NCBI RefSeq assembly: GCF_963675165.1
Contig: NC_087391.1
Span: 1,631,001-1,695,000, forward strand
DNA from: Halichondria panicea
Lineage: Eukaryota; Porifera; Demospongiae; Suberitida; Halichondriidae
DNA length: 64,000 bases
Reading direction: 5' to 3'
Of the stretch, positions 1-64,000 are shown one piece after another (positions within the stretch are counted from its first letter, which is position 1; each line of letters begins with the position of its first letter). The notes beneath the pieces were generated by a model. That model ran no database searches. It saw only the letters and a program-made list of their open reading frames with translations, and was not told the origin of the DNA. The translations under genes were made by a program, and so were the position numbers.

Positions 1-164
1 TATGAGGTAGTATCGGCAGACGCTCTTTTCCCGGGAAATGTTTTCTTCACCTACACACGTTTACAAGTTCAATGGTGGCTCATGATGTCAACTGCTGATG
101 TAACTAGCCTAAACAAACTTATATTGAAGCTAGGAAGAGTACAGATGCTACTCTATAGTTACTT

Positions 165-440
165 ACCAGGTCCAGGAACTTGATCCGTCTCAAGAGCTTC
201 ATGAGCTTCTTCCTCTGGCTCTTTATTTTCTAGCTTGAACTCTGAGGAGTAGCTTCCTATCTGGTTATGATCCCAGTCACTCCCCTATGACTCAACAGGG
301 CCATAGGCATCGATATCCTCACTGTCTAGCTGCACTAGAGCCTCGCTAAGATTATGATACGAAGATCTTGTAGCAATTATCAATTGGTCACTTTTCTTTT
401 GACAATACTGTATGAAGCGTACCTCGAGGCAGCACAATGA
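165..440 (-). pseudogene. Possible minus-strand exon with an in-frame TAG
   Basis: On the minus strand one frame stays open from about 440 down to a TAG at 285-287, then continues in the same frame to a good splice donor (CCTG then GTAAGT, near 169). The predicted peptide is rich in Glu after the stop. It could be a decayed exon of a neighbouring gene or chance coding potential. No family is recognised and no acceptor is clear. Confidence 0.2.
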
Positions 441-798
441 AAATGCCACGTGAAAAAAAAAGCTCAATGTGCATGTGCTGGTACCTACAGCGTATGCATA
501 GCTTCAACACAGCCCGCACACTCATTTTTTGAAAATTAACAGTAGCCATAATGCCTATAGGCGGCTAAAGCGGTGAAAGGATTAAAGTATGTGAAGTTTG
601 GGAAAAGCGGGTATAATTTTTGTGGTTGAGCAACAGTTCATGGGATATATTTTTGTGGCTGCGTGCATGCAGGTAAAGGTTTTTTATTCGTGGGTAAAAT
701 AATATCACAAGTATTCAATCCACAAAAAACTACAAGATTTTTACCCCCTTCCCTAAAAATTGCCTGATAATTATGTTGAAGCCATAAATTACATAATA

Positions 799-932
799 GT
801 TAGACACTGTTTTGGAGGTGTGTATGGGATTTAGAAGCCCAAGGCACTGATTTAGTATCCCGAGCGTAGCGAGGGTACTACAAGTGGCTGAGGGCTTCTA
901 AATCACATGGACACCGACAAACAGTGTCTAAC
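799..932. mobile_element. Short MITE with ~40-bp terminal inverted repeats
   Basis: GTTAGACACTGTTTTGG at the left is mirrored by AAACAGTGTCTAAC at the right, and the inner segments with GATTTAGAAGCCC and GGGCTTCTAAATC also pair. The centre contains CGAGCGTAGCGAGGG, a motif reused in another element of this window near 58,683. No coding capacity. Confidence 0.6.
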
Positions 933-2626
933 TCATTTAGATACTAGTGTGCATGCCCAAACTGCTTTACTACAATGCAATTACTTGACAACGGAATACT
1001 AGGTATACTAAGTCCCATAGTATACCTGCTGCACTTTTCCCATGTACTTCCCATGTAGATCTTATCAACTAGTGTCTAAAGTTTATTATTATACCTTACT
1101 CGTACTATAGCCTCGATCCCAGGCTCAAGAAAGAATAGAGGTAAAGTTAAGAAAAGGAGAGCCTGGTATGCGAAGTCACGTGCATGACGGTAGAAGGGTA
1201 GAAGGGTAAAATTGAGCGTGGGCAGGTAGACGTTGAGATATTGGACTGTCCACCTCGATCTCTTTGACTAATAAACTTTGTGGGCAGGACTGTACTGGTG
1301 ACATGCATGACCATAGACTTGGAATTGGCAAGCAGTTTATGTGTTATATAAGCTTGCTAGCTATATTTGCTAGTACTAGATTGTCTAGATCTAACTAGAT
1401 TCTACTATTTATATTCAGTTTTGTTGTGCCATGCTGAGCTAGATTTGCTAGATCTGCTAGATTAATAGCTTAGTCATCATTATGCCTCGGTGCACATGTG
1501 CAAGCGAGGTATACGGTAGTGTATGTGTGTCTGTGTAGACTGCTACAGCTGCTCAAGGATGAATGAAGAGTTTTTATAGGCTTCTAGTCATGTTTACTTG
1601 GATTTCAATTCATGGATTTGCAAAATAATGCTTCGTTCTCGAGTTATGCCTAGTTTTGCTTACTTGGAATGCCATTGCAGCCTTTTCAGAAGAGCAGTAG
1701 CCAAACTTGTTTACCAAGTTTTGCTACTCTACTTAGTATAGTTAGCTCTAGCACTACAACACTAGCTATTGGTAGCTGCAAGAGTGAGAAGAGAGCTGCA
1801 AGGCTCTGCTGATGCAGCCATTAATTTTAGACTTTAACTTTTGGCATCAATCATTTTTAACAACAATCATGGTCGATCATTACCCATGCATGTACTCTTC
1901 GAGTTGCATGCAGCAAGTTCATTATGTAGTAGCTTTATGTTATGTAGCTTTGGCATCTCCACCGAGGCATCAGCACCTGCGGTGCTTTCATTTATCTAGG
2001 TAGCTAATATAAGCTACTTGCTATCAGAGCTGGGCATGCTGGTTCTGCACTGAGCTTGGTCTCTCAGTCTGCCTCCTGGCCTTATAAACTTTGGTAGAGA
2101 TTTCTAGTGTCTTAATTAATGCGTGGGAGAATACCCTACGTCACGATTGTGGGCCATATCACCCATATTCATAAAAATGTATGTGGATTACGCGACTTCG
2201 CATACCAGGCTTTACTTCTTTTTTTCACGTCCATCATGTCATTCTTTAGTGCCTCCCATCATCTCTAGCTTATTTATATTGAGAACAGACAAGAACAAGA
2301 AAAAGTAAGGCCTGGGGACAAGGCTACTCATACTATTCAGTGTCGCGTATAGGAATTTAGTTACAACAACAGAGATTAATGCAGCAAACAATACATTAAG
2401 AGACTACTATTATAAGGTTATAGATTGGTAGTAATTTCAGATCTGTTTTAGGGTACTAATTTGGGGGGATTCCCAAATTCAATGTTATTTTGTCGGATAT
2501 AGATGATGGTTAGCATACTCTCAAAAGTACATTTTCATTTGTTTTTAATGAGATTCATAAATGCGTTATTCGCTAAAATTAGTACTCGTTTTGTAACATT
2601 AAGAACCTCGATTATCCGGACACCGT

Positions 2627-3806
2627 ATAGCCTCGATTCCAGGCCGCTCAATTGAGAAAGACAGCCTGGTATACACTGTCTGCGCATGCGTCAATTGCCC
2701 CAAGATTCTTGGGGATCGAGATATCTTAGTAAATTAGTCAGTATATTGTATATTTTACAATGATGTCATTGCACAAATCACAGCAGTTTTAATAAAATAA
2801 CACAGCTACTTACAACATTTATGACCTAGACTAGTGACTAGTTTTGTTGTGATGTCTGTTCTGCTCTTGCTCAAGCTCTCTCCAGTGTTGAAAAGTCAGG
2901 TTTTGTCTTCTTTTGTACTGTGGTAGAGTGGTGGGCGTTTTTCTGTCAGTAACCTACCGGCTCTGGCAAGTCTACTTGCTTCCAGACGCTTGTTTGATGC
3001 CATCGATCAGTGCTCCTTGTATGAGCCTAGAGTTGTGATGGCGATTTCTCTCTAATCAACCACGTGGGTGACCATAGTACAAAAGGTTAAGGTTATGGGC
3101 AACAGTTGCACCCATGCATACAAATTTCGCTATGAATATAATTATAAAACCTGCAAAGCCCACAAAGACACTCTCATAATGGTGGTCCAATAGTTCTGCG
3201 TCAGTTTATGAAGCACTGACAGTTTGAAATATAATTATAAGAATGCTAGGGCAGGGCCAAAAACAAAAAATTCAAGTAGACTCATAATTAGAGAAGAGTT
3301 ATTCTTGTTTTAGTCTGCTTTCTTTCTGTTCTACTGAGTAATCCAGGTATGTTCTCAAGTACTGAGCTCTCTATGGAATGAAAAAGGAGGATCTGGTTAT
3401 TTCTGGCCCTCCAGTAGGTTGATACCTTGCCATAGACACTGCACATAGACACTGCAAGCCCCTGGTTCTGAGCCTTCTTCTGTCCATAAACTGTTGCAAA
3501 AAAATATATTTTTATACAATCATGTACATGTTGGACCAGCACCTACAATAAGCTTCCATATTTTCTTTTCTAGGTTATGTTGTGCTGTTGAGATATGTAT
3601 ATAAAGTTTGGTACAGCAAAACTATCTTCATTCTCTGCATGGACATAATAATAAACATGTACCTAATTAAATATTCATAAACATTGTTTCCCATAACCTT
3701 AATTGATAAATTACAAAGAGTTTTACTAACAAATTTACTATTGAATCCACCCACGTGCAAACGGTGGTTACCAGGCCCTCTAGTGAGAGGGCTGGGATCG
3801 AGGCTA
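2627..3806. mobile_element. 1.18-kb non-autonomous TAGCCTCGAT-family element
   Basis: The left end reads ATAGCCTCGATTCCAGGCC and the right end GCTGGGATCGAGGCTA, which are inverted repeats. Flanks are GACACCGT on the left and GACACCGG on the right, so an 8-bp target duplication with one mismatch. The subterminal block (AGCCTGGTATAC, then TGCGCATGCG, then a CCCC...GGGG hairpin) matches the left end of the 3.1-kb element at 41,658, indicating one transposon family. It is itself inserted in another TIR element (CTCGATTATCCGG ... CCGGATAATCGAG) ending near 4,048. No transposase ORF is seen, so it would have to be mobilised in trans. Confidence 0.65.
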
Positions 3807-4094
3807 GACACCGGACACCTTGGTTTCAGAGGCAGGCCGGATAACTGAATATGCCGGATAATCGAATAGATAAACCACGCCAGGATCCACTAATTTTATT
3901 GATAAACAGCACTGCCACATGGTTGTCTGCAATAAGCAGGCCTGTCTCCATATAGTAACAGCTGCAACGTGCATGCCCATTTACAGGACACGCCCATTTT
4001 CTGAATTACAAGAAAATTTCCACGCCGGATAATCGAGATTTTACTGTACTACAAATTTAGAATGTTAATTTTGTATCAATTTAATTTCATGTAG

Positions 4095-7000
4095 GTACCT
4101 GATGGATGTGCTGTCACGCTACTCTATGATGTGGAGAGCAATAGCCAAGAACATGAAATACTAACAAATGCCGTCATGGATGTAGCTGTTAAAGGTGCTG
4201 AACGTGTTTTTTTCGAGGTAAACTTATAGTGACATACTTTATTACCCTCTGTCCTACCATGCATGATATGTATATAAACGTTCTGAGATCATTGTATACC
4301 ATTTTTTCCCTAGCAACCGGACAGAGCTCTGAAAAGTTTTACAGATATGACAAGTACAGACTCACAGCTTCTGGGAGTTGTTCTTGGAAAGGTCTTGAAG
4401 AAGCAGTACCCTCAATTGAACCCTGACAACAGTTACTGGATCACGCTTGATGTTCTGCTTAACTGGGTGCTATGGCCAAACTATCTTAAAATAGTTCAGC
4501 AAGGTTACCACTTGCACTGATTGTTTACCACTGTATTTATCAACTTATCCTCCATAGGAAATAAATCTCTACTGAAAGACGGGCTCCCTGAAGAGTGCCA
4601 AGTTGTATGTGTGTGTGCTTCTTCCAAGTTTGAGGAGATCTGCAACAGACTAGAGAAAGCAAATGTTAGTCTCAAGGAGCTCCGTAAAATGAAAGACAAG
4701 GAGAAGCAAGTTCAGCGGTTGTGTGAAGCTGTAACTGGATCAAAAAAGAGTCAATTGTCTTATAAGAGAGTTTCTTGCAGTCTTCATCAAAGGTTTAAAG
4801 AATTTGACCACTTCTCCAGTCGTCGACAGGCTTACCTTGAAGTCTGCATGTGGATTCTAGACCCAAGCAACCCTAAGCAAAGAACTGCTGGTATGTAAGA
4901 CTGTGATATACCTTAATGTTACTATTATAAATGGGGTTTAGCGAATTTAGCAAATGTGCAATTAACGCTAAATTAAGTCCGCGCTAATATATAAAAAAAT
5001 ATATGAATCTTCATTAAAAAAAACTTTTTTCTTTCTTTGAAAATTAATGTACTTTTGAGAGAATGCTAAGCAAGATAGCCCTTTTTTTCCTCTGTATCTG
5101 ACTCCAAACTTTTCCTTTAACCTTAAAACTCATATTGACATGCTTGATCAGGAGCCGCGGCTACTAAATGTTTCATTTTGCTGGGAGAGGAGGCTACGAT
5201 TTAGTTGTCATCAAAAGTTATTTTCACCTCCATAAAAACTTGAACTCTGCCATGAGAAAGTCTTTGTGAAGCACTAACAAGCTGCTACTTGTACCTAGTA
5301 GCTACGTACATGTAGCTAGCTGCTAGTTTTAATAATTTTGTTGGCTGCCATGTGCATAAATGCTAGAGTCAAACTTCACTGAGGCTACTATCTGAGAGCG
5401 GCTACTAAATGTTTCATTTGGCTAGCAAGGGAGGCTACTATTTGAGTGCGGCCTTTATACAAGAGTGGCCTCTGATCGAGCATATACGGTATACATTTTT
5501 TAACAAAATAATCTTGTGCTAATGAATTTGCTACAAATCCACCAAAAAATTAGTACTCTAAACACAGAGAAAAATCTGAAAACACTAAAAGTACTACCCG
5601 TCTATAATACTAACATTATATTTTTAGGAATTCTGGAGCTGAAAGTAGAGATGGAAAAAAATGTTGATCATATGAAGATCAGTGATCTCTGCCAACTAGA
5701 AAATGACAAGTTACAACTTTGTTGCTTGAAATCTGCTCAGCCTCTCGACGTATTTGTGGACAATTTTGCCGTAATGATACGCAAAAGTCCAAATATATTT
5801 ATCTGCAAATTGACCAAGAAATTAAAAGAGGCTTTAGCACCATTAGACACTGAAATTACTGTTAACGATATTTTTTCTAAGATTTGGCAGCCAGCATTCA
5901 CCTTTTGTCAGAATCTTCTGACTGATCTTGCTAATCGGAGCATGAAGCTGGATTTTGTTGACAAGCATCTCACTAACTTTTCCGAAACTCTTTTAAGTGA
6001 TGTAAGGAACTTAGCTGAAGCAATAAGAAGTTGCGGATCCCAATCTACCACCCCACCAGTTCATCAACTCGAACTTGCTGTGAAAAAAGTTTGCGACTAC
6101 TGGCGATTGTGCAGATATGAAGAGGGTGCTCGAGTGTTTCTACAGCTTAGAGATGTTCTCAATCTGAAGGGAGATTTCAGCGTCATTGAAAGCCGTTTTT
6201 CTGTTCAGGTAAACACCTAGCTGCTCAGTATTTGTACATGTATAGGTAAACGCTATAGTTATCGTGTACATGTAGCATGGGTCTCACTTAACGTTTGTAT
6301 AGTTTAGTTTATACTAATGCTTTTGCTTTGTTATGATTATAGCTCAAAGAGTCAATGAAAGACCAAACAATTGATGCCATCGATAATACGTTGGTTGAAA
6401 CTGGTGACTTTTTGAAAGAGATTGTTGATCATCCTTTAAAGCACAAGTGTCTCTATGTTTTTGGCGGATGCCAAGGGTTGATAAAATGGCTTCGAGAGTT
6501 CACCACAAGTAAGTATTGCGCCAAATGCTTTTTTTAGGTCTTAAACCATTTCTCTGCTCAACCTCCTATCATGCACTCCTGCTCCTATCTATATCATTCA
6601 TGTTATCCCATCCGTGCCCATTATGGAAGCAGCAGGGATACATGTATGCATGCATGATTGATTGTTCAGTTGATTCCCCGTACTATTGTTGCCTAAAGAT
6701 CAGTGACACCTACACCTGTACCCTGTACTCCCGTATTGATTAATGCAGCTTCATGTGTTAATTTGATTCTTTTTTCAGGTGTTAACGACATCCAGGGTTT
6801 CGTAACTGTTGCCCTAGCCACTGCTGCTGGAGGAGAGGATGACTTGGCCAGTGACAAGCTATCTCACTTACGAACTGTTGGCAGCGGGTATGCATCACTT
6901 ATCTACGAGGTGAAGGAGTTAGATGGCTACAAAAAGCTTAAGGACAGGTGCAAATCTCTATGGGATGCCTTGGAAAAGAACGGCAATCTGCCGGAATTGC

Positions 7001-7359
7001 TGGTAATTGCATCTATAATTATGTGCATGCATGTGCTTACAATATCTCTATCTGTATGGCAGGTGAGCTGCAACGATGACATTGAGTGGTACAAATCTGT
7101 GAAGGAGACCCAAGGCTCTGTGGAAACCACCTCCTATGGCCAGATGAGTAACATCCTAAAGTATGGCATGTACCGAGTTGGCTTTAAGAAGAACGCTCAG
7201 ACTGTTCATGACCTCATCTCTGTTACTCTGAGCCGGCGTTGCCAGAAGGTAGTGAAGTGGAAGTATTCTTTAGACGAGCTTCGAGACCTTGAGAGCAAGC
7301 TGGTGCTAATTTGTGGGAATAAGGCGGAAAACAGGGCCGAGGTGGATCACTACCTTAAT
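4095..7359 (+). CDS. RNF213-like: RNF213-like exons 1-7: N-terminal helical arm
   Basis: Exons 4,095-4,217; 4,314-4,503; 4,558-4,890; 5,628-6,208; 6,343-6,508; 6,779-7,002; 7,063-7,359. They encode residues 1 to about 638 of the visible product, a helix-rich stretch with few fixed motifs. Matches to the vertebrate arm are visible at block level: LKGDFSV at the end of exon 4, FGGCQGLIKWLRE in exon 5, GGEDDL and GYASLIYEVKELD in exon 6, and NDDIEWYKSVKETQGSVE in exon 7. Exon 1 opens in phase 0 after a TTTCATGTAG acceptor, so an upstream coding exon is required. In RNF213 this arm packs against the AAA ring as a stalk. Confidence 0.85.
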
Positions 7360-9217
7360 GTGAGTAAATATTTGTGTTTGGCTTGTACAGTCACAAATGT
7401 TAGCTGACAAATTTAAGTGTGAATGTTGCTTATATCCTCTGATTTACGTGTTTATATACCCTACCTACCCGCTGCAACAGTGGCCATTGATTCATGTGGC
7501 AACTGTAGCTGTAGTCAATGGAAATTGTAAGATGCATTGTTTGCTGGAGCTTTCTGAGTATGCAGGGTTTTTTTGCACTTAGTATATATGGTCAAGGGCG
7601 TATAAAAGAAGAGAGGGTATGCAACTCACTATCTAGCACACGTAGCTAGCAGAATTTAAATATAGACGAAGGTTAATTGTAACGCCACTAATACGAGGTG
7701 TGGCTTCTGGTCAACCAAATTTCAGCGCTGTGTGGCTAATCGCCCTCTTTTATCTATAATAGCACCCTTTACCCTGTGCTCATTGAGTTAAGTTAGCAGC
7801 TGTAGGTGGTCTACAAATCTTCTGGCACAACAACACTTATAGAACAAACCCCACCCATTTGATGCACATGCTCAGAATGAGCTTTATACCCGCTACTGTA
7901 TAGCGGGTAATTTTCGTGGGGTAAAATATTCGTTATTTTCGTGGGCAGGCTGATTTCCACTAACGTAGGCGTGGCTTATCGGAACGTAGGAATGTCGTGC
8001 AGCCACGAGACTAAACGAATTTTTACTCACGAAAACCACCTTTTCTCGAGTTGAACGAATTTTTTACCCCACAAAACTTACCCGCTATACGGTAATTATT
8101 TAAGTTTTGGAAGACCCGGCCGGATTCGTGAAACAAACGATCAATTTGGTTTGGCCTAAGTAGCTTCATGTCGTAAAGCGCCTCCACCGAAGCCACTGTG
8201 CTTTTATTAATATTCATCCTTATTTTATTTCTCTTTAGCTTTTGCACAGTGCCACTAGGATAGCTGAGCTCTACCTTGACCTGCAAAAAGCTGGAGAAGT
8301 TACCTACACTGATGTTAGTCTTACTTTCCGATGTGCCGTCTTCACTGCAAACCAACTCGGAGACGATGACATCCAATTCAATGAGACCAAGGCAAAGGTT
8401 AAAGTGATTACCCTACAGGATTACATTAGGGCCTTGGATAGACAGTTGATTGCTTGGAAACAGAATGTGAACAATGCTCGTGGGAAGTACTATGAACTAA
8501 ATTATTTCACCACGATTCAACTTCTCCAGCTGAGGAAGGAACTGGGCATGCTCACTCGGCCCAATGCAACCCACATTGTGAAACCCAACGTGCTAATGCT
8601 GCTGAAGAGTATCTCCCCACAAGTGGACAGTAGGGTGGTAGTTGACTCAATGCAGGCATCCACACAATCTGAGCTGATGGACTATGAGGGTGAAGTGGAA
8701 GCCATCACCACTGCTACAGCCATAGCTACAACCACCGATGTTGAAGTTATGGAATCCTCTCCTCTTTTTGGAAAACAAGATCCTCAGCAGTCTATCTCAT
8801 CACCCTCAGCAGCACTCGGACTGTCTTCACTTATGTACGAGGATCTAACTGAGCATCAACAGGAAGCATATGCACATTGTGTTGACTTTTTCGGCTATTC
8901 TAAAAGGCACGTACTGAGAGCGTTTATGGAGTGTGGAAAGGAGACAACTAAATATGACATAGAACAATGGTGTGTCAATAATGAGGACATCACACCAGAG
9001 GAGGAGTGTAGTGTGGGCCCACTTGAGAGGGAGGAAGAGATGACCGACGTCTATGACCCTCTTGACGACTCAGATTCTGATGAGGGCATGGACACAACTA
9101 AAGTCCTGTCAGAATCACAAGCCAGTACTGGTAAGTCATTAGATAAAGTGGTCACCTCGTTTTAAAATACTCTGCTAGTGGGTATATTTTTAAAAATACC
9201 TGAGCCAAATTTACAAT

Positions 9218-9270
<53 letters not shown>

Positions 9271-12200
9271 GATACTTCTGCTGCTGTACTAGAAGGGCCA
9301 CTTTCTAACTTTAGTCTCCAAATTAAGACTGTGGTGACACAAACGGTAGATGAGAGTCACCCAGGAGTGCAGGAGCTAGTAAAAGCAGGTTACGAACCCC
9401 AGGATTGTGTGGAGGCTATAGAACAATCCCTGGGAGATATGCAGGAAGCCATGAAGCTACTGGATGCTAGAGAGATGGGGGAAGGGGCCCAATCTGGAAT
9501 TTTTGTGCGCTCCAAAAGCAAGGAGGAAGAGCCAAATTGGATGGAAGACCAGTAAGTTGCACTATATGTACATGCAAACTATCAGTGTTAAACTGAGTGT
9601 TTTCCAGGGGTGATGCTGAGGCTGATGAAGATAATTTCATAGAGCATCGAGGTTCTGATGCCGGTAGCAGCTTCTTGCAGCTTGATGACCTAGGCCGCGT
9701 GCTAAAAAGTATCAGCACTCTTGTACCAGGTAACTGTACCCCTTTACTGAATCAAAGATGACTAAAAGATTTTTGCTCATGCAGGTGCTGTGGATCAACA
9801 GAGGAGCTTTAACCCAAGTTACCTCAATGCTGGACACCCCAATCTTTTGGTTACTCCACCAGGTATACATATAATTAATAATGTGTATATTGTACGTGTG
9901 ACTTACTATCCTCTTCTGTTTTTAGACGATGTGCTGAGTAGTGTGTTGGCTCTGTACACGGAAGACCACACCCTCCCACTCCCCACACAAGAGGAGGTCC
10001 TTCTTTGTACTTGTAGAACCACCACTGAAGAGGTAGGTTTGTTCATTGAAATCACTGTAGGTGCAATGTAACCTATAAGATTTTAGTAATGCCGACCTTA
10101 TTCTACCATAGTTCATTGTTTTATATGCTTCTCCTCACCCACATCCAGGTCAGTCTGCTGTGGCGACGAGCCATTGATGACCCTGGATACAAAAGAATAT
10201 TTTGTCTGGCTCATGCTGAGAGACTGTCCTACCAGGTCTGTGATGCTGCTCTCAGATCACTGGAGGAGCTGTCTCAGGGAAAGACGCGTAAGTGACTGCA
10301 TGTGCGTATGGAAAAATTGTTGGTGTGAGTGCTGCATGCTGCCACTTAATTTATGTACGTAGCGTTCTATATGTACATGTACTTAATGTGTGCCACTCTT
10401 TAGTTGTACACTACTGTCTGTTATCCCCTTCAAGATTTTGGTTAAGTTTCACCCCTAAGCACTTGAGGGAGAATAGTCTAGCTTCTCCCCCTACACTAGT
10501 CGGCAAATTTTAAAACTAGATAAGGTAAATGGCATTCAAATTACATCTGAGAAGTTCTGAGAAGCTAAAAAAAATTCTCAGGGGACATCGCCCCGAACCT
10601 CCCTTAATTAATTCATTCATCTTCCCCCCAAACCATTAATCCTAGATAGAACCCTGCCTTTGCTGCAGGTTATCATTTGGTCGTGATATGTGGCAAAGAG
10701 AAAGAGGATACATCGCACATCATCTCACGACTGCACTTTAACCGACGAGAAGTGGTCCCCACGCTGGTGGTAGATAATTGTAGGGAATATCTCAAGGCAC
10801 ACTTTGTGCACGACATGGACATGGAGTTGGATTGTCAGGTGACACCCACATCAGACCAACGGGCCTCCATGGTGGATCCTGAAAAGTTAGGTTTTGTATG
10901 AATTTGATTGCTAAAATAAACCTCCCCTTATAGCTCCTGTGTTCGTGTGGTATCCTCCACCCGCTCTGGTATGGGAAAGTCCCTGTACGTTAAGAAGATA
11001 TCTGCGTCTTTGAGACAGGCCATGTCGAACGATGACGTTCATGTCACTATTCCTATCCACGGGCCAGTGGTCACAGCTGACACACTCATGGACTACTTCA
11101 AAAACTACGCAGGGAGAGATAATAGTACTATCTATCACCTGGACATTGCACCACGGGTAAGTACCTTTAGGCCAATTGTGTAGTAGTCAATAGCGAGCAT
11201 CCTGCACCAGGTATTGGCTGAGGTAGACTGTATTCTGTTCTCGCTGCTCATTCTGAATGGGCTGAATGACAGCCGAGGGCTAGTGTGGAGGAGTCATGCC
11301 AGTCACCTCTACATAGTAGAGGTTACCCTACCCGAGAAAACTGTGAGTGTATATATATAGTTGAAATTTGAACCCCTCAGTGCATGCATGTCCTGTTTGT
11401 TTGCTGTTTAGACTCATCAAGAGAGCTTTCAAACTCTTAACCTGCTGAATCTACTACCTACTGTTCATTGTACAAGCCCTAGAGATGTGGCTCTAGTGAG
11501 ACAGCAGCAACTAGGTAAACGATATAGCTGAAGTGATTAGAGAATCTATGCACACACGTATACATCTAATCATGCAGGTGCTGATGTGCTTGGTATGGAT
11601 GATAATGAGTTCAAAGGGGCCACTATTCAGAGAGTGTATCAGTATCTCAGGAGGCATGCAGGTGGTCATAACCTGGACACGTTCTCTTACCAGGGCGGTT
11701 CAGTTGAGGGCAAGGTACAAGACTGCCTCAAGATTATTCTCAGGTGAGTAATTGTTGTTAAGTCAGCTATAATTATGGGTATGTGTTTACTTACTATTGT
11801 TATGTAACCTCCTATAGCAAGTGTGGTATCAGAGACCCCAGCTGGGCAGAAATCCACTATTTTGCAAAGTTTCTGGACATTCAACTCAACTCCTGTGAGA
11901 GCTCGGTGTTCTGTGATGAGACTCTTGTAGGTGATGTCATGTCTGGTCTCAAGGGATTTGTGGTCAAGTTCATGATCAGGATGTCTCAGGTGCATTATTT
12001 TGTAACTGCACAATTATATATAGACAAAGTGTTCAACAAAGTTTCGCATGTTAGTAAGTATCCGGAGTCCCCAGTTTCTGGGGATTATGTGGCGCATGCG
12101 CAAACAGTCGATACCAGGCCCTCTCTTTGAGGAAGAGCGGCCTGGGATCGAGGCTAGTTAGTAAGGTGCGAAGCACTTAATCTTTGATGCTAATTAATTA

Positions 12201-15200
12201 TATTCTTTAAATGTTCGTATATATGACACCGGGTGCTACTGCCTAACTGGCATCGAAAGAGACTGAGTGTTTTCAAACAGTTTGTTCTAGTATCTAAAGA
12301 CAATCTTTCCCTTACATAATTATATGTCTCTATATGTTGTAACTGCCCTGAGCTAGAGCTGAGCTGCATGACCTTACTTCCTCTCTATGCTTCCTGGCCT
12401 TTTATTTGAGACCCCATAATGTGCACCCAAATTGCTGCTAACACTATTATACTCCAACCCTTCTAATTCCCGTGCAGGATTTCTCAACACCCTCTCTGGA
12501 GGGAGTGCTGGCCAGGGAGAATCTAGAGGAAGGTGTGCCAGCTGTTGCTGCGGCTGATGATGATGACCAGCTGGAGCAGTACCAGATTGTTGAAAGAAGG
12601 CAGTGGGAGCAAAAGTATGTGTATAGTATTTTTGTGTATACATTCATTACTACAGTATGTGCTTGGTTGTACCTCGATCCCAGAGGAGGTACGACAGGCG
12701 CGGTGCAGCTCAGGCAACTAGCCTGTGATTGAACAATAATTATCCGCCCACGTCGTATATTTTTGCTGAGAGTAATCAGAGGCTAATTACTTGAGCTGCA
12801 CCGGACTTGATCCTATATGGCACACACATACCCTCCACACACATATTACTGTATCTTACACCTTGCACTTTTCTACACCTTTAGCTCCCACCCGTATATA
12901 TTTTTCAATGAAGACAATGTGAGCATCACATTCGTTGGGTTCATGGTGACACAGAACGGAGACCTTGTGGACCCAGCTCATAGAACAGTGCTTGAGTCAG
13001 CAATCATGAGGCCACAGCTCTACACTGGACTCAAACAGAACAGGGTCAACTTCGATGAGGACTATCGCGGGTGGAGTAAAGCCCAGATGATCACCAAGAT
13101 AGCAACTGTCATGGGGTTTGACTTCCTTTACGATCCCGATGACACCTACGTCTTCACTACAGATAATCTTATAAAGATGCTGGCCATCCAGATGAGATTC
13201 AGGTGTGTGTGTAATATTGGCTGCATATTGCTGAATGTCCTGTTGTGTTACACAGATGTGACATCCCAGTGGTGATTATGGGTGAAACAGGCTGTGGTAA
13301 GACCAGGTTGATCCGCTACATGTGTGACCTGGCACGGGGTGGCAGGGACCTCAAGAACATGCTCATACTAAAGGTACTATGTATACATGTAGCTCTTGCT
13401 CAGTGGTCAATCATAAATTGTTTGCACAGATCCATGGTGGGATAACGGACCTAGATGTCACCAAATTTGTTCAGTACGCTGAAGAAACGGCTCGGACCAA
13501 CAAGGCAGTTGACCCCAGATTAAGCACTGTGGTGTTCTTTGACGAGGCCAACACCACTGACAGTATTGGACTCATCAAGGAGATCATGTGTGATCGGAGA
13601 ATCAATGGCCAACCGTTGTCCAACAACCTCAAATTCATAGCCGCTTGCAACCCATACAGAAAGTGAGTGCATGTCTTGTAGATGTCTCGGTTACAATACC
13701 ACCCTCTCTACAGGCATTCGGAGGAGATGATTAGAAAGCTGGAAGCAGCTGGTTTGGGCTTCTATGTGAGAGAGACTCAGCAGAAGCTAGGTGAGAAAAG
13801 ACAAAATGTTGCTGTGTCTATGAATATTCTTGCGACTACCACCTCTTAGGTAAAATTCCCCTGCGTCAGTTGGTGTACCGTGTACTGGAACTGCCTCCTA
13901 GTATGTGCCCTCTAATCTATGACTTTGGGCAGCTCAACACTGCTACTGAATATGACTACACCAGCCAGATCGTTAAGGACCATGTGAGAGTATAATTATT
14001 TCTCAGCAGTTTTCAATTTAATATCCATTGCCTTGTAGGTGCTCGGGCACCCCTTGCTGCGTAATGAGAGTCCTGCCATCATTCCAGCCATATCAAAAGT
14101 GCTGACTAAATCTCAAAAATTCATGAGAGACCAGAAGGTTATTACTTTATTTATCACTGTATATTGTCAACATACATGTAATATAAATGTATATTTATAC
14201 ATGTACCTGCTCAGAATGAGTGCAGCTTTGTAAGTCTGAGGGATGTTGAGAGAGCCATGATTGTCTTCGAGTACTTCTATGAGAAGATGGATCGTGTGTT
14301 TGCTCCACTCATAAACAAGAGAGCAGAAGAGGCCTACAATGAGTATGTAGATAGTGATAATGAGGTATGGATACAAGTGGAGTCTCTGGAATAATTATGT
14401 ATTAATGATATTCTCATGCAACCTTGCACTGTAGGATGATGAGGCAGCAGTTCTTCCCCCACGTCCACATCCACTGAACAATGTTACTATTGCACTGATC
14501 CTCTCTCTAAGTGTGTGTTATCGTGCTAGACTACAGGACAGAGAACCTTATGAAGAGCATATCGCAGCATGTTTTAATAATCCACTACTTCTACACGGAG
14601 GAGATGAGCGATTCAGAGATGAGATAAGATGGTCAGCTTGTTGGTTTTAGCATAGTTATAATTATGTATCTAGTATATGCAGACCTTAATTTTTTTGTAT
14701 GCTATCCAGCTAGTAAATAGCGTGCCATTGATAGTATCAGATAGAAGGCAATGAAATTACCATCTTTCGAGACTCTATTATAACTGTCACCCTGTTCAAT
14801 GTCTATTTGTAGTTGTACGTGAAATTATGAGAGATGGGCTGTATTTGCTGCAGGTGTGAGGAGGGTTTGCTGGACAACATGGTGCTTGGCCCTAACATTG
14901 CTAAGAATGCAGCCCTGCGGGAGAACGTGTTCATGATGGCTATCTGTATTGAGCTCAGGATCCCTCTCTTCTTGGTGGGCAAGCCAGGCAGTTCCAAGTC
15001 TCTGGCTAAGTCTATTATTCAAGATTCCATGCATGGACCAGGATCACGGTCACCAGTACTGAGGGACTTCAAACAGGTGAGCAAAATAGTGTGTAAGCGG
15101 TTAATAGTAGCAAGGGGCTGAGCGGTGTTGGCAGGGTCACGTCCTGTGCGTCGAGCTGTTAAACAATGTGTGCCGTGTATAACCTTATAGGTTATCCATT

Positions 15201-18200
15201 TGGAGGGAGGGGGTTCAGTTGTTCTCCCGAACACTGATATGTCCTCTCTACGGTGGTATCTTTAATAATCTTGTTTCCAGGCCCGGGTTTACCCTTTTTC
15301 CCAGTGGTGTATCGCTGATATTAATGTGTTTTTGATATAATTACTCACATAATTATTGTTCCCTTGGAATTTAAAATGTATACATGACTGCATGTATGTA
15401 CATAACATGCATTGTCGAATTTCCCTGCAGGTGCACATGTTCTCATACCAGTGCAGTCAGCTCTCCACTCCTGAGAGTGTTATAGAAGTGTTTAAAGCAG
15501 CTGAGAAGTTTCAAGCCAAACAAGATATCAAGCAGTATGTGTCGGTGGTTGTGCTGGACGAAGTGGGACTGGCTGAGGACTCCCCTTCCCTGCCCCTCAA
15601 GGCATTGCACCCTCTGCTAGAAGACGGGACAGATGGGTCGGGTAAAGATCATCAGCAGCAGGTATTGTTTGTGTAAGCCTTCTAGTGCTATATCACGTAC
15701 ACTTTGTATGATTAACATACGGACGGTCATACTTGTGCATGCTTTCTCCCAGACTGTAGAGCGCGAGAAAAGAGTGGCCTTCATTGGCATATCTAACTGG
15801 GCTCTGGACCCTGCCAAGATGAACCGTGGTGTCATGGTAACGAGGGGAGACCCTGAGAAGAATGACCTGGAACTAAGTGCTGAGGGTATCTGCTCTAATG
15901 CAGACGGTAAACTGATCAAGGAGCAACTTCATAGATACTTTGCGCCTTTGTCTGAGGCTTATATGAACGTTTGTAACATTTGTAAGAAACAAAAGAGGCA
16001 GTTCTTTGGGCTCCGAGACTTTTATAGGTATATTCATGTTCAAATCTCATTAAAAAAAATCACTTGAGCTCCATTGTTTTTTCCCTCTAGCCTTATTAAG
16101 ATGCTCTACTGGATGTGTGAGAAGTCTGGGGGTCACCCCCTCTCATGGCTCCAGCTGAATCATGCCATACGCAGAAACTTTGGTGGATTAGAATCAAAGG
16201 AAATAAATCCTTTAGAAGAGTTTAGTAAGGCCATCACTGACTACTTTGATGACAACCAAGACTTCAGTGGACTGGATGACAAGGTTCTGCCACTATTAAG
16301 ATAGCTACTATAGATGTGTGCTTTTATTATTGATCTATACCTTTGCAGATGTTGTCGATATTGAAGCCTGACTGTAGTCCACTGGGTCTGATCAAGACTA
16401 GCCTTTACACCAAGGACACCACCACGCATGGGTAAGGTCTGGTCTGTATACCATTAGTGTTTAGAATAGCTTGCAAGCGATGCATGTAATAGCAGTGCAG
16501 TATTTATTCTGTTCACTTGCTAAATCCAGTGAGAATCGCTACCTGCTGTTCCTGACTGAAAACTACGCTGCTCTGGACATTCTGAAACATTATGTGAGAG
16601 GAGAAGGGGCGAATGATTCAGACCTCACGTCACAACCGTACATCCTCTTCGGTAGCAGCTTCCCTAAGGATAAAGGGTACACACAGGTACAGTTGCATGC
16701 CAGGCATAATATGTAATTGTGTTAATGGCTACTTAGCCATGCCGTATGATATACACTTAGTTTGTAGTTCAAGCCTAAAATGCATCAGTGTATATACTGA
16801 TATACTATATACTTAATTATCATGGGTTGTGTACTGGTGCACTCTATTCCTTTCTATAGGTTTGCCGTAACATCAATCAGATTAAGATTTGCATGGAGAC
16901 TGGACGGACAGTCATTCTGCTCAATCTAGAGAACCTCTATGAAAGTCTCTACGATGTTCTCAATCAGTACTACATGTACTCTGGTGGGGTGCGCTATGTG
17001 GACTTGGGATTACAGACACACAGGGTCAAGTGCAGGGTTCATCCTAACTTCAAGTGAGTGAATAATTATGAGTAAGCTAAAATACAGCAGCCGTTAAATC
17101 GTTAAATTTTTAAAACTGCCATAAAATGCATGCGTATATATACAATGTAAATAGAACCGCAATGTAATGCAAATTATTTTGCCCCTTCTTTCCCCTTTGC
17201 ACCATGCATGCAACAAAGCGTAATTAGTTATGAATGCTATCATGCATTCCTTCATTGAGCATTTTTCGGCAGCAAATAAACGGTAACGCAAAAGCAACCC
17301 ATTTAAGTTGATGGCTTACATGTATACCTCCTGTGCACAATGGCCATCGTTGTCAACCCCACAGGCTAGCTAGTAAATTCTGCTTCCCTAAACAGACTTA
17401 TCCTGATAGCTGAGAAGGACACTGTGTACGAAAAATTCCCTACCCCCCTTATCAACCGCCTTGAGAAGCACTTTGTTCTCACCTCTTCTGTGCTTGAAGA
17501 TTGGCAGAGTGATATTTTGGAAGACTTCAATACCTGGATTCAAGATTTCTCAAACACAAGGTAAACTGTATACTCGTGTACATGTATTTACATCACTTTT
17601 GTTGTAATTTCAGAGGGAATCACTTTAGTGAAGCCCATGCATTCATAGGCTACCAGAAGGACACACCTGCAGCAGTGGTGTTCCAGGCTACTAATCTCTT
17701 GAAAAGACTACAACAGAATCCGTCACTTCGTAGCAAGGTTGAACAACTGCAGAGGGCTGGTATCATTAGTGAAAACTTTGCTGGCTTGTCTGAGGACTCA
17801 CCACAGTGGCCTGACTCAGTGAGTTAACGCCTGTAATGGTGCTGTTAGTATACCGATTTCTATTACACGTATACTGATAACTGCATGTCAATGTGCACTG
17901 TTAGCGTAGCGAGGAGCTTATTTGCTTTCATTATGCCTCTGTGTGCGCGTGCACAGCGGGGTATACAGTAGTGTGTTTGTATGTTTGGAAGGAGGGGCGA
18001 TAAACACAAGGCTAACTGAAACCTCACACACTGAAACATACCATTAGCCCCATTCACGAGCACTAATCCGGGTCAGATTATTTTGAGTAGTGGGCACAGT
18101 AAACGACCACTAAATGCATTTGTGCAAATAGTGGCTGATATAAAGTATGTATTCGATTTAAGGCGACCCTCTAAATATGCGACACCCTCGATCTTAGCAA

Positions 18201-21200
18201 TTTTCTGAACTCGAAAAGTTGCGACTGCTGCATTGACAATTTTTTTATGTCTCATCCTAAATAGAGGTCAAACCATAGCTTCGATTACAGGCCACTAGAA
18301 ACAATTAAGCGGCCTGTAATCGAGGATAGTAGAGTAACCTCCAATTAGATGCGAACTTCTAAATATGCGACACCAGGACTTTAACATAATTTTTCAACAA
18401 GAAACGACCTCTGGCTTCGTAATTATTTTTTAAGTGTCGCCTTAAATCGCAGGCTTACTCTAGGAATACTCACAAACATGTACAACAAACATGTACATGC
18501 AACACCTCAAAATTAGCGCTTTGTGTTTACTCAGAGCTAAACCACTTCTAACCCACCCCCCCCCCCAAGCCAACCTACCTCTAGCCTCGATCCCAGGTCC
18601 ACCTCCAGAGGTTTCGGTCCTTTTGATTTCCTGACTAGTGGGTAGCTCAAGGAAAGGCGAGACCACTCCCATACATGCAGAGTTCGAGTGTGATCTATCA
18701 AAACATTTGCAGTTGAAAAAAGGTTTATATGTAGGAAGTGCTTCAAAATTTGCGACCTTAGAATATCGTCTTTCTTCTAATTACAGCACCACTCTAATAG
18801 AAGCGCCAAGTTCACAAAATAATTTTTACATTTGAGCGCCAAGTAAATTCTGAAATTAGTTTTTGCTGGTGCTTAATACCGTCGCTTAATACCGTCTTTG
18901 TTCTAATTACAGCACCAAAGCAATTAATTCGAATCTGGAAATAGTCTACATTTGGAACGACATTGGTTCTTAGAATAGGGTGGAGCTAACAAAAAGTGAA
19001 CGAAATATTCAATAATGCGCACTGAGGCATAATTACAGTGACCAGATTGCCTCGAATGTAGCAACCGTATAACCAAAGGTCGTCGTGCTAACTATAATGT
19101 GTAGCTCTATACAGTATAGACTATTAGTATAGCTCTATACCTGTAACTGTTTTAACTGTATATTCTGAGGCATTAACTAAGCACCACAATAAAAATAACT
19201 ACAAAATGGAAATGGTTCATAGAACATAAAACTGAGAGTTGGTTCTTCTATTAGAGCGGTTCTGTAAATAGAAGAAAGACAGTATTAGAACATAGTTATA
19301 ACTCGGCCTTTAATCGAGGCTCTTCAGGATCTATGATAGCCTTGTGGAAACAGCCACTAGTACACTACTCTACATTTTATTGCTAAGCGCCAAACTGGAA
19401 TCATAGTTTTTTTCTTGTTCTATTTGTGCGCCACAGGAAAATCCTAATTAATTTTTAGTGGTGGTAATTGTAATTATAGAAGAAAGACTGTACATGTAGT
19501 AAATTATTAAGCAAAATGTAACCCACGTGACAACGCCAGTTTCTTCTGTTATGAGTGAGGATGCTTTTATAGTTCTGCTAATTTTAATCTTTAATACCAT
19601 GACGATTGTGTTTAGGCTCATGTGATTCTCATATCTGGATATCATCTTATGTTTAGGCGTTTTGTGGCTTGTAGCTATACATGTACAATCAGTGTAAGAT
19701 CTATAACCTGACAATGTTAATACAGTGGAACCCCTCTAGCTCTATAACGGACACCATTGGGTAACAATGTTTTGGCCTTTGTTGAGAGGTTGTTTTGTAC
19801 ACAAACTGTTCATTTGGGACCTGGGTGCCTGGCCGTTATATAGCAGCTGGCCTTTATTCAGAGGTGGTTGTTAACAGAGGTTCCACTGTAGTTTAGAGGA
19901 TTTCAGATTGTTGACACCCTGATGATGATGGTACATACCGTACCCTCGCGAAAATAAGCCCATCTTGAATTCCCTCTTTCGCTTCGAAGTTCTTGCAAAA
20001 GGGTATTTTGACTCGCTTATACGCCTACACAGAATGAAGAGTTTGAGCCGGCAGCTAAATGCCACGTGTTGACTTTTAATTTTAGTGGAGAAAGTAGGTA
20101 GTAGCTAGTTAGACTATACTCCTTGCAATGCTGGACCAAGATCAGTAATATGAGTGGATCTCTTTGCCCTTGAAGATGTATGCAAGGAACAACTAGTTCT
20201 ATATGCAGAAAAAGGAACAATTTAATAACACAAATCTGAGAACAAACTCATCACCTAGGCCAATTTTGCAAGTTACTTCATTGCCTTGATTTTCTGAAAC
20301 AAAGTACGTGATAGCTCTGTTGGAGTATGACCTACCATCCTTCGGGAAGTTCCTGCTGCTACATCTGACGAGCAACGAATAGAGTCAGAGTCAACTTCTT
20401 CATGTTCATTCTTCATTAGCATGCATTAGTTTATAACATTGGTTGTCAATGAAAATTAATGTTCACTATGTACTGAAATGAAAAATTAATTAGTAAACAT
20501 TGAGCTAAGTGTATGCCTCGATTTGAGGCCGCGGGTGGGCGTATATTCGAATGAAAACTCGCCGTTCGCGATTAAACGCCCAGTCTCCTAATAAGCCCAA
20601 ACTTCTTGCAGAAAAGGGTGGGCGTATTTTCGCAAGGGTACGGTATATCGCAAAAATTTGTTGGCACTTAAATTTCGTAGAATGGCCCTAAAAGCAGTTC
20701 CTGTTGTGGGTGTATTGCTTACCGGAACACTCCGAGGTCACGCGTTTCATCTTTGCACGTTAATAGCAGATAATTCTAAATACATGTAGCGAACAATTTT
20801 TCAAAATTAAGCCCTATTATATTGATGCTGTAAGGTCTTTACTGTTCATTTTGGTACATGCTCTGGTTCAGTGATTGTTCTTGAGGTGGCTGTACATGCA
20901 CTATGGAACAGTTCCTGTAGCAGGAGAGGGCCTTTAGCATTTAAAATGTTTTTCACTGATGTCCCTACATGCAGGTTCTCAAACTGAGCCAGTTCCTTCT
21001 GCTCCAAACAGCTGCTGACGATGCAATTATCCGTCTTCGTAAATCCGATCTTTTACAAGCAGAGATTAAGTGTCTTACAAGCTGGTATTTCAAGCACCAA
21101 TACCACACCTCCATAGGAGAGTTTCTACAGTATGAGTGCAGTCACAATCGCGAAGTGTTCTTACAGGTATAATAATCATGTTATCCCATGCACACCTCAT

Positions 21201-24200
21201 ACCGTTGCGTATCTCTTCAGGTCACTACTCACTGTCGACTGATGACTCGTGAGGAGTTAACCAAGGTCACTGACGCTGTTGGCATGAACTTTGCACATTT
21301 TGATCTACATGAGTTTGATTCTGAACTGGATTTCTCAAACAAAATAGGGTACGTCGTGTACTATAATTATAATAACATTTCTATAATTATGTTCACTGAT
21401 ATGCAGCCCCAAGTTTATTCGTGATGACGTAGATGATGCTAAACCATTCCTGGTGATTGTACAGTGTGACTCTGGCCATTTGAATTCTGACCTTATTGCG
21501 TGTGCCAGATATAGGGTCTGCGATGAAGCCATACGAGCAAAGGCTAAAAACAAAATTCATGGTGGTGACAATATTGATGTCACTCATATATTGTTTGTCA
21601 TTCACTTGCCACAACAAGAAGTCAAGTCACAGTTTGTGGGCTTTCAAGGGGACCCCTGGATCTCGGTGCACATTGATGACTTGCGAGCTACTTCTGAGAT
21701 TACAGTGATACCTGAACAAGCGCTGAATGCATCTATTAGTCAACTTTTCATCGGGCAATTGAGAGAGAAAAACCAGGAGCGACCTGATTTAGAAGAAAGT
21801 GATGAGCAAGAACTAAAAAAAGGGAGTGACTCTTACTTTAGGATTGAGACTGGGGAAGAGGATAGTGAGGGCGAAATGTTTCATTCTGCCGAGCATAGGC
21901 ATCGCATGAGTGACAATGATATATACAGTGATCAAGACATGTCTGATGAAGCAAGTATGCCAGATACTCCCCAGCTGCCTAGCATATCTAGTTTAGAAGA
22001 GGTCAACAGAATGGATACTGAAAGTAACGAACCTCATGTAGAGCTGGCATATAGAGACAGTGCTCTCAATGATGAGGCAAGCAACATGATGGACATTGAG
22101 GATGCACAATTGTTTGATCCTCTACTAATCGACCTAGCAGTGCCTCCAGTGGAGGCTGACAAGCTGCCTAGTGATACTATGCAAATCAGTTTACCTCCAA
22201 GTGAGGAGATTGAAAGCATTGTGCCTACAAGTCCCATCAAATATTCTGATAACGACAATTCCGAACCCACACCTCGTCCAACGAAAGCTTATCCAATTGC
22301 TGAAATTCCTACTCTAAACTCAAAAGAAGTTCCATGTCAGGAGGACAAGTTATGGGCTGAGCCCAGTGGATCATTCCACCCTCAGCACCACCGGCTGTTG
22401 GGCTGTGTGCAAGCTGCTGTATCACTGCTCAAAGACACTCTGAAGGACAGAGCAAAGCACAGAATACTGAAACTCATGTCACTTATTCCAAAAACACATC
22501 CAGGTAACCATGCAGTATGTACACTAATTACTGTTCTAATAAGTTATCCCTATATATAGGTGAGGCTCCGTTTTACGACCTTTTGGTCAAGCTTATTCAC
22601 TCGGCTCTGCTGCAGAGAGAAAGTGACCGAGTTGACGAGAGAGAATGGGTACTCAATGAGGCCATGAGTGGCAGAAAGCTACAGAATGGAGGGACATTCA
22701 GAAATGTTCTGGCTCGCCGTATTGATGAAGTCATCACTCCCTATTTTGCTGAGATCATTGCTCATGTTGATCGGAACTGTAACCTTGATCTACTCGATTC
22801 CAAAGACCTGAATTCACCTGTGTCAAGGTTATGGCTTACCATATTCAAGTTCACAGGAGGAAGGATTGACTTCTCCTCACTAGCAGAGGGCAAAACAACC
22901 ATAAAGAATGACTTCCAGTGCCAATTTCCTTTCTCGTGGTTTGTAAGGGACATGGTGAACGCCCAGAGAGCTAACATGCTAGGTTGGTGCAGTTGTTATG
23001 ATGTTATGCATGATAGTGCAATCATGTATCATGCATTACCATAGATACTGAACAACACCTCCATAACTCACTGTGTGAGGCTCTGAGTCTAACTGATATG
23101 GGGACAATCTTGGGCAGTGTTGATGAGGATCACGTTGACAAATTCTACAAACTCTATCTTTATGATTTTGTGCGTTACATTCACAAAAGCAGTCACAAGA
23201 GCGAGCTAGGCAATATGGAGTACAAGGTATGTCTTGCATATTTCTTTTCTTGTAGTTGATGGGGTAACTTGTTTCATAATTTTCCTTACAGCTGGTCATG
23301 AATGCGTTGGACAATGTGACCCACCATAATGACTTTTGCTTCGTGGATGGCCACAAATCACTGTCTCGGAAAATAGTGGCTCTCCATCTTGTTCATGGCC
23401 AGTGTTCTTCCAAGGTGCTCCAGTTTGGTCAGATTGTATTGCACAGACCAAGTATTCTACGCTCCCTATCGAACAAGGACTCATTCAGAGTGGCAGGACA
23501 AGTAAGCTGACTTATATGTATACAAGTATGATTGTTTCGGTAGATCGGACATTTGATTCTATAGTTCACTCAAAACTGTCAGTGTATTGAATGTCCACAA
23601 AGGTACTAACCTCACATTGTCATTATTATTACCTTCTGTAGGATTTCGCTCTTCATCTGTATGCGGTGCAAAGAGTGCTAGAATCGGATCAGGAATATAA
23701 TGACCCCACTAGCCAGGACTTGGCCGGCCTTAACCCTCCTTTGCACAAAACTAACCAGGATGATCTCACTCGGGACCTTCAGCGATGGTTAAACCACGTC
23801 CGTTTGTCTCAAAATGTCATTGACACCATCTTGAGATCAAGCTTTGGGGATGATACTACCATCATGTCAAGGTTAAAAGAGAAGGCTGTAAATGCATGCA
23901 TCCATTAGTTTTACCATTCTGTATATAGGCTGACATGGCAAAGGATTAGAGCTCTGCAGATTTTCGCTGAGAAGGTTTATCTCCATCACTGTAAAGTTGA
24001 AGGGATGCCTTTTATCATTAGAAGACTTGCGCTAGTAAGTTTCATTTAAATATATATTTAGACGTTGCAATGTTGTTCATTCTCCATAATTATTATGTTT
24101 ATGCAGATTTTGAAGTTTCGTTCAGACTTTCTAAAAGAAGTCACCGTCAAGGAAGTCAAACAACTGTTGAATGCTGTGTTCAATTTTCCAAAACTCAAAG

Positions 24201-27200
24201 CAGATAATATCACGAAGAAGAAAATTAGGAAAAATTGTAATCGTTTCTTCATTGAGGTTGTCTCTAGCTTGTGTTTCGGTGGTATGGAAGCACCAGAACC
24301 AGAGCTTGTCAAATTGCTGTTAGACACTGTCCTTCGAGACAACCAAACTAGCAGATTTTCTCCTTACAACGACGAGCAGCAGGATGAGACTCCTACAATC
24401 AGATCATTCTTACTACAGCTGCTGCTTGAACATGAGTGAGCCGTTAGCTAGACATTTTGTTTTTTAGAGGATTTCATGTCTTCTTAACTCTTGACAGACA
24501 TGATCAGGTAAAACAGTACCTAGACGAGTACTTCAAGCGGTCCATTGCAGTGATCAGAGGGCATGGCATGGACCAGGGACTTCGTCTGCTGTGCATTCAG
24601 TGCTTTGAGGTGTGTGTGTGTGTATGTGTATAGGTGTAATATTTTGTGCTTAAGTCTGCGTATGTAGCATCATGCATTTAACACAGCCCCACAATACACA
24701 ACACACAGGATTCTCTACGTAAACGAATAAATGTTCTCCCTGCTCAAAGCCGGGCTAGCTACATTGAGCGGATATTGGGGGAAGGTTATTTGGTTCTACA
24801 GGAGTATTTTCATACACCCTCAGTTAGTTTGCAGTATCTGGAATCAGTCGCCGGTGTTCGCCTTTCCCTCTCTGTCCTAGCCCAGGAGCTAAAGAGTGAT
24901 CGTGTCAACAGCAGTCTTCTCAGAGTGGCCAGAGATCTGTGCATGGACACCAGAGTAAATGTGATAGACCCCAAAGGCAGAGTGGACACTACAGGACCTG
25001 TGCTCTACCTCATGAGGCTCCTAGTGAGGCAATTTGGCTTCCCCTGTCTCCAGACTGTCAGCCAGGCCCATCCCTGGGTCGTCCCCGAGACTCTGAGAAG
25101 AGTGGACAATGTAAGTGCTTATACTCTGGTTGGGTCAATTGTATACTATTGCTATTCTAGGAGGAGAAATCAATTGACTTGTCTGTGCTGTATGAGCAGG
25201 GGTATAAAGATGTGAGAATTGCTGTTAACACAGCATTGTACAGCAACGAAACAACAGAACTCGCAGCATGTGTGGAGGTACATGTACTTAACGTTTTTCA
25301 TTAGGTATATGTGTGTAATACTTGATTTTTTCACGTTCAGGATGGAGCTGAGGTGTGTTTGTTGGCCTTTGCTTTTTACCAGAAAGCAACTCTATCTCGA
25401 GCAAGCACAGCACCAGCGGTTCAAATAGAAGCGGAGGTACTGACAAAGCGACAGACAAGATACATGATTATTAGTTTTTATCCTCCCCATGCATGCAGGC
25501 CCTCCAATTACTAAACACATTCGTCCAAAATTACCCAACTATCTCACCAGAATTGCTGCAAGTCTTGCGCTTGCTCTTGGCCAACCAACAGGGTGGCACC
25601 TTGGCCCAGATGGTTGTATCCCCCCACCAGGCACAGGCAGGCCTGCACAGATCCATCACTGGCCTTGTGGTGCACATTGTTACAGTGCTACTGAGCAGAA
25701 CTAATAATGAACTACTGCTGCCATTCCTTAACATGCTTACAAATCCCACTTTACTCAAGGTATAATTATATACATTCACAGGGTTCTGAAAATACAGTGA
25801 TTCTATAAATGCATGTTTACAGAATGCCTACCTGCCTACCATGCCTGAGGATATGCTGCAGGAAGTGAGACAAGCTGGAGGTACCTTTTATGGTGAGTCA
25901 GTAAATTTATAGGGCTATATATAATTTCATATATCTCCACGGCTATTTACAGAATGCCCCAATGGTCATCCCTATCTAGTTGGAGAGGTGAGTACTTTTC
26001 TTTCAATACTTGCTAGGTCCGTATAATGTTATGGTCCAAATTATGACTGTACCAATACATTTACTTTAATAGTGTGGACGGCCAGTGGAGCTAAAGACCT
26101 GTCGTGAGTGTGGAGCATCTATTGGTGGTACCAGCCACAAGCTGAGGTCTGATAACAGGACTGCAAGAGAGTAAGTACATCATGCACAAGTATTTCAACT
26201 TGACACTTTTATAATGTTCATGTGTCCTACATTCATCGTAGTGAAAATAAACCTTTCAAAGTGTAATTACAATACAATTGCAGTAGGAGATACTGAGAGT
26301 TCATTAGGAAGAGTATGCAACTCCTGTACACGGGCGGCGTTCTGCCAGACCTACATCACAAATACATAACCACAGCCACTTGAGATATGCTAATAGGAAA
26401 CGAAGACAATGAATAATTAAGATTTCACAGTTAAAACAGCATGTGGTTGTGTCGTAGGCTGGACAGAACGCCTACTACATTATACGGTTTTAAGTGGAGT
26501 TGCGTACTCTTTCTTGGAGATACACAATTATTTAGTCAGGGCCATGCGTATAGTTAAGGGAATCTATACTTAAAGTATATTTGTCTTGAGTTTGACCTTC
26601 ATAAAGTTGTCATAGCTTTGTCATACTTTACTGAAATTCAAAGTTTCATATACCATTGGAATCGTTGTTAAAAATCTATCTACCGTATAGCGGGTAATTT
26701 TCGGGGGACAAAATATTCGTGGTTCAGCAATATTGAGACATTTCGTGGGTAATATTTTCGTGGTTGCTGCTTGGATTGTAGGTAAAGGTAGGCATGGTTG
26801 AAGCATTCGTGGGTAAAATATTCGTGGTCAGACCTCCAACCACAAAAACCACGAATATTTTGCCCCACGAAAATTACCCGCTATACGGTATATATGCTGT
26901 AGAGCTGGTAAGCTCCAACCAGCTAAAAGTTAGCATTTTCCATGTGCATGTAGAAGTCCCAGGCATACTTGTCCACCACATAAAGCATAAATGAAGCCAT
27001 AATTGACCACCTAACTTCTGGGGTTGAACTCAACGCAAATAGACTTTAGTTTGAGTTTTTAGAAATGGTTTTTTTTTTTTTTTTTTTTAACAATTCGGCA
27101 AAGCCGGGATACAATAAAAATAGCAGAAGCTAATAAGTTAGTACCCTAAAAAAAAAATATATATATATATATATATAGTGTAACTACCTATTCAAAGAAT

Positions 27201-30200
27201 GCTAAGTACTACAGGGTCATTAAGCATAGATTTAAATAATTTTAAGGGAGTACAAGTGCTGATTATAAGTTCACGATTTGCCATAATCCTGTTCCACAGT
27301 TCAATGGTCCTTGGGAAAAAGGAGTTATTATGGACCGATGTTCTGCATGATACTGGAGTCAGAGAAAGATTGTTAACATATCTTGTATTGTATGTTAATT
27401 GTCTCTTCTTAGGTGTGTCCTCATAGTAACCACATAATTTTGAATAAATGGTGCAGACTGGCCAATGCCCTTCTCTGACCCAGCGTTGGTAGTTCTGCTC
27501 TTTTCAAAAGTTCCAAATAGCTGATAGAGTAATCCCACTGTTTTAGGCAAACCTTTAATGCAAACTTCTGGACTTTTTCCATATCCTTGATAATGCATTT
27601 TAAGTGTGGGTTCCAAACAATTGAAGCATACTCTAGTTTTGGTCTAATGAAAGATTTGTATAATTTCAGCATAACAGAAGGGGGAGAATGAGTTGCGAAG
27701 TTTCTGTGTAGCAGTCCAACAAGTTTTCTCGATTTTTTACAAAGTGCCTTAGTGTGGGAATGCCAAGAAAGATCTGATGAAAATTGTATTCCTAGATATT
27801 TGAACGTCTCCACACGCTCCAGGGAAAAGCCATTGACTGAAAATGTGGGTGGCTCGATGGACCTACTTCTCTTGTTTGATATTAACATCACTTTACATTT
27901 TGATGCGTTGAATTGAAGGTGTTTGCCAGACATGAAAGCAGCAACACTGTTTATGTCTTCCTGAAGTGTATCGTAGTCTTTAATCGATTTAATGACTCTA
28001 TAAATAGCCATGTCATCTGCAAACATATTTAGATGGGTGTCACTTGAGACTACATCAGAGACATTATTAATGTACATGATAAAGAGCAATGGGCCTAAGA
28101 CTGATCCTTGAGGCACACCTGACATAGCATGGAGAGTGGTAGACGCTTGCCCATTCACAACTACAAATTGCTCTCTCTTCAATAGGTAACTTTTAAGCCA
28201 CTTCAAAAGGTAGCTGTTTATTTCAAGTAAGTGAAGAAGTCGAAGTAGTGGTAAATGTGGTACTGTATCAAATGCCTTACGTATGTCCAGAAAAACAACA
28301 GCAACCTCACTTTTGTTGTCAATAGCTTTGCTCCAATCATCCACAACTTGTATTAGTGCAGAGACAGTTGAGCGTGCACGCATAAATCCCCACTGCCTTG
28401 TTGAGATTGGGCAATGTTGTATCAGATGTTCCTCAAGTATTGACTTAACATGTTTCTCTAGGAGCTTGCTCGCTGAGGGTAAGATGGAAATGGGTCTATA
28501 ATTAGATAAAAGCTTTGCGTTACCACCCTTGGGGACTGGGACCACTCTTGCTCTTTTCCACTCTGAGGGAAATTCACCCGTACTGAGTGAGTGGTTGAAT
28601 ATATTCGCAAGTGGTAGTGAGACCGAGTTTGCCATTGATTTCAACATTCTGGGTGTTATATTGTCAGTGCCACATGACTTGTTTGCCTTCAATGATTTCA
28701 GGAGTATCTCCACTTTGTCCTCACTGCAGAGTAGCTCTTCGGGGCAATCAGAGGGCACTAGATCACCAATTAGGTCTTCCATATCACACGGTTGCAGAGC
28801 AGGATAACAATGGTTAAAGGTTGAATAAAAGTACTGATTTAGAGCTTCAGCCTTAGATTCAGCAGACTCTAGAGTTACCCCATTGGCTTGCAGAGTAGGG
28901 ACTGATTGCTCACTGTTGTTTATGACTTTAACAGTTTTCCAGAATATTTTGCTATCTTTTGAGCTGAGTTGGGCCATGTAATCTTTTTTACTCTTACGTA
29001 ACAAGGAAAGGGTTTGATTCCTCTGGTTTTTGTATTTCCTCATGTCAGTGGGAGCTTGGGTTGCGTAACTGTCATTGGACCTTTTGCATGCATGCATGTG
29101 TATATAAGAGAAATGGCATGCAACTTTATACTCCACAAGAAATTCATAGGTCTATATTTAGCAATACTGCACCCATGCAACGCGGTTGAACTTTGACCCT
29201 ATATATCTACATTAGCCACGTGCGGTTCGATGGGTTTAGATAGATGAAGAAGCACCCTCGTGGTACCGTCAGTGTTTCCCCACGGTTTTAGTCAAGACTT
29301 ATTTCCAACGTGGAAGGTATGTAAATATCCACGAGCAGTTCTTAGTTTTGGTAAACACTTCTTTTGCTTCACGACGGTTATTTACAAGTGATTTTACCGT
29401 CATGGAGGTCAGTTATGTGGTCTTTGAAGTGTATACCGTATTACTAGAATGTTTTGCGAGCATCAAACATTATTTTGCGAACTTTGCAATGGTTGATCAA
29501 TTCACAACATTAAAATTCACCAAAAACCTAAATTAGTACTGGTAAATACACACGATCCTTGCCAAAACGCAATAATTAGATCGCAAAGGGTCAACTTTTC
29601 ATTACAGCTAGCTATAGACTATATAATTATATATATACTCCACATGTAAGCTATCCCACTTCATAAAAATTGGAGAAGAGTTATATGCAGGGAGGGAAAT
29701 TGAGTGGGTGAATTCAAAAAATACAAAAGTATTTCTCAAGCAGCTTGAGTTGCAGTGAATGCAATGGTATAACCCCCGCCAATAACCATGCAGTATCAAT
29801 CTATTGGCATGTCCAGTCTTTTCACTGGGTATACATATGCTTAGATGCATTCCCTCTCTTGATTGTCACAATTGTTATCAGAAAAAAATTTATATATCTT
29901 CCCATTTTTGCCATTATATACAGGAACGACACAACTAAGACTGGCCATGACCTTGGTGCCCCTCAACAACGCACTGTTAATTCCGAGAGAGAAAGAACCT
30001 TGTCTGCTACAGCAGTGAACGTTGTCAGGGTGCTCATGCATGCTTCTTTCCTCTGGGCTGCCTGCCACGACCAACAGTTGGAGCTTATTGTTGAAGTGGT
30101 CAAGGGTGTCAGGCCACAGGACCTAGCAGAGTTCTTCTGGTTCCATCTAGTGAAGGACTTGGAGTGTATGCAACGTAGCACTGGAAGGGGGATGGATGAG

Positions 30201-32334
30201 TGTGTCATGATCATGCATCTGGTGCTGAAAGAGATACTAGGAACCAATCCTTCAATTTGTAAGTATACAGAGCTGAAGTAATAGATCTGTTTGTTCAATG
30301 TATTTGATCTACAGCCTGTGGGAACTCGAACCAACTACAAAATAAGACTGCACGCAAAGAGTGGGAGCGGCAGTTCAATATAACCTATATTGAACCAGTT
30401 CTCAACCAGCTTGAAGTAGCTATGGCCAAAGCACTGGATCTTGTAGCTAATGACGATCAACAAGGTTTGGCTCTTTACATTGTGTATGACCTTTATACTC
30501 ACTGCGTCCATCTCAGATCAAGATCGTCTGTTCTACTTGGCCTATGAGAAGGTCAAGGTGGTTGATGAAAAAAAGTTAGAGGTACATCTCTGGAGTTACA
30601 GACCACAAATTTGCCTGGAACATCTTAAAAACGCTGTACAAGCTGGGAATGAGTGCAAAATTCTAGACACATTCCTTCAAAATGTGAGTTTGCATTCATC
30701 ACCAATCGCATGATTTGTTTGTTTTCTTTTGTAGGAACCAAGCCTACGAGCTACTCAATACATCCCAGACATTGTAAGACTCCAGCAGTTTATGTTTGAG
30801 ACATTTGATAGACGCTTGGACAAGAGCAAAGCAGAGACTATGACTATCAGAGAATTCCTTAAGGAAGTGAAAGATACAAGGAATGGTGTGTGATTAGTAT
30901 GTGAGTCATATAGCAAGTGGTTATATGTATGCATGGTCTTCTTCTACTCAGAAAACACCAAAAACGAGTGCCAGGAAATGATAGAGAATCTGAAGAAAGC
31001 ATGGACTCTAGTAGGACAGAAGCTCAAGAACCACAGTAAGCTGCGTGTATACACTGCCTGAAGTGTTTCAGGCATGCATGTGTTCTTCAACAGACCGACT
31101 GCCAGTAGAGGAGGAGTATTTGATAACGGAGATCAACGATAAAACACCACTGGTCTACTTGATCCCCACTACCATGAGGGAAGGGCGCTGTACCACGGCA
31201 CTTGTTGACTATCTTGTCCTCACACACAACGATTTCATTGAAAAGTGCAGGGGGATCGTGAGTCAGGGGTCAGAGTCTTCTGCTTCGGCAGTGTGGAAAG
31301 AGCACAAGGTCCCCATCACTCATGTGCATCGCTGCCATTTGCTGGAGTATGAGCAGCATCTACAGTCCATCATCCTCTCTCACTGTCACTACTCACTTAC
31401 CGTGGGGAGTGGTCAAAACATCAAGTACGACCTCCCTGCTCTTGAGAAACACATCCTCAACAGATTTATTTATGGCAAACCAGCTGTTCTTCTGGACATT
31501 CATTGCGTAGCTTATCGTAAGGACATCTACAATGCAGAGACTTTCCAGGAGATACGACGCAAAGTTAAACCCCAGGTAAATTATATCTGAGTGTGTCATT
31601 TGCTTGGTGTAAAATTTGTTGTCCACAAAGTAAATTTAAATACAAATGTACATAACTTTAGGACGATGTTTTTGTTTATCCACTACAGATACGACTTCGC
31701 CAACGTATTCAGCAAGACATAATAACTGATCTGCGAACTCCTGACAAACTGAAAGAATCACTGGATGTGGTAGACATTGTCCTTGGGCTGCTTTCATCAG
31801 GAGGGGCCAGCGATGATGTTAGGTTGGAAAAGTACATCTTGTCTAGAAAAATGGGCAAGAAGCCATTTAGTGCCAAAGTGAGTAACAGAGATATGTATCT
31901 ACTTTGCTTGAAGCTTCTGATTTACACCCCCAGGCTAAAGAGCACTGCACGCTTGGTCATATACTCTCCCTGTGGGAGACAATCTCTGTGGAATTGGCCA
32001 GGCAGCTGTGGCATACTGGGCAGGAACCGTTCGAGGGAATTCCTGAAGGGTATTCTATTGACCTGTCAACTGATCAGTTGAACGACCTGAATAAGTGCCT
32101 GAGGACCTTTGACCTGGCGCTTTTGCTAGGCAGTTTGTTTGAGTTCATTGAGGTCCACGTCAAGCACATAACTATCGACGAGGAGAATTTCGCGTAAATT
32201 TTAATTGCTGACAGTATTTTTCAAGTTTGCACTAAACGTATACTTGCCAATGTATAATTATATGCAGGTGCATCTGCATTAACGATTGTAATGAATATCT
32301 ACCATTAATAAATTATTGTTGAAATGTTTATTTC

Positions 32335-32371
<37 letters not shown>

Positions 32372-32520
32372 TGGTCGAATCTCTCGTACTCTACTGGGAC
32401 ATGACGGAACAGAGCCCAATTGACCTTGATCGCCTAGATGAGTTTCCTGAAAGTATTACAGTACCCCAGGCTGTGGCCATGTGGAAGCATGTCGCTGAAT
32501 ACAAGGAAAATAGACAGTGA
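4095..32520 (+). CDS. RNF213-like: RNF213/mysterin-like giant AAA+ ubiquitin ligase (5' partial, 63 exons seen)
   Basis: The visible protein is about 4,597 residues (human RNF213 is about 5,200), starting inside the N-terminal region and ending at TGA 32,518-32,520. I joined 63 exons using GT-AG borders; every junction keeps phase and the total coding length is a multiple of three. RNF213 is a cytosolic dynein-like AAA+ machine with ubiquitin ligase activity, linked in vertebrates to lipid droplets, antimicrobial ubiquitylation and vessel disease. Order here: helical N-arm, UBA-like insertion, AAA1-AAA4 and later AAA-like regions, acidic linker, E3 shell, RZ finger, C-terminal domain. The RING finger is missing. 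No stops or frameshifts were seen, so it looks functional. The start codon and promoter are outside the window. The modules are listed separately below. Confidence 0.93.
4891..5627 (+). mobile_element. Intron 3, almost entirely a MITE of the TACCTTAATG family
   Basis: The donor is at 4,891. A MITE begins 18 bp later (TACCTTAATGTTACTATTAT at 4,909) and its other end (TACTACCCGTCTATAATA...) runs to about 5,618; the acceptor AG is 5,626-5,627. Inside are two direct copies of a GCGGCTACTAAATGTTTCAT segment (near 5,157 and 5,399), apparently a secondary insertion. The right repeat contains TACTAAC, a perfect branch-point consensus, at the position where the intact family copy at 55,098-55,426 has TAGTAAC on the same strand. 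The element therefore seems to supply the branch site of this intron. Confidence 0.7.
7360..8238 (+). mobile_element. Intron 7 with two MITE insertions
   Basis: The intron holds a truncated copy of the CAAGGGCGTATAAAA family (about 7,592-7,700, compare the complete copy at 57,478-57,690) and a complete 201-bp MITE at 7,894-8,094. The latter starts TACTGTATAGCGGGTAATTT and ends ACTTACCCGCTATACGGTA. A related MITE sits at 26,681-26,890. No coding exon is seen in the remainder. Confidence 0.65.
8239..9729 (+). CDS. RNF213-like: RNF213-like exons 8-10: arm end plus two UBA-like modules
   Basis: Exons 8,239-9,130; 9,272-9,551; 9,608-9,729. Exon 8 begins with the conserved arm (LHSATRIAELYLDLQKAG; YELNYFTTIQLLQLRKELG). 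Then comes a segment that vertebrate RNF213 lacks, residues about 800-1,060 of the visible product. It contains a UBA-like helix set around 842-890 (HQQEAYAHCVDFFGYSKRHV...), an acidic Asp/Glu linker, and a clearer UBA domain around 965-1,003 (HPGVQELVKAGYEPQDC, then AIEQSLGDMQEAMKLL). UBA domains bind ubiquitin, so this variant may read ubiquitin marks. The UBA assignment is from motif shape only. Confidence 0.8.
9217..9265 (+). repeat. (CA)n microsatellite just before a splice acceptor
   Basis: An uninterrupted CA repeat of about 48 bp fills the 3' part of intron 8. It is followed by CTTGCAG and exon 9, so repeat length is likely to vary right at the polypyrimidine tract. A second CA repeat has the same position before the last exon (32,339-32,368). 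Confidence 0.85.
9785..12614 (+). CDS. RNF213-like: RNF213-like exons 11-20: AAA1-AAA2 region
   Basis: Exons 9,785-9,862; 9,926-10,032; 10,149-10,287; 10,669-10,885; 10,934-11,156; 11,211-11,342; 11,412-11,514; 11,578-11,743; 11,818-11,989; 12,478-12,614. Diagnostic blocks include GHPNLLV, LPLPTQEEVLLC, and the AAA2 P-loop SSTRSGMGKSLYVKK at about residue 1,262. Later blocks are LDTFSYQGGSVEG, DPSWAEIHYFAKFLDIQL and GFVVKFMIRMS, all recognisable from vertebrate RNF213. The P-loop keeps GKS but has the RNF213-type unusual lead sequence. In human RNF213 the AAA2 site binds ATP without being the main hydrolytic module. Intron 13 (10,288-10,668) shows no recognised feature. Confidence 0.88.
11990..12477 (+). 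mobile_element. Intron 19 with a truncated TAGCCTCGAT-family end
   Basis: Around 12,045-12,160 lies one end of the transposon family seen at 2,627 and 41,658, in the opposite orientation. A CCCC...GGGG hairpin is followed by GGCGCATGCGCA, then ACCAGGCC and the terminal GGGATCGAGGCTAG. The other end is missing. The rest of the intron is AT-rich with no other feature noted. Confidence 0.55.
12885..14364 (+). CDS. RNF213-like: RNF213-like exons 21-27: AAA3 module (canonical ATPase)
   Basis: Exons 12,885-13,202; 13,256-13,373; 13,430-13,662; 13,714-13,790; 13,850-13,983; 14,039-14,137; 14,215-14,364. Exon 22 carries Walker A, IPVVIMGETGCGKTRLI (about residue 1,675), nearly identical to the vertebrate protein. 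Exon 23 carries Walker B, VVFFDEANTTDSI (about 1,740), and ends in the sensor-like AACNPYRK. Exon 25 has PLRQLVYRV and exon 27 ECSFVSLRDVERAM. All residues needed for ATP binding and hydrolysis are present. This is one of the two catalytic ATPase modules of the RNF213 ring. Confidence 0.93.
14435..16431 (+). CDS. RNF213-like: RNF213-like exons 28-33: AAA4 module (canonical ATPase)
   Basis: Exons 14,435-14,631; 14,854-15,076; 15,431-15,661; 15,753-16,027; 16,091-16,283; 16,349-16,431. Exon 29 has ALRENVFMMAICIELRIPL then Walker A FLVGKPGSSKSLAKS (about residue 2,044). Exon 30 has Walker B VVVLDEVGLAEDSPSLPL (about 2,115). Exon 31 has FIGISNWALDPAKMNRG and FFGLRDFY, the most conserved blocks in the family. 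The donor of exon 32 (GTTCTG, 16,284) is weak but phase-consistent. AAA4 is the second active ATPase of RNF213. Residues needed for catalysis are intact. Confidence 0.93.
16530..17818 (+). CDS. RNF213-like: RNF213-like exons 34-37: post-AAA4 ring region
   Basis: Exons 16,530-16,686; 16,860-17,053; 17,396-17,560; 17,614-17,818. Conserved blocks are ENRYLLFLTENYAALDIL, FGSSFPKDKGYTQVCRNINQIKICMETG (across the exon 34/35 junction), LLNLENLYESLYDVLNQYY, YVDLGLQTHRVKCRVHPNFK, and PLINRLEKHFVL then FIGYQKD. These correspond to the AAA5-like part of the ring, where RNF213 has no canonical P-loop, and none is seen here. Confidence 0.9.
19722..19890. mobile_element. 169-bp Tc1/pogo-like MITE
   Basis: Left end TACAGTGGAACCCCTCT, right end AGAGGTTCCACTGTA; inner segments GGCCTTTGTTGAGAGG and CCTTTATTCAGAGG are also related. 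The TACAGT-type ends and TA border are typical of Tc1/mariner-pogo MITEs. Confidence 0.6.
19936..20645. mobile_element. 710-bp MITE, TACCGTACCCTCGCG family, copy 1
   Basis: Begins TACCGTACCCTCGCGAAAAT and ends TTCGCAAGGGTACGGTA, an inverted repeat of about 27 bp. A second full copy is at 38,238-38,958, and an inverted, interrupted partial copy lies at about 41,302-41,657 plus 44,758-44,838. The interior is not coding. Its inner sequence recurs next to the IS630-type transposase remnant near 41 kb, suggesting that this transposase family once mobilised it. Confidence 0.7.
20975..22503 (+). CDS. RNF213-like: RNF213-like exons 38-40, with long acidic linker
   Basis: Exons 20,975-21,166; 21,221-21,348; 21,407-22,503. 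Exons 38-39 have SWYFKHQYHTSIGEFLQYE and VTTHCRLMT. Exon 40 opens with the conserved FLVIVQCDSGHLNSDLIACA, then VGFQGDPWISVHIDDLR and ISQLFIGQL. Then follows a low-complexity acidic, Ser/Pro-rich linker (about residues 2,810-3,003) before RLLGCVQAAVSLLKDTL. Vertebrate RNF213 has a linker at the same place, but roughly a third as long. The linker is probably disordered. Confidence 0.9.
22560..25759 (+). CDS. RNF213-like: RNF213-like exons 41-51: E3 shell region lacking the RING finger
   Basis: Exons 22,560-22,982; 23,045-23,226; 23,292-23,501; 23,642-23,871; 23,929-24,034; 24,107-24,435; 24,498-24,609; 24,707-25,111; 25,161-25,277; 25,341-25,436; 25,499-25,759. Shell blocks are clear: FPFSWFVRDM, NCNRFFIEVVSSLCF, FSPYNDEQQDETPTIRSF, ESVAGVRLSL, ISPELLQVLRLLLANQQ. 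In vertebrates a C3HC4 RING lies about 20 residues before the NxFF...VST.CF block. Here that place (residues about 3,434-3,470) has a Lys-rich helical segment with no Cys/His zinc pattern, and the adjacent introns are 57 and 72 bp. Ligase activity would depend on the RZ finger. Confidence 0.9.
25823..26170 (+). CDS. RNF213-like: RNF213-like exons 52-54: RZ zinc finger
   Basis: Exons 25,823-25,892; 25,953-25,987; 26,073-26,170 (visible residues about 3,875-3,942). After the conserved AYLPTMPEDML comes the RZ finger ECPNGHPYLVGECGRP, then TCRECGASIGGTSHKL. The RZ finger is shared by RNF213 and ZNFX1. In RNF213 the Cys of GECGRP and the nearby His are needed for ubiquitin transfer; both are present. 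Zinc-ligand Cys/His spacing is intact. The 35-bp exon 53 is very small but its phase and splice sites are sound. Confidence 0.93.
26681..26890. mobile_element. 210-bp MITE (TACCGTATAGCGGG ends)
   Basis: Starts TACCGTATAGCGGGTAATTT and ends AAATTACCCGCTATACGGTA, a perfect 20-bp inverted repeat, with further pairing of AAAATATTCGTGG segments inside. Same family as 7,894-8,094. Confidence 0.75.
27068..29136 (-). mobile_element. 5'-truncated CR1/Jockey-like non-LTR retrotransposon
   Basis: A 571-codon minus-strand ORF (29,136 to 27,421) encodes a reverse transcriptase. It shows VVFLDIRKAFDTVPH, a MSGVPQGSVLGPLLFIMYIN block and the catalytic FADDMAIY box. The endonuclease domain and 5' end are missing; element homology seems to begin near 29,085. 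At 27,421 the frame stops early, but the usual C-terminal tail (FFPRTIELWN) resumes in another frame and runs to about 27,196, so there is a 1-nt frameshift near 27,435. A 22-nt poly-A tail on the minus strand ends the copy near 27,068. It sits antisense in intron 54 of the RNF213-like gene and is a dead copy. Confidence 0.85.
29924..32520 (+). CDS. RNF213-like: RNF213-like exons 55-63: C-terminal domain and stop
   Basis: Exons 29,924-30,258; 30,315-30,464; 30,517-30,683; 30,735-30,885; 30,952-31,035; 31,094-31,575; 31,689-31,877; 31,934-32,193; 32,370-32,520. Exon 55 opens NDTTKTGHDLG, the family block right after the RZ finger, and continues MHLVLKEIL. Later blocks: TPLVYLIPTTMREGRCTTALVDYLVLTHND, HLLEYEQHLQSIILSHCHYSL, VDIVLGLLSSGG, HTLGHILSLWET-like text in exon 62, and PQAVAMWKHVAEY before TGA. 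This is the C-terminal carbohydrate-binding-like and helical region of RNF213. A possible 3'-UTR intron follows (acceptor CTCCTACAG near 32,658). Confidence 0.92.
32339..32368 (+). repeat. (CA)n microsatellite forming the last splice acceptor
   Basis: A CA repeat of about 30 bp ends ...CACACAG and the last coding exon starts at 32,370. The repeat itself therefore provides the acceptor AG context, with no separate pyrimidine tract. Confidence 0.8.
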
Positions 32521-33340
32521 CACTGAAGTGAGAAATTTGTAGTTATTATAATTATAGCAGTCAATTGTTATGTTACTATACATTCGTAGTTTTTTTGTGA
32601 TTAATTATTTATTTGAAATTAAAGTCAATTGCAATATCAAATTTTTCTTCTCCTACAGGAGATCCGAGGCTATAGCATCAATGTTTGATGCATGATATTG
32701 TGCATTTAATTTACTTCACAGTATTAATTATAGTTGGTGGTTAGTTTGCAGTGGCATAGGCAGAGGGGGGCTCACGGGGCAAGACCCCCCTCCCCCCCTT
32801 TTGTGCAACTCCAACTGAATCGATAATCACTAGTGCATGGTGATGCTATATAGTGATCTATTTCTGCACTGCTAGTTACTAGAATGATGTCATTCAATGG
32901 AAATGTGGGCAGGGCTATCTAATTATATGCGCATGCTGGCTGAGAAAAGTGCATGATGACCTTTAATAGAGGAGGAATACCAGTGTCAAAAGGTCACTGA
33001 TCAATAGCTTCCCAATATCCCGGCTATAGGCCACTTATAATTATAACCTAATAGGCATCTCATGCACCTATTTTAAAATGTTATAAGGCAATTCATTTTT
33101 GCTGTTTTCAAGTGTTTGCAATCCTCCACGAAATTGTTTCACGAATGTAGTTAGTTACCGAGTAATTGCCATATACCGTATAGTACGTGCAAATTTATAT
33201 AATTCTATACGAAAGTTAAGCTTCAGTTTTTTTGTCTGCGTTTTCATAAAAAGCTCTGCAGTGCTAAACGCGTTTTGTTTGAGTATTGGAGTACCGTACG
33301 TATTACTAATCGTGTGAAAACCTTTCATATCATAAAACCA
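32521..33340. other. 3' flank of the RNF213-like gene; TE scraps
   Basis: Probable 3' UTR and termination region (AATTAAA near 32,617). Then a fragment beginning CAGTGGCATAGGCAGAGGGG (32,747, related to the CAGTGGCGTAGCC elements) and a fragment with AGAGGAGGAATACCAG near 32,968, related to the CAGAGGAGG MITEs. No coding ORF is supported. Confidence 0.45.
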
Positions 33341-33660
33341 AGAGTTTATGATAGAGAGAGAGTATCGAACGTAGGCATACTGTACATCAGATGTATGCGG
33401 AGAGTAACGTGACTTCCTGTATCTGTCACAAGCTTGGAATTTGCACACTGACCAATCCAGTGTGGGTGATGTAATCTATCAAGAAAGTAGATTACATCAC
33501 CCACACTTGGATGGGTTGATAGATTACATCACCCACGCTTGGATTGGTCAGTGTGCAAATTCCAAGCTTGTGACAGATACAGGAAGTCATGTTACTCTCC
33601 GCATACATCTGATACACAGTATGCCTACGTTCGATACTCTCTCCTCTATCATAAACTCTT
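33341..33660. repeat. Large palindrome, arms ~140 bp
   Basis: AGAGTTTATGATAGAG at the left pairs with CTCTATCATAAACTCT at the right, and pairing continues through arms 33,341-33,480 and 33,516-33,660 with very few mismatches. The centre holds a partial extra copy of the GTAGATTACATCACCCAC segment. The length and near identity suggest a recent inverted duplication or a hairpin-type MITE. No target duplication was found. Confidence 0.8.
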
Positions 33661-35081
33661 GATAAAACTAACTTTTGCGTTCTAGCAAGAATCATGATAT
33701 CATACAAGCTGTAATACCAGTATATAGGATTTTAATTTTGCAAAGTGACCAACACTCGCAAAATTTACTTGTTTGACGCTCGATAATACGGTCTACAATA
33801 GACTGTGTTAATTGCTATTCTGGCTCTCTGAAGTAGTTATGGCCATGCACCTCGATGTACCGGCCATTTGGTTTGGCACGCATGGGTTGCTGGCTAGATA
33901 TTTATTGCATAAAACTCGCCCTGAAATGCGGCCACTCGCTATTCTGCATACTGGCCAGTACTGGCTGCCTCAAAGTATATCACATGCAGTAAAAACACCC
34001 CGGTGAAGGTCACCAATTTGAGTGGTGAGCTTCACCATTTTTCTACTTCACCAGTGTAAAAGACTGAAATTCTCACTATTGCTCTTTTTTCACTACCTAA
34101 ATAAACGGTGATCATCACCATTTTATTTACCATGTTGTTGGTGAATTGTAACAGTGATCCACAATAATGGTGATTATCACCTTATTAATACCATTTTATT
34201 GGTGAAGATCACTGGCAGTTCTTGTTAGCAACATACCCGGTTCACCAATAATATATTTACTAGTTCACATTCACCATTGTGGTTTGTACATTTGCTCGTA
34301 GCTGTACATTTGCTTGTAGCTGCATGTACATAATTATAAGATTCTAATATAATTTAATACCCCTAGCCTATATATAATTATAATAGCCCATGCATGCATG
34401 GTCCAAGGTCAACAAATGACAAAATTGATTATGGCCCCTTAGGCCTATATATATATATGATTATGTGCATGCATGCATATAAGAGTGGCAGTTTTCTGAC
34501 AACATTTGATTGTATATAGATGTCATATATATCAGGAGCACATTCTGTAATGTGCTCCTGCAGCAGTAGCTAGCCCTGTACTGTACACATGTACATGCAT
34601 GTCTATCTATAGTCAGTAATTATGTATAATTATTATACTATTATATTATTGCTGTATCCTATAGCTACAGGGGTGCACAATGACGAACCAAGTTGTCAAG
34701 AAGTTGTCAAGAAATTAAATTAGCATGCATGCATGCATACTTAGTACATTTCGTACCAACGTTAAACAAAGTCTGTTCTAAAATACAATAGAAAATGTAA
34801 CGTACGTACGTGTTATAATTATGTCCATGATTATGTCCAACAACAACTTGTTCATCAAAAATTAGCAGTATCGATTAGATTGAGCATTCACTGACAACTC
34901 TCACAGCCTCCTGCCCTTCAACAGGGGATTGTGAGCGTTAGCCAATAGCATCTTCTAAGTAGGGTCCTTTAGTACTTACTTCACTAGGTCAGTCCGACGT
35001 ACACCACTGAAATGCGTGTGCAGATTATGGCTAGAAAAAATTAATGGAGAGATTAATTCCTATACTTATACAGTATGTAAT
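33661..35081. other. AT-rich intergenic DNA with GGTGA/TCACC-rich patch
   Basis: A diverged piece of the element ending CTCTCGCTATTCCGG (33,800-33,990, compare 56,116-56,537) is followed by 33,998-34,280, where GGTGA and its complement TCACC recur many times in alternating orientation. A 12-bp hairpin (CAGGAGCACATT) lies at 34,532-34,559. No gene supported. Confidence 0.4.
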
Positions 35082-36205
35082 ATCAGGAGTACATGAATAG
35101 GAGTAAGCAACTACTATACAGCCCATACAAACGTGTTGTTATCTCACTGTGTCATGTCATGTCATCATACTACATGTGTAAAACGCCCACATCTCAAGTG
35201 GCCTACAACCACAATCAAAACAGTGTGGTTAATTACATGCATTGTGCAAGCACACTTGGTAGAATAGGTCCAGGTAGCTAGCTCTTGCACAAAATGAAGA
35301 AAAGCAAAGAAACATGAACACAGCAAAGCAACTGTGATAGAAGTTGCCAAAAAGCTTGCTAGCATTGGTGAGAAAATTAACTGAAGAAGTAGAGAAGCTA
35401 TACCACAACTAGAGATGTACCCTGAGAGAAAATAGGTTTTTAATCTAAGGAACAGGATGATGGCTTGGTGAAGCTTGCAGACCGCCTGTGCAATCAATAC
35501 AAACAATTTTACATCAAGTGTAGAGGCAAAGATGCATACTTAAATTTTCAAATTCAGTGGTACGATTTCCTACATTGCGTTGCATCTGGGGTAGAAATGA
35601 AGCTCTCAAAAGACTCACAAGTAATCGACTCAGACTATGAAGAAACTCCTGCTTTTAATCTCTTGTTATATACTGCTGTGTCTCTCAAGGTTGACGTTGT
35701 TTCCTCAGACACACAACTTGCTGCAAGTTGTGTGTCTGAGGAAACAATGTCAACCATTGCAAGTAAGAGATGGAGCAACTTTAGCAGCTTGTCACACCTC
35801 TAGTTTAGTTCTCTCTATACACGGTAACCCGGCACCACACACAATGCTAACTGAATTGCATTGCATCAAACATGTTATTCAGTAAAGATTAGTTACCAAT
35901 TTCATGGTGAACAGCCAATTCCGTCTTTTTCTAAGGTTAAGCATTCTCTAGATGATATTAGCTGAGTAGATCTAGATCTATGCTATTCTCTAAGTCTTGT
36001 ATATATATAGTTTCAGCCTAGCCTGCACATGCACTTGCACTCTTGTTGACAATTTCTGTGAGCCTACCATGCAGCCATACATGGTCATGTGTACACAAAG
36101 TAACCACAGTTTACACTACTACAAGTGTTTGTGACGTATTGAGATAATAACGAATTTATATGGTGTACATAGTAGTTGCTTACTCCTATTCATGTACTCC
36201 TGGTA
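35082..36205. mobile_element. 1.1-kb TIR element with internal perfect hairpin
   Basis: Left end TATCAGGAGTACATGAATAG mirrors the right end CTATTCATGTACTCCTGGTA; the paired ends extend about 38 bp. In the middle, 35,689-35,755 is a nearly perfect palindrome (TTGACGTTGTTTCCTCAGAC and its mirror with one mismatch). Short ORFs inside show no known domain. Probably non-autonomous. Confidence 0.65.
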
Positions 36206-36564
36206 ATATACATGCATACTTGTAATTATGTGTCGGGCCATGGCAACAAATAGTAAAGAGACCCATAAAGTAAAAAACAAACAAAAGTGGACTCACCTGG
36301 CCATGGAGGGAAGGCCAACCTGCAAAATATTAAAAATTCGTGACAAAAAAGTATGTATATAAACAGCAGTGGTATAATAGTTATGTACGTTACTATAATT
36401 ATAGTAGATTTAAGACAACATTAATTTATGTAACGTCAATGAGTAATGTGTCAGAGGGAAGTAGGCGATACTTTACACAAACAAAGGTGTTTTAGCTGGT
36501 TTATGTTGCGTAATAGTGTAAATTGCCACGCCCCTGTGACAAATTATACCTAACCAACTGGGTG

Positions 36565-37155
36565 CACAGAGGAGGGAGGACACGATTAACCTTAGCTCTA
36601 ATTAGCTAATTATCGCGACCTTTTAATTACATTCTTTAAACGATTCATCTTTTCTTTCTTTATAACCTCTACATATTGGGACACACAGAACAGTACTGTA
36701 GTATGAGTGACAGGCAATTCTTGCAGGCACAGAGCAAACCATACAAATAAAGGGGTGCTAGAAGCTAGTGTCATTGATGTTCTTCATGTTGGAGACACTC
36801 TGAACTAAACAATTCCATGTTGCAGCTTTATCACAAAGACAGGAGTGCCTGGGGTGCTTCTCACAGGGATCTTGGAGACAGGAGTGTCTGGGGTGCTTCT
36901 CATAGGGATCTTAGAGATAGGAGTACTTGAGGTGCTTCTTATAGGCCTGGGGTCCTATTACCTTCAGGTCCTGACAACTTGGCCATAGGGGTACCTCCAC
37001 TAGTAGGAGAAAAGGCTTACTTTGCACTAGCTCTTGTGTCCAATATGTAGAGGTTATAAAGAAAGAAAAGATGAATCGTTCAAAGAATGTAATTAAAACG
37101 TCACGATAATTAGCTAATTAGAGCTAAGGTATGTTAATTGTGTCCTCCTCCTCTG
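36565..37155. mobile_element. MITE with ~120-bp TIRs, CAGAGGAGG family, 9-bp TSD
   Basis: Left CAGAGGAGGGAGGACACGAT and right GTGTCCTCCTCCTCTG head long inverted repeats (about 36,567-36,690 and 37,040-37,155). AACTGGGTG flanks both sides (36,556-36,564 and 37,156-37,164). A 9-bp target duplication and long inverted repeats are typical of Mutator-like elements. Between the arms lies a degenerate tandem array of a roughly 42-bp unit (36,839-36,950). Confidence 0.7.
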
Positions 37156-37166
37156 AACTGGGTGTG

Positions 37167-37577
37167 TAGAGTAAAGCATGGAAATTCAAGCTACATGAAA
37201 ATCCGGACGATTTAGCACGACAGCTAGCAAAAACAGAAAGAGCTATGCAGAAACTAACTTGACACATAAAGAGAAACATACCTTGTAATCGATCTGGTGC
37301 GGTATCAGCTTTCAGCTTTAGCTAATTGATGCTCTAAGTAGCTCAACTCGAAATTGCATCGCATTCTCCGAAAATGCAATTATCCGCACGTTTATTTTGC
37401 ATGCTCATTACCTCATTATGAAGAAAGCTGTGAAGCTGATACCGCACCAGATCGATTACAAGGTATGTTTCTCTTTATGTGTCAAGTTAGTTTCTGCATA
37501 GCTCTTTCTGTTTTTGCTAGCTGTCGTGCTAAATCGTCCGGATTTTCATGTAGCTTGAATTTCCATCCTTTACTCTA
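37167..37577. repeat. Large palindrome, arms ~154 bp
   Basis: TAGAGTAAAGCATGGAAATT at the left is mirrored by AATTTCCATCCTTTACTCTA at the right. Arms 37,167-37,320 and 37,424-37,577 pair nearly throughout with a roughly 105-bp spacer. It directly abuts the target duplication of the preceding MITE. It may be a hairpin-type MITE. Confidence 0.8.
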
Positions 37578-38237
37578 GTTGGGGCTAGGTAGACATCACA
37601 TGAGCTTGGATGTAGCAAATAAAGACAAAATGATTTGTGATGTCACAAATCAATGAATATCATTGCTACGTCAGCAAAAACGGGCAAAGAGCAGCAAAAT
37701 GGAGCAAAATCACCATTTTTGACAAGAAGGGCTGCTCTAGCAAAGAAGAGACTGGTCTAGCTCCTGTAAGTTAGCACAAATGAAAAGTATACTATTGTAG
37801 TACATGTTCCTCAAAAATCAGACCTTAACTAGCATAAACTCAAAAAATCAATGCCTAACACATTTGCTACTAAAAATTTACAAAATTCTTTGTATCTCAG
37901 AACCTACTAACAGCCTGCACTTCCTCTGGATCTCAAAAGTTGCACAAGGTAATGATGTACTTGCACAACAAATTTTAGATCTTAACTCAAACATAATTAT
38001 AAGATAGTTCCATGCCTAACATATTTTCCAATGTACACATATTCTAGCAGCCATTTGGAATGATAATGTCATATGATGTAACAGGTGGTGGTCCACTGGA
38101 AGCGCCAATAGTTGAACTTTCAGTACCTGCACTCAAATTGATCCAATCACATTTAGTTTAGAAGATAATTATACACAAAAACGTAAAAAAACAAAAGTTC
38201 TACTCTCTTTGGTTGTTGCACTGTAGATATATCTATA

Positions 38238-38958
38238 TACCGTACCCTCGCGAAAATAAGCCCATCTTGAATAAACGCTCATCCCCTCTTTTGCTTCGAA
38301 GTTCTTGCACAAGGGTATTTTCACTCCACCCAGAATGAAGATTTTGAGCATGCGCAGTAGCTAAATGCCACATGTTGACTATTAATTTTAGTGAAGAAAG
38401 GACGTTTTAGGTAGGAGCGAGTACGACTATACTCCTTGCTGGACCAAGATCAGACATATAACTTTCTCTGTATGGATCTGTTTGCCCTTGAAGATGTATA
38501 TGCAGGGAACAAGTAGTCCAAGAAAGTTATCACACAGGCCAATTTTGCAGGTTACCTTGCCTTGGTTTTCTGAAACAAAGTACCTGATAGCTGCTCTGTA
38601 GGAGTATGACCTATCATCCTTTGGGAAGTTTCTGCTACATACATCTGACATCGACACAAGTGACAAGCAACGAATAGAGTCAGAGTCCACTTCTTCTTGT
38701 TCATTCTCTTGTCTTGCTTTATCATACTCATGCATTAGTTTATAACATTGTTGTTGTCAATGAAATGTTCATACTATATGTATTAAAATGAAAATACAAT
38801 AGAATTATCTTAGAGAAAAGTATAAACCTCGATTTGAGGCTGCGGGTGGGCGTATATTGTAATGAAAACTCGCCGTTCGTGATTAAACGCCCAGTCCCCT
38901 AATAAGCCTAGACTTCTTGCAAAAAAGGGTGGGCGTATTTTCGCGAGGGTATACGGTA
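38238..38958. mobile_element. 721-bp MITE, TACCGTACCCTCGCG family, copy 2
   Basis: Same termini and internal sequence as 19,936-20,645, ending TTTTCGCGAGGGTATACGGTA. It lies immediately left of the broken ORF pair at 39.3-41.3 kb, and an inverted copy of its left 490 bp begins at about 41,302 on the other side, giving a composite-like arrangement. Confidence 0.7.
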
Positions 38959-39300
38959 ATAGGAATCTTTGTCCTACAGTGGATTTCAGTTGCGTTCGAA
39001 TTTGCGTTGACTTCCGTGTTGCGCTATACGATAGGAAAAACACGGGAAATTATTATATTGTCACGTGAGCTTCCACGTGAAAATTTCAGAGCCTTCTCAG
39101 ATTATTCACAGTACGTGTCTGACAGTAACAGGGACTCTGGCTGGCCTGATTACATGGAGAATTGTGACTACCAGTCCCACTCGCCATACCCTGGGCCTAG
39201 CCCTGGGTATATCTCTATGGGTCGTTGTTGGCAAGGCCAAAGTAGAGTGGAAGTTTCAGCACCCAAAGCTACAGTTAGCGCTGTTTCCATGTAATACTCT

Positions 39301-40126
39301 TTGTGTACACAGTGTGAAACAGCACGGGTTAGGGTTTCCCCTTCAAAATTATCTTCTAAACACTACGTATATTCGGTAAAGGTAGTGAACCCAGTACGCA
39401 AGTCCGAATACACTGTCAGAAAGCTTAGTGCTTATGATCGTTTCTCCTCATTTGATGAACTAACAGAACAGTTGCAAAAGTGTTTGGGCAAAATATCACC
39501 CAGCCAAATAGGCTACATTGAGCCAGGGCATGGATTAAAGGGGAAGCAGAGGTGGCTTTATACAGATGAAGATGTAGATACCATGTAATACTATGACATT
39601 TACAAGAGAAAGACTGAGATTCTGCTCTGGTGCTTTTCTGAGAACCCTGAAGGATCTGAGATCACTATACATGCAGTAAATCGAAAAAGCAGAGACAAGT
39701 TCCAAATCTAAGAAGGAAGCAATTGCTTCAAAAATTAACGAAGTTGAGTGCATCGTGAAGAAACTTCAAGATAAGCATGGCAAGCAATATTCAGTAGAAA
39801 AGTGTAATGCTTGGGTACATTTGATTCATATGGAAAAACACGATTCACACAATGATCCTCCAGATTTACCATACTTCCGAGGAACAAAGAAACGAAAATT
39901 GCAGACTGCTAGTGAAGGACGCGAGAATTCTCCACCTTCACCTCAAGCTGCCTCTAAGTCTTCACCATCAATTATTACTTCTCCCAGTAAAAGGGTTGGC
40001 CTCCGGAGTCAGTGCATTGAGCAGTTAGTTAAATGGCACTCACTGCTTGAGAAAGGTGCCATTTCTCAACTGCAGTATGATGAAATGCAAAAGGCAATCA
40101 TGGAGGAAATTAAATCCAACTATTGA
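39301..40126 (+). pseudogene. Broken ORF of unknown, possibly transposon-linked, protein
   Basis: Three open blocks read as one diverged protein: 39,301-39,588 (..YDRFSSFDELTEQLQKCLG..GYIEPGHGLKGKQRWLYTDED); then after an in-frame TAA the same frame continues (YDIYKRKTEILLWCF) to about 39,660; then another frame to 40,126 (LQDKHGKQYSVEKCNAWVHL, a Ser/Pro-rich linker, QCIEQLVKWHSLLEKGAISQ). The interruption by a stop and a frame change marks it as decayed, unless small introns are involved. No family is recognised. It faces the IS630-type transposase with only 118 bp between stops, so it may be a partner gene of that element. Confidence 0.5.
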
Positions 40127-40243
40127 CTGTTTGTGACATTGCTAAATTCGAGAATTAAAAAATCAGGAAATTGCTTGCCTTCAAATCAAGTATTGTGTAT
40201 GAATGACAATGTGTAACTATATTATATGAATGGAATGCACAAA

Positions 40244-41260
40244 TTATTTTGAGTAACCGCTGTGTCGAATCCAAGCAGTACAATGTTCACTGGAGATACT
40301 ATCAAAAGCTGAGTGTATTATATCAGTTGGGTTGGTGACAATTTGCAGTAGGTTATCGTGTTTCCTTAAGTAGTTTTTTACAAAACTAAACATTTCTTCT
40401 GCCGGATTGAGATCAGGACTATACGGTGGAAGAAATAGTAAAAGTATGCCCATTTGTCTGAATAGATCTGTGATATCTTGAGTGTGGTGCACAGACAAAT
40501 TGTCCATTATAACAATTGAACAAGGATTAGATCCATTGAATGATAGCATGTTTGGTATGAGGGATCGTCTTGCATAGTCAAAGAACACTTCCGCATCAAC
40601 ATTAGACTTAGTAACTTCAACAGCTACTACACCATCAGTGCTCATGCCAGCAATAGCATTAACTCTTTGCCCACGACTCAACAGGCGTTTATTCTGTGGT
40701 GCCAATCCTCTTATTGCATATCCATACTTTCTGATATGATCTCTGGCATATGAACCCGTTTCATCGATAAATACAAACTGGTCTGGATTAAATAGTAAAC
40801 ACTGAGCCATAAATGCTCCACGGAGTGTATAGCACCTTTGGAGAGCTACTTGTTGAATCTTCTTTCGATAAATACAAACTGGTCTAGATTAAATAGTAAA
40901 CACTGAGCCATAAATGCTCCATGGAGTGTATAGCACCTTTGGAGAGCTACTTGTTGAATCTTCTTTCGAGTGATTCCATATCTTCTAAGTAGCCGATAAA
41001 TAGTTGGGGGAGTCACCACAACCCCCATTGCTTCCTCCAATTCGTGGCACACCTCAGAGAGATACATGCATAGATGGATCCTCGAGCACCATCCCAACTG
41101 TATATATTTCTTCATGTACACTTAGCTTTTCTCTCCTTTGTTCGCTCAATATAGGGTCTACTTTTCCTGTTTGCTGAAACTCGTAAATATACTGTATGCT
41201 GTGCTTGCTGCAATATTTAAGATAGTAGCTATCTTGTCATAGGCAAGATTCATACGTACA
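40244..41260 (-). pseudogene. IS630/Tc1-mariner superfamily transposase, disrupted
   Basis: Read right to left, the frame starts near 41,255 with a helix-turn-helix (YDKIATILNIAASTAYSIF), continues with a second DNA-binding helix set (SEVCHELEEAMGVVVTPPTI), and enters the DDE domain: QFVFIDETGSYARDH (first Asp), SIVIMDNLSVHHTQD (second Asp), LPPYSPDLNPAEEMFSFVK (third acid, Glu), an IS630-type DD34E pattern. Full length would be about 340 residues. A 103-bp tandem duplication (units beginning near 40,765 and 40,868) and frame changes near 41,060-41,120 break it, so this copy cannot be active. Confidence 0.8.
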
Positions 41261-41838
41261 TGTATGCAATTCCCTGTAGCGTCTATTCCAATTATGACAA
41301 TCTTATTGTATTTTTATTTTAATACATAGTATGAACATTTCATTAACAACAACAATGTAATGCATGAGTATATATAGGAGCTATAGTATGATTAAAGCAT
41401 GACAAGAGAATGAACATGAAGAAGTGGACTCTTGACTCTATTTGATATTCGTTACTTGTCACTTGTGTCGATGCCAGATGTAGCAGAAACTTCCCAAAGG
41501 ATGGTAGGTCATACTCCTAGAGAGCAGCTATCAGATACTTTGTTTCAGAAAATCAAGGCAAGGTAACCTGAAAAATTGGCCTGTGTGATAACTTTCTTGG
41601 ATTCTTTTCTCTGCATATAGGACTACTTGTTCCCTGCATATAATCGAGTGAAAATACCTAGCCTCGATTCAAGGCCGCTTTAGAAGCGGCCTGGTATACC
41701 TTGTATGCGCATGCGCTTACATTACCCCAAAAAGGGGGTAATCCGTGTATTTGTGGATACTGTCAGTAAAATAAACATGTATACTATTTTGTATTCTAAT
41801 TTTAGTGGTCCGTGTTACACACTTTACATATAGCAAAG

Positions 41839-42182
41839 ATGACTAGCTCGACTGACACTGAGTTCTCTTCCTCTCTGGCTTATGCCCTTTCTTGTGTGAA
41901 GAGAAGTTATTTAGTTCTGAGGGATAAACAGCTTGACACTCTACGGATGCTGTACGAAGGGAATGATGTTTTCCTGTGGGTTCCTACTGGATATGAAAGT
42001 CTATCTGCTACCAAACTTTGCCTTTTTTATTCGACAAGAAGCTGGATAGAATTAGTTCTCCTCCTAGTGAGCGTAGTATTGTCCCCTAGTGTCTCTAATG
42101 GTAGATCAAGTGACTAGTCTACATGATCGTGGTGTTCCTGCTGGTATACTCAGTGGAAACAAAGGGGTCGATAAGAAGTCCA
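41839..42182 (+). pseudogene. N-terminal fragment of a RecQ-like DNA helicase
   Basis: From ATG at 41,839: LRDKQLDTLRMLYEGNDVFLWVPTGY, resembling the RecQ Q-motif and motif I. The Walker A lysine region is altered: after PTGY comes ESLSATK, not GKS. The next part is decayed: SPPSERSIV, then a frame change, then a motif-Ia-like VDQVTSLHDRGVPAGILSGNKGVDKK in another frame. The remaining two thirds of a helicase are missing. The fragment starts about 180 bp from the transposon left end and is therefore inferred to be cargo or a component of that transposon. Confidence 0.6.
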
Positions 42183-42200
42183 AGTGAGTGCTTCACCTAC

Positions 42201-44680
42201 CCCCAGAATACTCATAAGGCAGTGCCAGTCCTCTATACAAGGCTCTAACTGCTCCAATCGTCCACTGCGAGTGTCCGCATCTCGCATATGTTTTTTGCTA
42301 CATCGCTGTCTTTCGCAAGTCATCTGATCGCCACCTGACATAACAGTAAGTTCAATAGAATCTTTCAAGTATGAATGTTTCTCGATCATTATGTCTATCA
42401 TGTCTGCGGCCTTTGCCTCATTCTTGTGTAGAACATCAAGGACTACAACCTCAGATTTTTTGGCCATCTCTGTGCTGTGGGGGTGCTTAATGTGACTGAC
42501 AACACACCGTTTGTACCGCTGGAGGGGCTTGATGTACTCGCACAGTATTCGACCGACTAGAACGACCAAATTTTCTTGGATGCCCTCAATGTCGGCCTTT
42601 GTAGGAAGGAAGTGAGTTATTTTTAGGGAACCCAGGTTAGGGGGGAAAAGGTTGAGACTGGAGATGGTCCTTTGCCAACAAACTGTACATTTGCACTAGC
42701 TCACCATGATGGTCACTACGTATGTCTCTAACGCCCTTTGTTTTAGCAACGTTGTCCCCCACGAACTTGAAACATGCACCCTCATCAATCCAGGCATCGA
42801 TAGGACGTTGGTACAGCTTGCTGATTTTCGTGACCAACTTCAACACGGCACAGTAACTGATAGTGACACTAAGATGATTCAGCCTGGAGTATACCTGTGA
42901 GTAATTCAATGTAATCATAATTATATAAGAGGAGATGGATTGGAAACGGAGGTAGCATCGCGTTACATTAATTTTTAAATCTGTGTACGGTTGTGCAGCA
43001 CTTGGGGAAACGATGTTTCTGGAATTAAGACCACTGCAATTAATGCATTCAAAGCCCCCCTAAAACAACATGCATTCTCATGCCCTCTATAATGGTGAGC
43101 ATCCTTTGGAAAAAATACGTTTTTCAAAATAGCTACAAAGAGTGTCATGCTCTGAGATCTTTATGAGTATGCTTCTAGCTAATGGTAATACTTAATTATC
43201 AGTGTACTGCATGTGTCAATCCATACGTTCCTCAGGTGACAGTTGGGAGTATACTGCAGGCACTATCTAGTCTAGATTTTACTAACGTTACAATCATACA
43301 TACATTTTGTAGCCTCGATTAAACCCTGGCCTAACGTGGCAAGGTAACTTCCGTTTCCAATCCCTCTCTGTGATATAATAATTATACCTGTATCTGAAAA
43401 TACGTAGTGGACACACATCATACATGTACATGTACATGTACAAACCTTTTTGTTTACTCTACAGTTGAAGAGTACGAGAGACAGAAACGACTGAATACCA
43501 CACATTCTTGTGTTACGCTCTTTCAAGAGAATTGCTGTGGCCATACACATCCCAGGGTAGTGACTCTCTCCGCGTTTATGCAAGTTCCTATGATCTGAAC
43601 GTCCTACGATCGTCTGGATAAGCCTAAATAGAATCGGAGACTTTCGCTGTAGTTCAGACACAGCCTGTTTCCACGATAACGCTTCCACATTGTCAATTGG
43701 AACCCGGTGAAATAGAGAGACAAACTCCCCAGAGTTACGACATAGAGTGGAACATTCGTCGTCAAGAATTTTCACCACACCCTCTACCAATTGGTCCTTC
43801 AGTGAAGGGCAAGAAAATGCTGCCTTGGCAATAGACTGAATGTTGCCACTATTCAGTGCCTGGCGTAATTTCTGGAGACTTTCATCTACTTCCGCAGTCA
43901 CTGTACTGGGTGAGCTCACTGTGATCTGTATATTGTTTAATTAATTAGTGTGATTTTGGTGTGTTTACAGTATCAGATCTGTTATCCTCACCATAACTGT
44001 TTCAGTCAAACCAGGCTTGGAAATATCTCTTGCAACACCTTCTGAACCTTTAAGTTAATGGCTATATATTAATTTACGTTCATTTCGTTTGTAGGTGGTT
44101 TAACATACCGTCAACAGAAGAAAACTGCTCGAGATTGGTCAACTCTAACAGCGGTGGCTGACGAGGACAGTCTGTGTGCGCTATGAAAAAGAGATGATTC
44201 CTGTCATCTACATATATGATTTGTTGCAATCAACCTACGTTCCTCCCTGGTTGAGAAAGCAAGCCTTCTTCCAGGTGCTCCTACTGTCAGACGTTTTGCT
44301 AGAGGTCTAGCATGGACTGTGTGAGGTGATGCTTCAAGCCCACTGGTGTCTTTAGTTCTCTTCCTACCTGATACCATAGGACTACAGATGGAAGCCTTAT
44401 TTCGACCCTGCTCAAAACCACACTTAGCCATACTTCTAAAGGCTTTAAGTTTAGACTCCAGAGACTGGAATTTGTTTGTGCAAGCTCTACAAATGTATGA
44501 AGATAGCCCATCACACTCACTAACTGGCAGCTCTAGCAATTTGCCAAGTCTGTCTGGAAGGCATCTTTGAACAGACTCTTTGCTGAACAGAGCTGAGCAG
44601 CGAGCAGAAGTAACAATGTTGCAGCACAATCTGCATATTCTGGTGGCTGCCATTGTCTTGAACGTTCTACCACCAACCAC
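42201..44680 (-). CDS. ZAD-like zinc finger + DUF6589 protein, five exons, 3'-truncated
   Basis: Exons (minus): 44,680-44,239; 44,171-44,109; 44,047-43,992; 43,925-43,446; 42,894-42,201, all with GT-AG borders and matching phases. Exon 1 encodes a ZAD-like finger (ICRLCC ... YICRACTNKF). Exons 4-5 encode the DUF6589 region: HYPGMCMATAILLKERN, YSRLNHLSVTISYCAVLKLV, FKFVGDNVAKTKGVRDIRSD, GGDQMTCERQRCSKKHMRDA, EPCIEDWHCLMSILG. In exon 5 a run of six C (minus strand, about 42,640) shifts the frame by one; one base fewer would keep it open. After the donor at 42,200 no further exon exists in the element. DUF6589 has no known function; its multi-copy distribution in invertebrates suggests a transposon origin. 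Likely inactive copy. Confidence 0.7.
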
Positions 44681-44838
44681 GCAGTCTTACGTATTTTTCC
44701 TTTGTGTACTTTGTCCGATTTTATCACTTGCTGTAAAGCGGACTTGAGTCGAGGCTAGAAAATACCCTCATGCAAGAACTTCGAAGCAAAAGAGGGGATG
44801 GGCGTTTATTCAAAATGGGCTTATTTTTGCGAGGGTGA

Positions 44839-45842
44839 GGGGCTGCTCGGGTGTAGTATTACTGTAAAGGTGTTATCACCGAAGGGGTACAAGGGTAGCT
44901 AAGAAACGGGGGCCTGAGGGTCCTGGTAAAAGTAACAATGCTCGAGTATATATAGGTATCTAAGGGAACGAGAGGTAACCAGTTGCCAGGCTTCACTCTC
45001 AAGCTGTTTACATAACTGTAAAGTGCACGGCCTCTTGGTTCTCGAAAATACTTTCTACTCAGACTATTGTTCGAATTTATGGCAAGACCATGGCTGTCTC
45101 GAATTGGAGGCACAACGCTGTGGCAACAGTACTGTTGGAAACTTGAGCAGCTCCAATACGGCAGCCCCTCCTCCAGTTTGCATGAGAATATAAAGGCAGG
45201 CATGCAGGTCTGGCCTGGGAACCCACTCTGACGAGGACTGGTCTAACTGCAGGCAGGTCGGGCCTAGAGCTGATCTATATACAGTATAGTGACAGCAAGC
45301 GTAAGCATGCATGATTGCAGAAAACGTACGGTTAGTTTGTAGCCAATGTAGCCAAGCATTTGTATATTGCTTTGTGGTAGAAGACAATAGCTATAGGTTT
45401 CATGCAAACAGTTCGGCATTTGTGGTAAGAAATTGCATGGTTAGTTTCAAAGTTAGTGCATAATTATACTTCAGGTGTGTATATATGCTGGTCTATATAC
45501 AGTATATAGTGACAGCAAGCGTAAGCATGCATGGTTGCAGAAAACGTACAGATAGTTTGTATAGCCAAGCATTCGTATATGACTTTGTGGTATAGGCAAG
45601 GTTTCATGCAAACAGTTCGGCATTTGTGGCAAGAAATTGCATGGTTAGTTCCAAAGTTAGTTCATAATTATACTACAGGTGTGTGCAGAGGCAATAATTA
45701 TACATGTGCACTATTATAATTAAGTGTTCAGTTCAACGTCGTATATAAATTCAACGTGGTAAATATTCGGCTGTGTTGGTTGATGAAGAAAGCAGCTTAT
45801 CCATGGAGTTCAACCACAGTTCAAGTGTAATGGTCCCTAGCG
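44839..45842. repeat. Tandem duplication of a ~218-bp unit
   Basis: The segment beginning TCTATATACAGTATAGTGAC at about 45,274 is repeated from 45,492 (TCTATATACAGTATATAGTG) with a few small indels and substitutions, each copy about 200 bp. Short ORFs on either strand do not match anything and look incidental. The left part (44,839-45,270) has no recognised feature. Confidence 0.6.
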
Positions 45843-46245
45843 GGAACTCTTCAGTGTGGGGAAGGTGTGGGCCGGTCAGTGGCCAGTAAAGGAAACTCCA
45901 AGTGTATGTAAACCCCTCAGTGTGGGGAAGATGTGGGCCGGTTAGTGGCCAGTAAAGGAAAGTCCAAGTGTATATGTAAACCCTCAGTGTGGGGAAGATG
46001 TGGGCCAGTTATAGTGGCCAGTAAAGAAACTCAAAGTGTACAGAAACCCTCAGTGTGGGGAAGATGTGGGCCGGTTAGTGGCCAGTAAAGGAAACTCCCA
46101 AGTGTATGGAAACCCCTCAGTGTGGGGAAGGTGTGGGCCAGTCAGTGGCCAGTAAAGGAAACTCCAAGTGTTGTAGACAGAGTTCCCTCAGGGTGGGAAG
46201 GCTGGGGCCGTTCAGTGGCCAGTGGAGGAAACGCTATATATACGG
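45843..46245. repeat. ~72-bp minisatellite, about six units
   Basis: Unit core CCTCAGTGTGGGGAAGATGT is followed by GGGCCGGTTAGTGGCCAGTA and AAGGAAACTCCAAGTGTATG. Units differ by a few bases and by small indels. The array lies upstream of the DIRS-like relic and could be part of its leader, but nothing proves that. Confidence 0.75.
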
Positions 46246-47960
46246 AAGGTGGGGGGTCAGTCAGAACATGTCACATTGAACCCTAGTCCCGCCGCGCCCC
46301 TAACCAATTTCCTCTGGCCGCCCAGTCCCTGAAAAATAGCGATGGACCAAAAATGTAGAGGACATTGAAAAAAAAATTAGTAATAATGATAGGTACCATT
46401 GCCGTGGTGAATAACCTATTGGACAACAGGCCAGTGATGGAATGTGGAAGGAGAATAGTTAACCCAAAGTTCACCGGTGTAGGCCTATATACTCATTGTA
46501 GAGGCAGTATGTTTATGGTTTCCGCGTGGGAAACCCGTTGTTATGGAAGGTCCCTATAATATTATAATTAGAGTATAATTGTGGCACAGTCATGCAGGTC
46601 AGTCAGTATGATCACTAATGTGTTTCGTTGTGAGGGGGTGTACCCTCCGCTAGGATCAGGCAGTGTTGTGGTTGGAAAGGACACCCTAAATCACGGTGCC
46701 AGGTTATGGCGGCAGTTAGGGGGTCAGGTGTGACAGGCATGGGAATGATATAGTTCCAGCCCTGCCAGTTGGAGCCAATCCCAGAGAAAGTGGTCAAGCA
46801 GATAGTGAACTTATCGTTGGAGATGAGAGATCTCAGGCCCGAGGTATGAATAAGGGGAAGGAGGAAAGTTCTGAATGTGCCCAAAAACCAAACAGTAGAT
46901 GTATCGGGCAATGGTCCAGTGCTTCGCCGGATATATCATGGTACCAGTTCTCCGCGGGGTGTTGCTCGGGCCCACTGGGTTTGGGAAGTAGATGGTAAAA
47001 CTGAGTTAGTCGAGTAAATACAACTTTGTTCAGCTTCAGTTTTGCAGAGGAGAACGTGTTCTGGGGGCTGGCCGATAGCCATGACACCGAGAATATCCCG
47101 GACAATCCACCAAAGGCCGACTGGAAATGGCGAGGGGGTGATACAAAGCCGGGAGTGGTGGCTCATCATAGTGAAGGTCGGGGCCCACGAGTTTGGTATG
47201 GATATAAAAGTAAGCCAGTGTGACAAATGCCGTTTTGATCACATATAGTTTGGCTCAGAATGTGCAAAGGGTGGATCAGATGGGTCAGGTCATGCCTAGT
47301 GGGTACCAAAAGGGCTCACCCAAACTGAGACGGATAACAGAGCTGCGACTCATGTTTGTAGATAACCTGGATAATAGTGTACATGAGTGTCAAGTGTAAA
47401 AAAATGTATACGTGTACATGCATGTATGCGGTGTGTGGTTATAGAATATCAACGACTAGGGTTGTCCGACCATCATATAAATGGCTATAACCGGGAGTTG
47501 TGACTCAGGTGAGACACATTTCCCACCCTAAGGCCGCTGTTAGTTACATACTTGTTTCAGATCAACCTCCCTCCTCAGTTTTGCTCACCTCCTCAATTAA
47601 GTCACTATTGCTGATGTCAGCCATTATTTGAGGTCAAAGTCCTTTTTTTTGCTGACATTACATTATTTTACCATGTGCCATGTGCAAGTTGCATTGTGCA
47701 CCAAAAGCCATTGCGTAAAAAAATTAAAATTATTTTTATTTCCTTTTGAGAATTTTCGTCAGTTCAAAAAAACAGGATATGATGTCATCAAATAATGGGA
47801 TAATGAGTAATGAAGACCTCCCTCCCTCATCGGGGTTGAGCTAGATTCTCATCTGAAACAAGTATGCAACTAACAGTGGCCTAATAGGAAAGGAAATACT
47901 TAAATTATATTAGGCTTTGTCCGCCCTCGGGTGAGAACAGTAGGGAGTGGGAAACATTAA
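46246..47960. other. Undefined region, possibly the 5' part of a DIRS-like relic; MITE at 47,530-47,884
   Basis: Overlapping minus-strand ORFs at 46.6-47.2 kb change frame repeatedly and carry no known motif, so I do not call a gene. A MITE occupies about 47,530-47,884: left TAAGGCCGCTGTTAGTTACA, right TGCAACTAACAGTGGCCTAA, with ACTTGTTTCAGAT pairing inside. Confidence 0.4.
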
Positions 47961-50700
47961 GTTGTTTCTTCACTCACTAAAATGGCAGTTTTAACTATAG
48001 GAATGTACCTTGTACGGGGATCTTAGCTGTTTGGAGAAGATTAGGTTGAGTGCTTACGAGCAATAGTGACCCCATTGGTGTGGAATCATTGAAAATCAAT
48101 GTTGGTGTGTCCCTTCGGCTAGACGATGCAGCATCCAGTGAGTATTTGGAAAAGGAAGTGCACAGGAGAGAAAATTGCCATTTTAAAGTGAGCAGATTAG
48201 GGGTTTTTCCCAAGTTAGGGAGGTTGATTGTTAATATCTCTCGGATGGCAAGAGTGTTAATTACAGAATCGACCCAGAGTTGTGTTTGTTATAATGTATA
48301 TGGCTAAGTGGATGACGTTGTGAGAAGATTGTTGGATTGGGCCAACCTACAGGCTTGGTCCGGTGGTACACCCATGCAGTGGATCAAAGGTTGTGGGCCA
48401 TGGAATGAAACGGAAGAGTCTTTGTGAACGCAGCATTGTCATTATTTGGGGGCTGAGATCGGCACCCAACACCGTGACCGAGTGTGGATGGTAAAGCGTC
48501 TAGGGGTTGCCATGCACTATCACTGGTAAAATAGTGTGTTAAATAGTGCTGATGGCACCGCTTATTGAATATGTGTGGCACTATAATTATTGGGACGATT
48601 TTATCGTGTGTGGAGCAGATAACTGTGCAATCAGTGGCTTACAGCTGAAAGACATTTGCAGGCCTAGCAAAAGAGAAAGTAGAAGGTCCCACGACATGCA
48701 TTACATTTCTGGGGTTCAAAATTAACTCCGTAGAGGAGCAAGCTCGACTGCCGATTGCAAAAGTAGGGGTTGTTGGAAGAGTGAATGCAATGCAAAAAAA
48801 AACAGAGTTGCTGTCAATCGTTGAGAAGCTGCAGCACACAGCAACAGTAGTTGGTCAGGATTGCTTGACCAAAGTGCCGGTGTCAATAAGTATAAACCAA
48901 TTGAATGCTGGAGCTCATTCGGAGTTTTGCGTGGTTGGAACGGTATAAAAATGTTGGCTCTCTAAGCAAGTTGGTCCCCACAACAGTTCTAGCTGACGTC
49001 CGAGGCCTCAGGCTGCAGGGGTTGTGGGACATTCTACGAGGACGAATGGTGTCTGGCATAGAGTATACTAAAGTAGAGGATAAAACATAACATGGCGATC
49101 AAGGAGTTCGTGCCAATTGTAGGGGCGGCGGTATTGTGGGGAAGGCACTGGGAAGAGCGATGGTAAATTGTCGATGAAATAACCAAGTGGTGGTAGCAGT
49201 CATCAAGAGTTGTGCGAGTAAAGAAGCTTTTCTCATGCACCTCAGGGGCGTAGCCAGGATTTGAGAGAGGGGGGTGCTGGATGAATGGATTGTCTGAATT
49301 ACCAGTGCGCTCCGGCGGTGCAAAATATGCCCCAACGGGGGGGGGGGGGTCTGGGGGCACTCCCCCAGAAAATTTTTGTTGTTACATGCTCTGAGATTGA
49401 TTCTAACGCAATCTGGCTAAAGAAATGAGGGTACTGCTGCTTTGAGGGTACTGGTGGTTAAGCCACATCTTCATCTGAATTATGTCCTATAAAATGCATT
49501 GTTTTGAGTTGTGACAATTAAATCATGCAGCTGCTAACCAGGTTCTGCTTGTGAATTAGCAGGACAGGGTGGCAAGCCACTTGCAGTTTTGCAGTGCTGC
49601 TCTGTGAACTGGGCTCAACTGAAAGAGTGACATGATGATGATGGTGATAGCTGCTGAATAGTCTGCAACTCTGTGGGGGACCTTGGTCTGCTCAGCCCAC
49701 GTGGCTTTGCGCATGTGCACTGGCTGGAATGAAATTTAGAGGTGGAGCTAGCTAGTTGGAGGTGGAGTGTTGAGTTGATCGCAACATAAGAGCTCTAATT
49801 TTCTCATATCAGCTAGCTAGCTACATGTAGCTTAGCTAAGGAACTTGTGGAGCAGAGTCTGAGGCCAGAGGGGGGTGCTGGAGCACCCTCTGCCCCCTCT
49901 GGCTACGCCACTGCACCTATAATTATGGGCTTTATATAGTGGACAATTTGTCACGAGATCGCTTATCTGATTTTCGCCAGGCACATCAGGAGGCTCATGC
50001 GTCTTCCTGTCGAGTAGTACCGAGATGTTTGTCCGTAATGGTTAGCCAAGTTCTCCAGAAGAACCTACAGTGTTGGATAGAATAAGTAGAGACTTATGTC
50101 ATTGCATGCATGGTATTGTGAATGGGTGTCGAAGTAAATAATGTATATGTGTACATGTATCTCACGGCTTATCCTACGGTGTGCACAATAAAAACATACC
50201 TGTCAGCAGACTGACAAGATTTTGAGGACCCCGCTAGACTGGCCACGAGGCCGAAACTGCAACTGGTCCAAAAGAGAATACGCAGACTGGGAGTGTCAAG
50301 TAGCTCAAAGCGGGTCGGTTTAACAGTAAAATTTGCAAACTGGTGAAAGCAGCTCGGGCAAGGAGGGGAAACTGAATGAGCCAATTATGTTGTGCATGGA
50401 GATGCAGTGTGCTGTGCTGTACAGCATGTTGGCATGCAGGCCATGTTTTTGGAATCAGAGATTTGAAGATAGGGCAATCAAAAAGATAAGAAATGGTAGA
50501 TAATACGTTCCAGGCTTACTGTATAGAACCCGGCACTAAGAGGGCAGCGATGTCATCAAGGTTGATAGACTCTCATGCACTCTTCATGAATGGCGAGACA
50601 CCATCTCACACTGGCAGTGGCATAAGGTTTTATATAAAGTATTCAGCATCACTGCATGTTGTCATTGTTAACCATCACATCATATAATTATGATGACTGA
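47961..50700 (+). pseudogene. Decayed DIRS-like (tyrosine recombinase) retrotransposon
   Basis: Scattered reading frames give a recognisable DIRS-type order on the + strand. The reverse transcriptase catalytic region is near 48,580 (HYNYWDDFIV), then KEKVEGPTTCITFLGFKIN and EEQARLPIAK. RNase H follows near 49,090 (MAIKEFVPIVGAAVLWGRHW; then NQVVVAVIKSCASKEAFLMHL), cut by a MITE at 49,243, and resumes at about 49,935 with VDNLSRDRLSDF. Around 50,175-50,345 is the N-terminal helical part of the tyrosine recombinase (CTIKTYLSADRQ, PARLATRPKLQLVQKRIRRL). Many stops and frameshifts make it inactive. Terminal repeats were not identified. Confidence 0.7.
49243..49913. mobile_element. 671-bp CAGTGGCGTAGCC-type MITE inside the DIRS relic
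   Basis: Left end CAGGGGCGTAGCCAGG, right end TCTGGCTACGCCACTG. CACCT is repeated on both sides. Removing it rejoins the RNase H frame of the surrounding DIRS-like relic, which supports the boundaries. Related copies: 54,523-54,888 (complete) and a fragment at 32,747. The CAGTGGCGTAGC terminus is typical of hAT-like MITEs, although the visible target duplication is shorter than 8 bp. Confidence 0.7.
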
Positions 50701-52190
50701 GTAGTAAGTGTATATATACTAGTGATAAAAAGGAATATGGGGGGGTTATACTTGGAGGGAAAGGCAAGCCTTTTTAGTGGAGGGTTTAGGCTGTCAGGCA
50801 TCTTAAATTAGGCCATCCAAGTATATTTTCGCAATGGATGGAGGGGAAAAATAGGGCCAGTATAATTATTCTAGGCCATTAGATATATTTTCAGGCAATG
50901 TATAGGTGATGCTATGACAGCAGGATTTATAGGTGGCAGGATCTGCAGATGATTTATGCCTACTGGCACGCCCCCCACAATAGGAGCCACGTGGAGCTAT
51001 CCACATGGTTTTGTGTGTCTTAGAAAGTATATCAGATCAGTGAAACTATAGTTAACTACTATTTTCAGGTCAGTTGTCCAGAGGCATGTGTTTGGGCGGT
51101 TGAGCATGCGTAGATCTAGATGTCCTTATAAATGATAGTAATCAAACATTATTTTTGCAGGCATAATAGTCTCGGCATTGAAAAGAACAGACATAATGAA
51201 ATTAATGCTGCATGCCTATTAAATGGCTGATTTAATAAGATACATATGAATTGCAGTATTATCTTTTCTGCCTACTAAACTTGTAGCAGACATAGGAGTA
51301 ATCAGACTACCAGCATGACCAGGCAGGACAGTCGAAGTTCATCAAGTTTCTTAGCACCAACGATAGTAGGCATTAGTCGGGCGCCGCCGCCCTCTACCGT
51401 TGCCCGGAAGGAGGTCGGGAATCAAGCCTATCCACAGTTTTGTTCTGTTGTTGGAAATCCAACAATTCCACCAGCTCCAATCAGATTGCAGTATCTCAAG
51501 GGGATTGATCACACCCACTCAACTGTACCACGTGTGAATTTTGCACACGTTGATTGACTGAGAGGCGAGGCCAACACCCACTTTAATAAATGATATTCAT
51601 CGCTATTGATTAGCACCCACATAGAATGAATGATTTCATGATACTATTGCGTAACAGGCCAGAACAAAACTGTGGATAGGCTTGATTCCCGACCTCCTTC
51701 AAGGAGGGCGGCGGCGCTCGACTAAGTAGGCATAACAGTGTGGTTGGAGGGGTTGGAGGCACTCACATTGATCATTGGTCCAGAAGCACTACTTTGAGAA
51801 GGAACTGCCTCCATGACACTGTCATAGTCTATATTATGACTAGCTAGCTAGCTATAGACCTTGCCTAATAAATTATAGCTGACTAGACTGTCTCGGCTTA
51901 CTACTGTGGTCAAGTTTCTTGCACATGCGCAGAAGAGTCCTCCGGAGAACTAAGAGAGTACATGTACTGAAACCGCAGTACATGTAATAGATTTTTAATT
52001 TTACTTTCAGGATGATTAATTAAGGGGGTTTCCCAGGGAAATACCTGGCCATTAATCAATTCTGTTCTGAACAACTGCATGTACTGCATGTATGGACTCA
52101 ATCCGTTTGTTCCTCAGTACAGTCTGAGTTCCAGTCTTGTCGATCTGTAGACTTCACAACATCAATTAAGACCAGTTGCCATACTGAAGG
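50701..52190. other. Upstream region of the second gene; one clean MITE
   Basis: Contains the 351-bp MITE at 51,374-51,724 (listed separately) and otherwise AT-rich DNA without a supported ORF. The 450 bp between that MITE and the ATG at 52,191 are the likely promoter and 5' UTR of the zinc-ribbon gene. No TATA box or initiator is clear. Confidence 0.4.
51374..51724. mobile_element. 351-bp MITE with ~75-bp GC-rich TIRs and perfect 9-bp TSD
   Basis: Left end TAGTCGGGCGCCGCCGCCCT, right end AGGGCGGCGGCGCTCGACTA. The repeats continue through GAGGTCGGGAATCAAGCC and CTATCCACAGTTTTGTTCTG on both sides. AGTAGGCAT flanks both ends exactly (51,365-51,373 and 51,725-51,733). Mutator-like by duplication length. 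The near-identical arms suggest recent insertion. Confidence 0.85.
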
Positions 52191-55100
52191 ATGTCGCAGA
52201 CATCTGGTGGAGACAAGTGGTGGCGTTGCACCAATTCTGCGTGTAATCATCCTCCTGACATTCCACTATCGGTTGGAATTACTTTCCGTTCGTGTCCCTA
52301 CTGTCGCCTTGTTCAAGAATCGATGTTCCAGACAAACGAGTCCAGACAAGAAGTCACTGAGTCTCTGCAAAGAGCAACCCTTCACCTTGAGGCTGACCTG
52401 GTAGAACGAGCATCAAACCTTGCTCCTAATATCTCTGAAAGCCGAACCCGAACCCGTACCCAGGAATCACTGGAGAACGCTAGTCAAACCCCGCCCACAT
52501 CTCGTAATGTATTGCAAGTACAGTTTACCCCCGAAGCAAGACATACTGGTGCGATAAAGCCGACTGAATCTCACAGTGCTGGTGAGGGCAATTCTCAACA
52601 AAAACCCTCCAATGACCCACCTGGAGAAAACCCCACATCAGACAGCAAAGGCCCACCTGGAACTTCGGGGAAAAACCTATCACCAGGCAGCAGTGGCCCT
52701 CCAGGAGAAACCCCCAAACTAGACAGCAGCTCTCCTGGAAAAAACCCCACACCTGACAACAATGGCCCACCTGGTACTCTTATCTCGGGAATCACTGATA
52801 ACCTAAGAGACCATGATGCCTCAGGGGCAGGAAATAAGGATAGCAACCCAACTGGCAACCCAAAGGTGAGTTATTTTTTGCGAATTTATGTTATTATGCT
52901 TAGAGAGACATTCGTAAAATCAAAGAAAGCAACCACGTATAATTGATCAGGACCCCTACGGATTCTTTAAAATGTACAGTGGTTTTCCATACCTTTGCAG
53001 GCTATGTAGTGATTACCTGTCTGTAGTCCACCCACCCACACATCACAAAAATCAATGAAGGTCAAATTGTAGTAATATACTGGTGCATCTAAAACGAGTG
53101 TTGCAAGCGTGCACTTGCTAATGCCTCTCGCCATGTTTTTGCTTTCGCTCAAAAGTATTAGAGTGTTATAGAAGAGGTAAATAATTTGCAATGTGCTTTG
53201 ATTGTTTCACAAGAAAGGGGTGTCCACAGTTAATAGTGCATACTGATCGTCTTTAATGGCCTGTAGCCAAACAGTGGGAGCAAACCTTCATCAAAGGCAT
53301 AATAATTATAGTCAGTAGTCTGTGAGATAAGTACGATTCAATCACAGAATTAAATCAACGATACTGAAGCAACTGCATGTTATTTAAATGGCCTGTAGCC
53401 AAACAGTGGGAGCAAACCTTTGTCAAGGGCACAGAGTAAGAGAAAATTTAAGCACAGACAGTAGTATAGCACAGACCAGAGGAGGAACGCCAGGGTCAAT
53501 AGGGTCACGTTTAATAAAGGATTAAACGTTCATGTTCAGGGTTCTTGACCTTTGCTGCATATAGCAGCTTAGCGCTTCTGTTCTTTATTTGCTTGCTTGG
53601 AAAGCTTACTATACCTAGATCTATCCAGTGCAGCAAGCCAGTACATCAAAATGTATACCCTAGCCACGGAAGGCTAATTTCCATATCTTGTGGTTTCGAA
53701 GAATGCAATAAAAGGTCAAAGGTTGCAATTAAATCCTGGATCTCCTCTCTCAAGCTGATTCCTCTGGGGCGCGATAGCTCAACCGATTTCTGTTGTGATT
53801 ATAAAGAGGATTAAGCTATTGGTGGTGTATAAACTCAGGGTAAACTCAGTTTTACATGTAAAACATAGGGGCCACGTGGTGTTTTAATTAGTGACTTTTT
53901 GACCCTGGAATTTATCCTCTGAGCACAGACAGTATAGTATATAAACAAGCAGAAAGTGTGTATCTATATAATACTGAGAAGAAAAGACTTGTGTAGATGT
54001 ATCTATTGTACCAGACTTGTGTACATGAATCTATTGTTATCTAGTCTAATTTGGTTTGTGGCTTACCAGTATACCAGGACCTCAAGAAAAAGAACTAAGT
54101 TGATTCTGCCACTGCATGGATTCTCTAGCATGTGGGGATGAGCGGGCATGTGCATTACATCTATAGGAATAATTAAAGGGTGTGTCCAAAGAGATCAAGT
54201 TCACATGCAATGGCTACTATAGCTAGCTGTTTTAACATATATTTTCTGACTCTTGTAGCTAACAAAAAGCTAGTGCTTTAGTGCAAGGCTAACTCATGTG
54301 TTGAATAGAAAGTTTGTGCAAACAGATGATGCTATGAAAGATTCTGAAGAGACTGTAACAGCCTTCAATGTGAGTCAAACTAGCCATAACTCGAGAAAGA
54401 AGCTTTAGTTTGCTAATCCACGAATCAAAATTCAAGAGAACGTGGCTAGAAGCCTATAGAAGCTGTTAGTTTTCGTCGCATTGCAACCGTTGAGCAGTTA
54501 AAGCTGGAATACACACACACACCAGTGGCGTAGCCAGGGGGTGGCAAAGGGGGCAAATGCCCCCCCTTTTTCTGGATCTCTACTACTCAGCTCAGGTTAG
54601 TGTAGCTGATTATCTTGCTGAGCACTCTCTTTCTTCCGAATCTTAGCTAGCTAGTAAGCAAGCAAAACGATTTAGTCCCTAAACTGTGAGCTATTCTGGT
54701 CTAAATCTATAGACAGTTCTTGTTGTTCTTTGCTAAACTAGCTTCTTCTAAAATATCAGGCCACACCCAACTAATAGAGAAGTCAATTATAACGTCATAA
54801 TTAAGAGGCGTGGCTTCCTGTAAAAATTTCAGCGCTGCGCAGCTGGTAAGTATTGCCCCTCTTCCAAAAAATCCTGGCTACGCTCCAGCACACAGACAGA
54901 CAGACACACACACAGTCGTATCCCTCGTGCGGCTACGCCTCGAGGCATAATAATACTGCAGACTTTTCACACATCTCAAGGCGATGCAATTTACTATACT
55001 CTACTTGCACAGCATTTATCACTCCTCCTATATACTCAATGTCAACAAGCTGCTTCCGGAAAAATCCAATTTTTGAGCAACTTCTCACAGCGGTAGTTAC

Positions 55101-58100
55101 CTTAATGTTACTATTATAGACGGGTAGTAATTTTAGCGTTTTCAGATTTTTCTCTGTTTTTAGGGTACTAATTTTGGCGGATTTGTAGCAAATTTATTAG
55201 CACAATATTATTTTGTCAAAAGATGTAAGTTTGGAGTCATATACAGATGAAAAAAGGGCTAGCTTGCTTAGCATACTCTCAAAAGTGGAAGTGTACATCA
55301 GAAAAGTAAAAAAAATTTTTTTAGATGAGATTCATTAAATGCGTTTTATTATTAGTGCGTACTTGATTTAGCGTTAATTACAAATTCGCTAAAATTAGTA
55401 CCTGTTTATAATAGTAACAATAAGGTAGACCCAAATAAAATGCATAGAGATAGTATAATTTCAGTCACACGAAAATATAAGGATTGATGTACCGTATATG
55501 TTATACAACTGGAAAATTTGGCGGGTATTTGGCAAATGAGCCAACGTAATTGGCGGTTTTAATTTAACGTCTTAGGTATACTATACAGCAGGGTTCTGCC
55601 CACAGTGGTCGGCACCGACCACTGCAGCTCTATAAGCGACCACCACTCACCTCTCTGCGACCACTAGTAACACTACAGCTATAAGCTAGCTAGCTAGCTG
55701 CAGCTGCAGCTGTTCTGAGCATGCGCATTATTGTGCTGAGTCTGCAGTACTACTGCATGCTTACTCAGCAATAATCATGTGCCATAACAAGTTAGTAAAA
55801 TCATAGATAGAAGAGTAACAGGGATTGGTAACGGAATCATTTTACATTGAATCTGCAGTAAAACCTCGAAAACTATCTGCGTTACGCCCTACAAACGAGG
55901 CTCTTTTGCCAGGTAACTCGCTCAAAATAAGAAAGCTGTGTTTCCATCTCTTTCAACAATTTATCCAGTCTGTGACCAGTACTAGCTAATGATTGACCAC
56001 ACCCAGTAAAAAGGAATGTTCCAGTGAAGTTATAAGCGTACAGCTGCTATTTATATAGTCTCTTGTATTGCTAAAACGCGTGTAAGTGCTGGTTATAACT
56101 GCTAAAATAGGTATGCAGTAGACTCTCGCTATTCCGGCTCTCTAAAGTACGGCCACCTCGATATACCGGCCATTTGGCTTGGTACGGAATGCTAGCTATA
56201 TGTTTACTGCACAAAACTCACCCTAAAGTACGGCCACTCGCTATTCCATTCACCGGCCAGTGCTGGCTGTCCCAAACAAAGTTTTCAATGTAATTTTATA
56301 CGTATATTACGGCCGGATATGACCGTTTGGGTGTGGTTTAGCAAATAAAATGGATTACACAGAATGATGATTCATCATTATCCTTCATTATCCTCGAGAC
56401 AAGAACCGCAAAATTAGTCTTTAGATTCGAGGTAAGGTCGTTTTTAAGCCGCGGCTATTTCCCAAAATACAGCCACCTCGCTATTCCAGCCAAGCTGCAT
56501 GGTGCCAAGGGTGACCAGATTAACGAGAGTCTACTGTAGACCTTTAAATATGAGTGAGTTGCACAGACTGAGCATGTTTGCTTGTGGTATATCCTGCACT
56601 GTGTGTAGAAAATAGGCCATTAGCTTGGCTAGCCGGACCACGCCCAACTACAGCTTTGGCTTGTTGACACAGCCTCGATTAAACCGCGGGTAAAGCGGAT
56701 CAGTGTTACCCGAGGGTACTTCCGTTACCAATCCCTCTTCTATCTATGGTAAAATAATGTCTATTCTGAACTATTTTAGACTAGTGCTACATCCAAAGAC
56801 TTAGATATAGACAGTAGTCCTACTTCTAAGAGGAGATGCCAAGAAACTGATTCCATGCAGTGCTAGTGCTAGCAGCTATATAGTGATGCAGTTCAACCAG
56901 GAGTTGCATATTTTCAAGTTGATGCTGATGTGTCAAGCCACTCCACAGCAAGTGGGAGAGGAGGAAAGCAGGCCACAACATTTGCAAATGACTGGCTTTG
57001 GGTTTCAAAAAAGAAGAGGAGACTAACAATCTAGACTAACAATCTATTTTTAGTGATTCAATGTTAATTTTATATAATACTTGCATGTCTTATAAATATC
57101 AGTAAATGTTTTGATTTTGTCTCTAGAATTGCTGAAATTGAATGTAGGGTAGATAAACACTCACATTTTTCCAGGGGGCAAGCCCCCGGACCCCCTATTG
57201 TGGTCTAGCCACCACTCAACTCATCCTGGGCAGAACCCTGCTACGGTAATGACGTTGTGTCCATCAGAGTTTGGCCGTTTTAAATGTCAATAATTATGTG
57301 TGGTGTAACTTATAAATATGTGATTGGAACATTTCTAAGATAATACATGTATGCTGATATGATACCATTGTGTACAGTAGGTGAATAAGCTACAACACAT
57401 CCAGAGTAGCATGCAGATGATATTCATAGCTGAGTACCTTAAAAGGATAATTATTGTGGTTTTGCTATGTTGTAGTACCAAGGGCGTATAAAAAAAGAGA
57501 GGGCATGCAACTCCACTATCAGTACACGCAGCTAGCAGAGTTCAAACGAGAGCGGAGGAATGTGTGCATTTGCATGAAGTGCTAAAAATAAATTTAGCAT
57601 TTCATGCACAGTCATGCACATTCATCCCCCCACGTTTGAACTCTGCTCATATAGGAGTTGCGTGCCCTCTCTTCTTTTATACGCCCTTGGTAGTACCGTA
57701 GTAGCTAGAAATTTTGGTGGCCCAAAAATTCTGCGAATATATATAGCTGTAAAAAGACCTTCTGCGGATAATAATATTATTTCTGCGAATTAAACTTTCA
57801 ACTGCATGTTAAATTAGGCGTGGTTAATAATCATTTGTAGATAATATTTCTGCGTTTACTCATTCATTCGCAAAATTCGCAGAATTTTTCGGCCGCAGAA
57901 ATTTCTAGCTACACGGTATTATCAGGAGTATTCAACTCCCACGCACATTCCATTCTACATCTAGAACTGAATCCGTCACTAACACTTGTAGGTAAACTGT
58001 TAGCCATGAATAAAATTAAGCGTGGGCTGGACCGCATGTGTGTGTGTGTGTGCTGATATAATTTTTAACTAATTAACCACTACACCTATGCAGTGACAGT

Positions 58101-61100
58101 CTGATAGTACCGTGGTATGACATCAGAGGAGGACCGCCAGGGTCAATAGGGTCACGTTTAATGAAGGATTAGTTCTGGGTTCTTGACCTTTGCTGCATAT
58201 ACATGTAGCAGCTTAGCGCTTCTGTTCTTTATTTGCCTGCTTGGAAAGCTTACTATATACCTTAGATCTATCCAGTGCAGCAAGCCAGTACATAAAAATG
58301 TATACCCTAAGTCTAATTTCCATATCTTGTGGTTTCGAAGAATGCAATAAAAGATCAAAGGTTGCAATTAAAACCTGGATCTCCTCTCTTAAGCTGATTC
58401 CTCTGGGGCGCGATAGCTCAACCGATTTCTGTTATGATTATAAAGAGGATCAAGCTATTTGTAGTGTATAAACTCAGTTTTACTAGGGCCACGTGGTGTT
58501 TTAATTAGTGACCTTTTGACCCTGGCATTCTCCTCTGTGGTATGACATACTCCTCTACCATAACGTGGTTTACACTACAACTGCTACAGTTGGATACTCC
58601 TCTTAATGTATTCCTAGTATTATTTTGTTGACTTGTTACTGACAATCATAACAGAAAGCCAACCAAAATACTGATTATTGGGGCGAGCGAAGCGAGTCCC
58701 TTCCTAGTGATGAACGTTGAAATTTTGTCTGTCTGTGTGTCATGGACCGGCACGATATTTGTTTTTTGTGTACTCGCAACCCTTCATCAACTTTTACGTG
58801 AAAGCTGCGCATGGGCACAAGATAAGAGCTATCTATACTCAGCAACGAAGACTAGACAAGACACAGAGACTCTTGAGGCCACAGGCAAGCCTACAGCAGG
58901 TCAGAGGAGCTCAGATGAGGGATTTCTGAGCCTGAGATCACACAAGCACGCCTGCAGGAGGTCACAGCAACTTACTTGCAACATTGATTGAATACCTATG
59001 CTTGCGGCAAGGATAGGTCACAGATCACTACTTGTGTATACTTGCGTTCAGATAATTAATAAACCTGCTAGCTCAACAGGACAAACAGAGACCAGACAAG
59101 GTCAGAGCAGCTCAGGCTGAGGTCACACAGGTACCCTTACAACATTAACAGGTCACAGTACAATCTCCTTCCCCCTAACCTTGCTCCACCTGTTAGTTTG
59201 TACAGACACACCTTTCCCCATGCTGTGTAAAATGTTGGGCATATTGATAACATGCTGAACTTTCATTCATATACAGATACGTTTCATAGATACAATACGT
59301 TTGATCAGTCTAATCTATCTCATCGTTGGGATGCAACTTCAGGGTTAGAGCAGGCCAAGAAAGCCTGCCTTGTTAGATGAGCTGGAATATACATGTATCA
59401 TCCTACATGCTGATGTTCCTGCTGTATATTAAAGCAGACATGCAACTGTGTGGGCTACATTCATGTGTGCAATTACACACTAAGAAGTCTTCTTGTACTT
59501 GAGTCCAGAAGGAGTTGTTTGTGGTAACCTTGATCTTCCTATTAGGCTGTGCACCCAGTTCTTTTGCTGTAATGGTAGCATAGATAACCCATATAGATAC
59601 ACATTTCGCGCACGCTCGCCCCAAACATGCTCCGCATGCTTCTAGTTTACTACATTGTGGCAATGTGGTTGGAGTGCTGACTGCTCAGTGCTGAGAGTAT
59701 AGCCTGCAAAGGTATGGAAAACCACTGTACATTTGTAGCTCTTTTTTAGCTCTAGCTATATGGTGCAAGTTTGATACTTGATGATTGCTGATCTTGGGTA
59801 ATTTACTCTACATGTAGTTTTGACTAGGTAGAGTTTTTTAAGTGAGAACTTGCTTTGGTAATCAATAATGACTTTTACTGTATACAGTCTGCCCTAAGAC
59901 CACAAATGTTGTAAGACAGGAAGTGCTACAAGTTGCCTCATGAATAATTATATTAATGAGAACAGTTTTTCTGATAAGTTTCTAAGTTGACATAAATTAT
60001 GTAATAGTTATTACATGGCTATGTAAAGGCCCTTGACCACAATCTAGTACTGGAATAAACAGCTTGTGGCACGAATTGCCATGTAATAACTAATTTGTTG
60101 CCTTGAAAACCATGCATTTTCTGGCATATAGAAACCAGCATAGAAACCACTTGCTGCGTAGATGTGAAAAAAATAGGTAATTTAGTAGTTTTTGTTCTGT
60201 TTTTGGTGGCTGGATTTACAATATTGTATAGTAAGTGCATCGAAACCACGCATACGCTGTCTAGTAAATTTACTACAGGAACCATAAGTGTCTCACGATG
60301 ATTGGGTAGAGGGTGGGCTCTGGTCTTAAAAAGGTCACTTTGCCCCAGTGCAACATGCCATATATTGGCCCTACAATATGCCATATACTGGCACTGCTAT
60401 TCCTTTGATCTCAGAGGTCAAAAGGCAACAATATACGATAAACGTACGATAAACACTATAAATTATGAATTTGGGTCAAACTAGTATGAAGTTGTGTAAT
60501 TAAAAATGATTGCTTGACTTTTTGAGTAAGCTGTTCACTATCAATGTAGCAAGCTAAAAATTGGTTGAACAATTAGAAAGGATGCACAACATATTCAAGG
60601 TAAATGCCATACAAATGAACGGTGTTTGCAAAGCAGTTGCACAAACTTTGACATTAATACACAACTTGGTAAAATAGCATAAAACACATAATGAATGACT
60701 TCAAGCCTAGCTGCAAAGCATGCACATGCATCAGATGCACTAGTTGATACTTTAGGCAATCACTGGTTCCTTTCACGTCTGTAGATATGCAGCCATGAGT
60801 TCCACCAACTACATGCAGAGACTATTCAGAATGCGCAAGCTGTTCACACTATCTTAATCTATTCCAAACTTGCTGAGTCAATACATTCCATATTGAACTA
60901 ATTTATCTCGTATAGTAACAAGTTCTAGTTTATTAAATGGTCTGTGTTATATATGAGCTTTGGAATCCATCACTCTTCACCACAATCTGGTAGATTTTTT
61001 GGGTGTCATCATTATGAACTTATTATTATGCCTCGAGGCGTAGCCGCAAGAGGGATACGGTAAAGCTGACTGTGTGCGTGCGTGCGTGCGTTCGGGTGGG

Positions 61101-63984
61101 TGTGTGTGTGTGTTCCAACTGTAACTGCTCAACGATTGCAATGCGACGAAAACTAATTGCTTCTATAGGCTTCTAGCCACGTTCTCTTGGATTTTGATTC
61201 GTGGATTAGCAATCTAAAGCTTCTTTCTCGAGTTATGGCTAGTTTGACTCACATTGAAGGCTGTTGCAGTCTCTTCAGAATCTTTCATAACATCATCTGT
61301 TCGCACAAACTTTCTATTCAACACATGAGTTAGCCTTGCACTAAAGCGCTAGCTTTTTGTTAGCTACAGAGTCAGAAAAGATCTGTTAAAACAGCTAGCT
61401 AATAGTAGCCATTGTGAACTTGATCTCTTTGGACACACCCTTTAGTTATTCCTGTGGATGCAATGCGCATGCGCGCTCATCCCCACATGTTAGAGAATCC
61501 AATGGCCATGGCAGAATCAACTTACTTCTTTTTCTTGTAGTTGAGGTCCTGGTATAGCGGTAAGCCACAAAACAAATGATATACCAAAATTATAGACTAA
61601 ATAACAATAGATTCATGTACACAAGTCTTGTAACAATAGATACATGTACACAAGTCTTTTCTGAATATAGATAGATACACACTTTCTGCTTGTTTATATA
61701 CTGTCTATGCATGCTATACAACTGTCTGTTCTTAAATTCTCTCTTTAATACTCCGTGCCTTTGACAAACTCATACACTATTAACTGTGGACACCCCTTTC
61801 TTGTGAAACAATAAAACACATTGCATAATTATTTACCTCTTCTATAACACTCTAATACTTTTGAGCAAAAGCAAAAACATGGCGAGAGGTATTAGCAAGT
61901 GCACGCTTGCAACACTCGTATAATTATAAATCTCAATGTTTTTTAGCATCCTTATGAATACCCTTAAAATGCTTGCGGTATGTATTTCCTGTCTTGTTTT
62001 GCAAATACTGAAAAAACTAGGGGATCTTAGGGCAGACTGCTAGCTTTTAATAATATGATATTATCCTATGGATACTGAAGATTATCACGAGTCTGTGCCA
62101 GTAACTGCACGAGTGACAGTTACTAGGCACAGACGAGTGATAATCATCAGTATATACTATGGGATAATGCATTTATTGCTTAGCAACCAAAATGCAGGTT
62201 GAATCTGCGCATGCACGACATGTGGTTGCTTTGTCAACCAGAACGATGCGTAGCAACAAAATTGAGTTTCTCCCAGTTGAAGATGAGTTTAAGAGAAAGA
62301 TAAAAGACAAAGAAATAAGACTCTATAGAACACCAGGAGAGCTTGCTAAAAGATTTTGTAGAGAACAGACAAGAAAAAAAGAAAGAAAACGTTGACAACC
62401 AGCCAACCCGTTTTGAAAATGGATAGTTTTGAAGGATAAACAGCGTGTGCTGGCTTTCTATCATGCTCCAGTGTATCAGAAGAGGAAACATGGACCACAA
62501 TAGCAAAAGAAAAGTGTTGACAACCGTTTTGAAGCAAAAACGACTTACAAGAGCCTGAACAGGCTTAAATGGTGGTGCAGTACACTTCTACATGTGCAAT
62601 ATTCTGCTCAAAACACTCATTCCCAACACTGATGCCTCTTAGATGCATTAAATATGACTGCTAAACTAAACACTGACAACCTCCCTACCTTCAGCCTCAC
62701 TGTAAAAAAGCAAAGAAGTTATACAGAGCAACAGAGCGTCAGAAAACATGAAAAGAGACTGATAAACATTGCATTGCATGATTATAAGTGTAAATTATTG
62801 TTTTTCTTGTTCTCTCACTGCAGAAAAACGTTTCATTCCAAATAAGAATCACTTCCTAGTGTGTAATAACAAGTGTGCAATAATACTTCCGGGTGTGCGA
62901 TATGGAAAAATATCTGCACACTTGGTGATGAGTCACTTCCTGTGCAATTTAAATGTAAAATGCTGATGTCAGCACTTATTAAAAAGCTAATATATTTGTA
63001 GTTCTAGGAACATGCACATGGAAGCAATAAATATGGCTTTCATAAATCTAAATATGAACTTGTGCATGCGTGGGAGAGAGGATTGACTTGTACACGTGAC
63101 AATTATGGTGTGGCTTACATGGCACTTGATGCATGCATGGTTGACTGCCCAGTGCCCCACACCACTGACACCACCACACTTTGAATGCTAGGTAATGGCA
63201 TGTACATATGTTATGCATGCCTTTGCTACTGATTCACATGCAGGGATTACAAGGTGACGTCTCAAAGCCACAAAGTTCTCCAGATGTACAACGTGAACAT
63301 TCCACTCTGGATAATGATCCAGTTCACAAGAGGAGTCCTGTTCGGACTTTTTGCAATACGCACCTACTTACTCCTTCGGCTAGGTTTTGTGCAGACTCGT
63401 ACAGAGCCAGTGCTAAACATACTCCAAAAGAAACTATTACCAGTCAAGAAACTAACCTTCCTAGTAATTCAAGTAGAAACCAAGAAGCCTCCTCCAAAAC
63501 AGGGACTGTTAAGGATTTTTTAACGCGGTTTGAAAAAGAGGAGAATGTTAGGGTGTCAGTGCCTGCAGTCATACCAACTTCAAACATTAGTACCGAAACA
63601 GCAATGGGTGTTAATTATATGCTGAAGAAAAATCCACGAAAGCGTACGATTGTGACCAACGAACAGTTTTTTATTAAGCGGTTCAAACCAGATGATTGTA
63701 CTGAAATTGACCCATTACTCTACTTTAGCTCTGATGAACCCAACAAAATGTCAGAGGCTGCTGTTTCCGATGCAAAAAATGAAAGTAGCACATCACCTGA
63801 AATAGAAGCTAGAGTTGATCTCAACCCTTCACATAGTTCTGATGTAGGTTGCTTTGTGTAATGCTTAGCAGCGACATTATTTTTTTTTATTGATAGGCTA
63901 ATATGCTTACTTATAAAAAGGATGATTCTGCTGGAAATTTATTTGAGCCAACAGAAAACAAGAAATTTAAAAAGAAGAAGAAAG
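52191..63984 (+). CDS. Zinc-ribbon gene with low-complexity N-terminus, 3' partial (possible RNF213 paralogue start)
   Basis: Exons 52,191-52,866; 63,244-63,843; 63,897-63,984 (donor GTAAGC); the gene continues beyond 64,000. Exon 1 starts MSQTSGGDKWWRCTNSAC and has a Cys-x4-Cys/Cys-x2-Cys ribbon (..FRSCPYCRLVQ), then a Glu/Arg-rich helix and a Pro/Gly/Ser/Asn tract with imperfect GPPGxxP repeats. Exon 2 is polar and Ser/Thr-rich (VKDFLTRFEKEENVRV; NPRKRTIVTNEQFFIKRF). Exon 3 ends in KKFKKKKKG. All phases fit (0,0,1). Vertebrate RNF213 likewise starts with a zinc ribbon, a disordered Ser/Pro tract and a poly-Lys segment, so a tandem paralogue is plausible but unproven. Joining exon 1 to exon 2 across a 10-kb intron is also inference. 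Confidence 0.55.
53477..53921. mobile_element. 445-bp CAGAGGAGG MITE, copy 1, perfect 9-bp TSD
   Basis: Starts CAGAGGAGGAACGCCAGGGT and ends GACCCTGGAATTTATCCTCTG. AGCACAGAC flanks both sides (53,468-53,476 and 53,922-53,930). A copy about 90% identical by eye lies at 58,124-58,537. The short ORF inside is shared by both copies but differs in indels, so coding is unlikely. Confidence 0.8.
54523..54888. mobile_element. CAGTGGCGTAGCC-type MITE
   Basis: Left end CAGTGGCGTAGCCAGGGGGT, right end ATCCTGGCTACGCTCCAG. It is inserted into a CA repeat, which makes the target duplication unreadable. Same terminal family as 49,243-49,913. Confidence 0.6.
55098..55426. mobile_element. 329-bp MITE, TACCTTAATG family, complete copy
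   Basis: Left end TACCTTAATGTTACTATTAT, right end ATAATAGTAACAATAAGGTA, with inner pairing of GTAATTTTAGCG and CGCTAAAATTAGTAC. Diverged copies are at about 2,390-2,605 and in intron 3 of the RNF213-like gene (4,909-5,618). Confidence 0.75.
55582..57240. mobile_element. Nested TIR elements (CAGGGTTCTGCCCA outer ends)
   Basis: Outer ends AGCAGGGTTCTGCCCA (55,583) and TGGGCAGAACCCTGCT (57,222) are inverted. Inside lie a TIR element from about 55,803 (GAAGAGTAACAGGGATTGGT) to 56,745 (ACCAATCCCTCTTCT) and, within that, a MITE at 56,116-56,537 (CAGTAGACTCTCGCTATTCC ... GAGAGTCTACTG). The segment just after the left outer end repeats GTGGTCGGCACCGACCAC. No ORF of note. Confidence 0.55.
57478..57690. 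mobile_element. 213-bp MITE with perfect 5-bp TSD
   Basis: Starts CCAAGGGCGTATAAAAAAAG and ends CTTCTTTTATACGCCCTTGG; the TIRs pair over about 37 bp, with more pairing of CAGAGTTCAAACG inside. TAGTA flanks both sides (57,473-57,477 and 57,691-57,695). A truncated relative is at about 7,592. Confidence 0.8.
57694..57918. mobile_element. 225-bp MITE abutting the previous one
   Basis: Starts TACCGTAGTAGCTAGAAATT and ends AATTTCTAGCTACACGGTA; ATTCTGCGAA and TTCGCAGAAT pair inside. It shares the TA/TAGTA border with the MITE at 57,478-57,690, which seems to have inserted at its edge. Confidence 0.7.
58124..58537. mobile_element. 414-bp CAGAGGAGG MITE, copy 2
   Basis: Starts CAGAGGAGGACCGCCAGGGT and ends CCTGGCATTCTCCTCTG. 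TGGTATGACAT (11 bp) flanks both sides (58,113-58,123 and 58,538-58,548); 9 bp is the usual Mutator length, so two of the eleven may match by chance. Same family as 53,477-53,921. Confidence 0.8.
58680..59622. mobile_element. Possible 0.94-kb element with GGGGCGAGCG ends
   Basis: GGGGCGAGCGAAGCGAGTCC on the left and CGCACGCTCGCCCC on the right are short inverted ends. The GAGCGAAGCGAG word is shared with the MITE at 799-932. Internal pairing is weak, so the limits are tentative. No coding capacity recognised. Confidence 0.4.
61020..61930. repeat. Long dispersed element, copy B
   Basis: Starts TTATTATGCCTCGAGGCGTA and runs to about 61,930 (CAAGTGCACGCTTGCAACAC). It is the reverse complement of copy A (52,970-54,955) without the two MITE insertions, so it shows the uninterrupted order. 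It holds a GTGTGTG/CGTGCGTG tract near 61,075. Confidence 0.65.
62060..62168. repeat. Hairpin element, arms ~50 bp
   Basis: ATTATCCTATGGATACTGAA and TATCACGAGTCTGTGCCAGT on the left are mirrored on the right (GGCACAGACGAGTGATAATC, then AGTATATACTATGGGATAAT), with a 9-bp loop. Probably a very short foldback MITE. Confidence 0.7.
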
Positions 63985-64000
63985 GTAAGCATTTTGGAAC

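Follow-up and report, generated by a model that had tools for sequence, protein, structure and literature searches.

The AcademH lineage of the Academ superfamily was reportedly introduced by Kojima in 2020 (Mob DNA 11:15). As far as the available text of PMC10045372 goes, AcademH elements are eukaryotic DNA transposons with target site duplications (TSDs) of 9 or 10 bp, AcademX elements have TSDs of 3 or 4 bp, and these lengths are tied to the encoded helicase and nuclease, respectively. AcademH is treated as a helicase-bearing group in the accessible part of PMC10799480, and a DEAD helicase/recQ_fam domain is given for fungal Academ copies in that of PMC6416283. A RecQ helicase alongside a DDD/E transposase is also found in KolobokH (PMC9587614, text available in part). 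Here we analyzed a candidate two-gene element in a 64,000-nt stretch of the genome of Halichondria panicea (the window; NC_087391.1, positions 1,631,001 to 1,695,000 of the forward strand). We regard it as a non-autonomous member of the AcademH lineage, with a probability of about 0.86 and a placement made by published descriptions rather than against a reference Academ protein. The lineage itself has already been described, and what is modestly new is its connection with the Pfam family DUF6589 and with the ZAD zinc finger.

The inverted ends suggested by the sequence-only reading were recovered by a mechanical search (arms 41658-41682 and 44734-44758, 25 nt, 92% complementary), and the element is bounded by TAGCCTCGATT.../...CGAGGCTA, i.e., it has TAG...CTA ends (Table 1). 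That reading had set the limits at 41658 and 44757 and the duplication at 8 bp (GAAAATAC); the right limit holds, while on the left the leading C is part of the TSD, so that the element starts at 41659, the duplication having been taken one base short (9 bp, GAAAATACC, in both flanks). Among the 18 family copies examined for ends (window included), L015-L017 have no left end, so that the TSD could be assessed in 15 (window and L001-L014). A perfect 9-bp TSD is present in all 15, in 15 different sequences, a constant length across copies that lies within the range described for AcademH; the ends and TSD of this family are not chance resemblances. Inside the element, two further inverted arms of 22 nt are separated by 393 bp (42932-43368), and position 43310 carries the TIR-like word TAGCCTCGATTAAA; they may mark an old intronic insertion.

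Table 1. Features of the window element, in window coordinates, and of a second DUF6589 element type of the same genome, in locus coordinates
Feature	Position	Strand	Basis and remarks
Whole element, internal-deletion derivative of a probable AcademH-type DNA transposon	41659..44757	.	3099 bp; TIRs, 9-bp TSD and empty site; junction shared with 14 other copies
Left target site duplication GAAAATACC	41650..41658	.	Flanks compared
Left terminal inverted repeat (TIR), begins TAGCCTCGATTCAAGG	41659..41682	+	Inverted-arm search
RecQ-like helicase remnant, 5' part	41839..42179	+	Matches L001/L002 at the DNA level, the gene continuing there into helicase domains; frame appears broken
Deletion junction	42178..42180	.	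2-bp microhomology GT relative to L001 and L002; ~2.46 kb of L001 missing here
DUF6589 N-half exon	42180..42695	-	PF20231, 58 bits; GDxxT (candidate second catalytic D, codon 42327-42329), DWH (42222-42230)
Open frame with GDN motif	42640..43059	-	Candidate first catalytic D, codon 42754-42756; translation compared by eye with L018, L020 and L024
Open frame with N-terminal ZAD zinc finger (CxxC...CxxC) of the putative transposase gene	44207..44686	-	zf-AD 21.6 bits, below cut-off 28
Right terminal inverted repeat	44734..44757	-	Inverted-arm search; 57-60 bp just inside, present in the four other copies checked, absent here
Right target site duplication GAAAATACC	44758..44766	.	Flanks compared
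Second DUF6589 element type	L032 2564-8782; L033; L034 702-8020; L035 918-7235		CAGT...ACTG ends; frame with XPG-like region and C-terminal cysteine cluster

The element was received by a host repeat (41385-41657 and 44758-44837 of the window) that has many copies in the genome, and a recoverable pre-insertion target had been claimed for it. When the two flanks were joined with a single GAAAATACC, they aligned over 93 bp with no net gap to three of the four fetched host-repeat copies (L036, L038, L039), which read through the site as expected of an empty target; the fourth (L037) matched the left flank only. The left anchor of this alignment is only 23 bp long because about 170 bp just left of it in L036, L038 and L039 are absent from the repeat of the window, which is therefore itself not intact.

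Genome searches with the DNA of each element end gave at least 17 long matches apiece (window included), and 17 loci were fetched as family copies (L001-L017). Two fuller copies without the deletion, L001 and L002, were obtained in this way. The junction word is present in the window and in all 14 short copies (L003-L016), and L017 is a right-end fragment. The earlier observation that both genes are cut at one place near 42,190 proved correct, with the junction now at 42178-42180. The common junction, together with the pairwise identity of 99.1-99.9% (median 99.4%) among the 13 deleted copies in which both ends are present, leads us to infer one deletion and a recent spread, and the window element appears to have been recently mobile. 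Since the deletion took the E half of the putative transposase and all of the helicase beyond its start, the window copy should not be autonomous.

L001 measures about 5.64 kb, and the longer relatives in general about 5.3-6.0 kb. A 2050-bp element (L002 6593-8642) has inserted into L002; its ends are of the same kind, and its TSD, GGCTTGAAC, is 9 bp long. The TAG...CTA ends of this nested element resemble those of L018, and it shows a RecQ match (C1:9270657-9271445) and no DUF6589 match. Further RecQ matches with one TAA and no DUF6589 match nearby are found among those listed in the RecQ search; such RecQ-only matches perhaps represent a derivative that retained the helicase. Small elements were seen as well: L040, L041 and L042 are 757-759 bp long with window-like TIRs and perfect 9-bp TSDs (23 matches of the left-end search resemble the left ends of this type, three of which were fetched), and L043 (573-2169) is a 1597-bp derivative with a ZAD exon, a RecQ fragment and a 9-bp TSD. 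No ends were found in L044, a place similar to L043.

The gene content of the window copy was interpreted with the help of the longer copies. The RecQ start of the window copy alone gave no Pfam match, and the identity of this remnant was taken from L001, in which Helicase_C (46 bits) and RecQ_Zn_bind (27 bits) are over their cut-offs, a DEAD piece (21 bits) is below its own, and DUF6589 reaches 109 bits. The PDB sequences closest to the L001 helicase are RecQ helicases, WRN being the first (4e-29), and in two other loci, L020 and L022, both DEAD and Helicase_C are over cut-off; the helicase described for AcademH is thus present in longer elements (L001, L020, L022), and the window copy has its 5' remnant only. 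In L001 the RecQ-like gene and the DUF6589 gene lie on opposite strands, tail to tail, within the same ends, and in both L001 and L002 the helicase is convergent with a ZAD-DUF6589 gene. Thus, the convergent RecQ-like start and ZAD-DUF6589 gene of the sequence-only reading were confirmed for the window (DUF6589 by its own Pfam match, RecQ via L001, the zf-AD score being below cut-off here), as was its proposal of an internal deletion in a larger element whose two genes face each other between the same termini, by L001. In the window copy the C-half of DUF6589 with the candidate catalytic E has been deleted, and both gene remnants appear by inspection to change frame, where a short intron is possible. 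Subtelomeric RecQ repeats were also considered and, judging from the accessible portion of PMC4522978, are not the present element.

The pairing of the two genes extends across the genome. Searches with the DUF6589 profile and with the L001 RecQ protein yielded 92 exon-level matches and 121 matches, respectively, and linkage was counted for 47 of the 92 DUF6589 matches (C-half or spanning; two of the 47 represent one place), leaving out the N-half matches and two C-half matches at places already represented. A RecQ-like match lies within 3 kb of 32 of the 47, and the orientation is convergent in 32 of 32; the 3-kb surroundings of all RecQ matches together cover no more than 0.6% of the genome. 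The remaining 15 DUF6589 matches have no RecQ match nearby (four are the fetched nuclease-type loci L032-L035, three cover a similar profile range, and eight are others). Distances computed from the C-halves of DUF6589 and RecQ are strongly correlated over 11 families (Mantel r = 0.90, reached by none of 20,000 permutations). As identities across these families go down to about 30%, the two genes have long travelled together, and the helicase, which had been proposed as the partner of DUF6589, is a long-standing one.

A further 14 loci with RecQ and DUF6589 were fetched (L018-L031, four families being represented by two copies each). Half of them (L018, L019, L021, L023, L024, L025 and L029) have TAG...CTA ends with a 9-bp TSD, the TIRs of L023 being imperfect. 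The TSD is 8 bp in L022 and L031 (the 8-mer of L031 is palindromic), and TIRs with no TSD were found in L020 and L030. No ends were accepted in three loci (L026, L027, L028); two candidate end pairs of L026 were rejected for having no TSD.

DUF6589 also occurs in a second type of element in the same genome (Table 1). L032 and L033 have an open frame of 1732 aa and 4-bp TSDs (GAAC and TGAA), and L034 has the 4-bp TSD CCTA and, in the frame scanned, a DUF6589 score of 23.2 bits, which does not reach the cut-off of 27. L035 is otherwise similar to these three, and no TSD was found for it, so that a 4-bp TSD is present in three of the four loci. Their C-termini have the blocks AEE(S/T)DTRIWLH, SPDTDVY and TGCD(F/Y)xSFF in common, which we take to be XPG-like from FEN1/XPG motifs; the XPG-like region gave no Pfam match even at E 10. 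Weak matches to Pfam TCR were seen in L034 and L035, and a weak lin-54 match in L032. By motif and TSD, L032, L033 and L034 correspond to AcademX as characterized in the available text of PMC10045372, whereas the window element has RecQ instead of the nuclease, TAG instead of CAGT ends, and a TSD of 9 bp.

In the DUF6589 core, GDxxT and DWH are kept in 10 of 10 aligned N-half sequences (one of them nuclease-type), and within the block L-x-x-E-H-x-N of the C-half, L, E, H and N are invariant in 8 of 8 helicase-type sequences. Visual comparison shows a GDN block upstream in the window and in L018, L020 and L024. From this conservation, GDN, GDxxT and the E may form a DDE triad. In the last block of the nuclease-type sequences L032 and L035, the E stands outside the column that it occupies in the helicase-type sequences. 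A PDB profile search with DUF6589 gave no match up to E 1, and single-sequence AlphaFold2 models of the window proteins had mean pLDDT values of 38 and 40, with no usable fold. Outside this genome, 65 pattern matches in genome contigs included no relatives, and 28 in viral contigs included one weak match (L045; 28 residues, 39%), which was judged from the neighbouring frames to be due to chance. None of 14 control genomes had a match in the DUF6589 and zf-AD profile searches, which we took as uninformative. DUF6589 is most likely the Academ transposase, presumably homologous to the reference Academ transposases; it had been proposed as a transposase-associated domain, and a transposase it probably is.

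A new superfamily had been claimed on account of the RecQ-DUF6589 pairing. This is not supported, because the combination of features (RecQ, a 9-bp TSD, and a parallel nuclease-like type with a 4-bp TSD) corresponds to AcademH/AcademX in the accessible text of PMC10045372. That DUF6589 occurs with either of two partners, and with a different TSD length in each case, agrees with what is stated there for Academ, and the element was filed as AcademH for this reason. If DUF6589 were a DDE transposase unrelated to Academ that was independently paired with RecQ, the occurrence of helicase/9-bp and nuclease-like/4-bp types in one genome would repeat the two-lineage pattern of Academ (PMC10045372, in the part available), and we consider such an undescribed superfamily quite improbable; it draws on the Academ link being made through descriptions and not through comparison with a reference Academ protein, on DUF6589 being named in no paper of the literature searched, and on the last catalytic block, which is unaligned between helicase-type and nuclease-type sequences. 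This unaligned E, together with the below-threshold score of L034, made us hold AcademH less firmly, and the undescribed superfamily more so, than we would have otherwise.

A KolobokH element, a Kolobok lineage with a RecQ helicase, would account for the helicase, which in one red-alga Kolobok also lies on the opposite strand; the available part of PMC9587614 gives Kolobok a 4-bp TTAA TSD and 5'-RR termini, so this reading, a very unlikely one, already fails on the varied 9-bp TSDs and TAG ends seen here. To a similarly slight degree we consider a MuDR/Mutator-like element with a captured helicase: a 9-bp TSD falls within the 4 to 10 bp given for MuDR/IS256 (PMC10045372, as far as its available text goes), but no MULE domain was found in the DUF6589 proteins scanned with Pfam, and the correlated distances of the two genes argue against a recent capture. 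That RecQ and DUF6589 fragments landed by chance in a MITE-like element is scarcely credible, since, although the window copy alone contains pieces only, L001, L018, L021 and L024 contradict it, both genes lie within the same ends in L001, and the pairing of 32 of 47 matches is always convergent. The AcademH assignment thus remains our preferred reading.

In ZAD-ZNF transcription factors the ZAD sits on a C2H2 array. The zf-AD profile gave 16 listed matches in the genome at E <= 0.001, of which 14 were over cut-off (28.5-39.1 bits); the list is incomplete, because the ZAD of the window itself (21.6 bits) is absent from it. All 16 listed matches have a RecQ or DUF6589 match no more than 6 kb away, and 12 of them have a short RecQ fragment at a distance of up to 300 bp, consistent with small deletion derivatives like L043. 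In 6 of the 11 AcademH-type families, a CxxC...CxxC finger of similar spacing precedes the DUF6589 N-half by about 2.0-2.4 kb. Pfam scans of four such families outside the window's own, and of the start of L032, gave a weak zf-AD match in L022 (11.4 bits) and none in L018, L020, L024 or L032, so that the ZAD proper is established only for the relatives of the window element, and the fingers of the other families may share a common origin with it. The likeness to ZAD-ZNF factors (zf-AD, PF07776) consists in the N-terminal C4 zinc finger domain, which is here part of the putative transposase gene and theirs of a C2H2-array protein (PMC10547256, in the portion available). In the accessible text of the literature searched for ZAD with transposons, a link between ZAD and a transposase was not seen. 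A tentative and rather unlikely proposition is that Academ transposases, with their N-terminal finger, were the source of the ZAD that forms the N-terminal module of the ZAD-ZNF transcription factors of insects; the domain may equally have passed from host to transposon.

Taken as an AcademH element, the window copy might have arisen and moved as follows. Its longer relatives encode two convergent genes, for a putative transposase and a RecQ-like helicase; the transposase has a C4 zinc finger at its N-terminus, which in the window's clade is a ZAD, and a presumed DDE-type core that is Pfam DUF6589. The transposase would bind the TIRs via the zinc finger, cut at TAG/CTA, and attach the ends to the two target strands with a stagger of 9 bp, and repair of the gaps would produce the 9-bp duplication; the helicase may help to unwind or replicate the DNA being moved. 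One internal deletion at the GT microhomology probably led to the loss of the helicase core and of the E half of the transposase, and the deleted derivative could then have reached at least 15 sites through trans-mobilisation.

If true, this would assign a function to the Pfam family DUF6589 and help to avoid annotating such genes as host genes. Because helicase-type and nuclease-type Academ elements with different TSD lengths would occur in one genome, the link between the accessory enzyme and TSD length could be tested. The association with ZAD also suggests a possible source of an important domain of animal transcription factors.
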